Source: Candidatus Terasakiella magnetica
GTDB taxonomy: Bacteria; Pseudomonadota; Alphaproteobacteria; Rhodospirillales; Terasakiellaceae
Assembly (NCBI RefSeq): GCF_900093605.1
Contig: NZ_FLYE01000001.1
Span: 186,001-250,000, forward strand
Direction of reading: 5' to 3'
DNA length: 64,000 nucleotides
Part shown: in pieces, positions 1-64,000 of the stretch
Position numbering within the stretch: position 1 is the first letter of the stretch
How the letters are laid out: every line of letters starts with the position of its first letter
Notes under the pieces: model-generated
Databases searched by the model: none
What the model was told of the DNA's origin: nothing
What the model saw: only the letters and a program-made list of their open reading frames with translations
Program-made: the position numbers and the translations under genes

Positions 1-1
1 A

Positions 2-1588
2 TTGGATAATGCAACAACCTGTATCATGGTTGCAGATTCAGATCGCAAAGTCGTTTATATGAACCCTGCGGTTCAACATATGTTTGATGTTGCCGAAAAT
101 GATATTAAACAACGTCTTCCACATTTTGATGCGCATAATGTTTTGGGCCAATCTATTGATATTTATCACAAGAACCCACAACATCAGGCAGATTTGCTGG
201 CGAAGCTTGAGAATATCCATAAAACACGCATGGTCATGGGGCAACGTACCTTTGATTTAACGGCTGCGCCGGTTAAAGACCAAGAAGGTAAGCGTCTGGG
301 TAGTGTGGTTGAGTGGAAAGACATCACTGCTGAACTGCATGTTCAAGAAGAAGTTGATAATGTGGTGCGCGCCGTTGTGAATGGTGACTTTACACAGAGT
401 ATTTCACTTGATGGCAAAGAAGGCTTTATGGAAGCCCTTGGTCAAAGCATCAATGCCTTGAATGATACGGTTAGTGATGTATTTGGTGAAATCGCGGAGT
501 CGCTTTCATCACTTGCAAAAGGTGATTTGCAATATCAGATCACGAAAGATTACTCAGGTACTTACGAGACCTTGAAACAGGATACAAATCAGACCTCTAC
601 ACGCCTAAAAGGTATCGTAGGTGATATTCTGGTTTCCTCTAATGAGATCACAAGTGCTTCGAAAGAAATTTCTTCAGGCTCAATTGATCTTTCTCAACGC
701 ACAGAGACGCAAGCTTCCAGCCTTGAAGAGACAGCGGCTTCTATGGAGCAGATGTCAACAACGGTTAAGCAAAATGCAGATAACGCTCAACAAGCCAATG
801 TGCTTGCCATTAAGGCACGCGATGTGGCTGAAGAAGGCGGCTCTGTTGTTGAACAAGCCGTTGAAGCCATGTCTTCAATTGAAGGATCCTCGCAGAAGGT
901 CTCGGATATTATCGGGGTGATTGATGAAATTGCTTTCCAAACCAACTTGTTGGCCTTGAACGCAGCTGTTGAAGCTGCGCGGGCTGGTGATGCTGGTAAA
1001 GGCTTTGCGGTTGTTGCCTCTGAGGTGAGAACGCTTGCTCAACGTAGTAGTGAAGCTGCCAAAGATATCAAGAGCCTCATTCTTGATAGTAATCAGCAGG
1101 TCCGCGAAGGTGTGAAACTTGTTGGTGAAACAGGTGGATCGCTTGAAAATATCGTAGACAGCATTAAACGTGTTGCTGATATCGTATCTGAGATTGCGGC
1201 AGCCAGCCAAGAACAGGCTTCTGGCGTTGGTGAAATCAATGCTGCGATTACCCAGATGGATGAAATGACCCAGCAAAATGCGGCATTGGTTGAAGAAAGT
1301 TCTGCAAGTGCGCGTTCACTTGAAGAACAGTCTGAAAAAATGATGCAGCTGATGTCTTATTTCGATATCGGGAAAGATAAAATCAATATTGCAACGCCAG
1401 TTTCTGCAATTGAGGCGCCACAGCCACAAGCAATTGCACAAATACCACAAAGCAGTATTGAAACAGATGTAGATGATTTTGAAGACGATTTTGATGATTA
1501 CGCTCCAGAAGATTCAGGATCTGTTTCAAATGATGCTCCACGTGCAGGGGCAGATGTAAAGGCAGATGCTGATTGGGAAGAGTTTTAA
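2..1588 (+). CDS. Soluble PAS-containing methyl-accepting chemotaxis protein (5' partial)
   Basis: The reading frame is open at the left edge, so the true start lies outside the window. About 528 residues are visible. A PAS domain covers roughly residues 5-110. A HAMP-like linker region follows (about 115-205), then a long coiled-coil signalling domain whose hairpin tip carries the conserved [19 protein letters not shown] segment near residues 313-335. No membrane segment is visible in this part, so the receptor may be cytoplasmic unless one lies upstream. The protein ends in DWEEF, matching the xWxxF tether that binds CheR/CheB in enteric receptors (family knowledge). The cheR gene starts 12 bp downstream, which fits a methylated receptor in a chemotaxis operon. 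An acidic, proline-containing linker (about 460-523) joins the signalling domain to the tether. Confidence 0.95.
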
Positions 1589-1600
1589 GGGTTCTTTTCA

Positions 1601-2536
1601 ATGATTGATAAGAAGATAAAGTTGGTGAAAAAATCGAAAGGGGACACTGTGACAAATGCAAAACCAAAAGTTCGTTTTGTCATGAAACCGCGTGAGCAAT
1701 CACGTGAGTTCCCTTTTTCTGATAGTGACTTTGCCACTTTATCTGACCTTATTCACATGCGGACCGGCATTATCATGAAAGAGCATAAGAAGAATATGGT
1801 CTATAGCCGTTTGGCCAGACGTCTTCGTGCCCTTAATATCCAGTCATTTTCAGACTATTTGCATTACCTTGCAGGCTCTAAGGGTGATCAGGAAATTGGT
1901 TATCTTATCAATGCAATTACAACGAACCTGACAAAGTTTTTCCGCGAAAATCACCATTTCGAACATTTAGAAAATCAGGTTTTCCCAGAAGCTATTCATA
2001 ATATCAAAGCAGGTCGGCAAAAACGCATTCGCGTGTGGTCTGCGGGTTGTTCTTCTGGTGAAGAGCCCTATAGTATTTCAATGGTGTTGGATAAGGCCCT
2101 TAAGCAACATAACGCTAAAGATATTGATGCAAAGATATTGGCGACTGACCTTGATACAAATATGTTAGATTTCGGTCGCAATGGTCATTACAAAAAGAAC
2201 TCCGTAGAGAGTCTCGATGAAGAATATTTACGATATTTCAGGGAGGGTGAAGGCCAACCTGAAACATATCAAATATCAAATAGATTACGACGCTATATTT
2301 CTTTCAAACAGTTAAATCTCATTGGTAAATGGCCTGTGAAAGGGCCTTTTGATGCGATTTTCTGCCGTAATGTCATGATCTATTTTGATAATAAAACAAA
2401 AATGGAAATTACACGTAAATTCGCAGATCTATTAAGACCCGGGGGATGGTTATTTATAGGTCACTCAGAAACAATTCTTGATACTGATGGGCGTCTCGAT
2501 CTTTATGGTCGCACTGTCTATCAGCGTGTGAATTGA
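1601..2536 (+). CDS. cheR: Chemotaxis protein methyltransferase CheR
   Basis: CheR transfers methyl groups from S-adenosylmethionine to glutamates of chemoreceptors. The protein has the N-terminal CheR helical domain (about 45-110, with TNLTKFFREN) and a Rossmann methyltransferase domain. The SAM-binding loop reads VWSAGCSSGEEPYS, followed by ILATDLDTNML and FCRNVMIYF, and the protein closes with the family's GHSE segment. The ATG at 1601 has a modest AGGG upstream. An in-frame GTG at 1649, preceded by AGGGGACACT, would give a 295-residue protein closer to the usual length, so the start is uncertain. It sits between an MCP with a CheR tether and cheD, as expected for an adaptation operon. Confidence 0.96.
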   Translation: MIDKKIKLVKKSKGDTVTNAKPKVRFVMKPREQSREFPFSDSDFATLSDLIHMRTGIIMKEHKKNMVYSRLARRLRALNIQSFSDYLHYLAGSKGDQEIGYLINAITTNLTKFFRENHHFEHLENQVFPEAIHNIKAGRQKRIRVWSAGCSSGEEPYSISMVLDKALKQHNAKDIDAKILATDLDTNMLDFGRNGHYKKNSVESLDEEYLRYFREGEGQPETYQISNRLRRYISFKQLNLIGKWPVKGPFDAIFCRNVMIYFDNKTKMEITRKFADLLRPGGWLFIGHSETILDTDGRLDLYGRTVYQRVN

Positions 2537-2556
2537 CGCGGTAGGGGAACGTTTAT

Positions 2557-3183
2557 ATGGCTGATAGCTCATTATACTCAATGGATGGCCCCTCAGGCCA
2601 ACAGGCACCCAGACGATATTGGGACCCTAGCTTCAAGCATTTTGCGGTTAAGGTTGCTCCGGGCGCGCATTATGTCACAACCAATAAAGAAGAAATGATT
2701 GTCACCACATTGGGTTCGTGCATTGCCGCATGTGTGCGCGATACCGAGTTGGGTGTTGGTGGTATTAACCACTTTATGCTGCCAGAAAGTGATTCTGGTA
2801 ACTGGGGTGGGGTGAGTGCTTCTATGCGTTATGGTAACTACGCAATGGAAGTGCTGATCAATGATGTTTTACGCATGGGCGGTGCGCGAAACCGTCTTGA
2901 AATTAAGCTTTTTGGTGGGGCAAACGTAATTACAGCCTCCACCCTAATCGGTACAAAGAATATCGAATTTGTTGAAACATACTTACGTATTGAACATATG
3001 GCGGTTTCTGCACAGCATTTGGGGGGTGAACAAGGTCGTCGAATTGTTTATTTCCCAGCGACGGGTAAGGTCAAAATGAAGCTGTTAGACAAGCATGATA
3101 ACGAAGTGGTTGTGGCAGAAGAACAAGTCTTCAAATCTAAAATCGAGAAGAGCGAGATCGAAGGTTCTATCGAACTGTTCTAG
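2557..3183 (+). CDS. cheD: Chemoreceptor glutamine deamidase CheD
   Basis: CheD deamidates specific glutamines of chemoreceptors. The family's catalytic cysteine and histidine are visible as LGSC (C55) and GGINHF (H72), and the conserved FGGANV segment lies downstream. At 208 residues it is longer than the typical 160-170 because of an N-terminal extension (about 35 residues) and a C-terminal tail. The tail ends in SIELF, nearly the same as the end (DIELF) of the CheZ-like protein two genes downstream. It lies 20 bp after cheR and 21 bp before cheB, so the genes are very probably co-transcribed. Confidence 0.95.
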   Translation: MADSSLYSMDGPSGQQAPRRYWDPSFKHFAVKVAPGAHYVTTNKEEMIVTTLGSCIAACVRDTELGVGGINHFMLPESDSGNWGGVSASMRYGNYAMEVLINDVLRMGGARNRLEIKLFGGANVITASTLIGTKNIEFVETYLRIEHMAVSAQHLGGEQGRRIVYFPATGKVKMKLLDKHDNEVVVAEEQVFKSKIEKSEIEGSIELF

Positions 3184-3204
3184 TGAGAAGGTAATAATAA
3201 TAAT

Positions 3205-4272
3205 ATGGCGCAGAAGATTAAAGTTTTGATTGTGGACGATAGTGCCCTGATCCGTCAGATGTTGACGAGTATCTTGAGCAACGATCCTGCAATTGAAGTG
3301 GTTGGGGCAGCACCTGACGCGTTAAAAGCGCGTGAGATGATTAAGCGTTTGAACCCGGATGTGGTTACGCTTGATATTGAAATGCCAAAAATGAATGGCA
3401 TTGATTTTCTGCGTAAAATCATGACATTACGCCCAATGCCCGTGGTGATGATTTCGACTTTGACCCAAAATGGGGCTAATATCACGCTACAGGCCTTGGA
3501 AATTGGTGCAGTTGATTTTGTTGCCAAACCACAACAAGATGTTCAGCGCAACCTTGAAGATAAAGCCAAGGAAATTACTGATAAGGTTAAGGCTGCTGCT
3601 GGTGCGCGCATTCGTCCCCTTGAGGAAATTGATAGTGACCATGCTGCCCAAAATAAAGTCGCCCCACTTGTTAACAGTGGTGGAGATAAGAATATCGTTG
3701 TTTTTGGTGCCTCAACAGGTGGGGTAGAAGCGATAAGAACTGTTTTATCGCGCTTACCAAGTAATATGCCACCGATTTTCATCGTTCAGCATATGCCTAA
3801 ACAATTTACAACAACCTTTGCAAAACGTTTAGATAAGCTTTGTGCAATGGATGTCCATGAGGCTGAAGACTATATGGTTGCGAAAGCGGGGCATGTTTAT
3901 CTCGCACCTGGTGATAAGCATTTACGCGTTGCGCGCAGTAAAGGTGAGTTAGTTTGTCGCTTGGTTGATGGCAATCCGGTTAGTGGTCACATCCCATCGG
4001 TTGATGTCTTGTTTGACTCGGTTTGCCATGTCAGCCCAACTGAAACGATTGGTGTGATGTTGAGCGGTATGGGCCGTGATGGCGCAGAATCCATGTTGAA
4101 GTTAAAACAGGCTGGTGCTTATAACGTTGGTCAGGATGAAGCATCCTGTGTTGTTTATGGAATGCCAAAGGCAGCTTTTGAACGTGGCGCTGTTCATAAG
4201 CAGGTTGATATTAAGAAAATTGCAGATGAATTAATTTCATTATGCGATAGTAATGGGGAAGCCAGTGAGTAA
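3205..4272 (+). CDS. cheB: Chemotaxis response regulator and protein-glutamate methylesterase CheB
   Basis: CheB removes methyl groups from receptors when its receiver domain is phosphorylated by CheA. The receiver covers residues 1-125 with the acidic pair D11/D12, phosphoacceptor D57 (TLDIEMPKMNG) and the later lysine in VAKP. The methylesterase domain (about 165-350) shows the catalytic triad regions GASTGG (Ser), VQHMP (His) and MGRDG (Asp). Its 355 residues are normal for the family. The stop codon overlaps the start of the next gene, indicating translational coupling. Confidence 0.97.
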   Translation: MAQKIKVLIVDDSALIRQMLTSILSNDPAIEVVGAAPDALKAREMIKRLNPDVVTLDIEMPKMNGIDFLRKIMTLRPMPVVMISTLTQNGANITLQALEIGAVDFVAKPQQDVQRNLEDKAKEITDKVKAAAGARIRPLEEIDSDHAAQNKVAPLVNSGGDKNIVVFGASTGGVEAIRTVLSRLPSNMPPIFIVQHMPKQFTTTFAKRLDKLCAMDVHEAEDYMVAKAGHVYLAPGDKHLRVARSKGELVCRLVDGNPVSGHIPSVDVLFDSVCHVSPTETIGVMLSGMGRDGAESMLKLKQAGAYNVGQDEASCVVYGMPKAAFERGAVHKQVDIKKIADELISLCDSNGEASE

Positions 4273-5206
4273 TTCTGAACATAATAATTATGAAGAAGCA
4301 TTGGAACACTGGTTACGCTTATCAGCAGCCCAGCGTCATGGCTTAACAGCACTTGCCAAAGAAGTTGAAACAGCCTCTGAATTGGTTGAAACCAGTGTTG
4401 AAAAGCTCAGTGATCGTTTCATGAATTTGGCTTTTGTTGCAGGAAATCAGTCTGAACAAATTAATGTCTTTGCCAAAGAAGCAACGACAATAAAATTTGA
4501 TGGTAAGATTGTCCCCCTAACGACAGTCCTTAACGCGCTTGATGATAACCTTAATACAAGTTTGAACAAGATCATTGACCTCTCAGAAGGCGCAGAAAGC
4601 CTTTCTGATGTTCTTGAAGGTGTTGATGGTACTTTAAAGGCTGAATTTGCAAAACAGGAAAATGGTCAAGCTATAGACACAAGTGTTCTAAATAATGTGT
4701 GCAGTGATCTGGATAAGGTGAAACAAGCGATAAAAGAGGTTGCTTCAATTGATGTCGTTCATAAAGTTCAGATTAAAGAACAGTTTAAAGACCTGATTGA
4801 ATATGTAGTTAAGCAGAGCAATGGTATTGAAGAGGTTCTGACCAAATCACAAGCAGACTCTTCTGAACTTTCAAAAGGGATTGCTGACATTGTGATGCGC
4901 ATGCAATTTCAGGACCGAACAAGCCAACGACTTTCCCATATTAGTGCAACACTTAATGTCATTGTCGAAATGTTGGTTGAGATGGAAAAAACATCTTCTC
5001 CCTCATTGGGGAAAGATTTTGTTATCGAGCCGGATAAAGCCTGGATTGAAAATATGATATCGGGTTTCCACCTTGGCGAAATGCGAGAGCGTTTTGTAAA
5101 ACATACTTTATTTGATGATGGTGAAGATATCTACGACGAACAGGCCTCAGGCGGTGACCTACAGGTAGAACATGCCGAGTCTTCAGACGATATTGAGTTG
5201 TTTTAG
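4265..5206 (+). CDS. CheZ/CheT-like chemotaxis protein with a DxxxQ phosphatase motif
   Basis: The protein is mostly helical and Gln/Glu/Ser rich. Its best clue is FQDRTSQRL around residues 215-223 (counting from the GTG at 4265), where D217 and Q221 have the same spacing as the catalytic Asp and Gln of CheZ, whose local motif is FQDLTGQ. CheT of Sinorhizobium meliloti is another chemotaxis phosphatase described with a DxxxQ motif (from memory). The C-terminal DDIELF resembles the acidic-hydrophobic tail with which CheZ binds CheY. A dephosphorylating role toward CheY, CheB or CheA is therefore inferred. I choose the GTG at 4265 because GGGGA sits five bases upstream; an ATG at 4253 in the same frame lacks a Shine-Dalgarno sequence. 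The gene overlaps cheB by 8 bp. Confidence 0.65.
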   Translation: MSNSEHNNYEEALEHWLRLSAAQRHGLTALAKEVETASELVETSVEKLSDRFMNLAFVAGNQSEQINVFAKEATTIKFDGKIVPLTTVLNALDDNLNTSLNKIIDLSEGAESLSDVLEGVDGTLKAEFAKQENGQAIDTSVLNNVCSDLDKVKQAIKEVASIDVVHKVQIKEQFKDLIEYVVKQSNGIEEVLTKSQADSSELSKGIADIVMRMQFQDRTSQRLSHISATLNVIVEMLVEMEKTSSPSLGKDFVIEPDKAWIENMISGFHLGEMRERFVKHTLFDDGEDIYDEQASGGDLQVEHAESSDDIELF

Positions 5207-5305
5207 GCATAATTACAGTCATTTATGAAAAAAAATGCGCTTGCTAATTGAATAGACATATTAATCTGTGTTAAAAATTACCCAAACGGGAAGGAAGTAA
5301 AGAAT

Positions 5306-6493
5306 ATGGATGAAGCCGTAAAATTTTCAGAGATAGCGGATTGCAAAATCCTGATTGTCGATGATGTTGCGGTATTGCGTACGCTGATTCAGACATGTCT
5401 GATGAAAGCTGGTTATACAAACATTCATGTTGCTGAAAGTGGCGACATTGCACTGCAGATGCTTGATGACCTGAACCCGGACCTTTTGATCCTTGATATT
5501 GTTATGCCAGGGACAGATGGGTTTGAGGTTTGTCGCCGTATTTGTAAAAGTGAAACACATTCCCAGCTTTCTATTCTGATCCAAACAGGTATGGAAGCCA
5601 CGCAGGAACGCGCAGAAGTTTTTGAGGTCGGGGCAAATGACCTGATTTCTAAACCTATTAACGTTTATGAGCTCGTTGCACGTGTTAAACTGCAATTGCA
5701 AAACGTGGTGCTGCAAAGAAAAGAAAAAGCCTATCAGGCTCGAATGGAGCAGGAGCTTCATTCCGCACGTATCATTCAGGAAAGTCTGCTGCCAACAGAT
5801 GAAATGATTGAGGCTGTCCACAATAATATGCAGCTGCAAGTTCAGAACCATTGGAAAGCTTCGTCTGAGCTCGGTGGCGATTTGTGGGGCATGCAGCAAA
5901 TTGATGAAAATCGCCTTGGTTTCTTTATTATTGATTTTTCCGGCCATGGGGTTGTTTCTGCCTTAAATACCTTCCGTTTGCATACATTGATCAACGAGAG
6001 CGGTCTCGATTGGGGTGACCCAAAAGCATGTTTGCAGGTGGTAAATGCCCATTTGGCAAAAGTTTTGTCCGTAGAACAATTTGCAACATTGTTCTGGGCT
6101 GTCATTGATGAAAAAGAAAATACACTAACGTATGCCTCTGCCGCTGCACCGCCTGTTCTGGTTGGAACTAATGGTGATGTGCCGGGCATTCACTTCATTG
6201 ATACGGCAGGTTTGCCTGTTGGGATTGTTGGTGATTATCAATATGATAATCAGGTCATTGATTTCCCTGAAGATAGTTTTGTCTTTGTCTATTCTGATGC
6301 GTTGATCGAATCACCGGACATTGAAGGAAAAATGTGGGAAGAAGAGGGCTTAATGCTGCGTACGAAAAAGTATGCTGTTGAAGGCTATGATCAGATTTTG
6401 CCAAAACTGCTGACAGAGTTTTTGAAAGTCTCAGTACCACCAATTCCTGATGATTTGACAACAGTCTGCTTTATCCGCCCCAAGAGCGAATAG
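5306..6493 (+). CDS. Response regulator with SpoIIE/PP2C-type serine phosphatase output (RsbU-like)
   Basis: An N-terminal receiver domain (about 10-130) has the phosphoacceptor aspartate in LLILDIVMPGTDG and the lysine in ISKP. A short coiled coil follows (about 140-170, containing QEELHSARIIQESLLP-like residues), typical of regulators that activate SpoIIE phosphatases. The C-terminal phosphatase domain shows GGDLWG, the metal-binding IDFSGHG, YSDALIES and DDLTTV. Family members dephosphorylate STAS-domain anti-anti-sigma factors. No STAS protein is encoded in this window, but the gene directly downstream on the opposite strand encodes an anti-sigma-like HATPase, so a partner-switching pair is likely. 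A 99-bp gap separates it from the chemotaxis genes. Confidence 0.93.
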   Translation: MDEAVKFSEIADCKILIVDDVAVLRTLIQTCLMKAGYTNIHVAESGDIALQMLDDLNPDLLILDIVMPGTDGFEVCRRICKSETHSQLSILIQTGMEATQERAEVFEVGANDLISKPINVYELVARVKLQLQNVVLQRKEKAYQARMEQELHSARIIQESLLPTDEMIEAVHNNMQLQVQNHWKASSELGGDLWGMQQIDENRLGFFIIDFSGHGVVSALNTFRLHTLINESGLDWGDPKACLQVVNAHLAKVLSVEQFATLFWAVIDEKENTLTYASAAAPPVLVGTNGDVPGIHFIDTAGLPVGIVGDYQYDNQVIDFPEDSFVFVYSDALIESPDIEGKMWEEEGLMLRTKKYAVEGYDQILPKLLTEFLKVSVPPIPDDLTTVCFIRPKSE

Positions 6494-6520
6494 AATTTTC
6501 GATAGATAAATTTAATTGAA

Positions 6521-7405
6521 TTAAAGGGTAATCGTCGCAGTAACTTGATTACCCTTTTCATTATAGGAGAGCTTGTTAAAGCCCATGGCAATAGCAATAG
6601 CAATGCCGCGGCCATGTTTACTGGTGAATTTATCTGGGTCACTATCAATAAACTTATGCCAATCAAAGCCATTTCCATGGTCACGAATGACGATGTCGAT
6701 ATGGTCTTCCTGACGATCAAATACAACTTCGACAAAACGATTTTTATATTTGTCATCGCTTAAGCGTTTTGTAATTTCATCATCCCATTTTCCTGTCTCC
6801 AGAAGTTGGGATTTTTCTGTATATGAAATTTCAAGGTTTCCATGTTCAATTGCATTAACGAGCAATTCTGAAAGACCAAGAGAAACAGCTGAAGGATCAG
6901 GACATGCAAGTGATAGCATTGTTGTTAAGGCTTCTGCTTGTTGCAGAGTCTTCAGCGTGAAATCACCTGATTTAATGAGGCCGATGGCTGATGTTCTTGA
7001 GCTAACTTCACCCAGCAGAGATTGATATCTGCGAAAATCTGATTTTCCCGCCTCAATCGTATGAGCAAGCATATGTTCATGAAGGGGCAGGGGCAGAATA
7101 TGAAAAAATAACTGACGCGCTATTTCTGATTTGTCCCTTGTTTCATTCACAAGCCCAATGATAGGGATGTACTTGCCATGGTCTTTTCTTTTTAAAACGC
7201 GTAGCTTGCGCTCAAAATCAAAAAGCTCTGTTGGAATATCACAGATGATTGTGGAAATATTGTTTTCTTTTTCGAGCAAAAGAGGTTCACAGTCATCAAG
7301 ACTATTGACGAATCTTGTCTTGATCGTTTCACCATCAAGGCTGGAAACAATTTGATTATGGAAATCAGAGTTGTCACTCACCACAAGAGTAAGTAAGTCA
7401 TCCAT
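6521..7405 (-). CDS. Pseudo-receiver fused to an anti-sigma-type HATPase (RsbW-like)
   Basis: Residues 1-120 resemble a receiver: D56 lies in ICDIPTE at the phosphoacceptor site and IPIIGLV matches the fourth strand. However, the conserved Lys-Pro is replaced (ILPLP), so signalling by phosphorylation is doubtful. The C-terminal half is a GHKL ATPase with an N box (ELLVNAIEHGN), a G1 box (DHGNGFDW) and a G2 box (KHGRGIAIA), but no HisKA domain, as in RsbW/SpoIIAB kinases. Its start has a good Shine-Dalgarno sequence (AGAGGAA). It faces the SpoIIE phosphatase gene with 27 bp between the stops. A partner-switching role is inferred. Confidence 0.85.
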   Translation of the reverse strand: MDDLLTLVVSDNSDFHNQIVSSLDGETIKTRFVNSLDDCEPLLLEKENNISTIICDIPTELFDFERKLRVLKRKDHGKYIPIIGLVNETRDKSEIARQLFFHILPLPLHEHMLAHTIEAGKSDFRRYQSLLGEVSSRTSAIGLIKSGDFTLKTLQQAEALTTMLSLACPDPSAVSLGLSELLVNAIEHGNLEISYTEKSQLLETGKWDDEITKRLSDDKYKNRFVEVVFDRQEDHIDIVIRDHGNGFDWHKFIDSDPDKFTSKHGRGIAIAIAMGFNKLSYNEKGNQVTATITL

Positions 7406-7626
7406 TTATCGAATTCCTCTAGCCAAAAAAACACTTCATCGTATCACTAACCTTAATCTGCATCATCAGAAAATGAACATCAACATATTTTAGTCTGAAT
7501 AAGCCTTTTTTCCATCATATCTTGTTGTTAATGGCTTCTGATCGTGTTTAAATTCATCAAACAAGTCAGAAAAAAACTGGTGTCAGATTTTATTTAAAGT
7601 CTGTTCGCTGAAATATAAGGTGTTCT
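7406..7626. promoter_or_regulatory. Divergent intergenic region between the HATPase gene and the MCP-tip gene
   Basis: This 221-bp AT-rich gap separates two divergently transcribed genes and must hold promoters for both. I do not see a clear sigma-70 pair, a sigma-54 site or a strong inverted repeat. The right gene has AAGGTG six bases before its ATG; the left gene has AGAGGAA. Confidence 0.4.
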
Positions 7627-8238
7627 ATGGCTGCCGATTTTGAATTACGTACGACTTTTTTTATAACAGCAGTTGCTGTTTCTGCCCGCTTAAGTGCCGT
7701 GTTAAAAGAAGCCAAAAATATTTCCCTTGAGGCAATGAATGCGAAAGCACTTGTTGCACGTGCAGGGGAAAATGTACGTACCTTTAAACCGATTACAGAT
7801 TATATGGTTGAACTCGCAAATGATACCATTAACCTTGTTGAGGATATCAACCGCGAAGCTTTGCTTATTTCACGCTCTTCTTTGACAGCTTTGCGGGGTA
7901 ATGAAGCTGTAAATCATTTTAATCGCGCCAAGATCAAGTCAGCAGGTGCCTTATATAGTGATAGTTATGAATTTGCTTCTCAAGAAGCTGAAAAAGACTT
8001 ACAGCAATTCCAGCATGATCTTTTGAAAAATACCCGCCGACTGCATGAGCTTCTTGAAGAAATTGAATCGCGCATGCTGGCTGCAAATGTGGTGACTTCA
8101 ACGTCACGGCTTGAAGCAGCAACGGTTTCGACTGTTTATCGCGCCAATTTTGAAGCGATTGTGGGTAAGTTTGAAAGTGCTGCAAAAAATATTCGCTCTA
8201 CGGTTCGGGAATGCCGTAAAGTTCTTAATGTCCGATAA
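7627..8238 (+). CDS. Small helical protein with a chemoreceptor hairpin-tip-like segment
   Basis: This 203-residue protein has no membrane segment or signal peptide and is predicted by eye to be almost all helix. Residues 38-64 align without gaps to the hairpin tip of methyl-accepting chemotaxis proteins: MNAKALVARAGE matches [12 protein letters not shown], and the following R51, F53 and L63-A64 match at the same spacing. This tip contacts CheA, CheW and neighbouring receptors in classical MCPs. A long amphipathic C-terminal region (about 110-200) could form a coiled coil. No sensor, HAMP or methylation bundle is present. It is the first gene of a probable operon with the di-iron protein (25-bp gap) and a CheY-like receiver. 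I cannot assign an established family; an adaptor or minimal receptor is inferred. Confidence 0.6.
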   Translation: MAADFELRTTFFITAVAVSARLSAVLKEAKNISLEAMNAKALVARAGENVRTFKPITDYMVELANDTINLVEDINREALLISRSSLTALRGNEAVNHFNRAKIKSAGALYSDSYEFASQEAEKDLQQFQHDLLKNTRRLHELLEEIESRMLAANVVTSTSRLEAATVSTVYRANFEAIVGKFESAAKNIRSTVRECRKVLNVR

Positions 8239-8263
8239 ATTAGTGATTTAAGGTCCTGTTATA

Positions 8264-9001
8264 ATGCAAACAATTAAATTGTACGAAGGTCAGTTCCACG
8301 AATGGGTTGTCTTTGGGCGTGATCCTGAGAAAAATGAAAAGATCATTGATACCAACCAGTTTATGATCAAAACCGGCCGCGAAGCAATTTTGCTGGATCC
8401 AGGCGGGATTGAGCTTTTCTCTTCTATGCTGGCTGCAGTGGTTCACTTTCTCCCCGTTGATCAAATCACGCACCTTTTTGCCTCTCACCAAGACCCGGAT
8501 GTGATTTCCTCACTTGGTCTGTGGGATAAGACGCTCCCTAATGCGATTTTGCATGCCCCGTGGATCTGGGAAGGTTTCTTGCGCCATTATGGCTGTGAGA
8601 GCATTACCTATAATCCAATTCCGGATGAAGGCCAGTCGTTGAAAATTGATAATGTTGAAATCCAGTTTATTCCGGCACATTATATGCACTCTTCAGGTAA
8701 TTTCAGTGTATATGACCCGGTTGCTAAAATCCTCTTTAGTGGGGATATTGGGGCAGGGTTGAACAAACCGGATGATTCGCTGTTTGTTGAAGATTTTGAT
8801 AAAAATATTTCAAAAATCAAAACCTTCCACCAACGCTGGATGCCGTCTGAGCATGCCAAGGATATGTGGATTAAGCGCGTGCGCAAACTTGATATCGAAA
8901 TGCTGTGCCCACAACATGGTAGTATCTATCGTGGTGAAGATGTCGGGCGTTTCCTTGATTGGCTTGAATCCATCGAGGTTGGTACGGGTTTACGATTCTA
9001 A
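8264..9001 (+). CDS. Single-domain di-iron metallo-beta-lactamase-fold protein, ODP/flavodiiron-core like
   Basis: The ligand pattern is H75-x-D77-x-D79, then H142, D161 and H218. The spacings of 62 residues (D79-H142) and 18 residues (H142-D161) equal those of flavodiiron proteins such as rubredoxin:oxygen oxidoreductase; the last is 56 rather than about 60. HxDxD replaces the usual HxExD. At 245 residues there is only the MBL core: the flavodoxin domain needed for oxygen or NO reduction is absent. Stand-alone cores of this type include the ODP oxygen/iron sensor linked to chemotaxis in Treponema denticola (from memory). Its place between an MCP-tip-like protein and a CheY-like receiver favours a sensor role over an enzyme. 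A plain MBL hydrolase is the alternative. Confidence 0.8.
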   Translation: MQTIKLYEGQFHEWVVFGRDPEKNEKIIDTNQFMIKTGREAILLDPGGIELFSSMLAAVVHFLPVDQITHLFASHQDPDVISSLGLWDKTLPNAILHAPWIWEGFLRHYGCESITYNPIPDEGQSLKIDNVEIQFIPAHYMHSSGNFSVYDPVAKILFSGDIGAGLNKPDDSLFVEDFDKNISKIKTFHQRWMPSEHAKDMWIKRVRKLDIEMLCPQHGSIYRGEDVGRFLDWLESIEVGTGLRF

Positions 9002-9021
9002 ATACGATGATTTGAAAACGG

Positions 9022-9417
9022 ATGTCAGAACCACTGCAAAAAATACTCTATGTTGAAGATGAGCCCGATATTCGTGATATCGCACAGCTTGTTCTTGAAA
9101 ATGTAGGTGGTTTTGACGTTTTAGCTGTTGATGGTGGTCAAAAGGCGCTTCAGCAGATTAATGATTTTGCGCCTGATCTAGTGTTGTTGGACGCCATGAT
9201 GCCAGAAATGGATGGTCCAACGACTTTTAAAGAAATCCGAAAGCTGCCGAATTTTAAAGAGATTCCCATTGCGTTTTTGACGGCCAAACTGATGGATGAC
9301 GATATTAAGGGCTATCTGGCACTTGGTGCTATAGGCGTTATTGCAAAACCGTTTGATCCCATGACCCTTTCTGAGCAAGTCAGGGATTTATGGTCTAAGG
9401 CGACAGCTATCACTTAA
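9022..9417 (+). CDS. Single-domain CheY-like response regulator
   Basis: This 131-residue protein is a complete receiver with no output domain. The acidic pocket is VEDEPD, the phosphoacceptor is D57 (LLDAMMPEMDG), the switch threonine is in FLTAK and the lysine is in IAKPFDP. It starts 20 bp after the di-iron protein gene, so it is probably in the same operon. It could be the signalling output of that operon or a phosphate sink. Its 3' end overlaps the end of the convergent Hpt gene by 8 bp. Confidence 0.92.
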   Translation: MSEPLQKILYVEDEPDIRDIAQLVLENVGGFDVLAVDGGQKALQQINDFAPDLVLLDAMMPEMDGPTTFKEIRKLPNFKEIPIAFLTAKLMDDDIKGYLALGAIGVIAKPFDPMTLSEQVRDLWSKATAIT

Positions 9418-9712
9418 GGGCGTTTTTTATAGTTTCTTCGGCTTTTTTATAAAGTGTGAGGGCCTGTTCATCTGTCAGGTCCTGATCTTTTATATCAATT
9501 AACTGCAATTCCAATGTTTTCATCTCGACACTAAGCTCGCCATAGCCATAGGTGCCCGCTGTTCCAGCCAGTTTATGACATATTTCAATCAATGCGGTGA
9601 TGTGGCTATTGCCAGACCAAGTAGATATCTCTGTATGCGTATCCTTTAAACGCTGTGTAAAGCGCTCACGCAAGAGCTTGAGTTTTTCCAGCATTTCACT
9701 TTGGTCAGTCAT
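9410..9712 (-). CDS. Hpt-domain phosphotransfer protein
   Basis: A 100-residue stand-alone histidine phosphotransfer domain. The phosphorylated histidine is H46 in ICHKLAGTAGTYG, matching the HxLKGxA-type Hpt motif. It is preceded by AGGATG as a ribosome binding site. The gene converges on the CheY-like receiver gene and overlaps it by 8 bp, an arrangement that suggests, but does not prove, that the two exchange phosphoryl groups. Confidence 0.88.
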   Translation of the reverse strand: MTDQSEMLEKLKLLRERFTQRLKDTHTEISTWSGNSHITALIEICHKLAGTAGTYGYGELSVEMKTLELQLIDIKDQDLTDEQALTLYKKAEETIKNALK

Positions 9713-9896
9713 TTTAACATCCTATAGGAAAAGTATTTTTTCTATTATTGAGTGTGAGGGGGAAAAGTCAAATTGGATTATTTGATAACTGGTATTACAA
9801 AACACTAAAAAACATATCATCTATTTCTTTTTATATGTTAGCATAACTCTAAAATCTGCCAGAAGTCGGCATAATTGCGAATTAGAGGGACTTTCG

Positions 9897-10676
9897 ATGT
9901 CTGAAGCAACCACACCGGATACAATCGAAATAATTGAATCAAATAAAGTGCATCTTGAAGCGCCAGCACAATGGTTAAAACAAGGATGGACTGATTTTAA
10001 ACAGGCTCCAGCTGTTGGCCTGACCTATGGTGCGATTTTCGTTTTTGCCGGTTATGGATTGTTTTGGGGTCTTGAGGCATTGGGATTAAGCTATTTTATC
10101 TTGCCTCTATCAGGTAGCTTTATGCTCTTTGCCCCATGGTTGGCCCTTGGTCTTTACGAAGTTTCAAGACAACGCGAAAAAGGACAAACGCCTACTTTTG
10201 CAAGTACCTGTAATGCGTGGCGCCAAAGTCCGCGCAGACTTGGGATCATGGCCTTTGTCCTGCTCATTTTCATGTTGGTTTGGACACAGGTTGCCGTTGT
10301 TCTTTATGCCTTGATGATGGGGGATGCCTCGCTTTCCCTTGAAAATATGGGTGTTGATATTTTTGCACGCACGGACGGCCTTGTATTCTTGGCTGTTGGG
10401 TCTATTGTTGGTCTCGTCTTTGCCTCAATCGTTTTTTTGCTCACAGCTGTTTCTGTTCCCATGATTTTGGACCGCGATACTGGCGCATTTGAAGCCATGG
10501 CATTTAGTTTCAAGACTGTGATGAAGAACAGTCATGTGATGTGGAGCTGGGCCTTTACAATCGGCATCATCTCTTGGTTTGCCATTGCCACATTTTTTAT
10601 CGGCCTGATTATCGCCATGCCTGTTTTGGGCTATGCCAGCTGGCATGCTTATCGCGACCTCGTCCCCGCCGAATAA
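9897..10676 (+). CDS. DUF2189-family integral membrane protein
   Basis: The 259-residue protein starts with a polar segment and APAQWLKQGWTDFKQAP, which is characteristic of DUF2189 proteins, then has about six hydrophobic membrane segments (near 40-60, 70-90, 115-140, 160-185, 185-205 and 220-245). Its biochemical function is unknown. It lies 9 bp upstream of the heme A synthase gene, at the head of the respiratory gene run, as is often seen in Alphaproteobacteria. A link to oxidase assembly is only inferred from this position. Confidence 0.8.
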   Translation: MSEATTPDTIEIIESNKVHLEAPAQWLKQGWTDFKQAPAVGLTYGAIFVFAGYGLFWGLEALGLSYFILPLSGSFMLFAPWLALGLYEVSRQREKGQTPTFASTCNAWRQSPRRLGIMAFVLLIFMLVWTQVAVVLYALMMGDASLSLENMGVDIFARTDGLVFLAVGSIVGLVFASIVFLLTAVSVPMILDRDTGAFEAMAFSFKTVMKNSHVMWSWAFTIGIISWFAIATFFIGLIIAMPVLGYASWHAYRDLVPAE

Positions 10677-10685
10677 TCTAAACCT

Positions 10686-11690
10686 ATGCAAGAAACGATG
10701 CGTTTAAAACGTGAGCGCATCATTGGGCTCTGGCTCTTTGGTGTGGCTATGATGGTTTTTTTCATGGTTGTGTTAGGTGGGTTAACCCGCCTGACAGGCT
10801 CAGGCCTTTCCATGGTGGATTGGAAGCCTGTGACAGGTTGGTTGCCGCCCCTAAGCCTTGAAGAATGGCAACGTGTTTTTGAGCTCTATAAACAATCGCC
10901 TCAGTATGAAAAAGTAAACTTCGGCATGAGCCTTGAAGAATTCAGAAATATCTTCTGGTTAGAATTTCTTCATCGCCTGTGGGGGCGTATTATTGGCCTT
11001 GCCTTTGGTCTTCCTCTGGTCTTTTTCATTTTGCGCGGTTGGGTCTCCAAACAAATGATTTTGCCCTTATGTGGCTTGTTTGTTTTAGGCGGCGCACAAG
11101 GCGTTCTGGGCTGGTATATGGTTAAAAGCGGTCTCGTGGATATCCCTGAGGTCAGCCAGTATCGCTTGGCAGCCCATCTTGGTTTTGCCTTTGTTTTATA
11201 TGCGGCATTGATCTGGACGGGTTTGAAATTTTATAAGGGCAAGGGGAGTCTCTCTGGTCTTGTTTGCTCAAAAAAGTCACTTCTGCTTTTGGGCTTAAGT
11301 TACGTGACTATTTTTGCTGGTGCACTCGTTGCAGGGCTTGATGCAGGCTTAACTTATAATACATTCCCGCTTATGGATGGGGAGCTTATCCCAACTGGTT
11401 TATATGATCAGGGACCTTGGTATTTAAATCATTTTGAAAATATCACCACCGTTCAGTTTCAACACCGGGTCTTGGCCATTGCGTTATTGGTATTGTCGAT
11501 TGTTTTCTATTTAAAGAATAAAGAGATACCGATTGTGAAAATATGTGCCTTAGTTGTCTGCCTTCAGGCTGTTATCGGTATTGCGACATTGTTGATGGTC
11601 GTGCCGATCAGCTTGGCCTCGTTGCATCAGGCTGGCGGCTTATTGGTCTTTACAGCCTTTACATGGTTAAATTTTGAAGTGCGATCTTAA
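10686..11690 (+). CDS. ctaA: Heme A synthase (CtaA/COX15)
   Basis: CtaA oxidises the C8 methyl of heme O to give heme A for aa3-type oxidases. The 334-residue protein has about eight membrane helices. The family signature VVLGGLTRLTGSGLSMVDWK is near residue 25, followed by EFLHRLWGRIIG with a heme-ligand histidine. The second half repeats the pattern with QFQHRVLA and ASLHQAGG. Its neighbours DUF420, CtaB and the oxidase subunits support the call. Confidence 0.96.
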   Translation: MQETMRLKRERIIGLWLFGVAMMVFFMVVLGGLTRLTGSGLSMVDWKPVTGWLPPLSLEEWQRVFELYKQSPQYEKVNFGMSLEEFRNIFWLEFLHRLWGRIIGLAFGLPLVFFILRGWVSKQMILPLCGLFVLGGAQGVLGWYMVKSGLVDIPEVSQYRLAAHLGFAFVLYAALIWTGLKFYKGKGSLSGLVCSKKSLLLLGLSYVTIFAGALVAGLDAGLTYNTFPLMDGELIPTGLYDQGPWYLNHFENITTVQFQHRVLAIALLVLSIVFYLKNKEIPIVKICALVVCLQAVIGIATLLMVVPISLASLHQAGGLLVFTAFTWLNFEVRS

Positions 11691-11692
11691 AT

Positions 11693-12127
11693 ATGGAAAT
11701 TTTACCCATTCTTCCCCACTTTCAGGCAATTTTGAATGCGGTCTCGCTCATTCTCATCTGCTTGGCCTTTATTGCGGTTAAATCCGGCGATAAAGAGCGT
11801 CACAAAAAACTGATGATCGCCGCCCTTGCTGTCTCATCCGTGTTTTTAGTGTCTTATCTTTATTATCATGCCCATATCGGTCATGTTCCCTTTAAAGGTG
11901 AGGGGGGGATAAGAACGGTCTATTTCACCATCTTATTTACCCATATTTTGATGGCAGCGATCGCTTTGGTCTTGATTATCATGGCTGTTTGGCGTGCCTT
12001 GATAAAACAGGATTATACCAGCCATAAGAAAGTCGCGCGTTTTACATTCCCTATCTGGGCCTTTGTCTGTGCCTCTGGCATCGTTGTTTATGTCATGGCG
12101 TTCCACATTTATACGGGTAGCGCATGA
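11693..12127 (+). CDS. DUF420-family membrane protein (CtaM-like)
   Basis: This 144-residue protein has four membrane helices and histidines in YYHAHIGH and in FTHIL, as in DUF420 proteins. The Bacillus/Staphylococcus member CtaM is needed for activity of heme-A oxidases (family knowledge), so an assembly role is likely here. The gene starts 2 bp after ctaA and overlaps the next gene by 4 bp, so all three are translationally linked. Confidence 0.85.
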   Translation: MEILPILPHFQAILNAVSLILICLAFIAVKSGDKERHKKLMIAALAVSSVFLVSYLYYHAHIGHVPFKGEGGIRTVYFTILFTHILMAAIALVLIIMAVWRALIKQDYTSHKKVARFTFPIWAFVCASGIVVYVMAFHIYTGSA

Positions 12128-13461
12128 CCTTACGCCAAGAATGTAAAGCCTGGACGTTAATCTCCGTTGGTGCACTGGCAATTGCGGGTATCTTTGCCCT
12201 GCTTTTGGTGCTTTCGCGCACGCCGGGCGTTCAAGATATTTTGCCATGGCCGTGGAAAAGCTTTTTCCATAAAGGGCTTGTGACACATGTTGTGTTTTCA
12301 TTTGTTGTCTGGTTTTTGGCAACAATGGGCGCGATTATGTGCCTGTCTTATGCAAAACAAGTCGGGATAGACCAAGAAAGCCAATGGGGAAAAGGCGCAG
12401 TTGGCCTTGCCATGCTCGGCTGTTTAGGCTTGATCATTCCGGCCTTATTTGATTTGGGCACTGCTGAGCTTAACAACTATATCCCTGTGATGAACCACCC
12501 GATCTATTATGGTGGGCTGGTTTTACTCTTGGCTGGTTTGGTGCTTGTGACTTTGCGTCAATTCACACTGTCTTGGCAAAAGACGAACCAGCTTTCAGGC
12601 ACTCAAACCACTGGGATCATTTATCTTATTGCCGTTTTATGTATGGGGCTGGCCTTTTTCTATATGCCAGAGGGCTTGCCAGACCCAACCTTTAATGAAC
12701 AGCTTTTTTGGGGTGGGGGGCATGTTTTACAGTTTGTGAATACGGCCCTATTGTTTCTTGCATGGATGGTAATCGTTAAAACCGCTACTGGTTTAGAGCT
12801 GATGCCACGTAAATACGTCTATGTGGTGTTTGGCCTGCTTGTTATCTTTTGCCTGCCTGCCCCGGCGATTTATTTTTTGTTTGATATCCTTAGTCAAACA
12901 CATCGGGATTTCTATACAGAGATGCTGCGATATGGGCTGCCTTTACCGTCCATCATTGTTTCTGCTTTTCTGCTTATCTTCCTACTCTCACGGGCTTCAC
13001 GAGAGCTTGATAAAATTAGCCGTTTGGCCTTATGGCTATCACTCTTTACCTATAATCTGGGTGGGCTTTATGGCTTAATGCTGGATGGGACTGATACGCG
13101 GGTGCCTGCGCATTACCATGCGGTTATTGGTGGGATAAACCTTGCCTTTATGGTTTTTTATCACCGTGTGATACTGCCTTTCATCAGCGTTCAGGTGCGC
13201 GAAGGTAAGCTCTTTACAGCCCAATATTGGCTTTATGGTTTAGGCCAAATTATGCATGCCAGTGGCATGTTCCTCGCGGGTAGCCAAGGTGTACCACGCA
13301 AAACTGCAGGGGATGCACAAAGTCTTGATAATATAGAAAAAATCCTTTCCATGGGGCTCATGGGGATTGGGGGATTAATTGCGGTTATCGGTGGTGTTCT
13401 GTTTGTGATTATGACCATGAAATGGATTATTAAAGGAGGTAAAATCTATGAAACGACTTGA
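12124..13461 (+). CDS. Divergent heme-copper oxidase/NO reductase-like subunit I
   Basis: The 445-residue protein has about 12 membrane helices and a NorB/CcoN-like size. Histidines at expected heme positions are H55 (helix 2) and H330-x-H332 in VPAHYHAVIGG (helix 10). H200 in WGGGHVLQF matches the first binuclear-centre metal ligand of helix 6. In helix 7 the usual His-His pair appears as H260-R261 (THRDFY), so one metal ligand seems to be missing. The Glu of NO reductases (HxxxE) and the Tyr of oxidases (HxxxY) after H200 are also absent; it reads HVLQF. It may be an unusual NO reductase or oxidase class, or a non-catalytic paralog. It overlaps the CuA subunit gene by 14 bp. Confidence 0.75.
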   Translation: MTLRQECKAWTLISVGALAIAGIFALLLVLSRTPGVQDILPWPWKSFFHKGLVTHVVFSFVVWFLATMGAIMCLSYAKQVGIDQESQWGKGAVGLAMLGCLGLIIPALFDLGTAELNNYIPVMNHPIYYGGLVLLLAGLVLVTLRQFTLSWQKTNQLSGTQTTGIIYLIAVLCMGLAFFYMPEGLPDPTFNEQLFWGGGHVLQFVNTALLFLAWMVIVKTATGLELMPRKYVYVVFGLLVIFCLPAPAIYFLFDILSQTHRDFYTEMLRYGLPLPSIIVSAFLLIFLLSRASRELDKISRLALWLSLFTYNLGGLYGLMLDGTDTRVPAHYHAVIGGINLAFMVFYHRVILPFISVQVREGKLFTAQYWLYGLGQIMHASGMFLAGSQGVPRKTAGDAQSLDNIEKILSMGLMGIGGLIAVIGGVLFVIMTMKWIIKGGKIYETT

Positions 13462-13897
13462 TTTTATCTTTATCACCCTGATTGGGCTCGTGGCTTTTCT
13501 TTTAGGGGGAAAGTTAATTGATAGTCTTGGTCAAACCCAGATCGGTTTTATAGACCAGCCCCTTACTGATTTATCCGCATTTGAAAAACGCATAGAGGCA
13601 CAAATCCAGTCCGGCGAAGATATCTATCTGCTGGCGCGTCAATGGGAATGGTCCACTGAGCTGACCTTGAAAGAAGGCAAAAATTATAAGCTACATATAG
13701 CTTCTGGGGATATTCAACATGCATTTCATCTTGAAAAGAAAGCAACGGGTCACTCAATCGATATTCTTCTCCAACCGGGGCGCGAATATGTTGTTTCATT
13801 AAATAATCTTACAGCTGGGGTCTATGCCATCGGCTGCACGCAATATTGTGGAATTGAACACAACAAGATGCGTGGAAAATTGATTGTACTTAAATAA
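13448..13897 (+). CDS. Small CuA-domain subunit II partner of the divergent oxidase-like protein
   Basis: The protein has one N-terminal membrane helix (about 5-25) and a cupredoxin domain. The CuA ligands are present: a histidine in IQHAFHLE and the C-x3-C-x3-H-x2-M cluster in CTQYCGIEHNKM. A complete CuA site means it should accept electrons from a cytochrome c or similar donor. At 149 residues it is short, like B-type oxidase subunit II, with one rather than two membrane helices. It overlaps the upstream gene by 14 bp and has AGGAGG in front of its ATG, so the two are probably made together as a complex. Confidence 0.85.
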   Translation: MKRLDFIFITLIGLVAFLLGGKLIDSLGQTQIGFIDQPLTDLSAFEKRIEAQIQSGEDIYLLARQWEWSTELTLKEGKNYKLHIASGDIQHAFHLEKKATGHSIDILLQPGREYVVSLNNLTAGVYAIGCTQYCGIEHNKMRGKLIVLK

Positions 13898-14002
13898 TTG
13901 ATACAAATGAGAAGATTTCCTTTGGACTTATTCTAATTTAAGGCTATCATTCCCGTAATAACTACAAAAACTAATATAACCCGTTAAAATAAAGGGAATA
14001 TT

Positions 14003-14863
14003 ATGGGAGGTTACATTCAGCTCGCCAAACCTCGTATTGGCGTAATGATAGCCCTAACCGCTGTGACCGGATATCTGGCAACAGCGCAACAAGGCGAAGT
14101 TGATCTTACACATCTTTTATTGCTTGCTCTTGCAATGATGATGGGGTCTGCTTCTTCCAGTATTTTTAATCATTTTTATGATCGAGATATCGATCGTTTA
14201 ATGACACGTACAAGCTCGCGTCCTTTTGCCAAGCGTCAAGTGGGTAGCCCTCAACTCGTTTTATGGGTTGCGGCTTCGCTTTTGATTGTTGGCTGTGGCA
14301 TCGCAACGTACGTGTTTAACCCAATCGTTGCGACACATTTGTTCCTCGGCGCCTTCTTTTATGGTGTTGTGTATACAATATGGCTTAAGCGTCGCAACTG
14401 GCTGAATATTGTGATCGGTGGTTTAGCCGGTAGCTTTGCCGTTTTGGCAGGGGCTGCGGCTGTTAATCCTGATCAGTGGCTCTTGCCGATGTTATTGGCA
14501 ATCGTTTTGTTTTTCTGGACGCCGTCCCATTTCTGGGCACTTGCGATGCGTCTTAAAGACCAATATGCCGCCGCAGGTGTGCCCATGCTTCCGGTTGTTG
14601 TCGGAAATGTGGTTACCGCACGTTACATCCTGATCAATAGTATTTTGTTGGTCGGGTCATCACTGTTGCCATGGTTCTTGGGGGAACTGGGCAATATCTA
14701 TGGTGTCGGGGCTGTTGTCCTTGGGGCCTACCTTTTGAAATGTAACATTGATCTGATTAAGTCGTCTGATGAACAGACGGCCATGACCAATTTCTTTGCA
14801 TCGATGAAGTATTTAGGGGGGCTTTTTGTCGTCGTCATAATGGATGTTCACCTGCCAATTTAG
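14003..14863 (+). CDS. ctaB: Protoheme IX farnesyltransferase (heme O synthase, CtaB/COX10)
   Basis: CtaB attaches a farnesyl group to heme B, giving heme O, the substrate of CtaA. The UbiA-family Asp-rich motif is visible as NHFYDRDIDRLMTRTSSRP near residues 55-73, and the second conserved region as WTPSHFWALA. About nine membrane helices fill the 286 residues. It lies 105 bp after the CuA subunit gene; the gap may hold a promoter, but I see no clear one. Confidence 0.96.
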   Translation: MGGYIQLAKPRIGVMIALTAVTGYLATAQQGEVDLTHLLLLALAMMMGSASSSIFNHFYDRDIDRLMTRTSSRPFAKRQVGSPQLVLWVAASLLIVGCGIATYVFNPIVATHLFLGAFFYGVVYTIWLKRRNWLNIVIGGLAGSFAVLAGAAAVNPDQWLLPMLLAIVLFFWTPSHFWALAMRLKDQYAAAGVPMLPVVVGNVVTARYILINSILLVGSSLLPWFLGELGNIYGVGAVVLGAYLLKCNIDLIKSSDEQTAMTNFFASMKYLGGLFVVVIMDVHLPI

Positions 14864-14939
14864 GTGAGTGGCGAATAAATAAGACGACATACGCCTTTTA
14901 GTATTTTTTTTTAATAACGACATGAGGGAGGGGAACTGA

Positions 14940-15701
14940 ATGTCGGCAGACAGTTCACATGCTCACGAGCATCATTGGGAGTGGTCACAAGCACCATTCT
15001 GGGTGGTGACAGGCATCTTCTTTCTGGTTCCGCTAACATTTGCGGCCTATTTCCAGTATGAAAACCCGCTGCTTGCAGCGATTTTTGCTGGGATTGGTAC
15101 ACCGATGTTACTCGCAGGTATTGCAATGTGGGTTAACGAAGGTTTGACGGTTAAGCCGTTGATTGCAGACGTTGCCGGGGTCGGACTTCCGATCTTTATC
15201 GTATCGGAAATTTTTATTTTCTTATCTTTCTTTGCGACCTATTGGATGATGCGCCTTGGCTCAGAATCCTGGCCGCCAGAAGGTACACCGGATTTTCCGG
15301 TAGCATTACCGCTAATTATGACTGTCATTCTTGTGGCATCTTCTGTGACAATTCACGTTGCGGAAGAAAAATACGAGCATGACGACCAAGCGGGTTTCCG
15401 TAAGTGGTTGATGATCACCATTGGACTGGGTGTAATTTTCGTAGGAATGACTTTCTATGAATATAATCACCTATTCAGCGTTGATTTCTACCCGGACACG
15501 AATGCGTTCGGTACAGTCTTCTTTAGCCTGACCGGTTTCCACGCAAGTCACGTAATCGGTGGACTTGGGATATTTATCTGTGTGTTGATCCCTGCCTTTA
15601 AGGGTATGACAAACAAGACATTTATCACTTGTGCGTCTGTTTACTGGCACTTTGTGGATGTGGTTTGGTTCTTTGTCGTTTCACAGATTTATTTCTGGTA
15701 A
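14940..15701 (+). CDS. ctaE: Cytochrome c oxidase subunit III (CtaE)
   Basis: The 253-residue protein has about seven membrane helices. It carries the family's FHASHVIGG and C-terminal YWHFVDVVWFFVV segments. The start has a very strong Shine-Dalgarno sequence (GAGGGAGGGG). Here subunit III comes first, followed by SCO, subunit II and subunit I, which is not the classical ctaC-D-B-G-E order. It begins the run for the main aa3-type terminal oxidase. Confidence 0.95.
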   Translation: MSADSSHAHEHHWEWSQAPFWVVTGIFFLVPLTFAAYFQYENPLLAAIFAGIGTPMLLAGIAMWVNEGLTVKPLIADVAGVGLPIFIVSEIFIFLSFFATYWMMRLGSESWPPEGTPDFPVALPLIMTVILVASSVTIHVAEEKYEHDDQAGFRKWLMITIGLGVIFVGMTFYEYNHLFSVDFYPDTNAFGTVFFSLTGFHASHVIGGLGIFICVLIPAFKGMTNKTFITCASVYWHFVDVVWFFVVSQIYFW

Positions 15702-15717
15702 GGCAGGGGCTGTGCGT

Positions 15718-16563
15718 ATGATGCGAAATATGGTTTTAGCATTTCTGGGTTTTGTTTTTGTGTTAGGTCTCTCAGTTGAGGCCTTGGCAGCGCAAACGTT
15801 CAAAGTGCCGGAGTCTGAAATCGATCCTGAAGCCTTGAGGATCAATGAAGCAAAAATCCTCGGTTTAAAACCGAAGAAAGGATTTTCGTTTCTAGATCAG
15901 GATGGCAATGCCTTCACTTTTAGAGATCGTGTGGGTAAGCCGTTGGTTTTGGTTATGTCCTATTACACTTGCGATGGCGTTTGTTCCTCAGTTAATATTG
16001 AACTGGGCGAACGTTTGCTTGAGCTTGAAAATACAGGGCGGATCAAACCGGGTAAGGATTTTGACGTTGTGACCGTATCGTTTGATAAGAATGATACTTT
16101 GGAAACACTCAATAAGTTTCGCAAACATGTTGGATTAGATAAAGACGTGGCAGACGGCTGGACATTTGCCGTTGCCAGTGACGCTGATCGTGAAAGAATT
16201 AAAGAATTTACGGATCATTATGATTACCGTTTTTTCTGGTCTTCTTATGATCGCACTTTTTATCACCCAACCGTTTATATGGTTCTGTCAAAAGATATGC
16301 GATTGAGCCGTGTTTTATACGCCCACGATATTGAAGTCAGTGATATTGAGCTGGCGGTTTTGGAATCCCATGAAGGGAATTTCAAACCCAGTGAGATCAT
16401 CAATTATGCCGTTTCCCTGTGCTATAGCTATAGCTACAAAGACGGCAAATATGTTTTTAACATCCCCATGTTTGTTGCTTTTGGTTCACTTATCCTTGGG
16501 GTAAGTGCGTTGGGAACGTCCGTTCTGGCCTATAAGCGCAGACAACGTAAAAAGGAGGGATAG
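15718..16563 (+). CDS. SCO1/SenC-family copper chaperone
   Basis: SCO proteins help load copper into the CuA site of subunit II. I choose the ATG at 15718 because AGGGG lies eight bases upstream and the resulting N-terminus is a signal peptide or anchor ending near ALA-AQ. A longer frame reaching into ctaE is unlikely. The CxxxC copper site is TCDGVC and the partner histidine is in FYHPTVYM. A C-terminal membrane helix with a basic tail (about 250-275) is less common in SCO proteins. The gene lies directly before subunit II, its expected client. Confidence 0.93.
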   Translation: MMRNMVLAFLGFVFVLGLSVEALAAQTFKVPESEIDPEALRINEAKILGLKPKKGFSFLDQDGNAFTFRDRVGKPLVLVMSYYTCDGVCSSVNIELGERLLELENTGRIKPGKDFDVVTVSFDKNDTLETLNKFRKHVGLDKDVADGWTFAVASDADRERIKEFTDHYDYRFFWSSYDRTFYHPTVYMVLSKDMRLSRVLYAHDIEVSDIELAVLESHEGNFKPSEIINYAVSLCYSYSYKDGKYVFNIPMFVAFGSLILGVSALGTSVLAYKRRQRKKEG

Positions 16564-16566
16564 CCT

Positions 16567-17301
16567 ATGAGAACGTATTTCGGGAAAGCCGTTATTGCCT
16601 TAAGTGCAATGTTATTGGCCCTACCTGCGTTCGCAGAAGAGGGGGGTTACGAGCGTGACCCTGCTGCCGGTTGGGATCATCTATGGACAGAAATCATCAT
16701 AGATATCACCGTAATCGGTGTAATTTTTAGTATCGCAGCGATTTACATGGTGTGGAAATACCGTGCAAAAAGCGAAGATGAGGTTGGTACAGCACCAAAA
16801 TTATCCAAAGCTGCTGCAATTGCATGGGTTTTGATCCCTGCATCTTTGTTCATGGCAGATGATTTCTTCTTATCTGCAAAAGGTTGGACACTTTGGAATG
16901 ACTATCGTCGTATTCCTGATGAAGCCCAAGAAATTCGCGTAACAGCGTATCAATGGTATTGGGAATTTGATTACGGTGATGAGTTGGTTGCTGAAGAACT
17001 TGTTGTGAAAAAAGGACAACCTATTGTTCTTCGTATGACATCTGAAGATGTGTTGCATTCACTTTACATTCCTGAATTCCGTGTGAAAGAGGATGTAATG
17101 CCGGGTCGTGTGACGTATGTCTGGTTCAACCCAAAAGAAACGGGTGAATTCGTCCATACATGTACGGAGTACTGTGGGACGGCACATGCCGAGATGTATA
17201 CAAATGTTCGTGTTGTTGAAGAAGCTGAATACGATCAATTTATTAATCAGCTTAAAGAAGAGGCAAAAGCCGATTCTAAAGCACAGAACCCACAAAGCTA
17301 A
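16567..17301 (+). CDS. ctaC: Cytochrome c oxidase subunit II (CtaC)
   Basis: The protein has a signal peptide (AFA-EE near residue 20), two membrane helices (about 38-62 and 77-98) and a CuA cupredoxin domain. The aromatic YQWYWEF segment passes electrons from CuA to heme a. CuA ligands are a histidine in DVLHSLYIPEF and the cluster CTEYCGTAHAEM. No fused cytochrome c domain is present (244 residues). It follows SCO by 3 bp and precedes subunit I by 18 bp. Confidence 0.97.
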   Translation: MRTYFGKAVIALSAMLLALPAFAEEGGYERDPAAGWDHLWTEIIIDITVIGVIFSIAAIYMVWKYRAKSEDEVGTAPKLSKAAAIAWVLIPASLFMADDFFLSAKGWTLWNDYRRIPDEAQEIRVTAYQWYWEFDYGDELVAEELVVKKGQPIVLRMTSEDVLHSLYIPEFRVKEDVMPGRVTYVWFNPKETGEFVHTCTEYCGTAHAEMYTNVRVVEEAEYDQFINQLKEEAKADSKAQNPQS

Positions 17302-17319
17302 GGGGAGGTTGGAAACAGT

Positions 17320-18963
17320 ATGACTTCACAAGCTTTTAAAGAGTGGTTTTTTACAACAGACCATAAGCGTATCGGGATCATGTATCTCGTTGGGTCCATG
17401 GCAGCATTTGTTGTCGCGGGCCTTATGGCGTTGTTGATCCGTTTGGAACAGTCCAATTTGGGCCCGACCATTACGGATAACCCTAATGAATATAACTCTT
17501 GGCTTTATTTCCATGGTGCTGCCATGGTTCTGGCCTTTTTGATCCCGGGGCTCACAGGGTTCTTTGCGAACTACTTCCTACCACTGATGATCGGTGCGCA
17601 GGATGTGGCCTTCCCGCGGATTAATGCCTTTTCAATCTGGTTGTTCTACGGTGCGATTATTCTTGCACTGTTGAGCTTTGTTATCCCTGATGCACCAGAT
17701 GTCATGTGGACGGGCTATCCGCCTTATTCTGTGACCACAACCACGAACACGGCCTTTTATGTCTTTACCGTTCACTTACTTGGTTTTAGTTCCGTACTTG
17801 GGGCTGTAAACTTCTTGGTGACGGTGATTTACATGCGCGCGCCGGGCATGGGTTGGAACCAGCTGAACATCTTTACTTGGACAACGGTTGCTGCTTTTGT
17901 TTTGCAGTTGATCTTCATTCCGGTATTGGCTTCTGCTGTAACCATGCTTTTGTTTGATAAGTATTTGGGTACGAGCTTCTTTAACCCAGAAGCTGGTGGC
18001 GATGTGTTGCTGTATCAGAACTTGTTCTGGTTCTACTCTCACCCTGCGGTATATGTAATCTTCTTACCGGCTTGTGGTATCTTGTTCGAAATTTTTGCAA
18101 CCATGTGTAAAAACCGTGTCTTTAACTATAAGGCATGTGTGTATGGTGGCATCTGGGGTATCGTTGGTATCTCTGGTTTCGTATGGATCCACCACTTGTA
18201 TGTATCTGGTATGCCAGATTGGTTACGTATCGGTCAGATGGTGACAACGCTGTTGATCTCGGTCCCTGTGGGGCTGATGGTTATGTCCATGTGGGGGACC
18301 CTTTATCGCGCGGCGATTACCTTTAACACGGGGATGCTTTATGCAATTTCCTGTTTGTTCTTGGTGCTTTCAGGCGGTCTAACAGGTATTCCGCTGGCTT
18401 TGACAGCCATTACAGTTCACCTGTCTGAAACGTCCTTTGTTCACGCTCACTTCCACTTTATTATGGCGATGTTCTCTGCATTTGCGATGTTTGCCGGTAT
18501 TTATTACTGGTTCCCGAAAATGTTTGGACGTTACGCTGATGGTAAATGGGCAACAACGGGCTTTATCTTCAACATTATCGGTGTGCACGTGACCTTTATT
18601 CCGTTGTTCATCGTTGGTGTAGAAGGCATGCCACGACGTTACTGGGATTACCAAATGTTCCCGCAGTTTGAACCGTATCACCAAGTCGCAACAGTGGGTG
18701 CCTTTATGGTTGCCACTGGTATGGCGATTACGATCTTAAACTGGGTTCACAGTGCCTTTAAAGGCAAGGTTGCACCGGAAAACCCATGGAAGTCATGTTC
18801 TATGGAATGGACCCATGCGCCAAACTGCCCACAAGCGGGTAACTTCCCGAACCCACCATCTGTTCAGCCAGAATGGACACCTTATGGTTATGATGACCGT
18901 GAGGCCAATATGGCAGCAACAACAGACCCGGGTTATCCGACTGATGCTAAACCGGCAGAATGA
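17320..18963 (+). CDS. ctaD: Cytochrome c oxidase subunit I, A2-type (CtaD)
   Basis: Subunit I carries heme a, heme a3 and CuB and reduces oxygen to water while pumping protons. All metal ligands are visible: the helix 6 His in WFYSHPAVYV, the His-His dyad in WIHHLYVSG and the pair in HAHFHF. The YSHPAV form, without the usual glutamate of HPEVY, places it in the A2 subfamily. It has 12 core helices in 547 residues and a Pro/Trp-rich C-terminal tail. A 41-residue membrane protein gene follows by 2 bp. Confidence 0.97.
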   Translation: MTSQAFKEWFFTTDHKRIGIMYLVGSMAAFVVAGLMALLIRLEQSNLGPTITDNPNEYNSWLYFHGAAMVLAFLIPGLTGFFANYFLPLMIGAQDVAFPRINAFSIWLFYGAIILALLSFVIPDAPDVMWTGYPPYSVTTTTNTAFYVFTVHLLGFSSVLGAVNFLVTVIYMRAPGMGWNQLNIFTWTTVAAFVLQLIFIPVLASAVTMLLFDKYLGTSFFNPEAGGDVLLYQNLFWFYSHPAVYVIFLPACGILFEIFATMCKNRVFNYKACVYGGIWGIVGISGFVWIHHLYVSGMPDWLRIGQMVTTLLISVPVGLMVMSMWGTLYRAAITFNTGMLYAISCLFLVLSGGLTGIPLALTAITVHLSETSFVHAHFHFIMAMFSAFAMFAGIYYWFPKMFGRYADGKWATTGFIFNIIGVHVTFIPLFIVGVEGMPRRYWDYQMFPQFEPYHQVATVGAFMVATGMAITILNWVHSAFKGKVAPENPWKSCSMEWTHAPNCPQAGNFPNPPSVQPEWTPYGYDDREANMAATTDPGYPTDAKPAE

Positions 18964-18965
18964 TT

Positions 18966-19091
18966 ATGAGTGAAGTGATGAATGAAAAACCAAAACTTCC
19001 TTCTAAAGGTAAAATCGGCCTGATATTGGCTGGCGTTGCTTTGACATTCTACGTCGGTGTTTATTTACGGGTCTATTTCTTTGGACCTTAA
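18966..19091 (+). CDS. Small single-helix membrane protein after ctaD
   Basis: A 41-codon reading frame starts 2 bp after the ctaD stop. It encodes a short Lys/Pro-containing N-terminus (MSEVMNEKPKLPSKGK), one hydrophobic helix (about 17-38) and the ending YFFGP. A rho-independent terminator follows 22 bp later, so it is the last gene of the oxidase operon. Small one-helix subunits or assembly factors are common in bacterial heme-copper oxidases; that role is inferred from size and position only. Confidence 0.7.
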   Translation: MSEVMNEKPKLPSKGKIGLILAGVALTFYVGVYLRVYFFGP

Positions 19092-19112
19092 GTAAGTAAG
19101 CAAGCGAAAAGA

Positions 19113-19146
19113 AAAAGCCCTCATGTTATTCATGGGGGCTTTTTTA
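19113..19146 (+). terminator. Rho-independent terminator of the oxidase operon
   Basis: The stem AAAGCCC(T)CATG pairs with CATGGGGGCTTT around a short loop, with a T run following at 19139-19146. Confidence 0.85.
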
Positions 19147-19159
19147 ATGTCTGGCGTTT

Positions 19160-21451
19160 TTACTTAGCATCAATCTTATCGACAAAATCGATGATATGTT
19201 TGCGTGTTGCGCCAATATCTTCAGTGATAATACCGTGACGTGTTGCAGGCACCATAATGACTTCAGGCGTTGTTCCCACCATTTGATCACGGATCAAGCC
19301 TGCACTTTCAGGTTTGACCACTTTTTCTGCATCCCCTTGGATCAGGCGGGTAGGGCAATTGATGCGTTGCAGGTTATTTTCCATTTCATCAACAAGCTGG
19401 CGCAATTCATGAAGGGCGCGCACGGGGATATGTTTGTAATTGATATCAGGGTGCTCAGACTCATTGATAATGTATGGTAAGACACCTTCTTGGGCAGCGA
19501 GCCATTTTGCAAGACGATTTGCATGATGAATAAGAGGGACAAACACAAGGTTTGGGTTTGCAAACTTAAGGGGTGTTGAAACTGCACAGATCCCCGCAAG
19601 TTTGTTAGGCCGTTCTGCGGCAAAGCGCAAAGCCAAGGCACCACCCGTTGAAAAGCCAACAACAACGACTTCTTTACAACGCGAGGAAAGAACTTCATAG
19701 CCAAGTTCAAGCGAGCTCATCCATTCATGCCAGCTACGTTCACGCAAATCACACGGTGAAGTGCCATGCCCTTCAAGGCGTGCGCCATAAACCGAGTAGC
19801 CTTCATCGGCTAATTCTTCGCCAAGGCCCCGCATTTCAGCGGGTGACGCCAAGAAGCCATGAACGAGTAAGACACCAACCTTATGTTCCTTATCGCCATT
19901 GGGGCTGAGGTAGAAAGGGGCTGCGTCTTTCGTCGCGGTTTGTTGGGCATTGATCTCACTGTAATCTTCATGGGTAAATTGCTGGCGTGATTGTTCAAAA
20001 GAATGCAGCTCATCCTCATAAAAATACTGTGCCCATTGTTTACCGGGGATGTTTAAGTGATTATCCATAGCGCGCTCAATGGCACGCTCAACCCCTGTAA
20101 TGGGGGTACATTCATTGGCATAAACGCAAATGGGGTTTTCCATGCGGATATCGTGGAAATCATGCTCATCTTTTAGCTTTGGCAAGAAACTGAGGCTGTT
20201 ATTCTCAATAGCGATTAAATCAGCAGCCTGTGCAGATTTAAAGAATTGTTGGATTTCGGCGCACGATCCGTCGCGCAAATCACGATAAGTTTCAGCATTG
20301 AGTAAAGAGCGATGAAGATAAACACCCTCTTCATGGCTGATATAGCGTGCAGCAAGATAGAGAATATGCAGAAAGGTCGATTGTGTGAGCTCATCTACCC
20401 CATCATCAATGAGCTTGAGGATTAAGGCGGAGGCCAGATGAGAGAGATTAAGTGTCACAAGGGAATACATATCCTGCATGACTTGGTCGCGTAGCTCTTC
20501 GGTCTTGTTTCTTAAACGTTGGGCGGCTATGCGCTCTAAAAAGCTATCGGCCTGACTGCCCATGGCAAATAGGTCGTTAAGACCAGACATACCCTCAATG
20601 GCTTTTTTAAGGATAAGCTGGTCCCACCATGGCCACATTAAGGTACTTTCAATGGCCTTGCCCATGCGAATATCCATATCGGTATGTTTCAGAACAAGGT
20701 TGCCTTCAATAAGAAGCTCTTCAGAAAATTTTCTGGGTAGGTCCCCTGTAAAACGCTCCACACTATCTTTTAGGAAGTTATCACTGATGCGAATGGGATA
20801 AAATGTGATGTTGCTTGGTACAATGCGCGTGGGTTCCTGACAGCGCGCGATAAGGGTTTCAACATTGGCTATGCCCAACTCCTCTGCCCAGAGCTTGAGG
20901 CTGTGCATATCATCATTGTTATGAGCTTCCAGAACGACCCGTTTATAAATATCCAAAACGAGGGCGAGGCGTGAAGCACCACTGTGATGTTTGCGCCTTT
21001 CTTCAGAGGTGGGGGAAAAGACGGAAAAATCGCCTGAGGAAGACATGGTACGCCGATCTTTAATCATACCGCCTTCTGGAAAGATAATGATCTTTTTACC
21101 GCATAAAATATCGCGTGCCAGAAAGCTTAAAAGATTGGGCATATCGTTGGGCACAGCCCCAACCGCATGGAGATAATTTGTGAAACGATCGTCACCTTGA
21201 AAGAATTCACTGGCCGCAACAGAGCGGCAATAGGCTTTTTGCTCTTGATAAATCAGGTATTGAGGAATAAACGTTTCGAAACGGGCAAAGTGATTGAAGA
21301 GAAAAATATGCCCTTGTTGGACTTGATTGTTATCCGCGTGTAGTTTGATGTTCACGCCTAACAGACGTTTCACCGTTGAAAAGGCGCGCACAGACCACGC
21401 ATATGTTTTTCGATTTATCTTTGGCGGGCTGTAATGGTTCATACGGCGCAT
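19160..21451 (-). CDS. Fusion of a PlsC-like acyltransferase with an alpha/beta hydrolase
   Basis: Residues 1-300 resemble PlsC-type glycerolipid acyltransferases: FNHFARFETF holds a His and an acidic residue in an HX4E form of the usual HX4D (H54, E59), and FPEGGMIKDR matches the conserved FPEG block. Residues 300-500 are helical and unassigned. Residues about 520-763 form an alpha/beta hydrolase of the monoacylglycerol lipase type: LVHGFLASPAEM (oxyanion region), GFSTGG (nucleophile Ser), GDAEKVV (Asp region) and ATRHGI (His). Both lipid-building and lipid-cleaving activities in one chain suggest acyl exchange or lipid remodelling, but no substrate can be read from the sequence. It is divergent from mnmC with a 75-bp gap. 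Confidence 0.85.
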   Translation of the reverse strand: MRRMNHYSPPKINRKTYAWSVRAFSTVKRLLGVNIKLHADNNQVQQGHIFLFNHFARFETFIPQYLIYQEQKAYCRSVAASEFFQGDDRFTNYLHAVGAVPNDMPNLLSFLARDILCGKKIIIFPEGGMIKDRRTMSSSGDFSVFSPTSEERRKHHSGASRLALVLDIYKRVVLEAHNNDDMHSLKLWAEELGIANVETLIARCQEPTRIVPSNITFYPIRISDNFLKDSVERFTGDLPRKFSEELLIEGNLVLKHTDMDIRMGKAIESTLMWPWWDQLILKKAIEGMSGLNDLFAMGSQADSFLERIAAQRLRNKTEELRDQVMQDMYSLVTLNLSHLASALILKLIDDGVDELTQSTFLHILYLAARYISHEEGVYLHRSLLNAETYRDLRDGSCAEIQQFFKSAQAADLIAIENNSLSFLPKLKDEHDFHDIRMENPICVYANECTPITGVERAIERAMDNHLNIPGKQWAQYFYEDELHSFEQSRQQFTHEDYSEINAQQTATKDAAPFYLSPNGDKEHKVGVLLVHGFLASPAEMRGLGEELADEGYSVYGARLEGHGTSPCDLRERSWHEWMSSLELGYEVLSSRCKEVVVVGFSTGGALALRFAAERPNKLAGICAVSTPLKFANPNLVFVPLIHHANRLAKWLAAQEGVLPYIINESEHPDINYKHIPVRALHELRQLVDEMENNLQRINCPTRLIQGDAEKVVKPESAGLIRDQMVGTTPEVIMVPATRHGIITEDIGATRKHIIDFVDKIDAK

Positions 21452-21526
21452 CCCCTAAGATCGTTCCCCTATCATAGGATATGGGGGTTGAGATGTGAAA
21501 AGCAACATATTTTGAGTGAGATAGCC

Positions 21527-23455
21527 ATGAGTGAACTTGCTTCACCCCAGCTCAGCTGGAAAGAAAATAAAACACCTGTATCTGATCGTTTTGACGATGT
21601 GTATTTCAGCGCAGATGATGGCATTGCGGAATCACTTTATGTGTTCATACATGGGTGCGGTATGCCAGAAGCATTTGAGGGTAAAAATGCTTTTACGGTC
21701 GGTGAAACGGGCTTTGGCACCGGGCTTAATTTCTTGCTCACGTGGAAGGAATGGAGGGAGGCAAAAACGGATTGCCAGCTTCATTATATCTCGGTCGAAG
21801 CTTTTCCTTTAAGCAAAGAAGAACTCGCGCAAGCCTATCAAACATTTGAGGGGTTAGATGAATATGGCGAGGAATTTTTAAAGCATTATCCCGTCAATGC
21901 AGCGGGCTTTCACCACATCGTTTTAGATGAGGGAAGGGTGAAATTAACCCTCATGTTTGGGGAAGCCGCAGAGATGTTTGCCCAAGTTGAAGGCGAAGTT
22001 GATGCTTGGTATCTGGATGGTTTTGCCCCTTCTAAAAACCCTGAGATGTGGCGCGCAGAAGTGTTTGAACAATTGGGTCGATTGTCTAAAGAAGGTGCGA
22101 TCATTTCCACCTTCACTGCAGCAGGTTTTGTAAAGCGCGGCCTTCAGGCGGTTGGGTTTGAAATGCGCAAGCGCAACGGTTATGGACGTAAAAGAGAAAG
22201 TTTAATTGGCGCTTTAAAAGTATCAAATAAACAATTGAAAAATAAATGGTATTTTAAACCGTTAAAGTCATTTGTTAAGCAAAAAATAGCCGTAATTGGT
22301 GGTGGGATTGCAGGTGCTTTAACCGCACGCAGATTACTGCAAGATGGTCATGAGGTTGTGATTTTTGAGCGCAATGATCAGGCAGGTCTAGAAGGTTCCG
22401 GCAACCGTATGGGGTTGATTAAACCGCGTGTTTCATTAGATCGCGGGTTTAACATCAAGGCCTATTTAAGTGCTGTTTCATTTTACGATAATCTGGATAT
22501 TGACGTCTGGAAAGGACCGCGCGGCATTTTCGAGCTGGCAAAAGATAGCGCAGATGTGTTGCGCCATAAAATGGTCATGGAAAAGAACATTTTGCCTTCT
22601 TCAGAAATCCGTCATTTATCTAAAGAAGAAGCCTCTGAGATGATGGGAACTGAGATGCAAGGCGGCGGTTTGTGGTTCCCAAATGCTGGTTATGTTGAAC
22701 CGTCAAATCTCTGTCAGGCGCTTACCAGCAAGATGGATATTCGCACCGGGGTGACGATTACCAAGATTTCAAAGCAGGATGATCAATGGCAGCTTTTAAG
22801 CGGTGAGGACATCGTCTTTGAAGGGGACGCCGTTGTGATGGCGACAGCAGGGGAAAATGCTGCCCTAAATGACTATTGCGATCTGGCGATGCGTGCGCGC
22901 CGTGGTCAGGTGAGTTATGTAAAAGCGACCAAGCAAAGTGAAAAGCTGAAATACCCACTTACAGGTGGGGGATACTTGCTGCCCTGTGTTGAGGGGGAAC
23001 ATATCATCGGGGCGACGTTTGAGCATTGGAAAGACTTCTTTGAGAAAAGTTACACTGAGGTTACTGAAGTAAGCCATGAGAAGAACCGGGAGAAGCTGAA
23101 AACCTTCTTCCCTGATATGGAATTTGAATTTATCTGCGGGCGGGCCTCCATGCGGGCCATGACACCGGATCATAACCCTATTGTCGGGCCGATTTATTCT
23201 AAAGACTGGTATGTGAAAGAATATAGCGCCTTTATGCATGGACCACGGGCCAAAAACTTTGCACCAGCTGAATATGTCGAGGGATTGTATGTTATATGTG
23301 GGCTGGGCGCGCGCGGTATGCAGACAGCGCCCTTGCTGGCAGATGTATTATCCTCTTATATTGCGGGGACGCATTGTCCCGTTGAAAATAGATATCGCGA
23401 GATGTTGCACCCAGCGCGCTCTTTAATGCGCGAGATTAAAAAGGCAAAACCATGA
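21527..23455 (+). CDS. mnmC: Bifunctional tRNA wobble-uridine modification enzyme MnmC
   Basis: MnmC completes mnm5s2U34 in tRNAs for Lys, Glu and others: its C-terminal FAD oxidase part removes the carboxymethyl group and its N-terminal methyltransferase adds a methyl. The N-terminal part shows VGETGFGTGLNF (SAM binding) and WYLDGFAPSKNPEMW. The C-terminal part begins with the FAD-binding IAVIGGGIAGALTARRL near residue 258. The ATG at 21527 is the natural start, since the next residues match the family's SPQLSWKENKTPVS; the longer frame is an upstream extension. At 642 residues both halves are complete. Confidence 0.95.
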   Translation: MSELASPQLSWKENKTPVSDRFDDVYFSADDGIAESLYVFIHGCGMPEAFEGKNAFTVGETGFGTGLNFLLTWKEWREAKTDCQLHYISVEAFPLSKEELAQAYQTFEGLDEYGEEFLKHYPVNAAGFHHIVLDEGRVKLTLMFGEAAEMFAQVEGEVDAWYLDGFAPSKNPEMWRAEVFEQLGRLSKEGAIISTFTAAGFVKRGLQAVGFEMRKRNGYGRKRESLIGALKVSNKQLKNKWYFKPLKSFVKQKIAVIGGGIAGALTARRLLQDGHEVVIFERNDQAGLEGSGNRMGLIKPRVSLDRGFNIKAYLSAVSFYDNLDIDVWKGPRGIFELAKDSADVLRHKMVMEKNILPSSEIRHLSKEEASEMMGTEMQGGGLWFPNAGYVEPSNLCQALTSKMDIRTGVTITKISKQDDQWQLLSGEDIVFEGDAVVMATAGENAALNDYCDLAMRARRGQVSYVKATKQSEKLKYPLTGGGYLLPCVEGEHIIGATFEHWKDFFEKSYTEVTEVSHEKNREKLKTFFPDMEFEFICGRASMRAMTPDHNPIVGPIYSKDWYVKEYSAFMHGPRAKNFAPAEYVEGLYVICGLGARGMQTAPLLADVLSSYIAGTHCPVENRYREMLHPARSLMREIKKAKP

Positions 23456-24087
23456 CTTTACGCCCCACTGTTGTTTCACCAGCCTCTATGAAGAACTTGC
23501 GCCCGCGCAAAGACGGGCAAATTCAAAAAAGAATGGTGATTGATTGTAAAAATGATATGCAGTGGCGCGCCATTCATGAACCAGCGGTCAATGGCGTGGT
23601 GATGCGTCGCCGCCCCATTCGCGCCATTGAAACCTTTTTATCAGAAACTCAGGATGAAAACTTTGCGCCATGTGAGTTTACCTGCGCCCAAAGCCGTTTG
23701 CGCAGTGAGCTGAATAAGCATCTGGTTTTAAATAGTGATGAAGAAGAGCTACGCCGCAAGTTTCTGGTCAATGACATTACCAATTGGGTACGTGTCTTAA
23801 TCGCGCAATCAAGATCACGTGATTATCTCTTTCGTCTTTGTACGGAACTACCGACGGACTTTAGCGCAGATAGCGGTGCGCTTAAGATGATCATCACCTA
23901 TAGTGGGCTGGATGTGACCTTTAGGCAGCCCAAAGACAAGGATGAGCGAAGCTTCAGCCCTTATGGGGTCGCCTTGTTTCGTGGGCAAGGCTATGAGGCC
24001 CCTGTGGAATGGCTTGCGCGCAAAACACAGGAGCGTGCCTTTTATTTAACGATTGAGCCCGCTGTAAAACGTTTGAGACGTTTATAA
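23452..24087 (+). CDS. Hypothetical protein, DUF1826-like
   Basis: A 211-residue soluble protein overlapping the end of mnmC by 4 bp. The central segment LKMIITYSGLDVTF and the later FSPYGVALFRGQGY resemble the conserved core of DUF1826 proteins from memory, where a TYxGxGTEW-like stretch precedes a GDVALxKG-like one. The family has no established function, and the match is weak. The N-terminus is basic and the protein has no membrane segment. It converges with hisI. Confidence 0.5.
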   Translation: MTLRPTVVSPASMKNLRPRKDGQIQKRMVIDCKNDMQWRAIHEPAVNGVVMRRRPIRAIETFLSETQDENFAPCEFTCAQSRLRSELNKHLVLNSDEEELRRKFLVNDITNWVRVLIAQSRSRDYLFRLCTELPTDFSADSGALKMIITYSGLDVTFRQPKDKDERSFSPYGVALFRGQGYEAPVEWLARKTQERAFYLTIEPAVKRLRRL

Positions 24088-24092
24088 TCGGC

Positions 24093-24500
24093 TTACTTTT
24101 TGCCGTAAAGCTCATCAGGGGAGACAACAACGTCCTCGACCACTTCGACTTTGCCTTCACGCGCTGCCCATGAAAAACAGCTGCGACGCCCGGTGTGGCA
24201 AGCAACGCCTGTTTGGTTAACGCTAACAAGCACGGTGTCCATATCGCAGTCTGTGCGAAAATCTAGAAGCTCTTGTTGCTGACCGGAGCTTTCGCCCTTG
24301 CGCCAAAGTTTTTGGCGTGAGCGTGAGTAGTAACATACACGACCCGTTTTAAGGGTTTCAGCCACCGCTTCTTTATTCATCCATGCCATCATGAGGATTT
24401 CGCCCGTATCATGCTGTTGGGAAATCGCAGGGATTAGGCCGTCACTATTGTATTTTAGGGCTTCAACGATATCATCAGGTGTGTCAGTCTTTGAACACAT
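24093..24500 (-). CDS. hisI: Phosphoribosyl-AMP cyclohydrolase (HisI)
   Basis: HisI opens the purine ring of PR-AMP in the third step of histidine synthesis. The family signature is clear: MMAWMNKEAV, YYSRSRQKLWRKGESSG, DCDMDT (Mg/Zn-binding Asp residues), and the cysteines in ACHTGRRSCF. The 135-residue size is that of the stand-alone cyclohydrolase without a fused HisE. Its start has AGGTGA upstream. No other his gene lies in the window, so it is isolated here. Confidence 0.97.
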   Translation of the reverse strand: MCSKTDTPDDIVEALKYNSDGLIPAISQQHDTGEILMMAWMNKEAVAETLKTGRVCYYSRSRQKLWRKGESSGQQQELLDFRTDCDMDTVLVSVNQTGVACHTGRRSCFSWAAREGKVEVVEDVVVSPDELYGKK

Positions 24501-24591
24501 AGCATGTCACCTTTTTAAAAGAAGGGTTGGCGAAAGGGTGTTATCTGTTCTAATAGGACAACAACGTGATTGAGACAAGGTAAATTCACAC

Positions 24592-25359
24592 ATGGAACTG
24601 TCATATCAGGATATTGGCGAAGGCCATCCGGTTGTTATTTTACACGGTCTGTTTGGGGCTGCAAAAAACTGGAATTCCATAGCAAAACAAATGGCACGCA
24701 AATACCGTATTTTAACCGTTGATTTGCGCAATCATGGGGCCAGCCCATGGACAGATACCATGTCTTATGTGGAGATGGCTCAAGACCTTGTTGAGTTTTT
24801 AGACCAGCGCGGTCTGGATAAGGCGTCAATCGTAGGCCATTCCATGGGGGGCAAGGTTGCCATGACCATGGCCTTAAAATCGCCTGAACGTGTGGAGCGT
24901 TTAGTGGTTGCAGATATCGCACCTGTTAAATATCCACGTATGGCGTTTAAGTCTTATGTGGAAAAGCTCCAGTCTGTGGATTTAAGCACTGTATCGCGCC
25001 GAAGTGAGGTTGATCCGTTGATTTCAGATGTGATTGAAAGCTCGGCTGTGCGGGCATTCTTACTCGGAAACCTTCAAAGCACAAAAGACGGGCTTCGCTG
25101 GATGGTCAATCTTGAGACGTTGGGCCGTGAAATGGATAGCATCGGCGGCGTGCCTGCCATTCGAATGGATGCGAAGTATGACGGTGAGACCCTGTTTATT
25201 GATGGGGCGAGCTCTGATTATATCCAATCAAGCCATCATCAATTGATCCGTCATCTTTTCCCCAATGTCCAATTCCATAGCATTGCGGATGCTGGTCATT
25301 GGGTTCATGCGGAAAAGCCCCATGATTTTATGGCAGCGCTGAATGATTTTCTGCCATGA
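24592..25359 (+). CDS. Alpha/beta hydrolase (YbfF-like esterase)
   Basis: The 255-residue protein has the complete alpha/beta hydrolase fold pattern: ILHGLFGAAKNW (oxyanion region), VDLRNHGAS, VGHSMGGKVAM (nucleophile Ser) and DAGHWVHAEKP (catalytic His). It is close to acyl-ester hydrolases such as YbfF and related to eukaryotic ABHD11. It overlaps bioF by 4 bp, which suggests co-expression with biotin synthesis, but another, shorter hydrolase lies inside the bio cluster and is a better BioH/BioG candidate. Confidence 0.9.
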   Translation: MELSYQDIGEGHPVVILHGLFGAAKNWNSIAKQMARKYRILTVDLRNHGASPWTDTMSYVEMAQDLVEFLDQRGLDKASIVGHSMGGKVAMTMALKSPERVERLVVADIAPVKYPRMAFKSYVEKLQSVDLSTVSRRSEVDPLISDVIESSAVRAFLLGNLQSTKDGLRWMVNLETLGREMDSIGGVPAIRMDAKYDGETLFIDGASSDYIQSSHHQLIRHLFPNVQFHSIADAGHWVHAEKPHDFMAALNDFLP

Positions 25360-26528
25360 GCTCTTATCTAGACGATATATACGGCGATTATGTCACTGGC
25401 CTTGAAAAGCAAGGCTTGCGCCGCAGCCTGCGTGTGGTGGGTAAAAGCCATGAGGGGCGAACATACCTTGAGGGTGAGGAGATTATCAACTTTTCATCCA
25501 ACAACTATATGGGGCTGGCACAACATCCCTTATTGATTGAACGCGCCTGTGAGTGGGCACAGGGCTGGGGAACAGGTTCTATGGCCTCACGCCTTGTATG
25601 TGGCACGATGGAGCTGCATGAGCGTGTAGAGGCCCGCCTTGTTGAAGCAAAGGGTGGGGAAGCTGCCTTGATCTTTAATTCAGGCTTTCAGGCCAATTCT
25701 GCCATTTTAACGGCCTTGTTGGATAAAGAGGTCTTAGGGGCAGAGCCGCTTGTTTTTTGCGACCGGTTAAATCATGCCAGTATGCACCATGGCTTAAAGG
25801 CTGCTGGCATTCGCCAAATCAGATACCGCCATAATGATCTCAATCATCTTGAGGAGTTGTTGAAAAAGCACGAGAATAAACAAGGAGACCGCTTTATCCT
25901 TAGTGAAAGTGTTTTCAGTATGGATGGGGATCAAAGCGATGTTGATGCGCTGATCGCCTTGGCTGAAAAATATAATGCGCAGCTTTATCTGGATGAAGCC
26001 CATGCAACAGGGGTGTTGGGCCAAAGGGGTTATGGCCTGTGTGCGGGCAAAAATGTTGCTTTTAAGATGGGGACCTTTTCAAAAGCGCTTGGTGGCTTTG
26101 GGGCTTATCTGGTTTGTTCACAAAAAGCTAAAGACTTTTTGGTTAATCGTTGTAGTGGGCTGATTTATTCAACATCACTGCCCCCTGCCGTGCTTGGGGC
26201 TATGGATGCAGCGCTTGAGCTTGTTCCTCAACTGGATAAAGAGCGCGAGACGTTATTGGAGAATGCACAGTATGTACGTGATCATTTTGTAAGCTGTGGT
26301 TTTGATGTGGGGGATTCTTCCACACAGATCATTCCTTTGATCATTGGGGATGAAGAAAAGACACTCGCCATGGCAAAAGCGCTAGAGGCTGAGAATATCC
26401 TGGGCATTGCCATTCGCCCACCAACGGTGCCTAAGGGGACAAGCCGTATCCGTTTGGCCCTAAGTGCGATCCACCGTCGTGAAGATATTGAACGCCTGTG
26501 CCAAGTGGTCGCGAGTTTTAAACAATGA
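25356..26528 (+). CDS. bioF: 8-amino-7-oxononanoate synthase (BioF)
   Basis: BioF condenses pimeloyl-ACP or -CoA with L-alanine using pyridoxal phosphate. The protein has the alpha-oxoamine synthase features: INFSSNNYMGLAQHP near residue 43, LDEAHATGVLG (PLP-contacting Asp and His) and TFSKALGGFGAYL (PLP lysine). The 390-residue length is typical. The neighbours bioC and bioD downstream support biotin rather than 5-aminolevulinate or serine palmitoyl synthesis. Confidence 0.95.
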   Translation: MSSYLDDIYGDYVTGLEKQGLRRSLRVVGKSHEGRTYLEGEEIINFSSNNYMGLAQHPLLIERACEWAQGWGTGSMASRLVCGTMELHERVEARLVEAKGGEAALIFNSGFQANSAILTALLDKEVLGAEPLVFCDRLNHASMHHGLKAAGIRQIRYRHNDLNHLEELLKKHENKQGDRFILSESVFSMDGDQSDVDALIALAEKYNAQLYLDEAHATGVLGQRGYGLCAGKNVAFKMGTFSKALGGFGAYLVCSQKAKDFLVNRCSGLIYSTSLPPAVLGAMDAALELVPQLDKERETLLENAQYVRDHFVSCGFDVGDSSTQIIPLIIGDEEKTLAMAKALEAENILGIAIRPPTVPKGTSRIRLALSAIHRREDIERLCQVVASFKQ

Positions 26529-27151
26529 CGAAGCTTATCTTTGTTCATGGCTGGGGCTTTGATGCAAGCTTCTGGGATGGTTTGCGCGCAGAACTTCCCG
26601 ATTTTGATACCGCATGTGTTGATCTCGGCTTTTTTAATCAGCCAGAAGAGATGCTTGATCCTGATGCGGTTTATATTACCCATTCTATGGGCATGGCATG
26701 GGTGTTGGAGACTGTGAAGTCTTGCAAAGGGCTGATAGCCATTAATGGCTTTAGCAAGTTCTGTGCAGATGAGAATTGGGCAAATGGCGTGGCCCCGCGT
26801 ATGTTAAGCCGCATGATCAGACAGTTTGAAAAAACGCCTGAAAAGGTCTGGACTGATTTTATGGTGAATTGCGGACATGCTGAGCCAATATTAAGAGACA
26901 CAGCAAATGAGCAGTTGTTACTAGAGGGATTACAGTATCTAGAGAGCTGTGACGTGCGTGAAAAATTAGAAGGTTTTGATGCACCGTTTCTGGCAATTGC
27001 TGCACAGAAAGACCGTATCGTGCCAGAAAATTTGACCAGAGCCTCTTTCGGTGAGGATGTAATCTGGTATAAAGAGGGAAACCACCTTCTGCCAATGTTT
27101 GAAACAAAGTCACTGGCTGAACATATCCAACGATTTCTGGACAGAGTGTAA
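26525..27151 (+). CDS. BioH/BioG-like pimeloyl-ACP methyl ester esterase
   Basis: A 208-residue alpha/beta hydrolase. It begins with LIFVHGWGFDASFWDG (oxyanion region), has THSMGM at the nucleophile elbow, where the first Gly of GxSxG is replaced by Thr, and ends with EGNHLLP containing the catalytic His. Sitting between bioF and bioC with 4-bp and 0-bp junctions, it most likely removes the methyl ester from pimeloyl-ACP after chain extension. Which named family (BioH, BioG or another) is not certain, because these esterases replace one another among bacteria. Confidence 0.75.
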   Translation: MTKLIFVHGWGFDASFWDGLRAELPDFDTACVDLGFFNQPEEMLDPDAVYITHSMGMAWVLETVKSCKGLIAINGFSKFCADENWANGVAPRMLSRMIRQFEKTPEKVWTDFMVNCGHAEPILRDTANEQLLLEGLQYLESCDVREKLEGFDAPFLAIAAQKDRIVPENLTRASFGEDVIWYKEGNHLLPMFETKSLAEHIQRFLDRV

Positions 27152-27916
27152 GTGAATAAAAAACATATCGCGCGGTCTTTTGGTAAAGCTTCCTCCACCT
27201 ATGAGAGTGAGGCGCCTGTACAAAAATGGACGGCAAATTACCTCAGTAGCTATATTGACGGGCTTGGGATTAATCACCCCGCGCGCTGCCTTGAAATCGG
27301 ATGTGGAACGGGTTTTCTAACCCAGTTGATGTTGGCGCAATATCCTAAAGCTGATTGGGTCATCACTGATCTATCAGATAAGATGTTACAACAGTGCCAA
27401 GCTCTTAATGGGGAGGGGCCAAGCTATTACGTCATGGATGGGGAAAATCCCGATGTAGAGGGTGGCTTTGATCTGATTGTGAGTAGCCTTGCGTTTCAAT
27501 GGTTTCATGATTTTGAAGCAAGTTGTCAGAAACTCGTAAGTTTATTAAACCCAAATGGTCGGTTGGTCTTTACCACATTGGGGCAATCAACCTTTCAGCA
27601 ATGGCGCGATAATCTTGAAAAACTGGATATGCCAGCAGGCATTCATTTATATCCGGCACTTGAAAAAATTCAGCAATTAGAACTAACTAATTGCGATTAC
27701 ACCTTTAAAAATGAAATACGCACCCAATATTATGAAACTGGTTTAACTTTTTTGCGCGCCCTTAAAGCGATTGGTGCACAGGCACCGCAAAAAGGCTATC
27801 GCCCATTGAATGGGGGAGAGATGCGAAAGGTGTTAAAATCACTCGAAGCATCAGGTGATTGTTCAATGACTTATGAGATCATCATAGGTGATATCAAAAA
27901 AACAGGGAATTCATGA
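27152..27916 (+). CDS. bioC: Malonyl-ACP O-methyltransferase (BioC)
   Basis: BioC methylates the free carboxyl of malonyl-ACP so that fatty acid enzymes can extend it to pimeloyl-ACP. The SAM-binding motif LEIGCGTGFLTQLM is near residue 49, followed by DLSDKMLQQC, VSSLAFQWFHD and the family's TYEIIIG ending. The start is a GTG immediately after the esterase stop. It precedes bioD with a 4-bp overlap. Confidence 0.93.
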   Translation: MNKKHIARSFGKASSTYESEAPVQKWTANYLSSYIDGLGINHPARCLEIGCGTGFLTQLMLAQYPKADWVITDLSDKMLQQCQALNGEGPSYYVMDGENPDVEGGFDLIVSSLAFQWFHDFEASCQKLVSLLNPNGRLVFTTLGQSTFQQWRDNLEKLDMPAGIHLYPALEKIQQLELTNCDYTFKNEIRTQYYETGLTFLRALKAIGAQAPQKGYRPLNGGEMRKVLKSLEASGDCSMTYEIIIGDIKKTGNS

Positions 27917-28527
27917 CAACATATTTTGTAACGGGTACGGATACGGATATCGGAAAGACTGTCGTATCTGCATTACTGACAAAGCAACTGGATGCCTTTT
28001 ATTGGAAACCTGTTCAGTCGGGCACAAATGAAGCTCATGACAAAGAAGATGTGCAACGTATTTGTGACATTCCCAAAGAGAAAATTCTGCCCTGTGCTTA
28101 TGAATTATCAGAGCCGTTATCTCCCCATGAAGCAGCCCGACTCGACAATGTTGAAATTGACTTTAATAAAATTGTAAAACCTAAAGTTACATCAAGTTTA
28201 GTCATTGAAGGCGCTGGTGGTGTGTTTGTGCCACTTAATAATGATTTTATGATGATTGATCTTATTAGAAAGATGGAATGTGAGGCAATAATCGTAGCCC
28301 GCAGTGGTTTGGGGACTATCAATCATACGTTATTAACGTTGAATGCTCTGAAGCAGTACGATATACCCGTCAAAGGTGTTGTTTTGAATGGGCCATTAAA
28401 CCAAGGTAATAAAAATGCCATTGAACAATTTGGTGATGTGCGTATTCTAGGGGAAATACCTTTTATCGAAGATATGGACTTTTCATCACTTGAAAAACCA
28501 GTTTTTGATTTAAGTTCAAAAAAATGA
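27913..28527 (+). CDS. bioD: ATP-dependent dethiobiotin synthetase (BioD)
   Basis: BioD closes the ureido ring of dethiobiotin with CO2 and ATP. The P-loop is TGTDTDIGKTVVSA near residue 7, the substrate site YWKPVQSG follows, and the Mg/CO2-binding block is VIEGAGGVFVPL. The 204-residue length is slightly short but complete. It is the last gene of the biotin run; bioA and bioB must lie elsewhere in the genome. Confidence 0.95.
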   Translation: MTTYFVTGTDTDIGKTVVSALLTKQLDAFYWKPVQSGTNEAHDKEDVQRICDIPKEKILPCAYELSEPLSPHEAARLDNVEIDFNKIVKPKVTSSLVIEGAGGVFVPLNNDFMMIDLIRKMECEAIIVARSGLGTINHTLLTLNALKQYDIPVKGVVLNGPLNQGNKNAIEQFGDVRILGEIPFIEDMDFSSLEKPVFDLSSKK

Positions 28528-28543
28528 GATACTTCAAGTATCT
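28527..28543. repeat. Short perfect inverted repeat after bioD
   Basis: AGATACTTCAAGTATCT is an 8-bp perfect inverted repeat with one central base. It lies just after the bioD stop, without a T run, so it looks more like an operator or weak pause hairpin than a standard terminator. Confidence 0.4.
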
Positions 28544-28564
28544 ATAAAAAGAGGGATGCAATAA

Positions 28565-29197
28565 ATGAAATTTCTGTTGGCAGATGACCACGGTCTTTTC
28601 AGGGAAGGTATAAAACTTATCTTCAATAAGCTACAGCCAGATATCGAGGTTGTGGAAGCTGAAACATTACCTGAAACGGAATCCCTTCTGAATAATGGTA
28701 GCAAGTACGATCTTATTCTACTGGATTTGAAAATGCCGGGTGTATCCGGTTTGGACAGTGTTCAAAAAATCGTAAGCCTTGCGGAAGAGCAGCCCGTCGT
28801 TGTTATGTCGGGTGCTTATCGTCGTGCTGATGTACTTTCTTGCATTGATAAAGGTGCGGCAGGCTTCATTCCAAAGACTTTGGGTGGTCAGGCCATGATC
28901 AATGCGATTAACCTCGTCTTACATGGTGAAAAATTCATTCCATCTGTTATCTGTTCAACGGATGAAGAGATGGCTGAAGATGAAACCGATAGCAAAATCT
29001 TTGAAGAGCTCACAACGCGTGAGCGCGAAGTTCTGAAATATCTGGTTGAAGGTCATTCAAACAAGGTTATTGCAAGCATTCTTGAATTGCAGGAAGTAAC
29101 TGTGCGTGCGCATTTGAAAGGTGTGTTTCGCAAACTCGGCGTATCAAGCCGCACACAAGCCGTTGGCTTGGCATTGAGAAGTGGCTTTAGCGGTTAA
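28565..29197 (+). CDS. NarL/FixJ-family response regulator
   Basis: The N-terminal receiver (1-120) has DD at 7-8, phosphoacceptor D54 (ILLDLKMPGVSG) and the lysine in FIPKTLGG. The C-terminal LuxR-type helix-turn-helix begins with LTTREREVLKYLVEGHSNKV and ends with LGVSSRTQAVGLA. It converges with the gene for a second receiver; a sensor kinase lies beyond that, but whether it phosphorylates this regulator cannot be told. Confidence 0.93.
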   Translation: MKFLLADDHGLFREGIKLIFNKLQPDIEVVEAETLPETESLLNNGSKYDLILLDLKMPGVSGLDSVQKIVSLAEEQPVVVMSGAYRRADVLSCIDKGAAGFIPKTLGGQAMINAINLVLHGEKFIPSVICSTDEEMAEDETDSKIFEELTTREREVLKYLVEGHSNKVIASILELQEVTVRAHLKGVFRKLGVSSRTQAVGLALRSGFSG

Positions 29198-29568
29198 GTT
29201 AAAGCCTTTTCGATTGCATCAAGAAGCTGCTGTTTATTCACAGGTTTTTTAAGCGCTATTGAGGCTCCGGCTTCAATAGCGGCTGCGGACAGGTTTTGTG
29301 AGCCCACACGCACGCCACCCGTTAGGGTGACAATTGGGGTGCCTATCCCTTTTTTTCTGAGTGCTGTAATAAATTCAACACCGTCCATCTCAGGCATGAC
29401 AAGGTCTGTTAGGATCACATCAAACGTCTTTTGATCGCATAATTCTAAACCTGCTTGTGCAGAACTTGCTGTTGCGGTGTTGCAATGGTTTCTCGCTAAC
29501 ACCATAGCTATTGAGTCTCTTACCATATCGTCATCATCGACAATGAGGACTTCATATTGGTTTGACAT
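29194..29568 (-). CDS. Single-domain response regulator receiver
   Basis: A 124-residue receiver starting at the ATG at 29568, which has GGAG upstream (a longer frame would overlap the kinase stop). It shows VDDDD at the acidic pocket, phosphoacceptor Asp in VILTDLVMPEMDG and the lysine in ALKKPVNK. Its start lies 14 bp after the PAS histidine kinase, so it is very probably the kinase's partner. Confidence 0.92.
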   Translation of the reverse strand: MSNQYEVLIVDDDDMVRDSIAMVLARNHCNTATASSAQAGLELCDQKTFDVILTDLVMPEMDGVEFITALRKKGIGTPIVTLTGGVRVGSQNLSAAAIEAGASIALKKPVNKQQLLDAIEKALT

Positions 29569-29582
29569 ATGAGTATCTCCGC

Positions 29583-31484
29583 TCAGAGTAATGGTAAATA
29601 GACACACACACAGGCACCGCCATTTTCAGCATGTCTTGCTTCAACCGCACCCCCATGGATTTCGACAAGGCGCTGGACAACGGATAGGCCAAGGCCCGAA
29701 CCATCAGTTTGTGTTTTTGTTGTAAAAAAGGGCTCAAAAATCTGGTTGATAATCTCATCTGGAATGCCCGGCCCCGTATCGGTTACGCATAAGGTTGCAT
29801 AGTCACCTTCAGGGATTTCAAAACGGCTGATCAGTTCAGAGTTTTCATCAATATGAATTTTCTTGAGCTCAAACGTTACAGTACCGTGTTTTTCACCAAT
29901 TGCTTGGGCAGCGTTGGTGCCAATATTCATAATGATTTGATGAATTTGGTCCAGATCGGCAAAACACTTAAATTCATCTTCTTCTGATTGATCATCAATC
30001 ATTATGGTTTGGGGAATTGATGAACGCAGCAGGGCAAGTGTTTCTTTAAGCTCATGTGCAATATCAATCTCGGTCGGTTCACTTTCTTCAGGGCGTGTAT
30101 AGGTTAAAATACGCCGCACCAGACGGCGTGCACGCTGCGCTGCCTGATTGATGTTAGAAAGGTTTTTTTCGTAAAATTCATCTTCTGCATCTTCCATCAA
30201 CATTTCACTGACGAGAAGGATGGGGGAGAGAAGGTTGTTGAAATCATGCGCAAGGCTTCCCGCAAGCTGACCAAGGAGCTCTTGCTTTTGCGCTTGAAAA
30301 AGCTGTTTTTGAAGTTCCAGTCGATCTTCTTCGCCGGAGCGAACTGAGGTCAGGTCATAAGCAGTGACGATAAACTGAACTTCGCCTTGTTCTTGATAGC
30401 GCGCGACATTAAAACCGGTTGGCAAAAGTTTCCCATCTTTGGTTTTAAGGTTGCCTTCCATGTGAATGGATGGGCGCGTACCTGTTTCTTTAAGTAGCTC
30501 AGTTGGACTGACTTCCATATCAAAGTCCGTAACTTCAAGAAAGTTACTTTCCAGAAGGCTAGAGCGTTTTAATCCCGTACTTTCACAGAGCTTCGGGTTG
30601 GTTGCAATGATTTTACCATCTGAATCAAGTAATAGGATGCCTTCACGTGCCTCATCCACAAGGCTTCGGTATCTTTGTTCACTGCGCTTTAGGGCATTTT
30701 GTGCCTTTTGTTGCAATGTGATGTCATGAAAAATAACAACAAGCATTTGTTCTGAAGAGATATCGACAGGTCGCCCAGAAATTTCTACGGTTGCTAACCC
30801 GCCTTGTTTACCAACGATGGTACTTTTCGCCTTTTCATTCTGTCCCCATAAGAAGGACTGATAATGGCCCATCATAATATCAAGGTCTTCTTCAAGGTGG
30901 ATATCATCAACAGTAAGGTTTGGGAGCTCTTCCTCTGTAACCTCAAGCAGTTCAGCTGCTTTTTGGTTACCTTCAATAATATTTCCTTCATGGGAAAGCA
31001 GGATAATCGCATCACCTGCACCTGACATGACCCCACGATATTTTGCCAAGGTTTCTAATAGTGAAGCACGTTCGGTAAAATCTTCGCTGATATCTTGAAT
31101 ATAACCGATGAGTTTTTGGGAGTTCGTATTCGATTTCACCATTAGGAGAATGGGGATTTCTTTACCATTGCGCGTCAATGCATGGGTATGCAGACGAAAA
31201 TGCCCGCCCTCATCAGCAACACGGGCAAAGAGAGTCTGGACTTTTTGCTGATCACTTGGGTGAATAAAACCGATTAGGCTTTGCAAGGAGGGCAAAGGCG
31301 GGTGATCTTTGATCTGTAAAATATGATTGATGTTTTCAGACCACCAGAAGTCACCTGTTTCAATATTCCACTCAAGCCCACCAATCTCAGCGCATTCTTC
31401 AATCTGGTTTCTCAGCTCGACTTCGCGAGAAATAAGTGTGTTATCAGTCGGGGATAAATGAATATTATTCTTGTTTGTGCTCAA
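29583..31484 (-). CDS. Multi-PAS sensor histidine kinase
   Basis: The chain contains at least three PAS domains (residues about 25-140, 145-265 and 270-390, counting from the proposed start), then a phosphoacceptor helix with LAGSLAHDFNNLLSP and a GHKL ATPase with NIGTNAAQAI (N box), DTGPGIPDE (G1) and GSGLGLSVVQ (G2). No membrane segment is visible, so it is cytoplasmic. No ATG start is available in the right place: I propose the TTG at 31484 preceded by GGGTGA. The longer frame from 31670 would overlap the first 80 bp of the divergent PAS-GGDEF-EAL gene. The receiver gene follows directly. Confidence 0.9.
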   Translation of the reverse strand: MSTNKNNIHLSPTDNTLISREVELRNQIEECAEIGGLEWNIETGDFWWSENINHILQIKDHPPLPSLQSLIGFIHPSDQQKVQTLFARVADEGGHFRLHTHALTRNGKEIPILLMVKSNTNSQKLIGYIQDISEDFTERASLLETLAKYRGVMSGAGDAIILLSHEGNIIEGNQKAAELLEVTEEELPNLTVDDIHLEEDLDIMMGHYQSFLWGQNEKAKSTIVGKQGGLATVEISGRPVDISSEQMLVVIFHDITLQQKAQNALKRSEQRYRSLVDEAREGILLLDSDGKIIATNPKLCESTGLKRSSLLESNFLEVTDFDMEVSPTELLKETGTRPSIHMEGNLKTKDGKLLPTGFNVARYQEQGEVQFIVTAYDLTSVRSGEEDRLELQKQLFQAQKQELLGQLAGSLAHDFNNLLSPILLVSEMLMEDAEDEFYEKNLSNINQAAQRARRLVRRILTYTRPEESEPTEIDIAHELKETLALLRSSIPQTIMIDDQSEEDEFKCFADLDQIHQIIMNIGTNAAQAIGEKHGTVTFELKKIHIDENSELISRFEIPEGDYATLCVTDTGPGIPDEIINQIFEPFFTTKTQTDGSGLGLSVVQRLVEIHGGAVEARHAENGGACVCVYLPLL

Positions 31485-31590
31485 TATGTCACCCAAATGT
31501 AAAATAAATGAAAAATACAACCAACTGTATCTTGGTGATTTATGATGCACAGTGTAACTTATAGAAAGATAAGGATAAAGGGGCGGTTTC

Positions 31591-34500
31591 ATGAAATTCC
31601 GGTTTACTCCGGTTGTTTTGCTTTTCTTTTTAAGCGCAGTTCTTGGTGTGAGTGGTTTTCTGCTGTCCACATCCTATAAGAATGCTCAAGACGCGCTTCA
31701 TTTTGAACAGTTAGACCAGATTTCACGAACACATGAACTTGCACAGCAGTTCCTGAACTTTCGCTTGACTGAGGCACGCCGCACTCTAGAAACTCACGCC
31801 TCTTTTCGTGAAGATGAATTTGGTAATCTTCTTTCTCATAATGCTTTGAAGAAAACCCTGTTTGATTTTGTTATCCGTTATGAAAAGTCTTATAATGAAG
31901 ATGCAAAAATCGTAGAAGAATATGGCGATATTGTCGTAGATGCGCGCAATATATTGATGAAAAATGATCGCTGGTTTATTGAGAAAACAAGTAATGGCCT
32001 TGCCTTAAGCTATCAGCTTGAAATCACATACGATAAATCCATAAACCAGCAAGGGACACGCATTTTTAAGGGCGGTTTCTACCTCACAGATAATTTCCCT
32101 CTCATCAATGCGGTTAGAACTGCCAGTCGTGCCTTTGCCCATATTCTTGTCTATGATAACGAAAAGCTTGTGTCTTCTGTGTCTCTTGAAGACGGTGTTG
32201 AAGATGTTGCACAAGCCAGCTTTAAAGAATTCGGCCCGATATTTTCAACGCTTGATTCTCCCTTTAGTGGTGATATCAAACCCATTCGCATTGAAAAGGG
32301 GAACCGAGGTCTTTTTCTGTTGAGCGTTACCACCACACAAGGTGCGGAAAACTGGAAAGAGACATTTAAACAGACGATTGTTATTGGTTTCGTGTTTGTG
32401 GTTATCCTAACCCTTTTGGTTACGTTTGTTTTGCGTGTTCTGGTGCATCGTTCCCTTAAAGGCTTGCTTGAGTATGCACAAGGTGTGTGTGATGGTGATG
32501 AGGATATTCATTATCAAGCTGGCTCAATCATAGAATTTAATGAAGTTGGCCGTGTTATTGAAACCATGGTCGATGATATGTCGGAAAAAGGTAAATATAT
32601 TTCCGATATGGTTGAGGCGGCGAACTCACCAATTCTGGCATGGGATAAAGACGGTAATATCACAATTATCAACAAGGCTATTCAGACGCTTTTTGATATT
32701 GATAATCTGGATGATTTTAAAAATATTACAGACTTTTTTGATCGCTTTAATGACCCAATGGGCAAGCTTGCCTGTGAAGAAGCCTTACGAGGTAAAGCTA
32801 CGCGCTCACTTGAAACTAAATTTAACCTCTATGGCTCAACCCGTTATGTGATTTGGAGCGTGACGCCTTTGCGCGATATGCATAATGCTGTTACTGGGGT
32901 GATTGCACAGGGCCAAGATGTTACACAAAGACGCCATGCAGAGGGTAGCTTGCGTCTTTCTTCAACCGTATTTGAAAATACCGCTGAAGGCATCATGATT
33001 ACGGATGAAAAAGGCAATATCATTGATGTAAATACCGCCTTTACAGATATTACAGGCTATTCACGCGAAGATGTGATGGGGCAAAACCCCCGGATCATGA
33101 AATCAGGTCGCCATTCCCAAGAGTTTTATGAAGCCATGTGGGGCGATTTACATAATAAAGGCATCTGGCGCGGTGAGATTTGGGATAAACGCAAAAGCGG
33201 TGAAGAATACCCAAAATGGGTGTCCATCAGTGCCTGTAAAAATGATAGTGGGCGTTTGACCCATTATGTGGCGGTCTTTTCTGATATTACCGATAAGAAA
33301 GAAGATGAACATAAGCTTGAACAGCTCGCCCATTTTGATCACTTAACAGGCTTGCCAAACCGCGTTCTTTTCCAAGACAGGCTGCAAACGGCACTGGCAC
33401 GTTCGCGCCGGGATAAAGAACATATGGCGATTTTGTTTGTTGATCTGGATCGTTTCAAGCAAATCAATGATTCCCTAGGCCATCGTGTTGGTGACCTTCT
33501 CCTTGTAGAAGTCTCTAAACGCCTGCTTTATAGCATTCGCGAAATTGATACGGTTGCCCGCCTTTCTGGTGATGAATTTACTGTCATTTTAACTGATATT
33601 GCTTCAGTGGATGCGGTGGAGTTGATTGCCTCGCGTATTGTTCAGTCCCTTGGCGCGCCATATTTCTTTGAAGGCCATGAGCTTTTTGTTTCTGCCAGTG
33701 TGGGGATTTCGCTTTACCCAATGGATGGGGAAACAACGACTGATCTTTTGCGCAATGCTGATGTTGCTATGTATCATGCCAAGGAAAAAGGGCGTAATAA
33801 CTATCAATTCTTTGATGTGCGCATGAACGAACATGCACAATCACAATTGTCTATGGCAAATAAGCTGCGCATTGCCTTGAACCGCAATGTTATTCACCCT
33901 CATTACCAGCTTAAAGTCGATATTCGTACCGGAAAACCCATTGGTCTTGAGGCCTTAGCCCGTTGGAATGATGAAAATGGCAAGCCCGTCTCACCCGCAA
34001 AATTCATCCCCATTGCAGAAGAACATGGCCTAATCGCCCGTGTGGGAAGTTCTATTCTTCAACAGGTCTGCGTGCAGATTAGAATGTGGCAGGATATGAA
34101 TTTTGAATTTGGCAGTGTGGCCTTTAACCTGTCCGCACAACAGTTTCGTGACCCGAACTTATTATCTGATATTCGTGAAGCCATAGAAGATAACAAGATT
34201 GACCCCAAACATCTTGAAGTCGAAGTGACGGAAAATACGATGATGGATGATGTTGAAGATGCCATTCAGATTCTGTCTAACCTGAAAGACATGGGACTTA
34301 AAATCTCAATTGATGATTTTGGCACAGGCTATTCCTCTTTGAGCTATTTAAAGCGTTTCCCTGTCGATACGCTTAAAATCGATCGATCCTTTATTAATGA
34401 ATTAACCCTTGATAGTGATGATGCTGCCATTGTCTCAGCCATTGTTTCCATGGCACAAAAACTCGGGGTGAGTATTGTTGCTGAAGGGGTGGAAAATATT

Positions 34501-34626
34501 GAGCAGTCACAATATCTCAAAGAAATCGGTTGTTATCATGTGCAGGGCTATCTATATGCTAAACCATGTGCGGGAGGGGAATTACCCCTTGTTTGGGAAC
34601 ATGTCATCCGTGAATTTGCCGAATAA
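31591..34626 (+). CDS. Membrane-bound PAS-PAS-GGDEF-EAL cyclic-di-GMP enzyme
   Basis: The 1011-residue protein has an N-terminal membrane helix (6-26), a periplasmic sensor region (about 30-258) and a second helix (about 262-287). Then follow a HAMP-like linker, two PAS domains (about 345-450 and 455-575), a GGDEF domain and an EAL domain. The GGDEF active site reads SGDEF (659-663) and is preceded by a full inhibitory RxxD site (REID). The EAL domain keeps EAL (787-789), EVTENTMMD, DDFGTGYSSL and KIDRSF, so phosphodiesterase activity is likely. Diguanylate cyclase activity is possible, because Ser for the first Gly occurs in active enzymes. It diverges from the PAS kinase gene. Confidence 0.95.
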   Translation: MKFRFTPVVLLFFLSAVLGVSGFLLSTSYKNAQDALHFEQLDQISRTHELAQQFLNFRLTEARRTLETHASFREDEFGNLLSHNALKKTLFDFVIRYEKSYNEDAKIVEEYGDIVVDARNILMKNDRWFIEKTSNGLALSYQLEITYDKSINQQGTRIFKGGFYLTDNFPLINAVRTASRAFAHILVYDNEKLVSSVSLEDGVEDVAQASFKEFGPIFSTLDSPFSGDIKPIRIEKGNRGLFLLSVTTTQGAENWKETFKQTIVIGFVFVVILTLLVTFVLRVLVHRSLKGLLEYAQGVCDGDEDIHYQAGSIIEFNEVGRVIETMVDDMSEKGKYISDMVEAANSPILAWDKDGNITIINKAIQTLFDIDNLDDFKNITDFFDRFNDPMGKLACEEALRGKATRSLETKFNLYGSTRYVIWSVTPLRDMHNAVTGVIAQGQDVTQRRHAEGSLRLSSTVFENTAEGIMITDEKGNIIDVNTAFTDITGYSREDVMGQNPRIMKSGRHSQEFYEAMWGDLHNKGIWRGEIWDKRKSGEEYPKWVSISACKNDSGRLTHYVAVFSDITDKKEDEHKLEQLAHFDHLTGLPNRVLFQDRLQTALARSRRDKEHMAILFVDLDRFKQINDSLGHRVGDLLLVEVSKRLLYSIREIDTVARLSGDEFTVILTDIASVDAVELIASRIVQSLGAPYFFEGHELFVSASVGISLYPMDGETTTDLLRNADVAMYHAKEKGRNNYQFFDVRMNEHAQSQLSMANKLRIALNRNVIHPHYQLKVDIRTGKPIGLEALARWNDENGKPVSPAKFIPIAEEHGLIARVGSSILQQVCVQIRMWQDMNFEFGSVAFNLSAQQFRDPNLLSDIREAIEDNKIDPKHLEVEVTENTMMDDVEDAIQILSNLKDMGLKISIDDFGTGYSSLSYLKRFPVDTLKIDRSFINELTLDSDDAAIVSAIVSMAQKLGVSIVAEGVENIEQSQYLKEIGCYHVQGYLYAKPCAGGELPLVWEHVIREFAE

Positions 34627-34632
34627 AACGTA

Positions 34633-34650
34633 CTGTCACAAAAGTGTAAT
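34633..34650 (+). promoter_or_regulatory. PHO box upstream of phoR
   Basis: CTGTCACAAAAGTGTAAT resembles the PhoB-binding consensus: two 7-base half-sites of CTGTCAT type separated by four A/T bases. It ends 60 bp before the phoR start, so the pho-pst genes are probably autoregulated by PhoB. Confidence 0.75.
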
Positions 34651-34710
34651 ATAAAATACATATATTGGGCGTCACCTTAATTCTCATAAAACACACTCAA
34701 CGAGGTTGAT

Positions 34711-35805
34711 GTGCTTTTTCGCAAAAAAAAGTCGCCTGTTCATAAGAGGGTTGCTGAAACAGTCACTGTGTCAGCAACCGATGATGCCAATGCCATACTT
34801 GCTTCACTAGCCGATCCTATTTTGGTTCTGGATAGTCAGCGTGTGGTTAAACATGCCAATCAGGCTGCAATGGACCTGTTTGGGCGGATGCTTGTTGGGC
34901 GCAATATCGTGCAATGTATTCGCCAACCCCATGTCATAGATGCCGTTGAGCATGTTTTTAAAACCAAAGAAACATGGGATGGGGAGGTGAAGTTTCCAGC
35001 CCCCGTTGAGCGTCATCTTTCCTTACGGGTTACAATGATTGGTGAGCGCGAAGGTGTTTCTATTACTGTGCGCGATACGACACGTGAAAAACGCACAGAA
35101 GAAATGCATTCGGACTTTGTTGCCAATGTCAGCCATGAATTGCGCTCCCCCTTATCAGCATTGGTTGGCTTTATTGAAACACTGCAAGGTCCAGCAAATG
35201 ATGATCCAGAAGCCAGAGAGCGTTTTCTGGGTATTATGATCCAGGAAGCCAATCGTATGGCGCGCTTGATTGATGATCTATTGTCATTATCACGTGTGCA
35301 AATTCAAGAGCATGTGGCACCGGAAGAGCCTGTCAATATGACGACGGTGTTAAAAAATGTCGTTGATATCTTATCCCTTAAGGCTGAAAACCGTCAGATG
35401 GAGCTCATTTTAAACTGTGAGGCAAGTGATTGCATTATTTCTGGTGATCAGGATCAAATGACACAGGTTTTTCAAAACCTGATTGATAATGCCATTAAAT
35501 ACAGCAAAGTTGGCACGTCTGTTGAAATCAATTGTCGCTATATAGAGCAACTCCCTCACAAAAGCGCACCGGGTGTACAGGTTGCTGTGTGTGACCATGG
35601 GGATGGAATTGATGAAGAACATCTACCACGCTTGACCGAGCGTTTTTATCGCATAGATAAAGCGCGCTCACGCACAATGGGTGGCACAGGGCTCGGCCTT
35701 GCAATTGTAAAACATATTATTATGCGTCATAGAGGTCGTATTCAGATTGAGAGTAAAGCAGGTGAGGGGTCTTGTTTTACAGTTTTATTGCCGCTTAAAG
35801 CTTAA
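34711..35805 (+). CDS. phoR: Phosphate regulon sensor kinase PhoR, without membrane segments
   Basis: The protein has a PAS domain (about 28-125), a HisKA domain with DFVANVSHELRSPLSALVG (phosphorylated His) and a GHKL ATPase with NLIDNAIKYSK, DHGDGIDEEH and GTGLGLAIVKH. Unlike the usual PhoR there is no N-terminal membrane helix: the chain begins MLFRKKKSPVHKR. The GTG start at 34711 has CGAGG upstream and no longer in-frame start is apparent, so it seems to be a soluble form. The gene order phoR-pstSCAB-phoU-phoB identifies it. Confidence 0.92.
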   Translation: MLFRKKKSPVHKRVAETVTVSATDDANAILASLADPILVLDSQRVVKHANQAAMDLFGRMLVGRNIVQCIRQPHVIDAVEHVFKTKETWDGEVKFPAPVERHLSLRVTMIGEREGVSITVRDTTREKRTEEMHSDFVANVSHELRSPLSALVGFIETLQGPANDDPEARERFLGIMIQEANRMARLIDDLLSLSRVQIQEHVAPEEPVNMTTVLKNVVDILSLKAENRQMELILNCEASDCIISGDQDQMTQVFQNLIDNAIKYSKVGTSVEINCRYIEQLPHKSAPGVQVAVCDHGDGIDEEHLPRLTERFYRIDKARSRTMGGTGLGLAIVKHIIMRHRGRIQIESKAGEGSCFTVLLPLKA

Positions 35806-35815
35806 AATAAGCCAG

Positions 35816-35848
35816 TGTCATCAAAGTGTAACATTGATGTCATAAAAG
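35816..35848 (+). promoter_or_regulatory. Tandem PHO box (three 11-bp half-site repeats) upstream of pstS
   Basis: Three direct repeats follow with exact 11-bp spacing: TGTCATCAAAG, TGTAACATTGA and TGTCATAAAAG. This is the arrangement bound by PhoB dimers in tandem. It lies just after the phoR stop and 87 bp before pstS, so pstS should have its own strong phosphate-starvation promoter. Confidence 0.85.
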
Positions 35849-35935
35849 AGAAGTGAACGAAAACTAGGTTTGCCTCACTTACTGTTAACCGCGCCAAAAC
35901 GCGGTATCGCTAATTATTCTTTTGGAGAGTTTCAA

Positions 35936-36991
35936 ATGTCATTTAAGAAGACTTTTGCTATCGCAGCGTTTGCTTCTGTTGTTGCTGCTGGTGCTGCTGA
36001 AGCACGCGATCAAATCCGTATCGTTGGTTCTTCTACAGTTTACCCATTTGCTACATCTGTTGCAGAAACATTCGGTAAAAGCACAAGCTTTAAAACACCC
36101 GTTATCGAATCAACTGGTTCAGGCGGCGGTTTCAAACTGTTCTGTGCTGGTGTTGGTGAAGAACACCCAGACATCACAAATGCTTCTCGCGCTGTAAAAT
36201 CATCTGAGATTGAACGTTGTGCGAAAAACGGCGTAGATAAAATCACTGAAGTTAAAGTTGGTTATGACGGTATCGTTCTAGCAAACTCTAAAAAAGGTGA
36301 TCAGCTTAAGATCACGCGTAAGCAAATCTTCCTAGCTCTTGCTAAAGACGTTCCTAACGCTGAAGGTAAATTGGTTCCAAACCCATATAAGAAATGGTCT
36401 GAAATCGATTCTTCCCTGCCAGCAACTAAAATCGAAGTGCTTGGCCCACCACCAACATCAGGTACACGCGATGCATTTGCAGAGCTTGCCCTTGAAGGTG
36501 GTTGTAAGAAATTCCCAATGATCAAAGCCATGAAAAAAGGCGATGAGAAAATGGGTATCAAAAAAGACAAAAAGAAATATAAAGCCATTTGTCACTCTGT
36601 TCGTGAAGACGGCGCCTATATCGATGCCGGCGAAAATGACAACCTGATCATTCAAAAGCTGAACGCAAACCCTAAAGCCTATGGCGTATTTGGTTTCTCT
36701 TTCCTTGATCAAAACTCTGACTCAGTTCAAGGCTCAGTTATCGATGGTAAATTGCCAGAGTTTGAGTTGATTGCAAACGGTTCTTACCCTGTTTCACGCC
36801 CATTGTTCTTCTATGTGAAAAATGCTCACATCGGTTCTGTACCGGGTATTCTTGAGTATCTTGCTGAGTTCACAGCAGACAAAGCGTGGGGTGACGAAGG
36901 TTACTTGACAGACAAAGGCTTGATCCCAATGCCTGTTGAAGAACGCGCTAAATACAAAGCTAACGTTAAAGCACTCGGTGCTGGTAGCTAA
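35936..36991 (+). CDS. pstS: Phosphate ABC transporter substrate-binding protein PstS
   Basis: The ATG at 35936 follows TTGGAGAG and gives a signal peptide with a cleavage site near AEA-RD. The mature protein has the phosphate-binding loops typical of PstS: GSSTVYPFATS, ESTGSGGGF and PTSGTRDAF. It contains many Lys/Ala codons of high-expression type. Its 351 residues are typical. A hairpin with a T run follows, which likely lowers expression of pstC relative to pstS. Confidence 0.96.
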   Translation: MSFKKTFAIAAFASVVAAGAAEARDQIRIVGSSTVYPFATSVAETFGKSTSFKTPVIESTGSGGGFKLFCAGVGEEHPDITNASRAVKSSEIERCAKNGVDKITEVKVGYDGIVLANSKKGDQLKITRKQIFLALAKDVPNAEGKLVPNPYKKWSEIDSSLPATKIEVLGPPPTSGTRDAFAELALEGGCKKFPMIKAMKKGDEKMGIKKDKKKYKAICHSVREDGAYIDAGENDNLIIQKLNANPKAYGVFGFSFLDQNSDSVQGSVIDGKLPEFELIANGSYPVSRPLFFYVKNAHIGSVPGILEYLAEFTADKAWGDEGYLTDKGLIPMPVEERAKYKANVKALGAGS

Positions 36992-37007
36992 AAGACGACT
37001 TGTGAGA

Positions 37008-37043
37008 AAAACGGTGGCTTTTTTTAAGGCTGCCGTTTTTTCA
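37008..37043 (+). terminator. Hairpin and T run after pstS
   Basis: AACGGTGGC pairs (with G-U pairs) with GCTGCCGTT across a T-rich loop and is followed by TTTTTC. It probably acts as a partial terminator between pstS and pstC. Confidence 0.7.
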
Positions 37044-37079
37044 TGTTTTTAATTACATTCGGATTGTGAACGCAGCGAT

Positions 37080-38462
37080 ATGCAAGCCACGATTTTTACA
37101 GTAACGGTCCTCATTCTATCCTTAATTGGATATTATATGGGGCGTTCTCGTGCGGTCTCTTCAGTAGATGGCAACATAAGAGAGTTACATTCCCTGCCCA
37201 GACATTACGGCTATTATGTTGGAATGTGGTGCGGGTTACCTGCCTTATTTATTTGTATTGCCTGGCTTCTTTTTGAGCCGCAAATTGTCAATTCCGTTGT
37301 GCTCAGCGGTGTTTCATCAATAACACCTGAAACATCAAGCGCAATGGTCGCACGCATTTTAAGCGATATTAAGTTTATTGCTGCCAATGGGTCAGGGGTT
37401 TCAAAAGCAACACCTGAGCTTATTGTCGCGGCGGAGCATTATCTCGAATTAAAACAAATTGGTTCAACCGCCCTTGCAATCGCGCTTGTCTCTATTGCCA
37501 TTATCGGTTTGCTTATCGGTAAAAAATCTGTTGGCGCCAAACTTCAGGCGCGCGATCAGGTTGAACGCGTTATTCGTTATGTATTACTGGCAAGTTCAAT
37601 TGTCGCTATTTTGACGACAATCGGAATTGTCTCCTCCCTCTTATTTGAAGCTATTCGCTTTTTTGGTAAAATTCCTCTGACCGACTTCCTGTTCGGTGTG
37701 GAATGGAGCCCGCAGATCGCCATGCGCAAAGATCAGGTCGCCTCTGAAGGGGCCTTTGGTGCGGTGCCAATTTTTGCAGGGACCATGTTGATCTCCTTTA
37801 TCGCCATGTGTGTGGCGGTGCCTGTTGGTTTGATGTCAGCTGTGTATATGTCTGAATATGCCTCACCTAAAATTCGTGGCATTGGCAAACCTGTTTTGGA
37901 AATCCTTGCCGGTATCCCAACTGTTGTTTATGGCTTCTTTGCTGCCCTTGTGGTCGCACCGACCATTCGAAATATTGGTGAAGGCTGGGGGCTTGAGGTT
38001 GCTTCTGAAAGTGCCTTGGCAGCAGGCCTTGTCATGGGCATTATGATTATTCCTTTTGTCTCGTCTCTTTCTGATGATGTGATCCGTGCTGTGCCGCAGT
38101 CTTTGCGCGATGGTTCTTACGCCCTTGGTGGGACGAAATCAGAAACGGTTTTACAGGTTGTTTTACCAGCCGCTCTTCCCGGGATTGTTGGCGGCATCAT
38201 GCTGGCGATTTCGCGTGCGATTGGGGAAACCATGATTGTGGTGATGGCGGCAGGGCTTTCTGCAAACCTTACTGCAAACCCGCTTCATGCGGTGACCACA
38301 GCGACTGTGCAAATGGTAACGTTGCTTGTGGGGGACCAAGAGTTTGATAGTCCTAAAACACTGGCGGCCTTTGCATTGGGGCTGGTCCTTTTCTGCGTAA
38401 CCTTATGTTTAAATGTTATTGCGCTACGCGTTGTTGCAAAGTACCGAGAAAAATATGACTGA
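37080..38462 (+). CDS. pstC: Phosphate ABC transporter permease PstC
   Basis: The protein has a BPD-type permease core with the EAA-like loop DVIRAVPQSLRDGSYALGGTK and several membrane helices. At 460 residues it is longer than E. coli PstC (about 320) because of an N-terminal extension with two to three helices and a periplasmic loop (about 70-125), a form common in Alphaproteobacteria. It overlaps pstA by 8 bp. Confidence 0.94.
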   Translation: MQATIFTVTVLILSLIGYYMGRSRAVSSVDGNIRELHSLPRHYGYYVGMWCGLPALFICIAWLLFEPQIVNSVVLSGVSSITPETSSAMVARILSDIKFIAANGSGVSKATPELIVAAEHYLELKQIGSTALAIALVSIAIIGLLIGKKSVGAKLQARDQVERVIRYVLLASSIVAILTTIGIVSSLLFEAIRFFGKIPLTDFLFGVEWSPQIAMRKDQVASEGAFGAVPIFAGTMLISFIAMCVAVPVGLMSAVYMSEYASPKIRGIGKPVLEILAGIPTVVYGFFAALVVAPTIRNIGEGWGLEVASESALAAGLVMGIMIIPFVSSLSDDVIRAVPQSLRDGSYALGGTKSETVLQVVLPAALPGIVGGIMLAISRAIGETMIVVMAAGLSANLTANPLHAVTTATVQMVTLLVGDQEFDSPKTLAAFALGLVLFCVTLCLNVIALRVVAKYREKYD

Positions 38463-39741
38463 GTTAAAAGTATCTATGCAAAAGGCGCATGGACGTTTGA
38501 AAAAACGCCATGCAGCCGAAACTCGCTTCAAAATGATGGGTATTGGCGCGCTTGCCTTTGCGTTCCTGTGTGTTTTGATGCTGTTTTCCAGCATTATTTC
38601 AAATGGCTACACGGGTTTTCATCAAACCTATATGAAGATCGATGTCATGCTTGATGAGGCAATCATTGATCCAGAGGGATCGCGCAAGGCTGAAACACTT
38701 CAGTTTGCCAATTACGCTGGGGTGGTGAAGCAATCTTTGCGCGCTAAATTCCCTGAAGTGAAAAAACGCCGCGATAAACGAAAGCTTTATGGGCTTGTGA
38801 GTTCAAGTGCAGGCTATAATTTGCGTGATATGGTTGTTGCAAATCCAAGTCTGATTGGCACAACGCAATCGGTCTGGGTGATGGCTTCTGATGAAGTGGA
38901 TATGCTGATCAAAGATGTGTTTGACCGCACACAAGATGAAAGCACACGCCCGATTACAGATAAAGAAATTGCATGGGTTGAAGTGTATGAAAAAGAAGGT
39001 GCTGTTGAAAAGCGTTTTAACACCAACTTCTTTGCAGCAGGGGACTCACGCGAGCCTGAACAAGCCGGTATACGCGGTGCTTTGGTCGGTTCTGCCTTGA
39101 CCATGCTGGTTACATTGGCCTTGTCTTTCCCATTAGGTGTAATGGCGGCGATCTATCTTGAAGAGTTTGCCCCGAAAAACAAATTCACCTATCTGGTTGA
39201 AGTCAATATCAACAATTTAGCAGCAGTGCCTTCCATCGTGTTTGGTTTGCTCGGCCTTGCAATTTTCTTGAATGTGTTTGGTATGCCGCGCTCAGCCCCG
39301 GTTGCAGGGGGTGTGGTTTTAGCCCTGATGACATTGCCGACAATTATTATTGCGTCACGTGCTGCACTAAAATCAATCCCGCCGTCCATTATGGAAGCTG
39401 CCATTGGCGTTGGGGCTTCAAAAATGCAGGCTGTTTTTCACCATCAGCTTCCCCTTGCACTGCCGGGTATCTTAACAGGTACAATCATCGGTATGGCGCA
39501 AGCCCTTGGTGAGACAGCGCCTTTACTTATGATTGGTATGGTTGCCTTTATCGCAGACGTACCGGGAACACCTTTTGATCCAGCGACCGTTCTTCCCGTT
39601 CAAGTCTATCTATGGGCCGATAGCCCAGAGAGAGCCTTTGTTGAGAAAACATCTGCTGCTATTATGGTCTTACTGGCATTCCTCATCACAATGAATGCTT
39701 TAGCCGTTCTTCTGCGTAAAAAGCTGGAACGACGTTGGTAA
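38455..39741 (+). CDS. pstA: Phosphate ABC transporter permease PstA
   Basis: The ATG at 38455 overlaps the pstC stop (ATGACTGA); a longer in-frame start at 38413 is unlikely. The 428-residue protein has a first helix (about 25-48), a large periplasmic insertion (about 50-195) and the BPD permease core with the [18 protein letters not shown] loop. The extension matches the enlarged PstC. Confidence 0.94.
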
Positions 39742-39743
39742 AA

Positions 39744-40619
39744 ATGGAAACGAAAGCTATGAAACCAATGACAAAAGAAAATGCTGTCGAAATTGAAAAT
39801 AAGATCAATGCCAGTAATGGAACCACATCTCAAGGTGTGAACTCCGTTGAACTTTCACCAGAAGATGTGAAAATCTCAGCACGTGATGTGCGTGTGAAAT
39901 ATGGTCAAAAAGAAGCTTTATTTGGCATCAATCTTGATATGCCTAAAGGTAAAGTGACTTCCTTTATCGGGCCATCCGGTTGTGGTAAATCGACTTTCTT
40001 GCGCTGTCTTAACCGTATGAATGACACCATTGATACCTGCTCGGTCACGGGTGAGATCATGGTTGATGATATGAACATCTTATCTAATCAAGTGGATACG
40101 GTTCTTCTTCGCGCCAAGATCGGCATGGTTTTCCAAAAGCCAAACCCGTTTCCAAAATCCATTTATGACAACGTGGCTTATGGCCCGCGCTTACATGGGA
40201 TTGGCTCTTCTAAAGAAGAGATGGATGAAATCGTAGAAACAAGCCTTGAAAAGGTTGGCCTTTTAAAAGAAGTCAAAGATCGCCTGTTAGAGCCGGGCAC
40301 AGGGCTTTCTGGGGGGCAGCAGCAACGTTTATGTATTGCACGCGCCATTGCGGTTGATCCTGAAATCTTGCTAATGGATGAGCCATGTTCGGCCCTTGAT
40401 CCTATTGCCACAGCAAGGATTGAGGAGCTGATTGATGAGCTGCGTGGATCATACACCATCGTGATTGTAACCCACTCCATGCAACAAGCCGCACGTGTTT
40501 CTCAACATACCGCATTTTTCCACCTTGGAAACCTCGTTGAATATGGCGAGACAGAACAAATCTTTACGTCACCCATTGATGAGCGCACTAAGGGCTACAT
40601 CACAGGCCGTTTCGGGTAA
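39744..40619 (+). CDS. pstB: Phosphate ABC transporter ATPase PstB
   Basis: The ATPase energises PstCA. The Walker A motif is [11 protein letters not shown], followed by the PstB-typical RCLNRMND, the signature [14 protein letters not shown] and the Walker [15 protein letters not shown] polar N-terminal extension of about 45 residues precedes the ABC domain. The ATG at 39744 is 2 bp after the pstA stop; a TTG at 39735 is possible but less likely. Confidence 0.97.
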
Positions 40620-40625
40620 AAAATT

Positions 40626-41339
40626 ATGAATACGACAGATCATACAGTTAAATCCTACGATAACGAACTTACTCATCTTGATAACGCCATTGCGCGTATG
40701 GGCGGGTTATCTGAAGCCTTGTTAGGCCGTGCCAGTGAGGCATTGGTCAAGCGTGACACCACATTGGCAGGTAATGTCATCCATGACGACTTGAAAATTG
40801 ACGAGTTGGAAATGGAAATTAACACCGAAGTCACGCGCATCTTGGCTTTGCGCCAGCCTATGGCAGATGATTTGCGCATGGTGATTTCAGCGCTTAAGAC
40901 ATCGTCTGACCTTGAACGTATTGGTGATCTATCCAAAAATATTGCCAAACGTACCATTACACTTTCCAGTGCTGCGCCAATTGGTGCGGTTCATACCATT
41001 GCGCGTATGGCCTCACTGGTACAGTCCATGGTTCATAATGTGCTGGATGCCTACCTTGAGCGTGATGAGCGCAAGGCCCTTGATATTCGGGCACAAGATG
41101 AAGTTGTTGATCAGCTTCACACCAGCCTGTTTCGTGAATTGCTCACATACATGATGGAAGACCCGCGCAACATTACGCCCTGTACCCATTTGCTGTTTAT
41201 TGCCAAAAATGTGGAACGTGCAGGCGACCATGCCACCAATATTGCAGAAAATGTACATTTCTTGGTGACAGGCGTTCACCCCGAAGATGATCGCCCAAAA
41301 GATGATGAGACAAGTTTTACTGGACTGGAAGAAGAGTAA
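40626..41339 (+). CDS. phoU: Phosphate signalling protein PhoU
   Basis: PhoU links the Pst transporter to PhoR and keeps the regulon off when phosphate is plentiful. The 237-residue all-helical protein carries the two family repeats, with LRMVISALKTSSDLERIGDLSKNIAKR in the first and FIAKNVERAGDHATNIAENV in the second, both with metal-binding acidic residues. It lies 6 bp after pstB. Confidence 0.96.
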   Translation: MNTTDHTVKSYDNELTHLDNAIARMGGLSEALLGRASEALVKRDTTLAGNVIHDDLKIDELEMEINTEVTRILALRQPMADDLRMVISALKTSSDLERIGDLSKNIAKRTITLSSAAPIGAVHTIARMASLVQSMVHNVLDAYLERDERKALDIRAQDEVVDQLHTSLFRELLTYMMEDPRNITPCTHLLFIAKNVERAGDHATNIAENVHFLVTGVHPEDDRPKDDETSFTGLEEE

Positions 41340-41345
41340 ACGATC

Positions 41346-42035
41346 ATGGATCCCTTGGTTTTAATCGTTGAAGATGAACCGCCGTTGGCTGAACTTGTTC
41401 GATATAATATCGAAAAACAAGGCTTTCGCGCCCTTTGTGTGGCTGATGGTGAAGAAGCCATGTTGCTGGTGGAAGAAGAAGAACCCGATCTGATTATTCT
41501 GGATTGGATGCTTCCGGGCTTAAGCGGGATTGAAGTTTGCCGCCGCCTGCGCGAACGCAAAGAGACAAAACCCCTTCCCATCATTATGCTGACCGCACGG
41601 GGTGAAGAAAGCGATCGTATCCGTGGGTTAGATAATGGAGCTGATGACTATATCGTAAAACCGTTTTCTCCCAATGAGTTGGTGGCGCGCGCCAAGGCTG
41701 TCTTAAGACGTGCGAGCCCGACATTGACAGACGATAAGCTGACTTATGAAGATATCCTGATGGATCTGTCTGAGCATAAAGTCATGCGAGAGACAACATC
41801 AATCCATTTAGGGCCGACTGAATACCGCCTTCTTCGTGTGTTGATGGAACGCCCAGGCCGTGTATTTTCGCGCGAGCAACTGCTTGATAAAGTATGGGGA
41901 CGCGACATTCATGTGGAAGTGCGCACGGTTGATGTTCATATCCGGCGTTTGCGCAAAGCCTTAAGCATTGATGACAAACCAGACTTTATCCGCACGGTGC
42001 GCGCAGCAGGTTATTCGTTAGACTCTAGCGTTTAA
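41346..42035 (+). CDS. phoB: Phosphate regulon response regulator PhoB
   Basis: An OmpR-type regulator: receiver domain with VEDEPP, phosphoacceptor D53 (ILDWMLPGLSG) and lysine in IVKPFSP, and a winged-helix domain with LGPTEYRLLRVLMERPGRVFS and VDVHIRRLRKAL. It is the last gene of the phoR-pst-phoU run, only 6 bp after phoU, and should bind the PHO boxes found upstream of phoR and pstS. Confidence 0.96.
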   Translation: MDPLVLIVEDEPPLAELVRYNIEKQGFRALCVADGEEAMLLVEEEEPDLIILDWMLPGLSGIEVCRRLRERKETKPLPIIMLTARGEESDRIRGLDNGADDYIVKPFSPNELVARAKAVLRRASPTLTDDKLTYEDILMDLSEHKVMRETTSIHLGPTEYRLLRVLMERPGRVFSREQLLDKVWGRDIHVEVRTVDVHIRRLRKALSIDDKPDFIRTVRAAGYSLDSSV

Positions 42036-42072
42036 ACTATGCCATAGTCTGCAAAACCGTGCAGATAAGGCG

Positions 42073-42939
42073 ATGAAGATGAACTTCCGTGATACATTAC
42101 AGGCCTTATGCGTGGTGATTATCTGGGGGTTCAACTTTGCTGCTATTAAGGTGTCAGTTACATCCGTTCCACCCCTGACGCTAACGATTATACGTTTTGC
42201 TATAACAGCACTCCTTCTCCTGCCCTTTTTCAGGTTAAGTCTTGATCAAATCAAGAAGACCATACCCATTGCGCTTGTTTTGGGTGTGGGCCATTTTGGC
42301 TTGTTCTTTGTTGGCTTTCAAGGCGCAGATGCGGCAACCGTAGCCTTGTTGTTACAGCTTGGTGTGCCGTTTAGCTCTATCCTCGCGGCTGTTTTCTTTG
42401 CAGATAAGCTGGGCTGGAAACGCAGTATAGGCATGTCGCTTGCTTTTTGCGGGGCAGCCTTTTTAGCAGGTGAGCCCCAAGGCGGTACCGTTATTTCAAT
42501 CATTTGCGTGATTGCCTGTGCCTTTAGCTGGGCTTGGGCAAATATCCTGATTAAAAAAGCCAATGATATCCCACCCCTTGCCATTATGGGCTGGATGAGC
42601 CTTTTTGCCATTCCGGTTTTGCTCATGATGTCCTACATGTGGGAAAGCAACCAGATTGAAGCAATTACAGATGCACCAATACATATCTGGTTGTTGTTAA
42701 GCTATACGATCTTGGCCTCTTCCGTTCTTGCTTATCATTTATGGTACAGTCTTATTAAAAGGCTTGATGTTAATCAGGTCGTGCCCTTTACCTTGCTTGC
42801 CCCCATGATTGGGGTGGGGGCCGGTGTATTTATTTTGGGTGAAGAATTTACGCTCTATAAAATGGCTGGTGGCATCCTTACATTAACAGGGGTAGCCATT
42901 ATTCAATTTAGGCAGATCAAAAAGGCAAAACAGGCATGA
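42073..42939 (+). CDS. EamA-family (DMT) transporter
   Basis: A 288-residue membrane protein with ten predicted helices in two EamA repeats: the first starts with IIWGFNFAAIKV and the second with AFSWAWANILIKKA. Such proteins export amino acids or other metabolites; the substrate cannot be read here. It overlaps the next gene by 4 bp. Confidence 0.92.
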   Translation: MKMNFRDTLQALCVVIIWGFNFAAIKVSVTSVPPLTLTIIRFAITALLLLPFFRLSLDQIKKTIPIALVLGVGHFGLFFVGFQGADAATVALLLQLGVPFSSILAAVFFADKLGWKRSIGMSLAFCGAAFLAGEPQGGTVISIICVIACAFSWAWANILIKKANDIPPLAIMGWMSLFAIPVLLMMSYMWESNQIEAITDAPIHIWLLLSYTILASSVLAYHLWYSLIKRLDVNQVVPFTLLAPMIGVGAGVFILGEEFTLYKMAGGILTLTGVAIIQFRQIKKAKQA

Positions 42940-43736
42940 GTGATTTCATTCAGGAAAATGAAGCTATCTTGCGTTTAAGTGTCTTTATGGGTCTGTTTGT
43001 ACTTTTTGCTGTGGGGGAAGCTTTATTCCCACGCCTTAAAAGAAAATATAACCGAACGCAAAGATGGTTTGCAAACCTGAGCCTGATGGCCTGTGGCGGT
43101 TTAATCGTTCGTATATTCTTGCCCTTTGTACCTGTGGCTGTTGCTTATTATGTACAGGAACAAGGCGGCAGCCTTATTTCGTTAAATACCGGGCAGGGGC
43201 CTTATCTAATTTTCCTTGGCATTATCCTTCTCGATCTCTGTATCTATTTTCAGCATGTGGTCATGCATAAAGTGCCGATCCTTTGGCGCCTACACAAAGT
43301 GCATCACACTGATCTTGATTTTGATGTGACGACGGGGTTGCGTTTTCACCCCGCAGAAATCGTTCTTTCACTTTTATATAAAATAGCCTTGGTTGTTGTA
43401 TTTGGGATTGATCCTTTAGCTGTGATTATCTTTGAGATGTCCTTGAACGCAATGGCCATGTTTAATCATGCGAACCTGAAGCTACCTTTAGGGTTTGATC
43501 GGATGCTTAGGCTTGTTTTTGTCACACCGGATATGCACCGTGTGCATCATTCCCAAATCAAGTGTGAGACAGATAGCAATTATGGCTTTTGCGTCAGTTT
43601 TTGGGATCGTTTGTTTAAAACATACCGTGACCAACCTTCAAAGGGCCATGAAGCTATGGAGATCGGTTTAAATGAGTATAGAGAGGCGAAATATCTCAAG
43701 CTCATTGAATTGTTGATCATGCCATTTCGGAGATAA
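42936..43736 (+). CDS. Sterol desaturase/fatty acid hydroxylase family protein
   Basis: The protein has four to five membrane helices and the histidine clusters of the di-iron hydroxylase superfamily: HVVMH, RLHKVHHTD and MHRVHHS, plus NHANL. It likely hydroxylates or desaturates a lipid-like substrate at the membrane. Its 266 residues are normal for bacterial members. The 4-bp overlap with the EamA gene suggests co-expression. Confidence 0.92.
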   Translation: MSDFIQENEAILRLSVFMGLFVLFAVGEALFPRLKRKYNRTQRWFANLSLMACGGLIVRIFLPFVPVAVAYYVQEQGGSLISLNTGQGPYLIFLGIILLDLCIYFQHVVMHKVPILWRLHKVHHTDLDFDVTTGLRFHPAEIVLSLLYKIALVVVFGIDPLAVIIFEMSLNAMAMFNHANLKLPLGFDRMLRLVFVTPDMHRVHHSQIKCETDSNYGFCVSFWDRLFKTYRDQPSKGHEAMEIGLNEYREAKYLKLIELLIMPFRR

Positions 43737-43739
43737 CGT

Positions 43740-44465
43740 ATGATTTTCACATTTACTGATTTTGGTGTTTTGGGGCCATATCTGGGGCAAATGAAGGCGG
43801 CGGTCTTAAACGTGGCACCAGAGGAGAAGGTCATCGACCTGATGGTTGATGCACCAGCCTTTAATATAGAAGCATCTGCACAGCTTTTGTCCGGTCTGCT
43901 GACAAATATGGGGCAGGGCCATGTCTATCTTTGTGTTGTTGACCCAGGCGTTGGTGGGACAAGAAAAGCCATTTGTCTTAAATGTGATGGGAGTTGGTTT
44001 GTCGGGCCGGATAATGGATTATTCAGTCAGATCATCAGCAATGCACAAGAAATTGAGTCTTACGAGATATTATGGCGTCCTGAGGTGCTGTCAAAATCAT
44101 TTCATGGGCGCGATCTTTTTGCGCCAGTTGTGGCAATGATTTCTCAAAATATTGAATTTAAAAAACAGGCTATAGATCGAAATAATCTCACAATTTTTGA
44201 AAATATACATAAAAATTGTAAGGTTATTTATATAGATGTCTATGGAAACTGTTGGACGGGCATAAAACAATCTCAATGCGGCATGGAAACATGCTTTATT
44301 ATTGGTAATGAAAAGGTGAAATATGCTGATGTGTTCTGCGACACAGAAGAGGGAGGAGCCTTTTGGTATTATAACTCCTCAGGCTTTGTTGAAATTGCCA
44401 TAAACCAAGGAAGTGCCAGTAAAGAGCTGAAACTTGATGTTGGTAGCCAAATTAATAGAGCTTAA
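43740..44465 (+). CDS. SAM hydroxide adenosyltransferase (DUF62 family)
   Basis: The family splits S-adenosylmethionine to adenosine and methionine, or forms halogenated adenosine in fluorinase/chlorinase relatives. Conserved pieces are FTDFG at the N-terminus (Asp), VVDPGVGG, VGPDNGL and FHGRDLFAPV. The motif set fits the hydrolase group. The C-terminal part (about 150-241) is more divergent. It starts 3 bp after the hydroxylase gene. Confidence 0.9.
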   Translation: MIFTFTDFGVLGPYLGQMKAAVLNVAPEEKVIDLMVDAPAFNIEASAQLLSGLLTNMGQGHVYLCVVDPGVGGTRKAICLKCDGSWFVGPDNGLFSQIISNAQEIESYEILWRPEVLSKSFHGRDLFAPVVAMISQNIEFKKQAIDRNNLTIFENIHKNCKVIYIDVYGNCWTGIKQSQCGMETCFIIGNEKVKYADVFCDTEEGGAFWYYNSSGFVEIAINQGSASKELKLDVGSQINRA

Positions 44466-44555
44466 GAGTATATTTGAACTATCGCATTCTTGTTTAATTT
44501 GTAAGAATGAAATGAACAAGAATAATCGCCGAGGCCAAATGAGCCGGAGTATAAA

Positions 44556-45377
44556 ATGTCGTTTGCTGTAAAATTTTGGGGTGTGCGTGGGTCTATTGCA
44601 TGCCCATCGCCTGATCATATCGCATATGGAGGCAACACCAGTTGTATAGAAATCAAAGCTGGGGACTATCGCTTTATCCTTGATGCGGGCACAGGCATAC
44701 GTAGCCTTGGGCAAGACTTACTTAAATCTGGCCATAAAAACTCCCACCTTTTATTAACCCATACCCATTGGGACCATATCAACGGCTTTCCTTTTTTTGC
44801 ACCGGCCTACGTTCCGGGCAATAGCTTTCATGTGATGGCAGGGCATTTAATGGATATTGGGGGGATCAGGCAGGTCCTTGCTAGCCAAATGGCAAACCCG
44901 ACATTCCCTGTCCCTTTAGAAGTTATGCAGGCAGACCTGACATTTGAAGATTTTAGAAGTGGGGATAGTTTTTCTTTTCATGATGGGATTAAGGTGGTTA
45001 CAGCACCTCTTAACCACCCCAATGGTGCAACAGGATACCGTATTGAATATAACGCTAAGGCGATTTGCTATGTAACCGATACAGAACATGTCATTGGAAA
45101 GCCGGACCAAAATGTACTTGGCCTTATTGAAGGGGCTGATTTGGTTATTTATGATACGACTTACAGTGATGAGAGTTTTGAGACCAAAATAGGTTGGGGC
45201 CATTCAACATGGCAGGAAGCTATTCGCCTTTGTAAGGCAGCAGGCGTTAAAAAATTGGCTCTGTTTCATCATGATCCAGAACATACAGATGATATCATGT
45301 TGGAAATTGAGAATAAGGCAATTGCTTCATGGGAGCATTGTTTTGCCGCGAAAGAGCAAATGCTCGTTATGGTTTAA
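44556..45377 (+). CDS. MBL-fold metallo-hydrolase (PhnP-like)
   Basis: A 273-residue metallo-beta-lactamase-fold protein with the metal motif THTHWDH (HxHxDH) near residue 71 and later HPNGATGYR, TDTEHV, HSTWQEA and LFHHDP. The N-terminal VKFWGVRGSIACPSP is typical of the group related to phosphodiesterases of the RNase Z/PhnP class. The substrate is unknown. It appears to be a separate transcription unit ending in a hairpin. Confidence 0.88.
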   Translation: MSFAVKFWGVRGSIACPSPDHIAYGGNTSCIEIKAGDYRFILDAGTGIRSLGQDLLKSGHKNSHLLLTHTHWDHINGFPFFAPAYVPGNSFHVMAGHLMDIGGIRQVLASQMANPTFPVPLEVMQADLTFEDFRSGDSFSFHDGIKVVTAPLNHPNGATGYRIEYNAKAICYVTDTEHVIGKPDQNVLGLIEGADLVIYDTTYSDESFETKIGWGHSTWQEAIRLCKAAGVKKLALFHHDPEHTDDIMLEIENKAIASWEHCFAAKEQMLVMV

Positions 45378-45416
45378 AAGTAACTGTAGATTTAATCGTG
45401 TGCGTTACTTTTTTTA
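45377..45416 (+). terminator. Probable terminator after the MBL hydrolase gene
   Basis: AAAGTAAC pairs with GTTACTTT across a 19-base loop and is followed by TTTTTA. The loop is rather large, so the hairpin is only moderate. Confidence 0.55.
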
Positions 45417-45539
45417 TACATCTTTGAAATATTTTGTAATATTAATTTCCCCTTTTTTATGCGAATCGGAAATGCATAAACCCACAATAAATTGACCAAT
45501 AGATAAAATTTTATCTAAAAATACTTGATAATTCAGGCT

Positions 45540-45640
45540 TTTAGCGTACTAAAGTCGGACGTTAATACGCATTAATACGTACTACATTTGTTGATTTCGA
45601 TGGTGCAAATGGGTTAGTGCGCATTACGTAGTTTTTAGAG
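45540..45640. promoter_or_regulatory. Repeat-rich intergenic stretch upstream of the orphan gene pair
   Basis: Within the 369-bp gap (45378-45746) two copies of TTAATACG lie exactly 10 bp apart (45562-45569 and 45572-45579), CGTACTA occurs at 45545 and 45578, and a related GCATTACGTAGT follows at 45620. The one-turn spacing suggests an operator for a DNA-binding protein, but no regulator can be named. The rest of the gap is AT-rich; I see no further gene in it. Confidence 0.4.
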
Positions 45641-45746
45641 GCTTTCTGAATTGGTAGAATGTGCTCATAAAAATTATAACAAAGAAGCAACTACGAGTAG
45701 TGAGGTTTTAAAGAGTGGGACAAGAAGTGTCTCATAGGCGGGTAGA

Positions 45747-46208
45747 ATGGCAAATAGAGCAAGATGTAAAGCAGTTACGAATGATTATGTAACCGCATTT
45801 AATGAATATGATATCGATTACCTAGAAGAACTGTTTGAAGATGAAGTCGTCGTTTCAAGGCAGGATGAACCAGCTGTTAATGTTGGACGTGCTGCAATTG
45901 CAAAACGTGTGAAGAAATATTGGGTAACATCCATTGAAAAGGATATCCCGATTACGGCAGTTTGTGGGTTGATCGATTTTAAAGACACGCGCGCCATGCC
46001 GTGTGTCGCGATCCTTGCAGAAAACACACCTTTAACAGTGGTTGTCTGTGAAGCAGAAAAGGGCCGTAAAGCCCATTTACATACTGAGATCACTGATACG
46101 TCGCTTGTACAAAGTGTACGCTTTTGCTGCACGCATAAACAGATGCGTTATGAGGACGATAAAACGTGTCCTCAGACATGTGAGAGGGTGCTGGACTTAA
46201 CCAATTAA
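45747..46208 (+). CDS. Hypothetical NTF2/SnoaL-like protein
   Basis: A 153-residue protein whose first half (DYVTAFNEYDIDYLEELFEDEVVVS, then GRAAIAKRVKKYW) looks like the start of an NTF2/SnoaL-like fold, where a helix pair precedes a curved sheet. The C-terminal 45 residues contain four cysteines (FCCTHK, CPQTCERV), not usual for the fold. No catalytic residues can be assigned. A second orphan gene follows 3 bp downstream. Confidence 0.7.
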   Translation: MANRARCKAVTNDYVTAFNEYDIDYLEELFEDEVVVSRQDEPAVNVGRAAIAKRVKKYWVTSIEKDIPITAVCGLIDFKDTRAMPCVAILAENTPLTVVVCEAEKGRKAHLHTEITDTSLVQSVRFCCTHKQMRYEDDKTCPQTCERVLDLTN

Positions 46209-46211
46209 GTC

Positions 46212-46625
46212 TTGATGATTATTATGATGAATATTTCAAATGAAGAAATCGCTACCTGCGGGTATCTTGATAATTTTTACCCTACTTTTGTGGACCTGCA
46301 TGAACTCTATACAAAATACCTCATAACTAAAGCTTATGAAGATGAGGAAGAGAGCAAACATGCAGCCCTTGAAAAGCTTATCTCTACAGCATATACGCAT
46401 TGTAAGGAAAAGGCTGAGTCTGTAACTCCGTATTCTGAGTTTAATAAGCTTTGCTTTAGTAAAATTAGTCTTCAAAATTGTATTTTGCGCGAGCTTAAAA
46501 AGCTCTGCGAAATGGATATGTCGACAAATAAAAAACGGGCCGAGAAGTATGTGGAAAATTTAATCCAACATGTTCTCATGCCCGAAGAAGTAAGCTGTAC
46601 AGATTGCCGCCATAGCGGTCTTTAA
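46212..46625 (+). CDS. Hypothetical cysteine-containing helical protein
   Basis: A 137-residue protein that I do not recognise. It is mostly helical, with seven cysteines, two of them in a C-terminal SCTDCRHSGL. There is no signal peptide or membrane helix. The start is uncertain: ATG at 46212 or at 46227, neither with a clear ribosome binding site. It is probably co-transcribed with the NTF2-like gene; both end in a cysteine-containing tail. Confidence 0.65.
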   Translation: MMIIMMNISNEEIATCGYLDNFYPTFVDLHELYTKYLITKAYEDEEESKHAALEKLISTAYTHCKEKAESVTPYSEFNKLCFSKISLQNCILRELKKLCEMDMSTNKKRAEKYVENLIQHVLMPEEVSCTDCRHSGL

Positions 46626-46649
46626 GTAACCTATACTGCATTATTATGT

Positions 46650-47432
46650 TTATTGTGCTGCCTGTCCTTCTTGTGTAGGGGCAGGCTGCTCTTGTTGTGA
46701 TGTGGGCTCAACACCTTCTGCATCGCGCGCAATAGAGGTTACGGGAACATATTTAGGCGGTGAATATTCAAATGGCTTTTGGTGGATACGCATAACCACA
46801 CGACGGTTTTGCGCCTTGTTTTCTGGCAGAGGTGTACCGTCTTCAGTTCTGTTTGGTGCTTTGGGGCGTGTTGATGCATAAGAAAGCACGCGCATGCGCT
46901 TAATTTCAGTACCTGTTTCATTCATCAAGCGAAGGACTGCACCAGCACGTGCGGCACCAAGTTCCCAGTTTGAGGGAAATTGTGCGGTGCTGATTGGGTC
47001 ATCATCTGTATGGCCTTCAATATCAAGATTAAACATCACATATTGTGGGGCGTTAACCAATTCAGAGACGGCAGCAATAACAGGGTAGGCTGCATCAATA
47101 ATTTGTGCTGTGCCGGGTAAGAAGAACGTTGAACTATCAAATTCAAGGACAATACCACTATCATCCACACCCATCTGAAGTACCTTGCCGTCAGTCATTT
47201 CTGCGACAATCTCTTTGGTGTCTTCTTTAAGTTCTTTTAAAGGGCTTTTGCGTTCTTTCTTTTTACTTACGGTTTTACTAATACCATCGGCCATATCTTC
47301 AAAGGCAGCAATATCGACTTTTGAAACTGCAACAAGTAAAACGAAGAAGGCCATCAAAAGGGTAATGGCATCGGCATAAGTCGCAAGCCAGGATTCATCA
47401 GCTGGTTCTTCTTGGGGCGCAGGAGGTGGCAT
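46650..47432 (-). CDS. motB: Flagellar motor stator protein MotB
   Basis: MotB forms the ion channel with MotA and anchors the stator to peptidoglycan. The single membrane helix starts with SWLATYADAITLLMAFFVLL, which includes the ion-binding Asp. The OmpA-like domain (about 100-225) has the peptidoglycan-binding IEGHTDDDPIS and NRRVVMRI. A Pro/Gln-rich tail ends the 260-residue protein. It follows motA by 17 bp. Confidence 0.94.
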   Translation of the reverse strand: MPPPAPQEEPADESWLATYADAITLLMAFFVLLVAVSKVDIAAFEDMADGISKTVSKKKERKSPLKELKEDTKEIVAEMTDGKVLQMGVDDSGIVLEFDSSTFFLPGTAQIIDAAYPVIAAVSELVNAPQYVMFNLDIEGHTDDDPISTAQFPSNWELGAARAGAVLRLMNETGTEIKRMRVLSYASTRPKAPNRTEDGTPLPENKAQNRRVVMRIHQKPFEYSPPKYVPVTSIARDAEGVEPTSQQEQPAPTQEGQAAQ

Positions 47433-47449
47433 TTTATTACCTCAACTTA

Positions 47450-48250
47450 TCACTTGTTCTTCATCATTTTATCAAGGTTGTAGTGAATAGCAGGGTCAAG
47501 GAAGCTATTCATACGGTCTTGAATGAAACGTGGGCTCTTACGGTCTGCCAAAAGGCATAGGCCTTCTGCAACAAGATAGTTGCGAAAACGTACGATCTCT
47601 TCACGTTGTTGAATTTTGTTTGCTGCTGGCAGAAAAATCATTCGGGCAAAAATCACACCATAAAGTGTTGTCAAAAGTGCAACGGCAAGGCCCGCACCCA
47701 GCTCAGCCGGGTCACCACCCATACCGTCTAGCATGATAATCAGACCAATCAATGTTCCGATCATCCCAAAGGCAGGCAGGGTTGCAGCAATGTCTTTTAG
47801 GATTTTTGCTTGAATGGTGTTACGCACAAATGTTGTTTCAATGGTGTTGGTCAGAATTTCACGGACTTCCTGACCTGTATAGCCACTGATTACCATATCC
47901 ATACCAAAGCCGATGAAACGATCCGCGCGTGCCGCTTTTTTTGATTCAGCTTCAAGGGCAGGGATACCATTTTTTTGAACCGTATAGCCCCATTTGATGA
48001 TACGCCCTACTTCAGCTGTAAGAATATTACGAGCAACTTTAGGGGCAAAAACCAAGCGGCTGATTAATTTTAAGGCCAACATGACGTATCGTGGTTCATA
48101 CGATACAAAGGTTGCAGCAAAGGTACCGCCGATAACCATAATGAAACTTGGTAAATCCAAGAACATAAGAAAGTTATCTGTACTTAATAAGATGGCGCCT
48201 ACAAAAAGGCCAATACCACCAATGATCCCGATTATCGTTGCAAACGACAT
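47450..48250 (-). CDS. motA: Flagellar motor stator protein MotA (PomA-like)
   Basis: The 266-residue protein has four membrane helices, with the last two around TLPAFGMIGTLIGLIIML and GLAVALLTTLYGVIFARMIF, and a cytoplasmic loop with charged residues (about 70-150) that contacts FliG. The compact size and sequence type are like PomA/MotA of the sodium-type group, but the coupling ion cannot be proved from sequence. Confidence 0.94.
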   Translation of the reverse strand: MSFATIIGIIGGIGLFVGAILLSTDNFLMFLDLPSFIMVIGGTFAATFVSYEPRYVMLALKLISRLVFAPKVARNILTAEVGRIIKWGYTVQKNGIPALEAESKKAARADRFIGFGMDMVISGYTGQEVREILTNTIETTFVRNTIQAKILKDIAATLPAFGMIGTLIGLIIMLDGMGGDPAELGAGLAVALLTTLYGVIFARMIFLPAANKIQQREEIVRFRNYLVAEGLCLLADRKSPRFIQDRMNSFLDPAIHYNLDKMMKNK

Positions 48251-48361
48251 TTTTTACGCCTCTGCCTTATTACTCTAGTTGGCTCAAGTTGCTTTAATAT
48301 AAAGCTATTAGACCCTATTTTGCATTAAAAATACTAACAGAATCATAACGAGTATCTAATT

Positions 48362-49651
48362 TTATCTTTCCCTGAAGGCTTCATGCTTCATTTTGAGTAC
48401 GGGTTTAATCAAATATTCCATCACAGACTTCTCACCTGTGTGAATATCAACAGTGGCTTCCATACCCGGTGTGATCTCGTAAAGCCCTTCCATTGCACCT
48501 AAATATGTTTTGTCTGTTTGCACGATAACGCGAAAGTAGGTTTCTCCCTCAGGTGAGGTTGTGGAATCAGGTGCCACATGGATTACTTTGCCTTCAAGCC
48601 CGCCATATCTGACAAAATCATAGGTGTTGATTTTAACAGTTGCATCCTGACTTTCTTCTACATAGCCACGATCAATGGGATTAAGGCGCGCTTCAATCAC
48701 AAGATTTTCACCAATGGGAACAATTTCCATAATGGGCTCACCCGCACTCACAACGTTACCAACCGTGTTGTAGGTCATATTTTTAACAACACCATCAATC
48801 GGGCTTTTAATCAGCGCGCGAATACCTTGGTCTGTGGCCTTTGAAAGAAGTTCAAAAGTTTGGGCAATAGATTGTTCAACCGTACCTAACTCTTCAATAG
48901 CCTCACTTTGAAAGGCCGTAATTTCTTCTTTAATCGTGTTTTCTGTTTCCTGCATGGATGCTTTGGCTTTAGGAACAGATTTCATCAAGGTGATTGTCTC
49001 ACCTTCAAGCTTTTGAACTTCTGATTCAAGCTTCAGGTGATCCATTTTAGATGTCAGGCGATCCTTCAATAGATTGCGTGACATGGTGAAGCGTCTTTTG
49101 GTGAGTCTGAGATCGTTTTTTGTGTTTTTTAGCTTTGTTTGCAGTTCTTCAACGGCCAGTTCTTTTTGGCGTAGTTTATCGTTGAGAACATTTAATCTAT
49201 TTTTTAAGCCACGCTGTCGCACCGCATAAGATTGTTCTGCAGCAGCGGCCATACCCGGGCGCGCTTGGACAATTTCATCAGGAAACTCAAGTGCTTTACC
49301 ATAGGCTTCAGAATTTAGTCTGGCACGGTTGAGCAATAGCCCATCAAGGCGGACTTCTAACTCTTCTTTATTAACGCCACCTGTGCCGAGATCAAGTTGA
49401 ACAAGCTTGCTGTCTTTGCGCACAAGGTCACCTTCTTTGACAAAAACCTCGGTCATAATCCCACCTTCAAGGTGTTGAATGGCCTTGACTTTGCCTTGTG
49501 GTACGACTTCCCCCATGGCAACAGAGACTTCTTCAAGCATGGTGAAAAAGCCCCAAATGATAAAGGTTAGCAAGGCCACCATGATGCCATAGGCAACGGG
49601 TTTGAAGTTTTGAACCGGGTTTTCATTTACCAGTTGATCAAGCCGCGTCAT
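48362..49651 (-). CDS. Type I secretion membrane fusion protein (HlyD family)
   Basis: The 429-residue protein has one N-terminal membrane helix (about 20-42), a lipoyl-like half motif GEVVPQGKVKAIQHLEGGIM, a long alpha hairpin (about 120-270) and the returning beta part with SPIDGVVKNM. It bridges the inner-membrane ABC protein and TolC. It overlaps the ABC gene by 4 bp. The downstream motA gene lies 111 bp away and is probably a separate unit. Confidence 0.94.
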   Translation of the reverse strand: MTRLDQLVNENPVQNFKPVAYGIMVALLTFIIWGFFTMLEEVSVAMGEVVPQGKVKAIQHLEGGIMTEVFVKEGDLVRKDSKLVQLDLGTGGVNKEELEVRLDGLLLNRARLNSEAYGKALEFPDEIVQARPGMAAAAEQSYAVRQRGLKNRLNVLNDKLRQKELAVEELQTKLKNTKNDLRLTKRRFTMSRNLLKDRLTSKMDHLKLESEVQKLEGETITLMKSVPKAKASMQETENTIKEEITAFQSEAIEELGTVEQSIAQTFELLSKATDQGIRALIKSPIDGVVKNMTYNTVGNVVSAGEPIMEIVPIGENLVIEARLNPIDRGYVEESQDATVKINTYDFVRYGGLEGKVIHVAPDSTTSPEGETYFRVIVQTDKTYLGAMEGLYEITPGMEATVDIHTGEKSVMEYLIKPVLKMKHEAFRER

Positions 49652-51513
49652 TTCTTATCTCCCATCACTTCAAGGGGGAGGGCAGGTGCGGTTGGCTTTG
49701 GCTGTGCTTGTGCCTGTGAAGGAACAGCAGGTTTTTTAGGTGTTTCTTGATCTTTTTTATTTTGTGTTGATTGAGCAAGTTTGGGCAGAACGTCTTTGGT
49801 TGGCCCTGCAAGTGCAATTTTACCACGATCCATCACGATCATATTGGCACAGGCCCCTAACAGGATCGGGCTATGGGTGACCAGAATGATCGTATGATCA
49901 TGGGAAAGTTCAGCCAATAAATCGCGTAACTCTTCTTCGGCTTGACGGTCTAAACTGCCGGATGGTTCATCTAGCAGTAAGACAGGCGGGTTCCCCAAAA
50001 GGGCGCGTGAAATGGTGAGCCGTTGTTTTTGCCCGCCCGATAAGCGTCGCCCGGCTTCCCCGATATCACTGCCGTAACCTTCGGGTAGGTCAATGATGGT
50101 TTCATGCACACCTGTTGCTTCACATGCAGCAATGATTTCTTCATCGGTTGCTTCTGGGCGTGAAAAAGCAAGGTTTTCACGGACCGTTCCATGCAAAAGG
50201 GCACATTCTTGGGGGACGTAGCCAATCCAACTTGCCAGCTCGTAACGGGTGAATTGTTTGATATCGGCCTTATCAAGCAAAATACGACCCGAACTCGGCG
50301 TATAGAGACCTTGAATGATTTTGACCAACGTGGTTTTACCACTGCCGTTTCGCCCCACAAGGGCGGTCAGGGCACCGGGCTTTAAGGTGAAGCTGACACC
50401 GTCAACAACAGGCTCTGACTCTTCACTATAGGCAAAGGTGACTTTATCAAGGGAAATATGCCCTTCTGGGCGGCCCATCTCAACGGAGCTTTCCTGGCGC
50501 TCAATCGGCATTTCAAAAAGCTGACCAAGGCGCTCAACCGATTGTTTAAACCCACCAAATGCGCGCCATGAGCCCACAAGTTGGTTCATAGGGCCAAGCA
50601 AACGACCCGATAGCATATTGGTTGCAATCAAGGCCCCCATGGTGAGTTCTTGATTGATAATGGCAATAGCACCAACCGTGGTAAGCGAGATTGTGGTTAA
50701 CAGGGTGAGCGTCATGCCAAGGTTTGTATAGGCATCAGCTTTACCACCGCGGATGATTGAATTTTCAATATTATCAGCGTGGCGGTCTTCCCATGTGGCT
50801 TCTAGCGTGCGGTCCATTGCCAAGGCTTTAATGGTTGTACGCCCCGCAATCACACCAGCCACAAGGTCATCGCGGCTGAGAGCTGTTTTCTTTTCTTCCT
50901 GACTTGCTGAATTAATCACTTTACCTGAGCGCCACGCAACAAACAGGAACATGGGCAAAATAATCAGAAAGACCCATGCAATAGGCAGAGCAAGCAGGAG
51001 GATAAGGCCGAGAAAGAGAAAGACGAAAGGGAGATCGACCAGCAAAATAGCCGTACCGCCGCTTAATGTATTGCGAACGGTATCCACATCACGAAACATG
51101 GTTTGCCAAAAGGCCGCAGGTTTGCTTTCAAGGGTTTGTAAAGGCACGGACGTAAATTGTTTAAACAGTTTACGCCCAACTTCCACATCAATTTTTAAAG
51201 CCACGCGCTGCATGATTTTAGAACGTGTCTGGCGTAAGATATAGTCAAAGACCAAGACAAGTATAACCCCAATGACGAGGCCTTGGAGTGTTTCAATACC
51301 CGCATTAAACACAACGCGGTCATAAACCTGGAGAACGAATACGGGGACAATAAGAGCCATCATATTCACAAAAAATGACATGGTCATGACTTCTCTGAAT
51401 GTTTTCATCAGAGGTTTGATAATGGGTCTTAGCCAGTCAAAGCTTGCAGGTAACATGCGCGATTCCGTCTCTTGTTTTTCTTTTGTTATAAAACGTAACG
51501 TACTTTTAAACAA
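49648..51513 (-). CDS. Type I secretion ABC transporter, permease-ATPase
   Basis: The N-terminal half carries the membrane domain (about 40-310) and the C-terminal half the ATPase: GRNGSGKTT (Walker A), LSGGQKQR (signature) and VLLLDEPSGSLD (Walker B). There is no C39 peptidase domain, so it probably exports RTX-type proteins or adhesins with C-terminal signals. A Pro/Ala/Gln-rich tail follows the ATPase. No substrate gene is present in the window. Confidence 0.94.
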   Translation of the reverse strand: MFKSTLRFITKEKQETESRMLPASFDWLRPIIKPLMKTFREVMTMSFFVNMMALIVPVFVLQVYDRVVFNAGIETLQGLVIGVILVLVFDYILRQTRSKIMQRVALKIDVEVGRKLFKQFTSVPLQTLESKPAAFWQTMFRDVDTVRNTLSGGTAILLVDLPFVFLFLGLILLLALPIAWVFLIILPMFLFVAWRSGKVINSASQEEKKTALSRDDLVAGVIAGRTTIKALAMDRTLEATWEDRHADNIENSIIRGGKADAYTNLGMTLTLLTTISLTTVGAIAIINQELTMGALIATNMLSGRLLGPMNQLVGSWRAFGGFKQSVERLGQLFEMPIERQESSVEMGRPEGHISLDKVTFAYSEESEPVVDGVSFTLKPGALTALVGRNGSGKTTLVKIIQGLYTPSSGRILLDKADIKQFTRYELASWIGYVPQECALLHGTVRENLAFSRPEATDEEIIAACEATGVHETIIDLPEGYGSDIGEAGRRLSGGQKQRLTISRALLGNPPVLLLDEPSGSLDRQAEEELRDLLAELSHDHTIILVTHSPILLGACANMIVMDRGKIALAGPTKDVLPKLAQSTQNKKDQETPKKPAVPSQAQAQPKPTAPALPLEVMGDKK

Positions 51514-51636
51514 AAAACGACTGTATATGTTTGTTTTTTGTAGGAAAATTTTAATTCATCACCATGTTTTCTTGACCTGAGACGGCTTAACTGGTGTCAT
51601 GGACATATATTGACCATGGAAAAAGGGACGAGAACC

Positions 51637-53883
51637 GTGGCTGAAGACGAAAAGAAAAAAGATAAAAAGAAACCCGGAAGAATTCGTAAATTCTTCTCTG
51701 CAGTGCGCTTAACGGGTTTTGTTGTGTTAATCGGCTTGTTGGTCATTCAGATTATTGACCCGTATCCAGTTGAATTTATGCGGGTAAAAGCCTTTGATAT
51801 GTATCAACGTGCGCAACCGCGTGAGGTGAAAACGCGACCAGTTACTATTGTTGACCTTGATGAGGAAAGCTTGTCTGAGGTCGGGCAATGGCCATGGCCG
51901 CGTACCATCATTGGCGATATGGTTGCCAACCTCTTTAAAATGGGGGCTGGGGTGGTCGCATTCGATATTGCATTTCCCGAGCCTGATCGTCTTTCTCCCA
52001 ACATGATTGCTGAAAACGTCAGTGGCCTTGATCCGGTTTTGGAAGAAACCATTCGTGGGTTGCCCAGTAATGACAAATATTTTGCCAATATTATTAAACA
52101 AACCCGTGTTGTTTTGGGCCAAGCTGGTTTTGATCGCAAAATTGAAGATCAGGAATATCGCCCCCCAGTTAAAAAATCCATCGCCTTTCGGGGAACAAAA
52201 CCACATGCGTTTGTTCCTATTTTGCCCTCGCTGGTGCGAAATGTCCCTGTGATTGAAAAGGCTGCGGCGGGTCATGGTTTTTTCTCTCTCTTTCCAGAAC
52301 CAGATGGCATCGTGCGCCGTGTTCCCACCCTCTTTCAGTTTGAAAAGGATATTTACACCGGCCTTGCCATTGAAATGTTACGTGTGGCAACTGGGCGGCG
52401 CACTATTCTTGTGACATCTGATCCATTAGGGGTGCAACAGGTTGGTGTGGCAAAAGGCTTGATCTTGCCAACTGATAAAAAGGGCCGTGTCTGGCCGCAT
52501 TTTTCTAAGCATGATAAGTCTAAATATGTTTCAGCGCGCGATGTCCTAAGTGGTGTTGTTGATCCCGCCATGATCCGTGGAAAACTCATTATCGTGGGGA
52601 CATCTGCGGTTGGTCTGCTTGATATTCGGTCCACTCCTGTTGAAGGGACATTGCCCGGAGTAGAAGTTCATACCAACGTGATTGAGGCTGTTGTTGATAA
52701 AGCCTTCCTAAGCCGCCCGCCAAATATGAATGGGGCTGAGTTCCTGCTTACCCTATTTGCAGGTCTGGTGATGATTATTCTTGTTCCTATGATCGGTGCA
52801 AAATGGACATTGGCGCTCTTCTTGTTAATTGCAGGGGGCTCTGGTGGTGCTTCTTGGTATTTGTTTGCAGAGAAAAAACTTCTGTTTGATGCCGGGTTTG
52901 CCATGATATCCACGCTTGGTATTTATGTGCAGTTAACCTATATGGGCTATGCCGCAGAAGAAGCACAGAAAAAGCAAGTGCGCTCGGCTTTCTCTCACTA
53001 TATGTCACCTGCTCTTGTGGAGCGTTTGGCAGAAGACCCAAGTACACTTAAGCTTGGTGGTGAAAACCGTGAGATGACGTTGCTCTTCTGTGACGTGCGT
53101 GGCTTTACTTCCATTTCGGAACTGTTTGATGCAGAAGGTTTGACCAAGCTGATCAACAAATTCCTCACCCCGCTGACCAATGTGATTTTGAATCGCCAAG
53201 GGACAATCGATAAGTATATGGGCGATTGTATCATGGCCTTTTGGAATGCGCCGCTTGATGTACCCAATCAGGAAAGGGAAGGGTGTTTATCTGCCCTTGA
53301 AATGATTGACTCATTAGAAATCCTTAACGAGCGTCTTGAAAAAGAAGCTGAAGAAGAGGGGCGTCCTCATATCCCGCTTCGCATTGGTATCGGTCTTAAT
53401 ACAGGTACCTGTTGTGTGGGTAACATGGGGTCAGATGCGCGTTTTGATTATTCTGTACTCGGGGATGCGGTAAACCTTGCCTCACGTCTTGAAGGGCAGT
53501 CTAAAACTTATGGCGTGACCATTGTAATTGGTGAAAGCACCTATAAAAATGTAACAGACCTTGCCTGTATTGAGCTCGATTTGATCATGGTTAAAGGTAA
53601 AACTGAAGCTGTGCGTATCTTCTCTGTTCTTGGTGATGATCAGGTTGCGCAGAAACCACTCTTTATTGAATATGCTGATTTCCATGCGAAATTACTTAAA
53701 GCATATCGCAATCAAGAATGGGCGCAGGTTCGTGAAGATATCATCGTTGCAAACAAGATGATTGATGATCTTGGAATGGAGCACCACGGGCTTTACGACC
53801 TGTATGAAGATCGTATGCAAGATTACGAACAAACCCCACCCGGTGATGACTGGGATGGTGTGTTTGTTGCAACCAGTAAATAA
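51637..53883 (+). CDS. CHASE2-domain class III adenylate/guanylate cyclase
   Basis: After a basic N-terminus and one membrane helix, an extracytoplasmic CHASE2 sensor (about 45-345) is followed by three membrane helices (about 370-440). The cyclase domain (about 475-660) has LLFCDVRGFTS (metal Asp), KYMGDCIMAFWNAP (second Asp) and DYSVLGDAVNLASRLEG. The start is unsure: the GTG at 51637 preceded by AGGGACGAG is preferred over the ATG at 51616, which has no clear ribosome binding site. It is divergent from the secretion ABC gene and convergent with tolC, so it may control this locus or just share it. Confidence 0.92.
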   Translation: MAEDEKKKDKKKPGRIRKFFSAVRLTGFVVLIGLLVIQIIDPYPVEFMRVKAFDMYQRAQPREVKTRPVTIVDLDEESLSEVGQWPWPRTIIGDMVANLFKMGAGVVAFDIAFPEPDRLSPNMIAENVSGLDPVLEETIRGLPSNDKYFANIIKQTRVVLGQAGFDRKIEDQEYRPPVKKSIAFRGTKPHAFVPILPSLVRNVPVIEKAAAGHGFFSLFPEPDGIVRRVPTLFQFEKDIYTGLAIEMLRVATGRRTILVTSDPLGVQQVGVAKGLILPTDKKGRVWPHFSKHDKSKYVSARDVLSGVVDPAMIRGKLIIVGTSAVGLLDIRSTPVEGTLPGVEVHTNVIEAVVDKAFLSRPPNMNGAEFLLTLFAGLVMIILVPMIGAKWTLALFLLIAGGSGGASWYLFAEKKLLFDAGFAMISTLGIYVQLTYMGYAAEEAQKKQVRSAFSHYMSPALVERLAEDPSTLKLGGENREMTLLFCDVRGFTSISELFDAEGLTKLINKFLTPLTNVILNRQGTIDKYMGDCIMAFWNAPLDVPNQEREGCLSALEMIDSLEILNERLEKEAEEEGRPHIPLRIGIGLNTGTCCVGNMGSDARFDYSVLGDAVNLASRLEGQSKTYGVTIVIGESTYKNVTDLACIELDLIMVKGKTEAVRIFSVLGDDQVAQKPLFIEYADFHAKLLKAYRNQEWAQVREDIIVANKMIDDLGMEHHGLYDLYEDRMQDYEQTPPGDDWDGVFVATSK

Positions 53884-53889
53884 TAGGAA

Positions 53890-53921
53890 AACTCCGGTCC
53901 TTGTGCCGGAGTTTCTTTTTT
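53890..53921 (+). terminator. Terminator of the cyclase gene
   Basis: AACTCCGG pairs with CCGGAGTT across an 8-base loop and is followed by TCTTTTTTC. Confidence 0.88.
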
Positions 53922-53930
53922 CTAGGCATA

Positions 53931-53965
53931 AAAAAAGAGGACCTGAAAATTGGGTCCTCTTTTTT
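53931..53965. terminator. Bidirectional terminator between the cyclase and tolC-like genes
   Basis: AAAAAAGAGGACC pairs with GGGTCCTCTTTTTT around TGAAAATT, giving U runs on both strands. It probably ends the tolC-like transcript on the minus strand. Confidence 0.88.
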
Positions 53966-53984
53966 GATTTATACTTTTAAAAGT

Positions 53985-55304
53985 CTATTCGAGATTTAGC
54001 ATATCAGGTGTGAGTTGACCTGTTGCAAAAAGGACAGAATAGATGGCATAGCGGGTATCGTAATAAAGCTCTGCATATTTGATCTTGGTTTCAAACACTT
54101 CTTTTTTGCGATCAAGAACATTGATCACGTCAACACCTTCAGCACCATTTTCACGCTGTTTACGCGTATCGTTGAAAATCTCTTCCTTCAAGATGACATC
54201 GTTCTCTTTTAAGGAAAGACGCTCACGTGTTGTTTCAAGGTTGTGCCATGCTTTACGTGTGGCTTCAATTTGCTTGCGTGCTGTAAATTCATAGGTGCTT
54301 TTTGAAGCAGCATAATCAAATACGGCTTTTTTCATGGAATATTCGGTGGAAAAACCACTGAACAAATCCCAGTTAGCCTCAACTAAAACAGAGTAGTCAC
54401 GACGCGTTCCCGCTGTGGCACCTTTGTCGTTTTCGTAATTCATTGCACCTACAAGATCGACAGTTGGGTAATATTGCGCACGTGTTGTGTTGCGGTTTTC
54501 GCTGGCAATTTCTGCTGAAACATCAGTTTTCAGAAGCTGCGGGTTCGTTTTTAGGGCAATTTCAATTGCTTCATCCATTGTCTCGGGAATGAGGTCAAGG
54601 GGTGGGTTGGGGTCAACCATGGCAGCAATGTCAGGCGCATGACCAAAGACCTGAATATATTGGTCAGCAGCTTTTGCCAGATCACCTTCATATTCAACGC
54701 GGGTGTCTTTAGCCGTCTGTAAGCGTGATTTAGCATTTAAAACATCAATACCGATACCGGAACCACGTTGCACGCGCTCATCTTCCAGTTCCATCTGTGT
54801 TTTGATGTTTGATTCGTTTTCTTTGGCAAAATCAATGCGGCGCGCATGTTTTAAGACGTTCAGATAAGTCTCAACACCTTCTAAAAGTAGGGTTTGGCGA
54901 TCATTGTTTTCTTGAAAATGGGTTTCTTCTTTATTTAAGCGCGCAGTACGAATGGAAGATTCTGTAGCAAAACCATCAAAAAGATTCTGTGTAACCGTCA
55001 CACCCGCTGTGCGACGCATCATGGATGAATCGTTTTTGTCATCACCGACAGCGCGTTCTGTTGGGTTGGTAATCCATTCATAGCCATAATCGGAAGACAG
55101 CGCGACAGTTGGCAGTTGGGCTGCTTGCTTAACATCAATATCTTTAGTCGCCGCTTGGGTTTTTTCCTGTGCAGACTTAAGTTTCGGATGGTCAATAAGC
55201 ATATTGCTCAGTTCTGTTTCCAGACTGGCTGCAAGCGTATCAGTCGTGGCTGAAAAAGCCAACAAAGCACCCATACAGGTACTGATGAAATAACGCGTCC
55301 GCAA
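53985..55304 (-). CDS. TolC-family outer membrane protein of the type I secretion locus
   Basis: The start is the TTG at 55304, which has GGAGGT seven bases upstream and gives a signal peptide ending near LAA-S; the longer frame from 55361 lacks these features. The mature chain (about 410 residues) has the two repeated halves of the TolC trimer barrel, with long amphipathic helices such as ETYLNVLKHARRIDF. It faces the cyclase gene and likely forms the outer part of the adjacent T1SS. A second tolC homolog is at 61.3 kb. Confidence 0.92.
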   Translation of the reverse strand: MRTRYFISTCMGALLAFSATTDTLAASLETELSNMLIDHPKLKSAQEKTQAATKDIDVKQAAQLPTVALSSDYGYEWITNPTERAVGDDKNDSSMMRRTAGVTVTQNLFDGFATESSIRTARLNKEETHFQENNDRQTLLLEGVETYLNVLKHARRIDFAKENESNIKTQMELEDERVQRGSGIGIDVLNAKSRLQTAKDTRVEYEGDLAKAADQYIQVFGHAPDIAAMVDPNPPLDLIPETMDEAIEIALKTNPQLLKTDVSAEIASENRNTTRAQYYPTVDLVGAMNYENDKGATAGTRRDYSVLVEANWDLFSGFSTEYSMKKAVFDYAASKSTYEFTARKQIEATRKAWHNLETTRERLSLKENDVILKEEIFNDTRKQRENGAEGVDVINVLDRKKEVFETKIKYAELYYDTRYAIYSVLFATGQLTPDMLNLE

Positions 55305-55430
55305 GGGAACGACCTCCGATATAAATTTAGTGCACTTAACTGGTGATATTAGTTGTAACATCTTATTTCGTCAAACTTTTTGCGTAAGAATACCTAACTA
55401 TAGCTGTAAAAGTTTAGCGAAACGTTACTT

Positions 55431-58088
55431 TTATAGTTTCAACTTAACCTCAACAATGTCTTCATCCATGATCGTGTGGGTTTCAAACCCCATGGCTTTT
55501 ACCATATCAATCATGGTGCGGTTTTCTCGAAGAATTTGTCCTGCAAAATAGGTTGTGCCGCGCGTTCTTGTATATTCGATCATCTTGTTTAGGAGTTTCC
55601 AGCCCAGTTTTTGCCCCTTAAGGTCTGAGCGTACAAGAATCGCATATTCAGCTTCCTCATTATTGGGGTCTGTGCCTGTGCGCACAACGCCGAGGGTCTC
55701 CATTTGACCGTCTTCTTCATTGGGGGCTTGAGCGATAAAGGCCATTTCGCGGTCATAATCAATCTGGGTTAAACGTGCCATTTCACTATGGGGCAATTCA
55801 CGAACCGAGCCAAAGAAACGAAAACGGATATCTTGGGCAGAGACTTTACTCATAAATTCATTATGGGCGGGTTCGTCTTCTGGGCGAATGGGGCGAATGA
55901 TTGTTTTTCGTCCATTGCGTAGGATAAATTCTTCTTCAAGATAGGCAGGATAGGAGCGAATGGCCAAGCGCCTGTTAGGGTGGCTTTCAGTGCATTTTTG
56001 AATGCGCATTCTTGTATCAACTGCTAGGGCACCCTCTTTTGAGCTAAAGATCGGGTTGATATCAAGTTCCTGAATTTCAGGGAAATCAATACAGATTTCT
56101 GAGAGTTCAATAAGCAGTTGGCAAAGGGCATTCTTGTTGATTTCAGGATGGTCACGAAAACCATCAAGCAGTTTACTTATTTTTGTGCGTGAAATCAGGT
56201 CTTTCGCCAACCCCATATTTAAGGGGGGTAGGGCAATGGCATGGTCTGCAATCACTTCTGTTGCTGTACCGCCTTCACCAAATAAGATAACAGGGCCAAA
56301 AACAGGATCGTTTGTCATGCCTGCAATGAGTTCATGGGCATGGGGGAGATGAACCATCTTTTGAACAATAAAACCATCAATAACCGCATCTGGTTTAAAT
56401 GTGTGTGTCCTTTGGGTGATGTCTTCTATGGCACTGCTGACAGCCTGGGGAGAGGTGAGGTTTAACATCACACCTTGAACGTCTGATTTATGAATAATGT
56501 CAGCAGACATAACTTTTACGACAACAGGAAAGCCGATTTCTTCTGCTGTTCTTTCTGCCTCATCAGCACAATGGACAATATGGGTTTCAACAGTTTCAAT
56601 GCCATAGGCGCTGAGAATTTGTTTTGCATCAGATTCTTTTAGCCAACTTTCACCCCGTTTGAGTGCCGCATCGATGATAGAGCGAACGGTTTTGCGAGCA
56701 GGTTTTATTTCTGCGGGAACGCGCTCTGGCGTTTCCATCAAGGTGACTTGGTTTTCCTTATAGTGCACGATATGCATGAAAGCAGTGATTGCCATGCGCG
56801 GTGAGCTATAGGTGGGGATTGCATTTTCTTCGAAACATCTGCGTGCCTGCTCAATCGTTTTCTCACCCATCCAGCAGGTTAATATCTGACCTTTAAGGCT
56901 TTTATGGGCTGCGGCAAGTTTTTGTGCGCATTGTGTTGTGTCACTGTAAGTATTTGGGGAATGTTGAAATAAAATACAGTCGACTTCTTTGCTGCTTTTT
57001 AAAATTTCATAGGCTTTTGCATAATCCTCCCCCGTGCAGTTCAGACCAAGGTCAACAGGATTCGTGATTTGATTATTGGAGAATGCTTTTTGTAGCGTAG
57101 CGATCGTATCATCAGATAATTCTGCTAATTGGCCACCCTGATCTAATAAATGGTCACTGGCAATAATATTGAGCCCACCGCCATTTGACACGATGGCGAG
57201 TCTTTTACCGTTAAAGGGCCGTATGCTTGAAAGTGTATTGGCCCCTGCAAAAAGCTCAGCAATGCTGTTCACACGTAACATTCCTGCGCGTTTAAAGGCT
57301 GCGTCATAAACAAGGTCACTGCCTGCCATGGCCCCTGTATGGGATTGGGTCATGACCGAGACGGCTTCATGTTTTCCTGTCTTCATCACCAAAATTGGTT
57401 TGTTACGTGCAGATGCACGCGCGGCAGACATAAAATTACGTCGCTCATTGATCGATTCCATATAGATCAGGATTGCACGTGTGAAGGGATCACTGCCGAG
57501 ATAATCAATGATATCTCCGTAATCAACATCAGAACAATTGCCCAAAGAAATGAAATGAGAAAAACCGACCCCATGGGCATTTGCCCAATCAAGAACGGTG
57601 CTAGACATGGAAGAGGATTGCGATATGTAGGCGATTTTCCCTGCCTTAACGGGAAGGTGCATTGTACTCGCATTGAAGTTCTTGCCCGGGATCATTGCCC
57701 CCATACTGTTTGGACCTAGAATTCGCATGCCATGGGTTTGGCTGAGTTTTTTAATGGTTTGAGCACATAGGTTTTCGCCACAATGACCCATAAGAATAAG
57801 GGCTTTAAGACCTTTATCGCCGAGTTGGTTTAGCGTCTCTTCAGATGGATTACTGGGGCCGCAAAAAATAACAAGGTCGGGCAATAAGGGAAGATCATCA
57901 AAAGTTTTATAACTTAAGATGCCTGCAATGGCGCGATCCTTATCACTGATCGGCATGATCGGACCTTTAAAGCCACTGGATATTAGGTTTTGAATGACGA
58001 TCTGACCGCTGTTTTTCTCTTCATTATTTGCACCGAAAATACAAATAGATGAGGGTGAAAACATTTTTTGAAGATTACGGATGCTCAT
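55431..58088 (-). CDS. PatZ-like protein acetyltransferase (NDP-forming acyl-CoA synthetase fused to GNAT)
   Basis: The chain (885 residues from the ATG at 58088) has a CoA-binding domain at the start (SICIFGANNEEKNSGQ), succinyl-CoA-ligase-like domains with QSHTGAMAGSD, an ATP-grasp domain (about 480-700, with VVVKVMSADIIHKSD) and a C-terminal GNAT acetyltransferase (about 715-885, with RFRFFGSV). This is the layout of Pat/PatZ lysine acetyltransferases that control acetyl-CoA synthetase. Which reaction the ligase part performs is unclear. The start is supported by AGGGGA; the longer frame from 58133 is less likely. Confidence 0.9.
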   Translation of the reverse strand: MSIRNLQKMFSPSSICIFGANNEEKNSGQIVIQNLISSGFKGPIMPISDKDRAIAGILSYKTFDDLPLLPDLVIFCGPSNPSEETLNQLGDKGLKALILMGHCGENLCAQTIKKLSQTHGMRILGPNSMGAMIPGKNFNASTMHLPVKAGKIAYISQSSSMSSTVLDWANAHGVGFSHFISLGNCSDVDYGDIIDYLGSDPFTRAILIYMESINERRNFMSAARASARNKPILVMKTGKHEAVSVMTQSHTGAMAGSDLVYDAAFKRAGMLRVNSIAELFAGANTLSSIRPFNGKRLAIVSNGGGLNIIASDHLLDQGGQLAELSDDTIATLQKAFSNNQITNPVDLGLNCTGEDYAKAYEILKSSKEVDCILFQHSPNTYSDTTQCAQKLAAAHKSLKGQILTCWMGEKTIEQARRCFEENAIPTYSSPRMAITAFMHIVHYKENQVTLMETPERVPAEIKPARKTVRSIIDAALKRGESWLKESDAKQILSAYGIETVETHIVHCADEAERTAEEIGFPVVVKVMSADIIHKSDVQGVMLNLTSPQAVSSAIEDITQRTHTFKPDAVIDGFIVQKMVHLPHAHELIAGMTNDPVFGPVILFGEGGTATEVIADHAIALPPLNMGLAKDLISRTKISKLLDGFRDHPEINKNALCQLLIELSEICIDFPEIQELDINPIFSSKEGALAVDTRMRIQKCTESHPNRRLAIRSYPAYLEEEFILRNGRKTIIRPIRPEDEPAHNEFMSKVSAQDIRFRFFGSVRELPHSEMARLTQIDYDREMAFIAQAPNEEDGQMETLGVVRTGTDPNNEEAEYAILVRSDLKGQKLGWKLLNKMIEYTRTRGTTYFAGQILRENRTMIDMVKAMGFETHTIMDEDIVEVKLKL

Positions 58089-58200
58089 ATAACCCATTCC
58101 CCTATTAGGTTGGCAAAGAATATTGCGCTGCACATAATGAATGTGAACGTACTCTAATTAACGCTAAAAGCAAGAGGGTAATCGACTTTTCAAAAAAGCC

Positions 58201-58941
58201 TTAATCGTCGGATTCGAAATCTTCTTGAAGCAAGGCCGTGCTTGGTATTGTAACCATTCTTCCTTTAAAGAAAGCAAGTTTGTCTTCTTCAAGTTTTTTG
58301 ATGGTACGCGCGATTGTTTCAGGCCGTGTACCAATTGCAGCCGCCAGTTCTTGGCGTGAAAGAGGCAGTTCTAAGATGGTCTCATCTGTGCCGTCATCTT
58401 CATCAGCATATCTTGTACGCAGATTAAGCAGAAGATGTGCGAGTCGTTTTCTCACAGGCTGTGTCGTGGTTAAAAGATAGAGTTCTTCAATTTCGCGCAA
58501 GTCGCGCGCAACGCGTCTTGTGAAACGCACGGCAACGTCAGGTGAGGATGCTAAAATCGTATCCAAATTTGCTTTTGGGATAAAGCAAAGCTTTGATTTT
58601 ACGAGAACTTCAGCCGATCCGGCATGCTTTTCATTGGCAAGGAATGAACGATGACCGAAAGCTTCACCGGGTTGCACAAGGCGAACAACAGCAGAGTTTC
58701 CGTTCACATCGGTTTTACGAATAGCAATGAGCCCAGCCTTTAGGCAATAGACGCCATCACAATTATCACCTTCGAAATAGATATTCTGCCCCACATCATA
58801 AGTTCGATGGGAGCGTTGGAGATTGTCAGAATTAAGACCTGAGCGCGCAAGCCCACATAAAGAGGAATCCTCTTTACCACCGCCGCAGGTACCGCATTTG
58901 GTGACGGATATAGGTTTGCCTTCAATTCCCATTTTATTCAA
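58201..58941 (-). CDS. FNR-like Crp-family regulator with Fe-S cysteines
   Basis: The 246-residue protein has a Crp-type cNMP-binding fold (about 45-150) and a C-terminal winged helix with LSRQELAAAIGTRPETIARTIKKLEED. Cysteines C16, C19 and C29 (CGTC, then SSLCGL) and C119 in KSKLCFIPK match the four cluster ligands of FNR: the last aligns with the MVCEIPF segment of E. coli FNR (from memory). A [4Fe-4S] oxygen sensor is therefore likely. The recognition helix has ETIAR where FNR has ETISR. Its neighbours do not reveal its targets. Confidence 0.9.
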   Translation of the reverse strand: MNKMGIEGKPISVTKCGTCGGGKEDSSLCGLARSGLNSDNLQRSHRTYDVGQNIYFEGDNCDGVYCLKAGLIAIRKTDVNGNSAVVRLVQPGEAFGHRSFLANEKHAGSAEVLVKSKLCFIPKANLDTILASSPDVAVRFTRRVARDLREIEELYLLTTTQPVRKRLAHLLLNLRTRYADEDDGTDETILELPLSRQELAAAIGTRPETIARTIKKLEEDKLAFFKGRMVTIPSTALLQEDFESDD

Positions 58942-58962
58942 ATGAAATCCATATCTATTAAA

Positions 58963-58984
58963 ATCAACACATTAGCTAGTTGAT
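58963..58984. promoter_or_regulatory. Inverted repeat upstream of the FNR-like gene
   Basis: ATCAAC and GTTGAT face each other with a 10-base spacer, 22 bp before the gene start. The half-sites are ordered opposite to a standard FNR box (TTGAT-N4-ATCAA), so it may be an autoregulatory site of another type. Confidence 0.35.
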
Positions 58985-59132
58985 TATAGTGGTTCTTTTA
59001 TAATGATTCAAAACATCTTACAGTCAAATGATCTAAATGGAACAAAAAATTAATGATATTTGTTCGATCTCTAACTTATTGCCGTTGAGTGATAGCGGGA
59101 GAGGTGACCAACTATCAAGCCTATAAACAAAA

Positions 59133-59157
59133 AAACGGTGGATAGTGCCACCGTTTT
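59133..59157. terminator. Terminator after the XRE regulator gene
   Basis: AAACGGTGG pairs perfectly with CCACCGTTT over a 6-base loop, with A and T runs on the two sides. On the minus strand it lies 26 bp after the stop of the XRE gene. Confidence 0.85.
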
Positions 59158-59182
59158 TTATTGTTTAAAATCAATGAATTGA

Positions 59183-59647
59183 TTAGCCGTTTACAGTTTC
59201 GCTTTCTGCAATGGCGCGTACAACATCAATGACACGTTTGCGAATAACCGGGTCTTGCAAGCGTGAAAATGTTCTGACAAGTTCAAGCGTCTGGCGACGA
59301 TGAAGCGTGAGATGCTCCTCTGGAATGTCGCTTTCTGCTGTTTGACCTTCATAACCAGGGAAAGAATCGCGCACACTTTCTGGCATATCTTCAAAGAAGA
59401 AAGATATTGGCACATCCAGAACATTGCTGAGTTGCCATAATTTACTTGCGCTCACACGGTTAGCACCACGCTCATATTTTTGGATTTGTTGGAAGGTTAG
59501 GCCAATGCTCTCGCCAAGTTTGCCTTGGGTCATCCCCATGAGGGTGCGGCGTAATTTAACACGTTGGCCGACATGTACATCAACAGGGTGCGGTGTATCG
59601 CTACCACGTGTGCCCGGAAGAATTTCTTTTGTCGCAGTCTTTACCAT
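59183..59647 (-). CDS. XRE-family transcriptional regulator
   Basis: A 154-residue protein with an N-terminal HTH_3 domain (about 25-82) including VGQRVKLRRTLMGMTQGKLG and LTFQQIQKYERGANRVSASKL, typical of small alphaproteobacterial XRE regulators. The C-terminal third is helical and might mediate dimerisation. AGGAAC lies upstream of its ATG. Its targets cannot be read from here. Confidence 0.93.
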   Translation of the reverse strand: MVKTATKEILPGTRGSDTPHPVDVHVGQRVKLRRTLMGMTQGKLGESIGLTFQQIQKYERGANRVSASKLWQLSNVLDVPISFFFEDMPESVRDSFPGYEGQTAESDIPEEHLTLHRRQTLELVRTFSRLQDPVIRKRVIDVVRAIAESETVNG

Positions 59648-59846
59648 AAAAATAGTTCCTATGATTCTCGGTTTTTAAGTTTTTGGCCTGATACATTTAG
59701 ATAGTAAATGTTCAGTTTTTATATTTCGGTTGTATTATAGCGATCTTATATCCACTTGTCTTGCATAAAACGCAATCACAAGTGGTTTTGTGTGCAATTA
59801 ATTATGTGTACTTGGTTTAACTTATTGATTTTAAAGAATAGGCAAT

Positions 59847-59882
59847 AAAAAACACCCCTATCTTAGATAGGAGTGTTTTTAA
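59847..59882 (-). terminator. Terminator of the tRNA operon
   Basis: AAAAACACCCCTATC and GATAGGAGTGTTTTT form a long stem with a TTA loop directly after the distal tRNA-Asn on the minus strand; the U run follows in that direction. Confidence 0.85.
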
Positions 59883-59884
59883 AT

Positions 59885-59960
59885 TGGCTCCGCCTGCTGG
59901 GCTCGAACCAGCGACATATGGATTAACAGTCCACCGTTCTACCAACTGAACTAAGGCGGA
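59885..59960 (-). tRNA. tRNA-Asn (GTT), copy 2
   Basis: On the minus strand the gene runs TCCGCCTTAGTTCAGTTGG to GGCGGAGCCA. The anticodon loop CTGTTAA gives GTT (Asn). The acceptor stem TCCGCC/GGCGGA, the TTCGA T loop and an encoded CCA are all present. It is identical to the copy 120 bp away. Confidence 0.95.
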
Positions 59961-60004
59961 TCAGAACCAGATCACCGAAAAGTTACAACCCACAACCAAG
60001 ATAT

Positions 60005-60080
60005 TGGCTCCGCCTGCTGGGCTCGAACCAGCGACATATGGATTAACAGTCCACCGTTCTACCAACTGAACTAAGGCGGA
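60005..60080 (-). tRNA. tRNA-Asn (GTT), copy 1
   Basis: Same sequence and structure as the neighbouring copy, with anticodon GTT, cloverleaf elements intact and encoded CCA. The two copies and tRNA-Cys share one promoter upstream of the Cys gene. Confidence 0.95.
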
Positions 60081-60092
60081 TTAGTGCAAAGG

Positions 60093-60166
60093 TGGAGGCG
60101 CGAAGCGGATTCGAACCGCTGTTCACGGATTTGCAATCCGCTGCATAACCACTCTACCACCGCGCC
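60093..60166 (-). tRNA. tRNA-Cys (GCA)
   Basis: On the minus strand GGCGCGGTGGTAGAGTGG begins the gene; the anticodon loop TTGCAAA gives GCA (Cys). The acceptor stem GGCGCG/CGCGCC, a T loop with TTCGAAT and an encoded CCA support it. It is the first gene of the tRNA operon. Confidence 0.95.
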
Positions 60167-60204
60167 TAAACACTTTGTCCAAGGCTGAGGTTGTAACCAT
60201 CGGC

Positions 60205-60240
60205 GGACCGGAAACTAGTCCCATGGCACTTTGCGGTCAA
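60205..60240 (-). promoter_or_regulatory. Promoter of the tRNA operon
   Basis: Read on the minus strand, TTGACC and TAGTTT are separated by 17 bases and followed by a GC-rich discriminator. It lies about 40 bp upstream of tRNA-Cys. The remaining gap to the right (up to 60430) is AT-rich and shows nothing else clear. Confidence 0.65.
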
Positions 60241-60430
60241 TGGGTTTTTTCATTTTTTTTCATTTTTTTATCATTGAGATCAAAAAACTTACCATAAAAT
60301 TGGTCTCTACCATTGTCACAACGATAATAGGGGATTATAAAATGCTGATGATTTTTGTAATATAAGCACGGAACTAAATGTTACAGATATCAATGAGTTT
60401 ATTGATTTAACACTTTTTCACGGTGTCATT

Positions 60431-61084
60431 ATGGATTACGCACTTTCACGTTTTAATATGATCGAAGGTCAAATCAAAACCAACCGGGTTACTGATCCAC
60501 TGGTTCTGGATGCAATGGGTGAAATCCCACGCGAGGCTTTTGTTCCAAATACAAAGAAAGGTGTCGCCTATATTGACGATGCTGTTGAAGTTGCCAAAGG
60601 CCGCTTTTTGCTTGAGCCCATGGTGATGGGACGCATGTTGGAGGCTGCTGAGTTAGGCGAGGATGATATCGTTCTTGATATCGGTTGTAACTCTGGTTAC
60701 TCAACCGCAGTGCTTGCAAAAATCGTGAGTACCGTTGTTGCCCTTGAATGTGATGAGGAGCTGGCTAAAACAGCAACTGAGACATTAAACGAACAGGGGA
60801 TTGATAACGCCGTTGTCGTGACAGGGAACCTTAAGGATGGTGTTGCAAAACAAGCCCCTTATAATGTGATTCTCTTTAACGGTTCGATTGAGGAATTGCC
60901 AGATTCTATTAAGAATCAACTTGCTGATGGCGGGCGTTTGGTTGTTGTAACCTCTGGTAAAGCAACAATGTCAACAATCAGTGTTTACACACGAAATGAC
61001 GAAATTTTCTCCAAACGTGATGTTATGGAAGCCGGTGTTGCACCACTTCCAGGCTTTGGAGTTGAAAAAGGTTTTTCCTTCTAA
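60431..61084 (+). CDS. Protein-L-isoaspartate methyltransferase-like protein
   Basis: A 217-residue Rossmann methyltransferase with the SAM motif VLDIGCNSGYSTAVLA and an N-terminal PCMT-like FVPNTKKGVAYIDDAV. The PCMT substrate segment normally contains a Ser in the form TISQPYIVA; here it reads FLLEPMVMGR, without the Ser. A role in isoaspartyl repair is therefore doubtful. This gene stands immediately before tolC, popZ and valS in many Alphaproteobacteria (family knowledge), which supports the region's identity. Confidence 0.85.
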   Translation: MDYALSRFNMIEGQIKTNRVTDPLVLDAMGEIPREAFVPNTKKGVAYIDDAVEVAKGRFLLEPMVMGRMLEAAELGEDDIVLDIGCNSGYSTAVLAKIVSTVVALECDEELAKTATETLNEQGIDNAVVVTGNLKDGVAKQAPYNVILFNGSIEELPDSIKNQLADGGRLVVVTSGKATMSTISVYTRNDEIFSKRDVMEAGVAPLPGFGVEKGFSF

Positions 61085-61105
61085 GGTTTTGATATTAAGA
61101 AATAA

Positions 61106-61143
61106 AAACGCCTTTGTACGCAGTGGTGACAAGGCGTTTTTTT
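61106..61143 (+). terminator. Terminator after the pcm-like gene
   Basis: AACGCCTTTGT pairs with ACAAGGCGTT (one bulged T) and is followed by TTTTTT. Confidence 0.85.
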
Positions 61144-61326
61144 ATTTAAGAAATATATGTCTTCATTGTGATTTAGTTCACTTTTTTCACAACAGTTTTG
61201 AATGTAAATAAAACGTTTAGGAATTCCTGTTAAAAAACATTAGTTTACAAGTGTCTGAATCCTTTGCGTTTCGTGTAGCAGATGTTTAGACTGTGCAAAA
61301 TCTGTGTGAGTGATATGAGAAATAAA

Positions 61327-62724
61327 ATGAAATTGAGAAAAAACTTTCTGCTTGGTGTGGCTCTGGGGGCAATGGCCTTTGGTGTGCCTGCGCATGCCGA
61401 TACGCTGGAAGAAGCTCTCATTAAGGCTTATCTCAATAATCCAAGTTTAAATGCGGAGCGTGCTAGTGTGCGTGCAAGTGATGAAGGCGTTTCTCAAGCT
61501 CTTGCAAACTGGCGACCAAATGTAACATGGACAGGTTCTGCCTATCGCTCAATCAATGAAAATAACTCTCGTCTTGGTGATGATCGTCGACAGGTTCTCA
61601 CGCCACTAGCGAGTACATTTTCTGTGACCCAGCCACTCTTTCGTGGTTTCCAAACCCTGTCCGCAGTTGATGAAGCAGAGGCCACAATTAAAGCTGAACG
61701 CTGGCGCTTGATTGAGGAAGAACAGGGGATTTTACTTAATACTGTCACAGCTTATTCAAATGTTGTGCGTGATCTCGCTGTACTTGAACTTAATAAAAAT
61801 AACGAAGCCGTTTTATTGCGCCAGCTTGAAGCGACAAAAGATCGTTTTGAAGTTGGTGAGCTTACACGCACAGATGTAAGCCAAGCAGAAGCGCGCTATG
61901 CCAAATCAACCGCAGACCGTATTCAGTCAGAAGCGGACCTCGAATCGTCGCGGGCAAACTATTATAGTCTCGTTGGTGAAATGCCAACAGCGGTTGCAAC
62001 ACCATCGGTGCCGAGTAATCTTCCAACTTCTGTTGATGAAACGATTGCTGCGGCAAAGAAAAATAATCCAGAATTTCTAGCTTCTGTTTACGATGAAGAA
62101 GCAGCCATTGAAAATATTGATGAAATGGCAGGTAAACTCCTTCCAGAGCTTAATCTTGTCGCCTCCTCTGAAACCTCATTGGAAGCCTCAAGCATTGGCG
62201 GGCGTTCAGATACGGCAAAAATCGGTTTAACTCTTTCTGTTCCGTTTTATCAAAAAGGTACTGTTTACTCTCAAGTACGTGAGGCAAAACAAACAGCTGC
62301 TGAAAAACGTATGGATATGGAGCAGGCACGACGTGACGCTATTGAAAGCGGGCATAGTGGTTGGGAAGAATATGTTGCCGCCAAAGCACGTATTCAGTCA
62401 TTCCTTTCACAAATTCGTGCTGCTGAAGTTGCGCTTGATGGGGTTCAACGTGAAGCCGCCGTTGGCTCGCGCACTGTTCTTGATGTGCTGGATGCCGAAC
62501 AGGAATTGCTTGATGCAAAAGTAAGTTTGGTACGTGCAGAGCGTGACCAGTTGGTTGCCGCTTATGAGTTAAAGCGGGCAATTGGTGGTTTGACAGCAGA
62601 AAAGCTTGGTTTGGATACGGGTATTTATGATCCAAATGTTCACTATGATGAAGTTCGCGATGCTTGGATCGGGACCTCTTCAGTTGGTGATATTGACGAG
62701 CTAGAAAAAGTAGATAACAATTAA
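61327..62724 (+). CDS. tolC: TolC-family outer membrane efflux protein
   Basis: The ATG at 61327 gives a signal peptide with cleavage near AHA-DT; starts further upstream (61315, 61282) are weaker. The mature protein has the two structural halves of TolC: TLEEALIKAYLNNPSLNAERA near the N-terminus, FRGFQTLSAVDEAEA for the first barrel region, and a matching second half with GSRTVLDVLDAEQELLDAKV. It is 465 residues. This is the general tolC of the pcm-tolC-popZ-valS neighbourhood, separate from the T1SS copy at 54 kb. Confidence 0.95.
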   Translation: MKLRKNFLLGVALGAMAFGVPAHADTLEEALIKAYLNNPSLNAERASVRASDEGVSQALANWRPNVTWTGSAYRSINENNSRLGDDRRQVLTPLASTFSVTQPLFRGFQTLSAVDEAEATIKAERWRLIEEEQGILLNTVTAYSNVVRDLAVLELNKNNEAVLLRQLEATKDRFEVGELTRTDVSQAEARYAKSTADRIQSEADLESSRANYYSLVGEMPTAVATPSVPSNLPTSVDETIAAAKKNNPEFLASVYDEEAAIENIDEMAGKLLPELNLVASSETSLEASSIGGRSDTAKIGLTLSVPFYQKGTVYSQVREAKQTAAEKRMDMEQARRDAIESGHSGWEEYVAAKARIQSFLSQIRAAEVALDGVQREAAVGSRTVLDVLDAEQELLDAKVSLVRAERDQLVAAYELKRAIGGLTAEKLGLDTGIYDPNVHYDEVRDAWIGTSSVGDIDELEKVDNN

Positions 62725-62799
62725 TTAAGGTGAGGCAGTGTATAAAGGTAAGAATTGCATTTTTATTTTTTATACACATGAATATCGGGTGTTTTAGAT

Positions 62800-63558
62800 A
62801 TGAGTGACGAAAATACAGAAGCAGAAGACGGCGCAGAACCGTCAATGGAAGATATTCTAGCTTCCATTCGACGTATTCTCTCTGAAGACGAAGAAGAAGA
62901 AGCCGCTGCTGCAGCTGAAGAACCTGCTCCTGAGCCAGAGCCGGAACCCGAGCCTATGCCGGAGCCAGAACCTGAGCCGGAGCCAGAACCTGAGCCGGAA
63001 CCAGAGCCTGAACCAGAACCTGAGCCAGAACCTGAGCCGGAACCAGAACCAGAACCTGAGCCAGAACCAGAACCTGAGCCGGAGCCAGAACCTGAGCCGG
63101 AGCCAGAACCTGAGCCGGAGCCAGAACCCGAGCCGGAACCAGAACCTGAGCCAGAACCGATTATTGAATTGGAAGAACCCGAGCCTGAGCCAATTATCGA
63201 AGAACTTGATATCGATGATGATATTCTTGATCTCACATCAGATATGATGATCGATGAAGAGCCTGAGCCGGTTTATGAACCAGCACCTGTAACAGCTTCT
63301 GCTGTGGCGGATCGAATCGTATCGCCACCAACAGCAGATGCCTCTACAGATGTTCTTTCTGAGTTGGCAAAAGCCATTCTTGATCAACGTGATGTTGCCG
63401 TGGGTACACGCGATATTACATTGGAAGGTCTAACACGTGAAATGTTGCGCCCACTTCTCAAAGAGTGGCTGGATAGAAACCTTCCATACTTGATCGAACG
63501 TCTTGTGAAGAAAGAAATCGATATCATGATTAACCGTGCAGAACGTCTTGAAGACTAA
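62800..63558 (+). CDS. popZ: Polar organizing protein PopZ (DUF2497) with a long Glu-Pro repeat
   Basis: PopZ forms a network at the cell pole and holds the chromosome origin and signalling proteins. The N-terminal helix carries [19 protein letters not shown] (partner binding) and the C-terminus the oligomerisation helices with [20 protein letters not shown]. The acidic, proline-rich linker in between contains 38 dipeptides at residues 45-120 (37 Glu-Pro and one Met-Pro). The linker acts as a spacer in PopZ; this one is extremely regular. A hairpin terminator follows. Confidence 0.93.
62932..63159 (+). repeat. Glu-Pro codon repeat inside popZ
   Basis: 228 bp code for 38 dipeptides using mixed synonymous codons (GAG/GAA with CCN). 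Around 63074-63130 an 18-bp unit (GAGCCGGAGCCAGAACCT) recurs with little change, so the region should be slippage-prone and length may vary among strains. Confidence 0.9.
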
Positions 63559-63583
63559 AAAGCACGATAATCACTAAAAAGCT

Positions 63584-63613
63584 AAACGCCCGGGGTTGTC
63601 CTCGGGCGTTTTG
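63584..63613 (+). terminator. Terminator after popZ
   Basis: AACGCCCGGGG pairs with CCTCGGGCGTT over TTGT, followed by TTT. It separates popZ from valS. Confidence 0.8.
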
Positions 63614-63664
63614 GCGTTTATTAAATGCATTAAATATCCATTACCTATAGAAGGCCTGTCACCC

Positions 63665-64000
63665 ATGTTGGACAAGACATTTAATCCCGGTGCTGTAGAA
63701 GCAAAACACTATAAGCTTTGGGAAGATAACAACGCATTTGCTGCAAATCATGAAACGGGCAAAGACCCTTACACCATCATGATGCCTCCACCAAATGTGA
63801 CAGGCAGCCTGCACATGGGCCACGCGCTCACCTTTACTCTGCAGGATATCCTTGTTCGTTATAACCGAATGAAGGGCAAAGATGCCTTATGGCAGCCGGG
63901 AACGGACCATGCGGGTATCGCAACACAAATGGTTGTTGAGCGCCGCCTAGAAGCTGACGGTATTACGCGTCATGATTTAGGTCGTGATAAGTTCATTGAT
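63665..64000 (+). CDS. valS: Valyl-tRNA synthetase, 5' part (cut by the window end)
   Basis: The first 112 codons of a class I aminoacyl-tRNA synthetase are visible, and the frame stays open to the window edge. The N-terminus runs [18 protein letters not shown], and the HIGH-type ATP-binding motif is present as HMGHAL in [15 protein letters not shown], followed by [13 protein letters not shown], characteristic of ValS. It charges tRNA-Val. It follows popZ by 106 bp with a terminator in between. Confidence 0.95.

Follow-up and report, generated by a model that had tools for sequence, protein, structure and literature searches.

A conserved family of heme-copper oxidoreductase subunit I paralogues, predicted to lack CuB, beside oxidase maturation genes in Terasakiella

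The window, which is the whole 64,000-nucleotide stretch that was analysed, comes from the genus Terasakiella (Alphaproteobacteria) and contains a gene run on the + strand that reads, from Pfam matches, DUF2189, ctaA, DUF420, a heme-copper oxidoreductase (HCO)-like gene, CuA, ctaB, cox3, sco, cox2 and cox1. The run is headed by a BPSS1780-like DUF2189 membrane protein (9897-10676, assigned from 121 bits to Pfam DUF2189 and from gene order), followed by ctaA/COX15 for heme A synthase (10686-11690, COX15-CtaA 339.5 bits) and by a DUF420 protein of the CtaM family with 144 aa (11693-12127, 126.7 bits). The HCO-like gene (12124-13461) overlaps the DUF420 gene by 4 bases and encodes a subunit-I-like protein of 445 aa, predicted to lack CuB from the ORF, Pfam COX1, the family alignment and the fold. 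Its 3' end overlaps by 14 bases the ORF of a CuA (COX2-like) protein of 149 aa with intact CuA ligands (13448-13897). Then, ctaB for heme O synthase of the UbiA family (14003-14863, UbiA 188.7 bits) lies ahead of an ordinary A-type cytochrome c oxidase operon, cox3-sco-cox2-cox1 (14940-18963), which keeps the HH dyad and is without Cox11. Three genes of the COX1 family are present in the genome: the operon cox1, a cbb3-type gene and the HCO-like gene. Every Terasakiella locus read has the DUF2189 gene at this position, and it also lies near some other loci of the HCO-like family.

The HCO-like protein scored 56.7 bits against Pfam COX1 (cut-off 34.8), and no NCBIfam model matched it. A PDB search with its single sequence gave no useful match, whereas a search with the family profile returned HCOs as all top matches, the best being the ba3 oxidase of Thermus with an E-value of about 1e-22. 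The AlphaFold (AF2) model has an HCO fold (pLDDT 80, pTM 0.85), and Foldseek matched it to ba3, aa3, cbb3 and NOR structures, with ba3 the nearest (E 2e-7). The protein is a genuine member of the HCO superfamily with the 12-TM subunit I fold.

Metal ligands were assigned by aligning the Thermus ba3 oxidase with a profile built from 30 diverse members of the family, and conservation was counted over 118 distinct aligned members. Exactly four His are invariant in this alignment: H55, H200, H330 and H332. H55 in helix II (12286-12288, + strand, as for all residues below) is aligned to the low-spin heme ligand of ba3, and H330-Y331-H332 in helix X (13111-13119) contains the ligands of the second heme and of the low-spin heme, so that the bis-His site of the low-spin heme (helices II and X) and the proximal His of the second heme are present in 118/118. 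The claim of the earlier note that the low- and high-spin heme ligands are complete was thus borne out. The stretch H200-V-L-Q203 in helix VI (12721-12732) begins at the residue that corresponds to the first CuB ligand in HCOs and has both H200 and Q203 in every member, and R392-K393 (13297-13302), also in 118/118, is aligned with the Arg pair that HCOs have at the heme propionates (VPRR in ba3). W10, V56, Y119, P121, W196, G199 and Y331 are likewise invariant, and at least 16 positions are so in the family. Within the genus, dN/dS was about 0.1-0.15, a value that is only rough because synonymous sites are nearly saturated.

To our knowledge, all characterised heme-copper oxidoreductases contain a heme and a CuB or FeB centre. 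Of the three His that hold CuB or FeB, the family keeps H200, and the HH of helix VII is absent in 118/118. The earlier note had placed a broken helix VII dyad at H260-R261 (12901-12906); the dyad is indeed absent, while its position was misplaced, since the HH of ba3 falls over I249-Y250 (12868-12873), which is never HH in the family. H260 lies about 10 residues further on, in the VII-VIII loop, it is His in 32/118 members only, and neither it nor R261 is conserved. In the AlphaFold model, helix VII ends at about residue 253, and confidence is low from 251 to 260. A second His of helix VII displaced nearby was also looked for over the 118 members, and none was conserved, so that a normal active site was not recovered. 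HH did not occur at the dyad columns of any aligned member, and between residues 236 and 275 it was present only in the loop of one protein, entered under two names, eL022 and L064. A-type and eNOR-like proteins of the same genomes keep the dyad. Since it is missing in all aligned members, its loss is a family trait and not a mutation of a single gene. The Phe four residues after H200, reported earlier, was also found: F204 occupies the place of the cross-linked Tyr of A- and B-type O2 reductases, with F in 93/118 and Y in 7/118 members. As a separate observation, the second dyad position, residue 250 (12871-12873), is Tyr in 69/118 and His in 16/118, and position 206, which follows H200 by six residues, has Asn in 72/118 and His in 36/118; these residues may be alternative ligands in subclades.

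Several known systems are close to the family. The ba3 oxidase of Thermus thermophilus shares the aligned heme ligands, the propionate Arg position and a CuA partner of the same type; in contrast, its HH corresponds to I-Y and its cross-linked Tyr to Phe in the HCO-like protein, which is about 100 residues shorter and 15-18% identical. The eNOR enzymes (ba3-a1, with a CuA subunit and Q at the Tyr position) resemble the family in the GHxxQ of helix VI and occur in the same genomes, whereas eNOR-like proteins keep HH (AHHLL), have about 566 aa and form a separate clade. These 566-aa relatives were initially labelled sNOR, a label replaced by eNOR-like given the Q at the Tyr position. For sNOR/NorSY, gNOR, bNOR, cNOR and qNOR, the residue at that position is N, D, N, E and E, respectively (PMC8756737, Table A4), and several NOR types have a cupredoxin/CuA subunit (PMC8756737). 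They belong to the HCO superfamily as the HCO-like family does, which unlike them has F and no HH. The A-type aa3 of the same operon shares the subunit I fold, a CuA partner and the neighbours of the HCO-like protein, but keeps HH, Tyr and the H ligands and is deeply separate in the tree.

Family searches covered the own phylum, as the order, a class sample and a phylum sample. The family is present in 212/317 genomes of the order, or 88/115 genera, in 6/385 sampled genomes of the class (two of these six from the order) and in 59/398 genomes of the phylum sample, mostly from other classes; no relatives were found in viral contigs and plasmids. In a quick tree with midpoint root, its members separate as a single group from the A-, C- and eNOR-like sequences (SH-aLRT 100). 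Judged from sequence, these HCO-like proteins are a clade of their own, nearest to the ba3 (B-family) oxidases, and the family is a distinct and widely kept set of HCO subunit I paralogues from which the binuclear (CuB) centre appears to have been lost. Its most distant subclade lies near multiheme c and ResB/CcsA genes. In a subclade from other classes of the phylum, with a C-terminal TPR stretch, the HCO-like open frames (L065-L072) have 600-900 aa, and their neighbours include genes for multiheme cytochrome c, ResB-like, CcsA-like and NHL-repeat proteins.

The CuA ORF matched Pfam COX2 marginally, with 21.8 bits for a cut-off of 22, and its CuA site is nonetheless complete, as had been noted before (H91, C130, C134, H138 and M141). 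The motif (His ... CxxxCxxxHxxM) is intact in the window protein and in 24/24 adjacent partners. A CuA gene lies directly 3' of the HCO gene at 24/94 loci and no adjacent one was found at 70/94, so the partner was dropped as a family-defining trait. HCO-CuA pairs also occur with no oxidase gene nearby (L107, L116 and L132).

The family usually lies beside genes of heme A/O synthesis and oxidase assembly. Within 6 kb, in counts without correction for phylogeny, DUF420/CtaM was found at 62/94 loci, ctaB at 59/94 and ctaA at 18/94, COX genes often adjoin, and the commonest gene order is DUF420-HCO-ctaB next to a cox operon. Of the 317 genomes of the order, 204 have both the family and DUF420, 8 the family only, 8 DUF420 only and 97 neither, which corresponds to a phi of 0.89 from raw counts with phylogeny ignored. 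The co-occurrence holds where the two are unlinked, as in G560, with the genes far apart. Outside the order, DUF420 over the cut-off was found in 25/40 family-positive and in 0/40 family-negative genomes, phylogeny again being ignored. Besides the 8 order genomes, the family thus occurs without DUF420 in 15/40 genomes outside the order; members of this kind still adjoin ctaA (L061-L063 and L084), as does the HCO gene of remote members. Many close relatives have an aa3 oxidase without either DUF420 or the HCO-like family. In Bacillus subtilis, DUF420 works without the HCO-like family. Staphylococcus aureus needs CtaM for a functional aa3 oxidase (PMC4958251), and for B. subtilis a role of CtaM in the export, and possibly the reduction, of copper for oxidase assembly has been proposed (PMC13344008).

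Within Terasakiella, the oxidase downstream of ctaB varies. The operon cox3-sco-cox2-cox1 is present in the window and in L005, L045 and L046, while cox2-cox1-cox11-cox3 occupies the same site in L004 (8810-12621) and L006 (8734-12561), and in all these loci DUF2189-ctaA-DUF420-HCO-CuA-ctaB keeps an identical order. Since the oxidase type is swapped and the module is constant, the module is tied to the supply of heme A/O and oxidase in general, and not to one oxidase. Cox11 (PF04442) was not found in the whole genome of the window (G000), where the A-type operon is present, and it occurs in two of the other five Terasakiella genomes. The family was considered as a functional replacement of Cox11 and rejected as such, because T. 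pusilla and many other genomes carry both. CtaM, Cox11, Sco and Surf1 share the genomic module with the HCO-like family and likely the same pathway, but have no relation to it in sequence or fold.

Since the dyad is lost, the heme sites are intact and the usual neighbours are oxidase-assembly genes, the HCO-like protein is probably a helper that moves electrons while an oxidase is being built, and not an oxidase or a NO reductase itself. The best explanation, with a probability of about 0.5, is that the protein transfers electrons for oxidase maturation, as a diheme module without CuB. The electron-transfer paralog suggested in the earlier note fits in this respect, as heme and CuA sites are kept and the CuB/FeB dyad is lost across the whole family. 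The protein would bind two hemes, normal O2 chemistry would not be expected since CuB is absent, and electrons would enter at the low-spin heme, coming from CuA at loci that have it, and pass on to the second heme. It may therefore be pictured as a periplasm-side diheme conduit, fed by the small CuA protein at those loci that have one, whose electrons or heme pocket would, along with CtaM, CtaA and CtaB, serve to mature heme A/O-copper oxidases. Copper loading in the CtaM pathway could use it as a local redox partner, or it could take part in heme A/O handling or loading as a periplasmic redox step; the choice among these redox steps is the least certain part of the proposal, along with a possible role of H200 as sixth ligand of the second heme. 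That this oxidase-derived family is a CuB-less diheme conduit (of three metal sites when CuA is included) dedicated to the building of heme-copper oxidases is proposed more tentatively, at appreciably less than an even chance. The stand-alone HCO-CuA pairs and the distant subclade near multiheme c and ResB/CcsA genes speak against a maturation role, as do the genomes that carry the family but no DUF420, the working of DUF420 in B. subtilis in the absence of the family, and the many close relatives that have an aa3 oxidase and neither of the two.

An independent terminal enzyme, reducing NO, O2 or another small molecule at a CuB-free site made of the second heme, H200 and Q203, is a doubtful alternative, and it is equally doubtful that ctaA and ctaB adjoin because such an enzyme needs heme A or O. 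The invariance of H200 and Q203, the Q at +3 shared with eNOR-like relatives and an intact CuA partner as electron supply would suit it, as would the HCO-CuA pairs that follow an eNOR-like operon at several loci of one related family (f22, g287 and g275; L099-L101, L108 and L112), but the HH dyad is missing, the Tyr position has no E, Q, N or D, and the adjacent CuA gene is absent at most loci. The NO reductase signature (E, E, N, N, Q or D together with HH) is not present, the protein having F204 and no HH. The genomic context argues in the same direction: neither a NO-forming nitrite reductase nor a canonical NO reductase was recognisable in the own genome, where there was no match to Cu nitrite reductase, the cytochrome d1 match was weak and partial, and none of the three COX1 matches is a canonical NOR. 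Within the genus, G002 alone gave strong NirS matches, and this genome encodes further COX1-family proteins, with 446 aa (NorB size) and 779 aa. The NO reductase reading is not supported by the searches for nitrite reductase and COX1-family genes in the genus. The new NO reductase or oxidase variant envisaged earlier also finds no support in view of the missing HH, the Phe in 93/118 members and neighbouring genes that serve oxidase and heme O/A assembly, not denitrification.

It is unlikely that the protein is an extra subunit with a mainly structural part in an oxidase or supercomplex, its hemes acting as a relay only. Its subunit I fold and frequent place beside cox genes would agree with such a role, whereas the module adjoins two unrelated COX types in one genus, lies by eNOR-like operons, or stands apart from any oxidase. 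That the protein is a membrane-bound heme sensor for O2, NO or the redox state and regulates the oxidase or heme A synthesis is very unlikely: the linkage to heme A genes and hemes whose distal face is free or gated by His, which could sense gas, are compatible with it, but a 445-aa protein without output domain, a CuA electron input left unexplained and no consistently adjacent regulator gene are not. Although the catalytic dyad is gone, the idea that this oxidase gene is decaying and without function is refuted by the conservation of the family, which is kept in 88/115 genera with at least 16 invariant positions, dN/dS of about 0.1 and an intact CuA partner.

If the electron-transfer module is confirmed, conserved heme and CuA sites without CuB would be a natural split of electron delivery from catalysis, and the conduit could supply, within the CtaM pathway, the periplasmic redox step that is still missing for the loading of copper or heme A/O. 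The co-occurrence with CtaM gives a handle on copper and heme A/O loading and on the redox partner in oxidase biogenesis. For annotation, domain matches can count CuB-less genes as oxidases or NO reductases.

At the loci of f22, one related family (L099, L100, L101, L108 and L112), the eNOR-like operon that precedes the HCO-CuA pair consists of CuA, eNOR-like and sco genes, with ctaB or ctaA in some. The expression described for MSR1_08150 of M. gryphiswaldense (PMC9549626) might relate to a gene of this kind.
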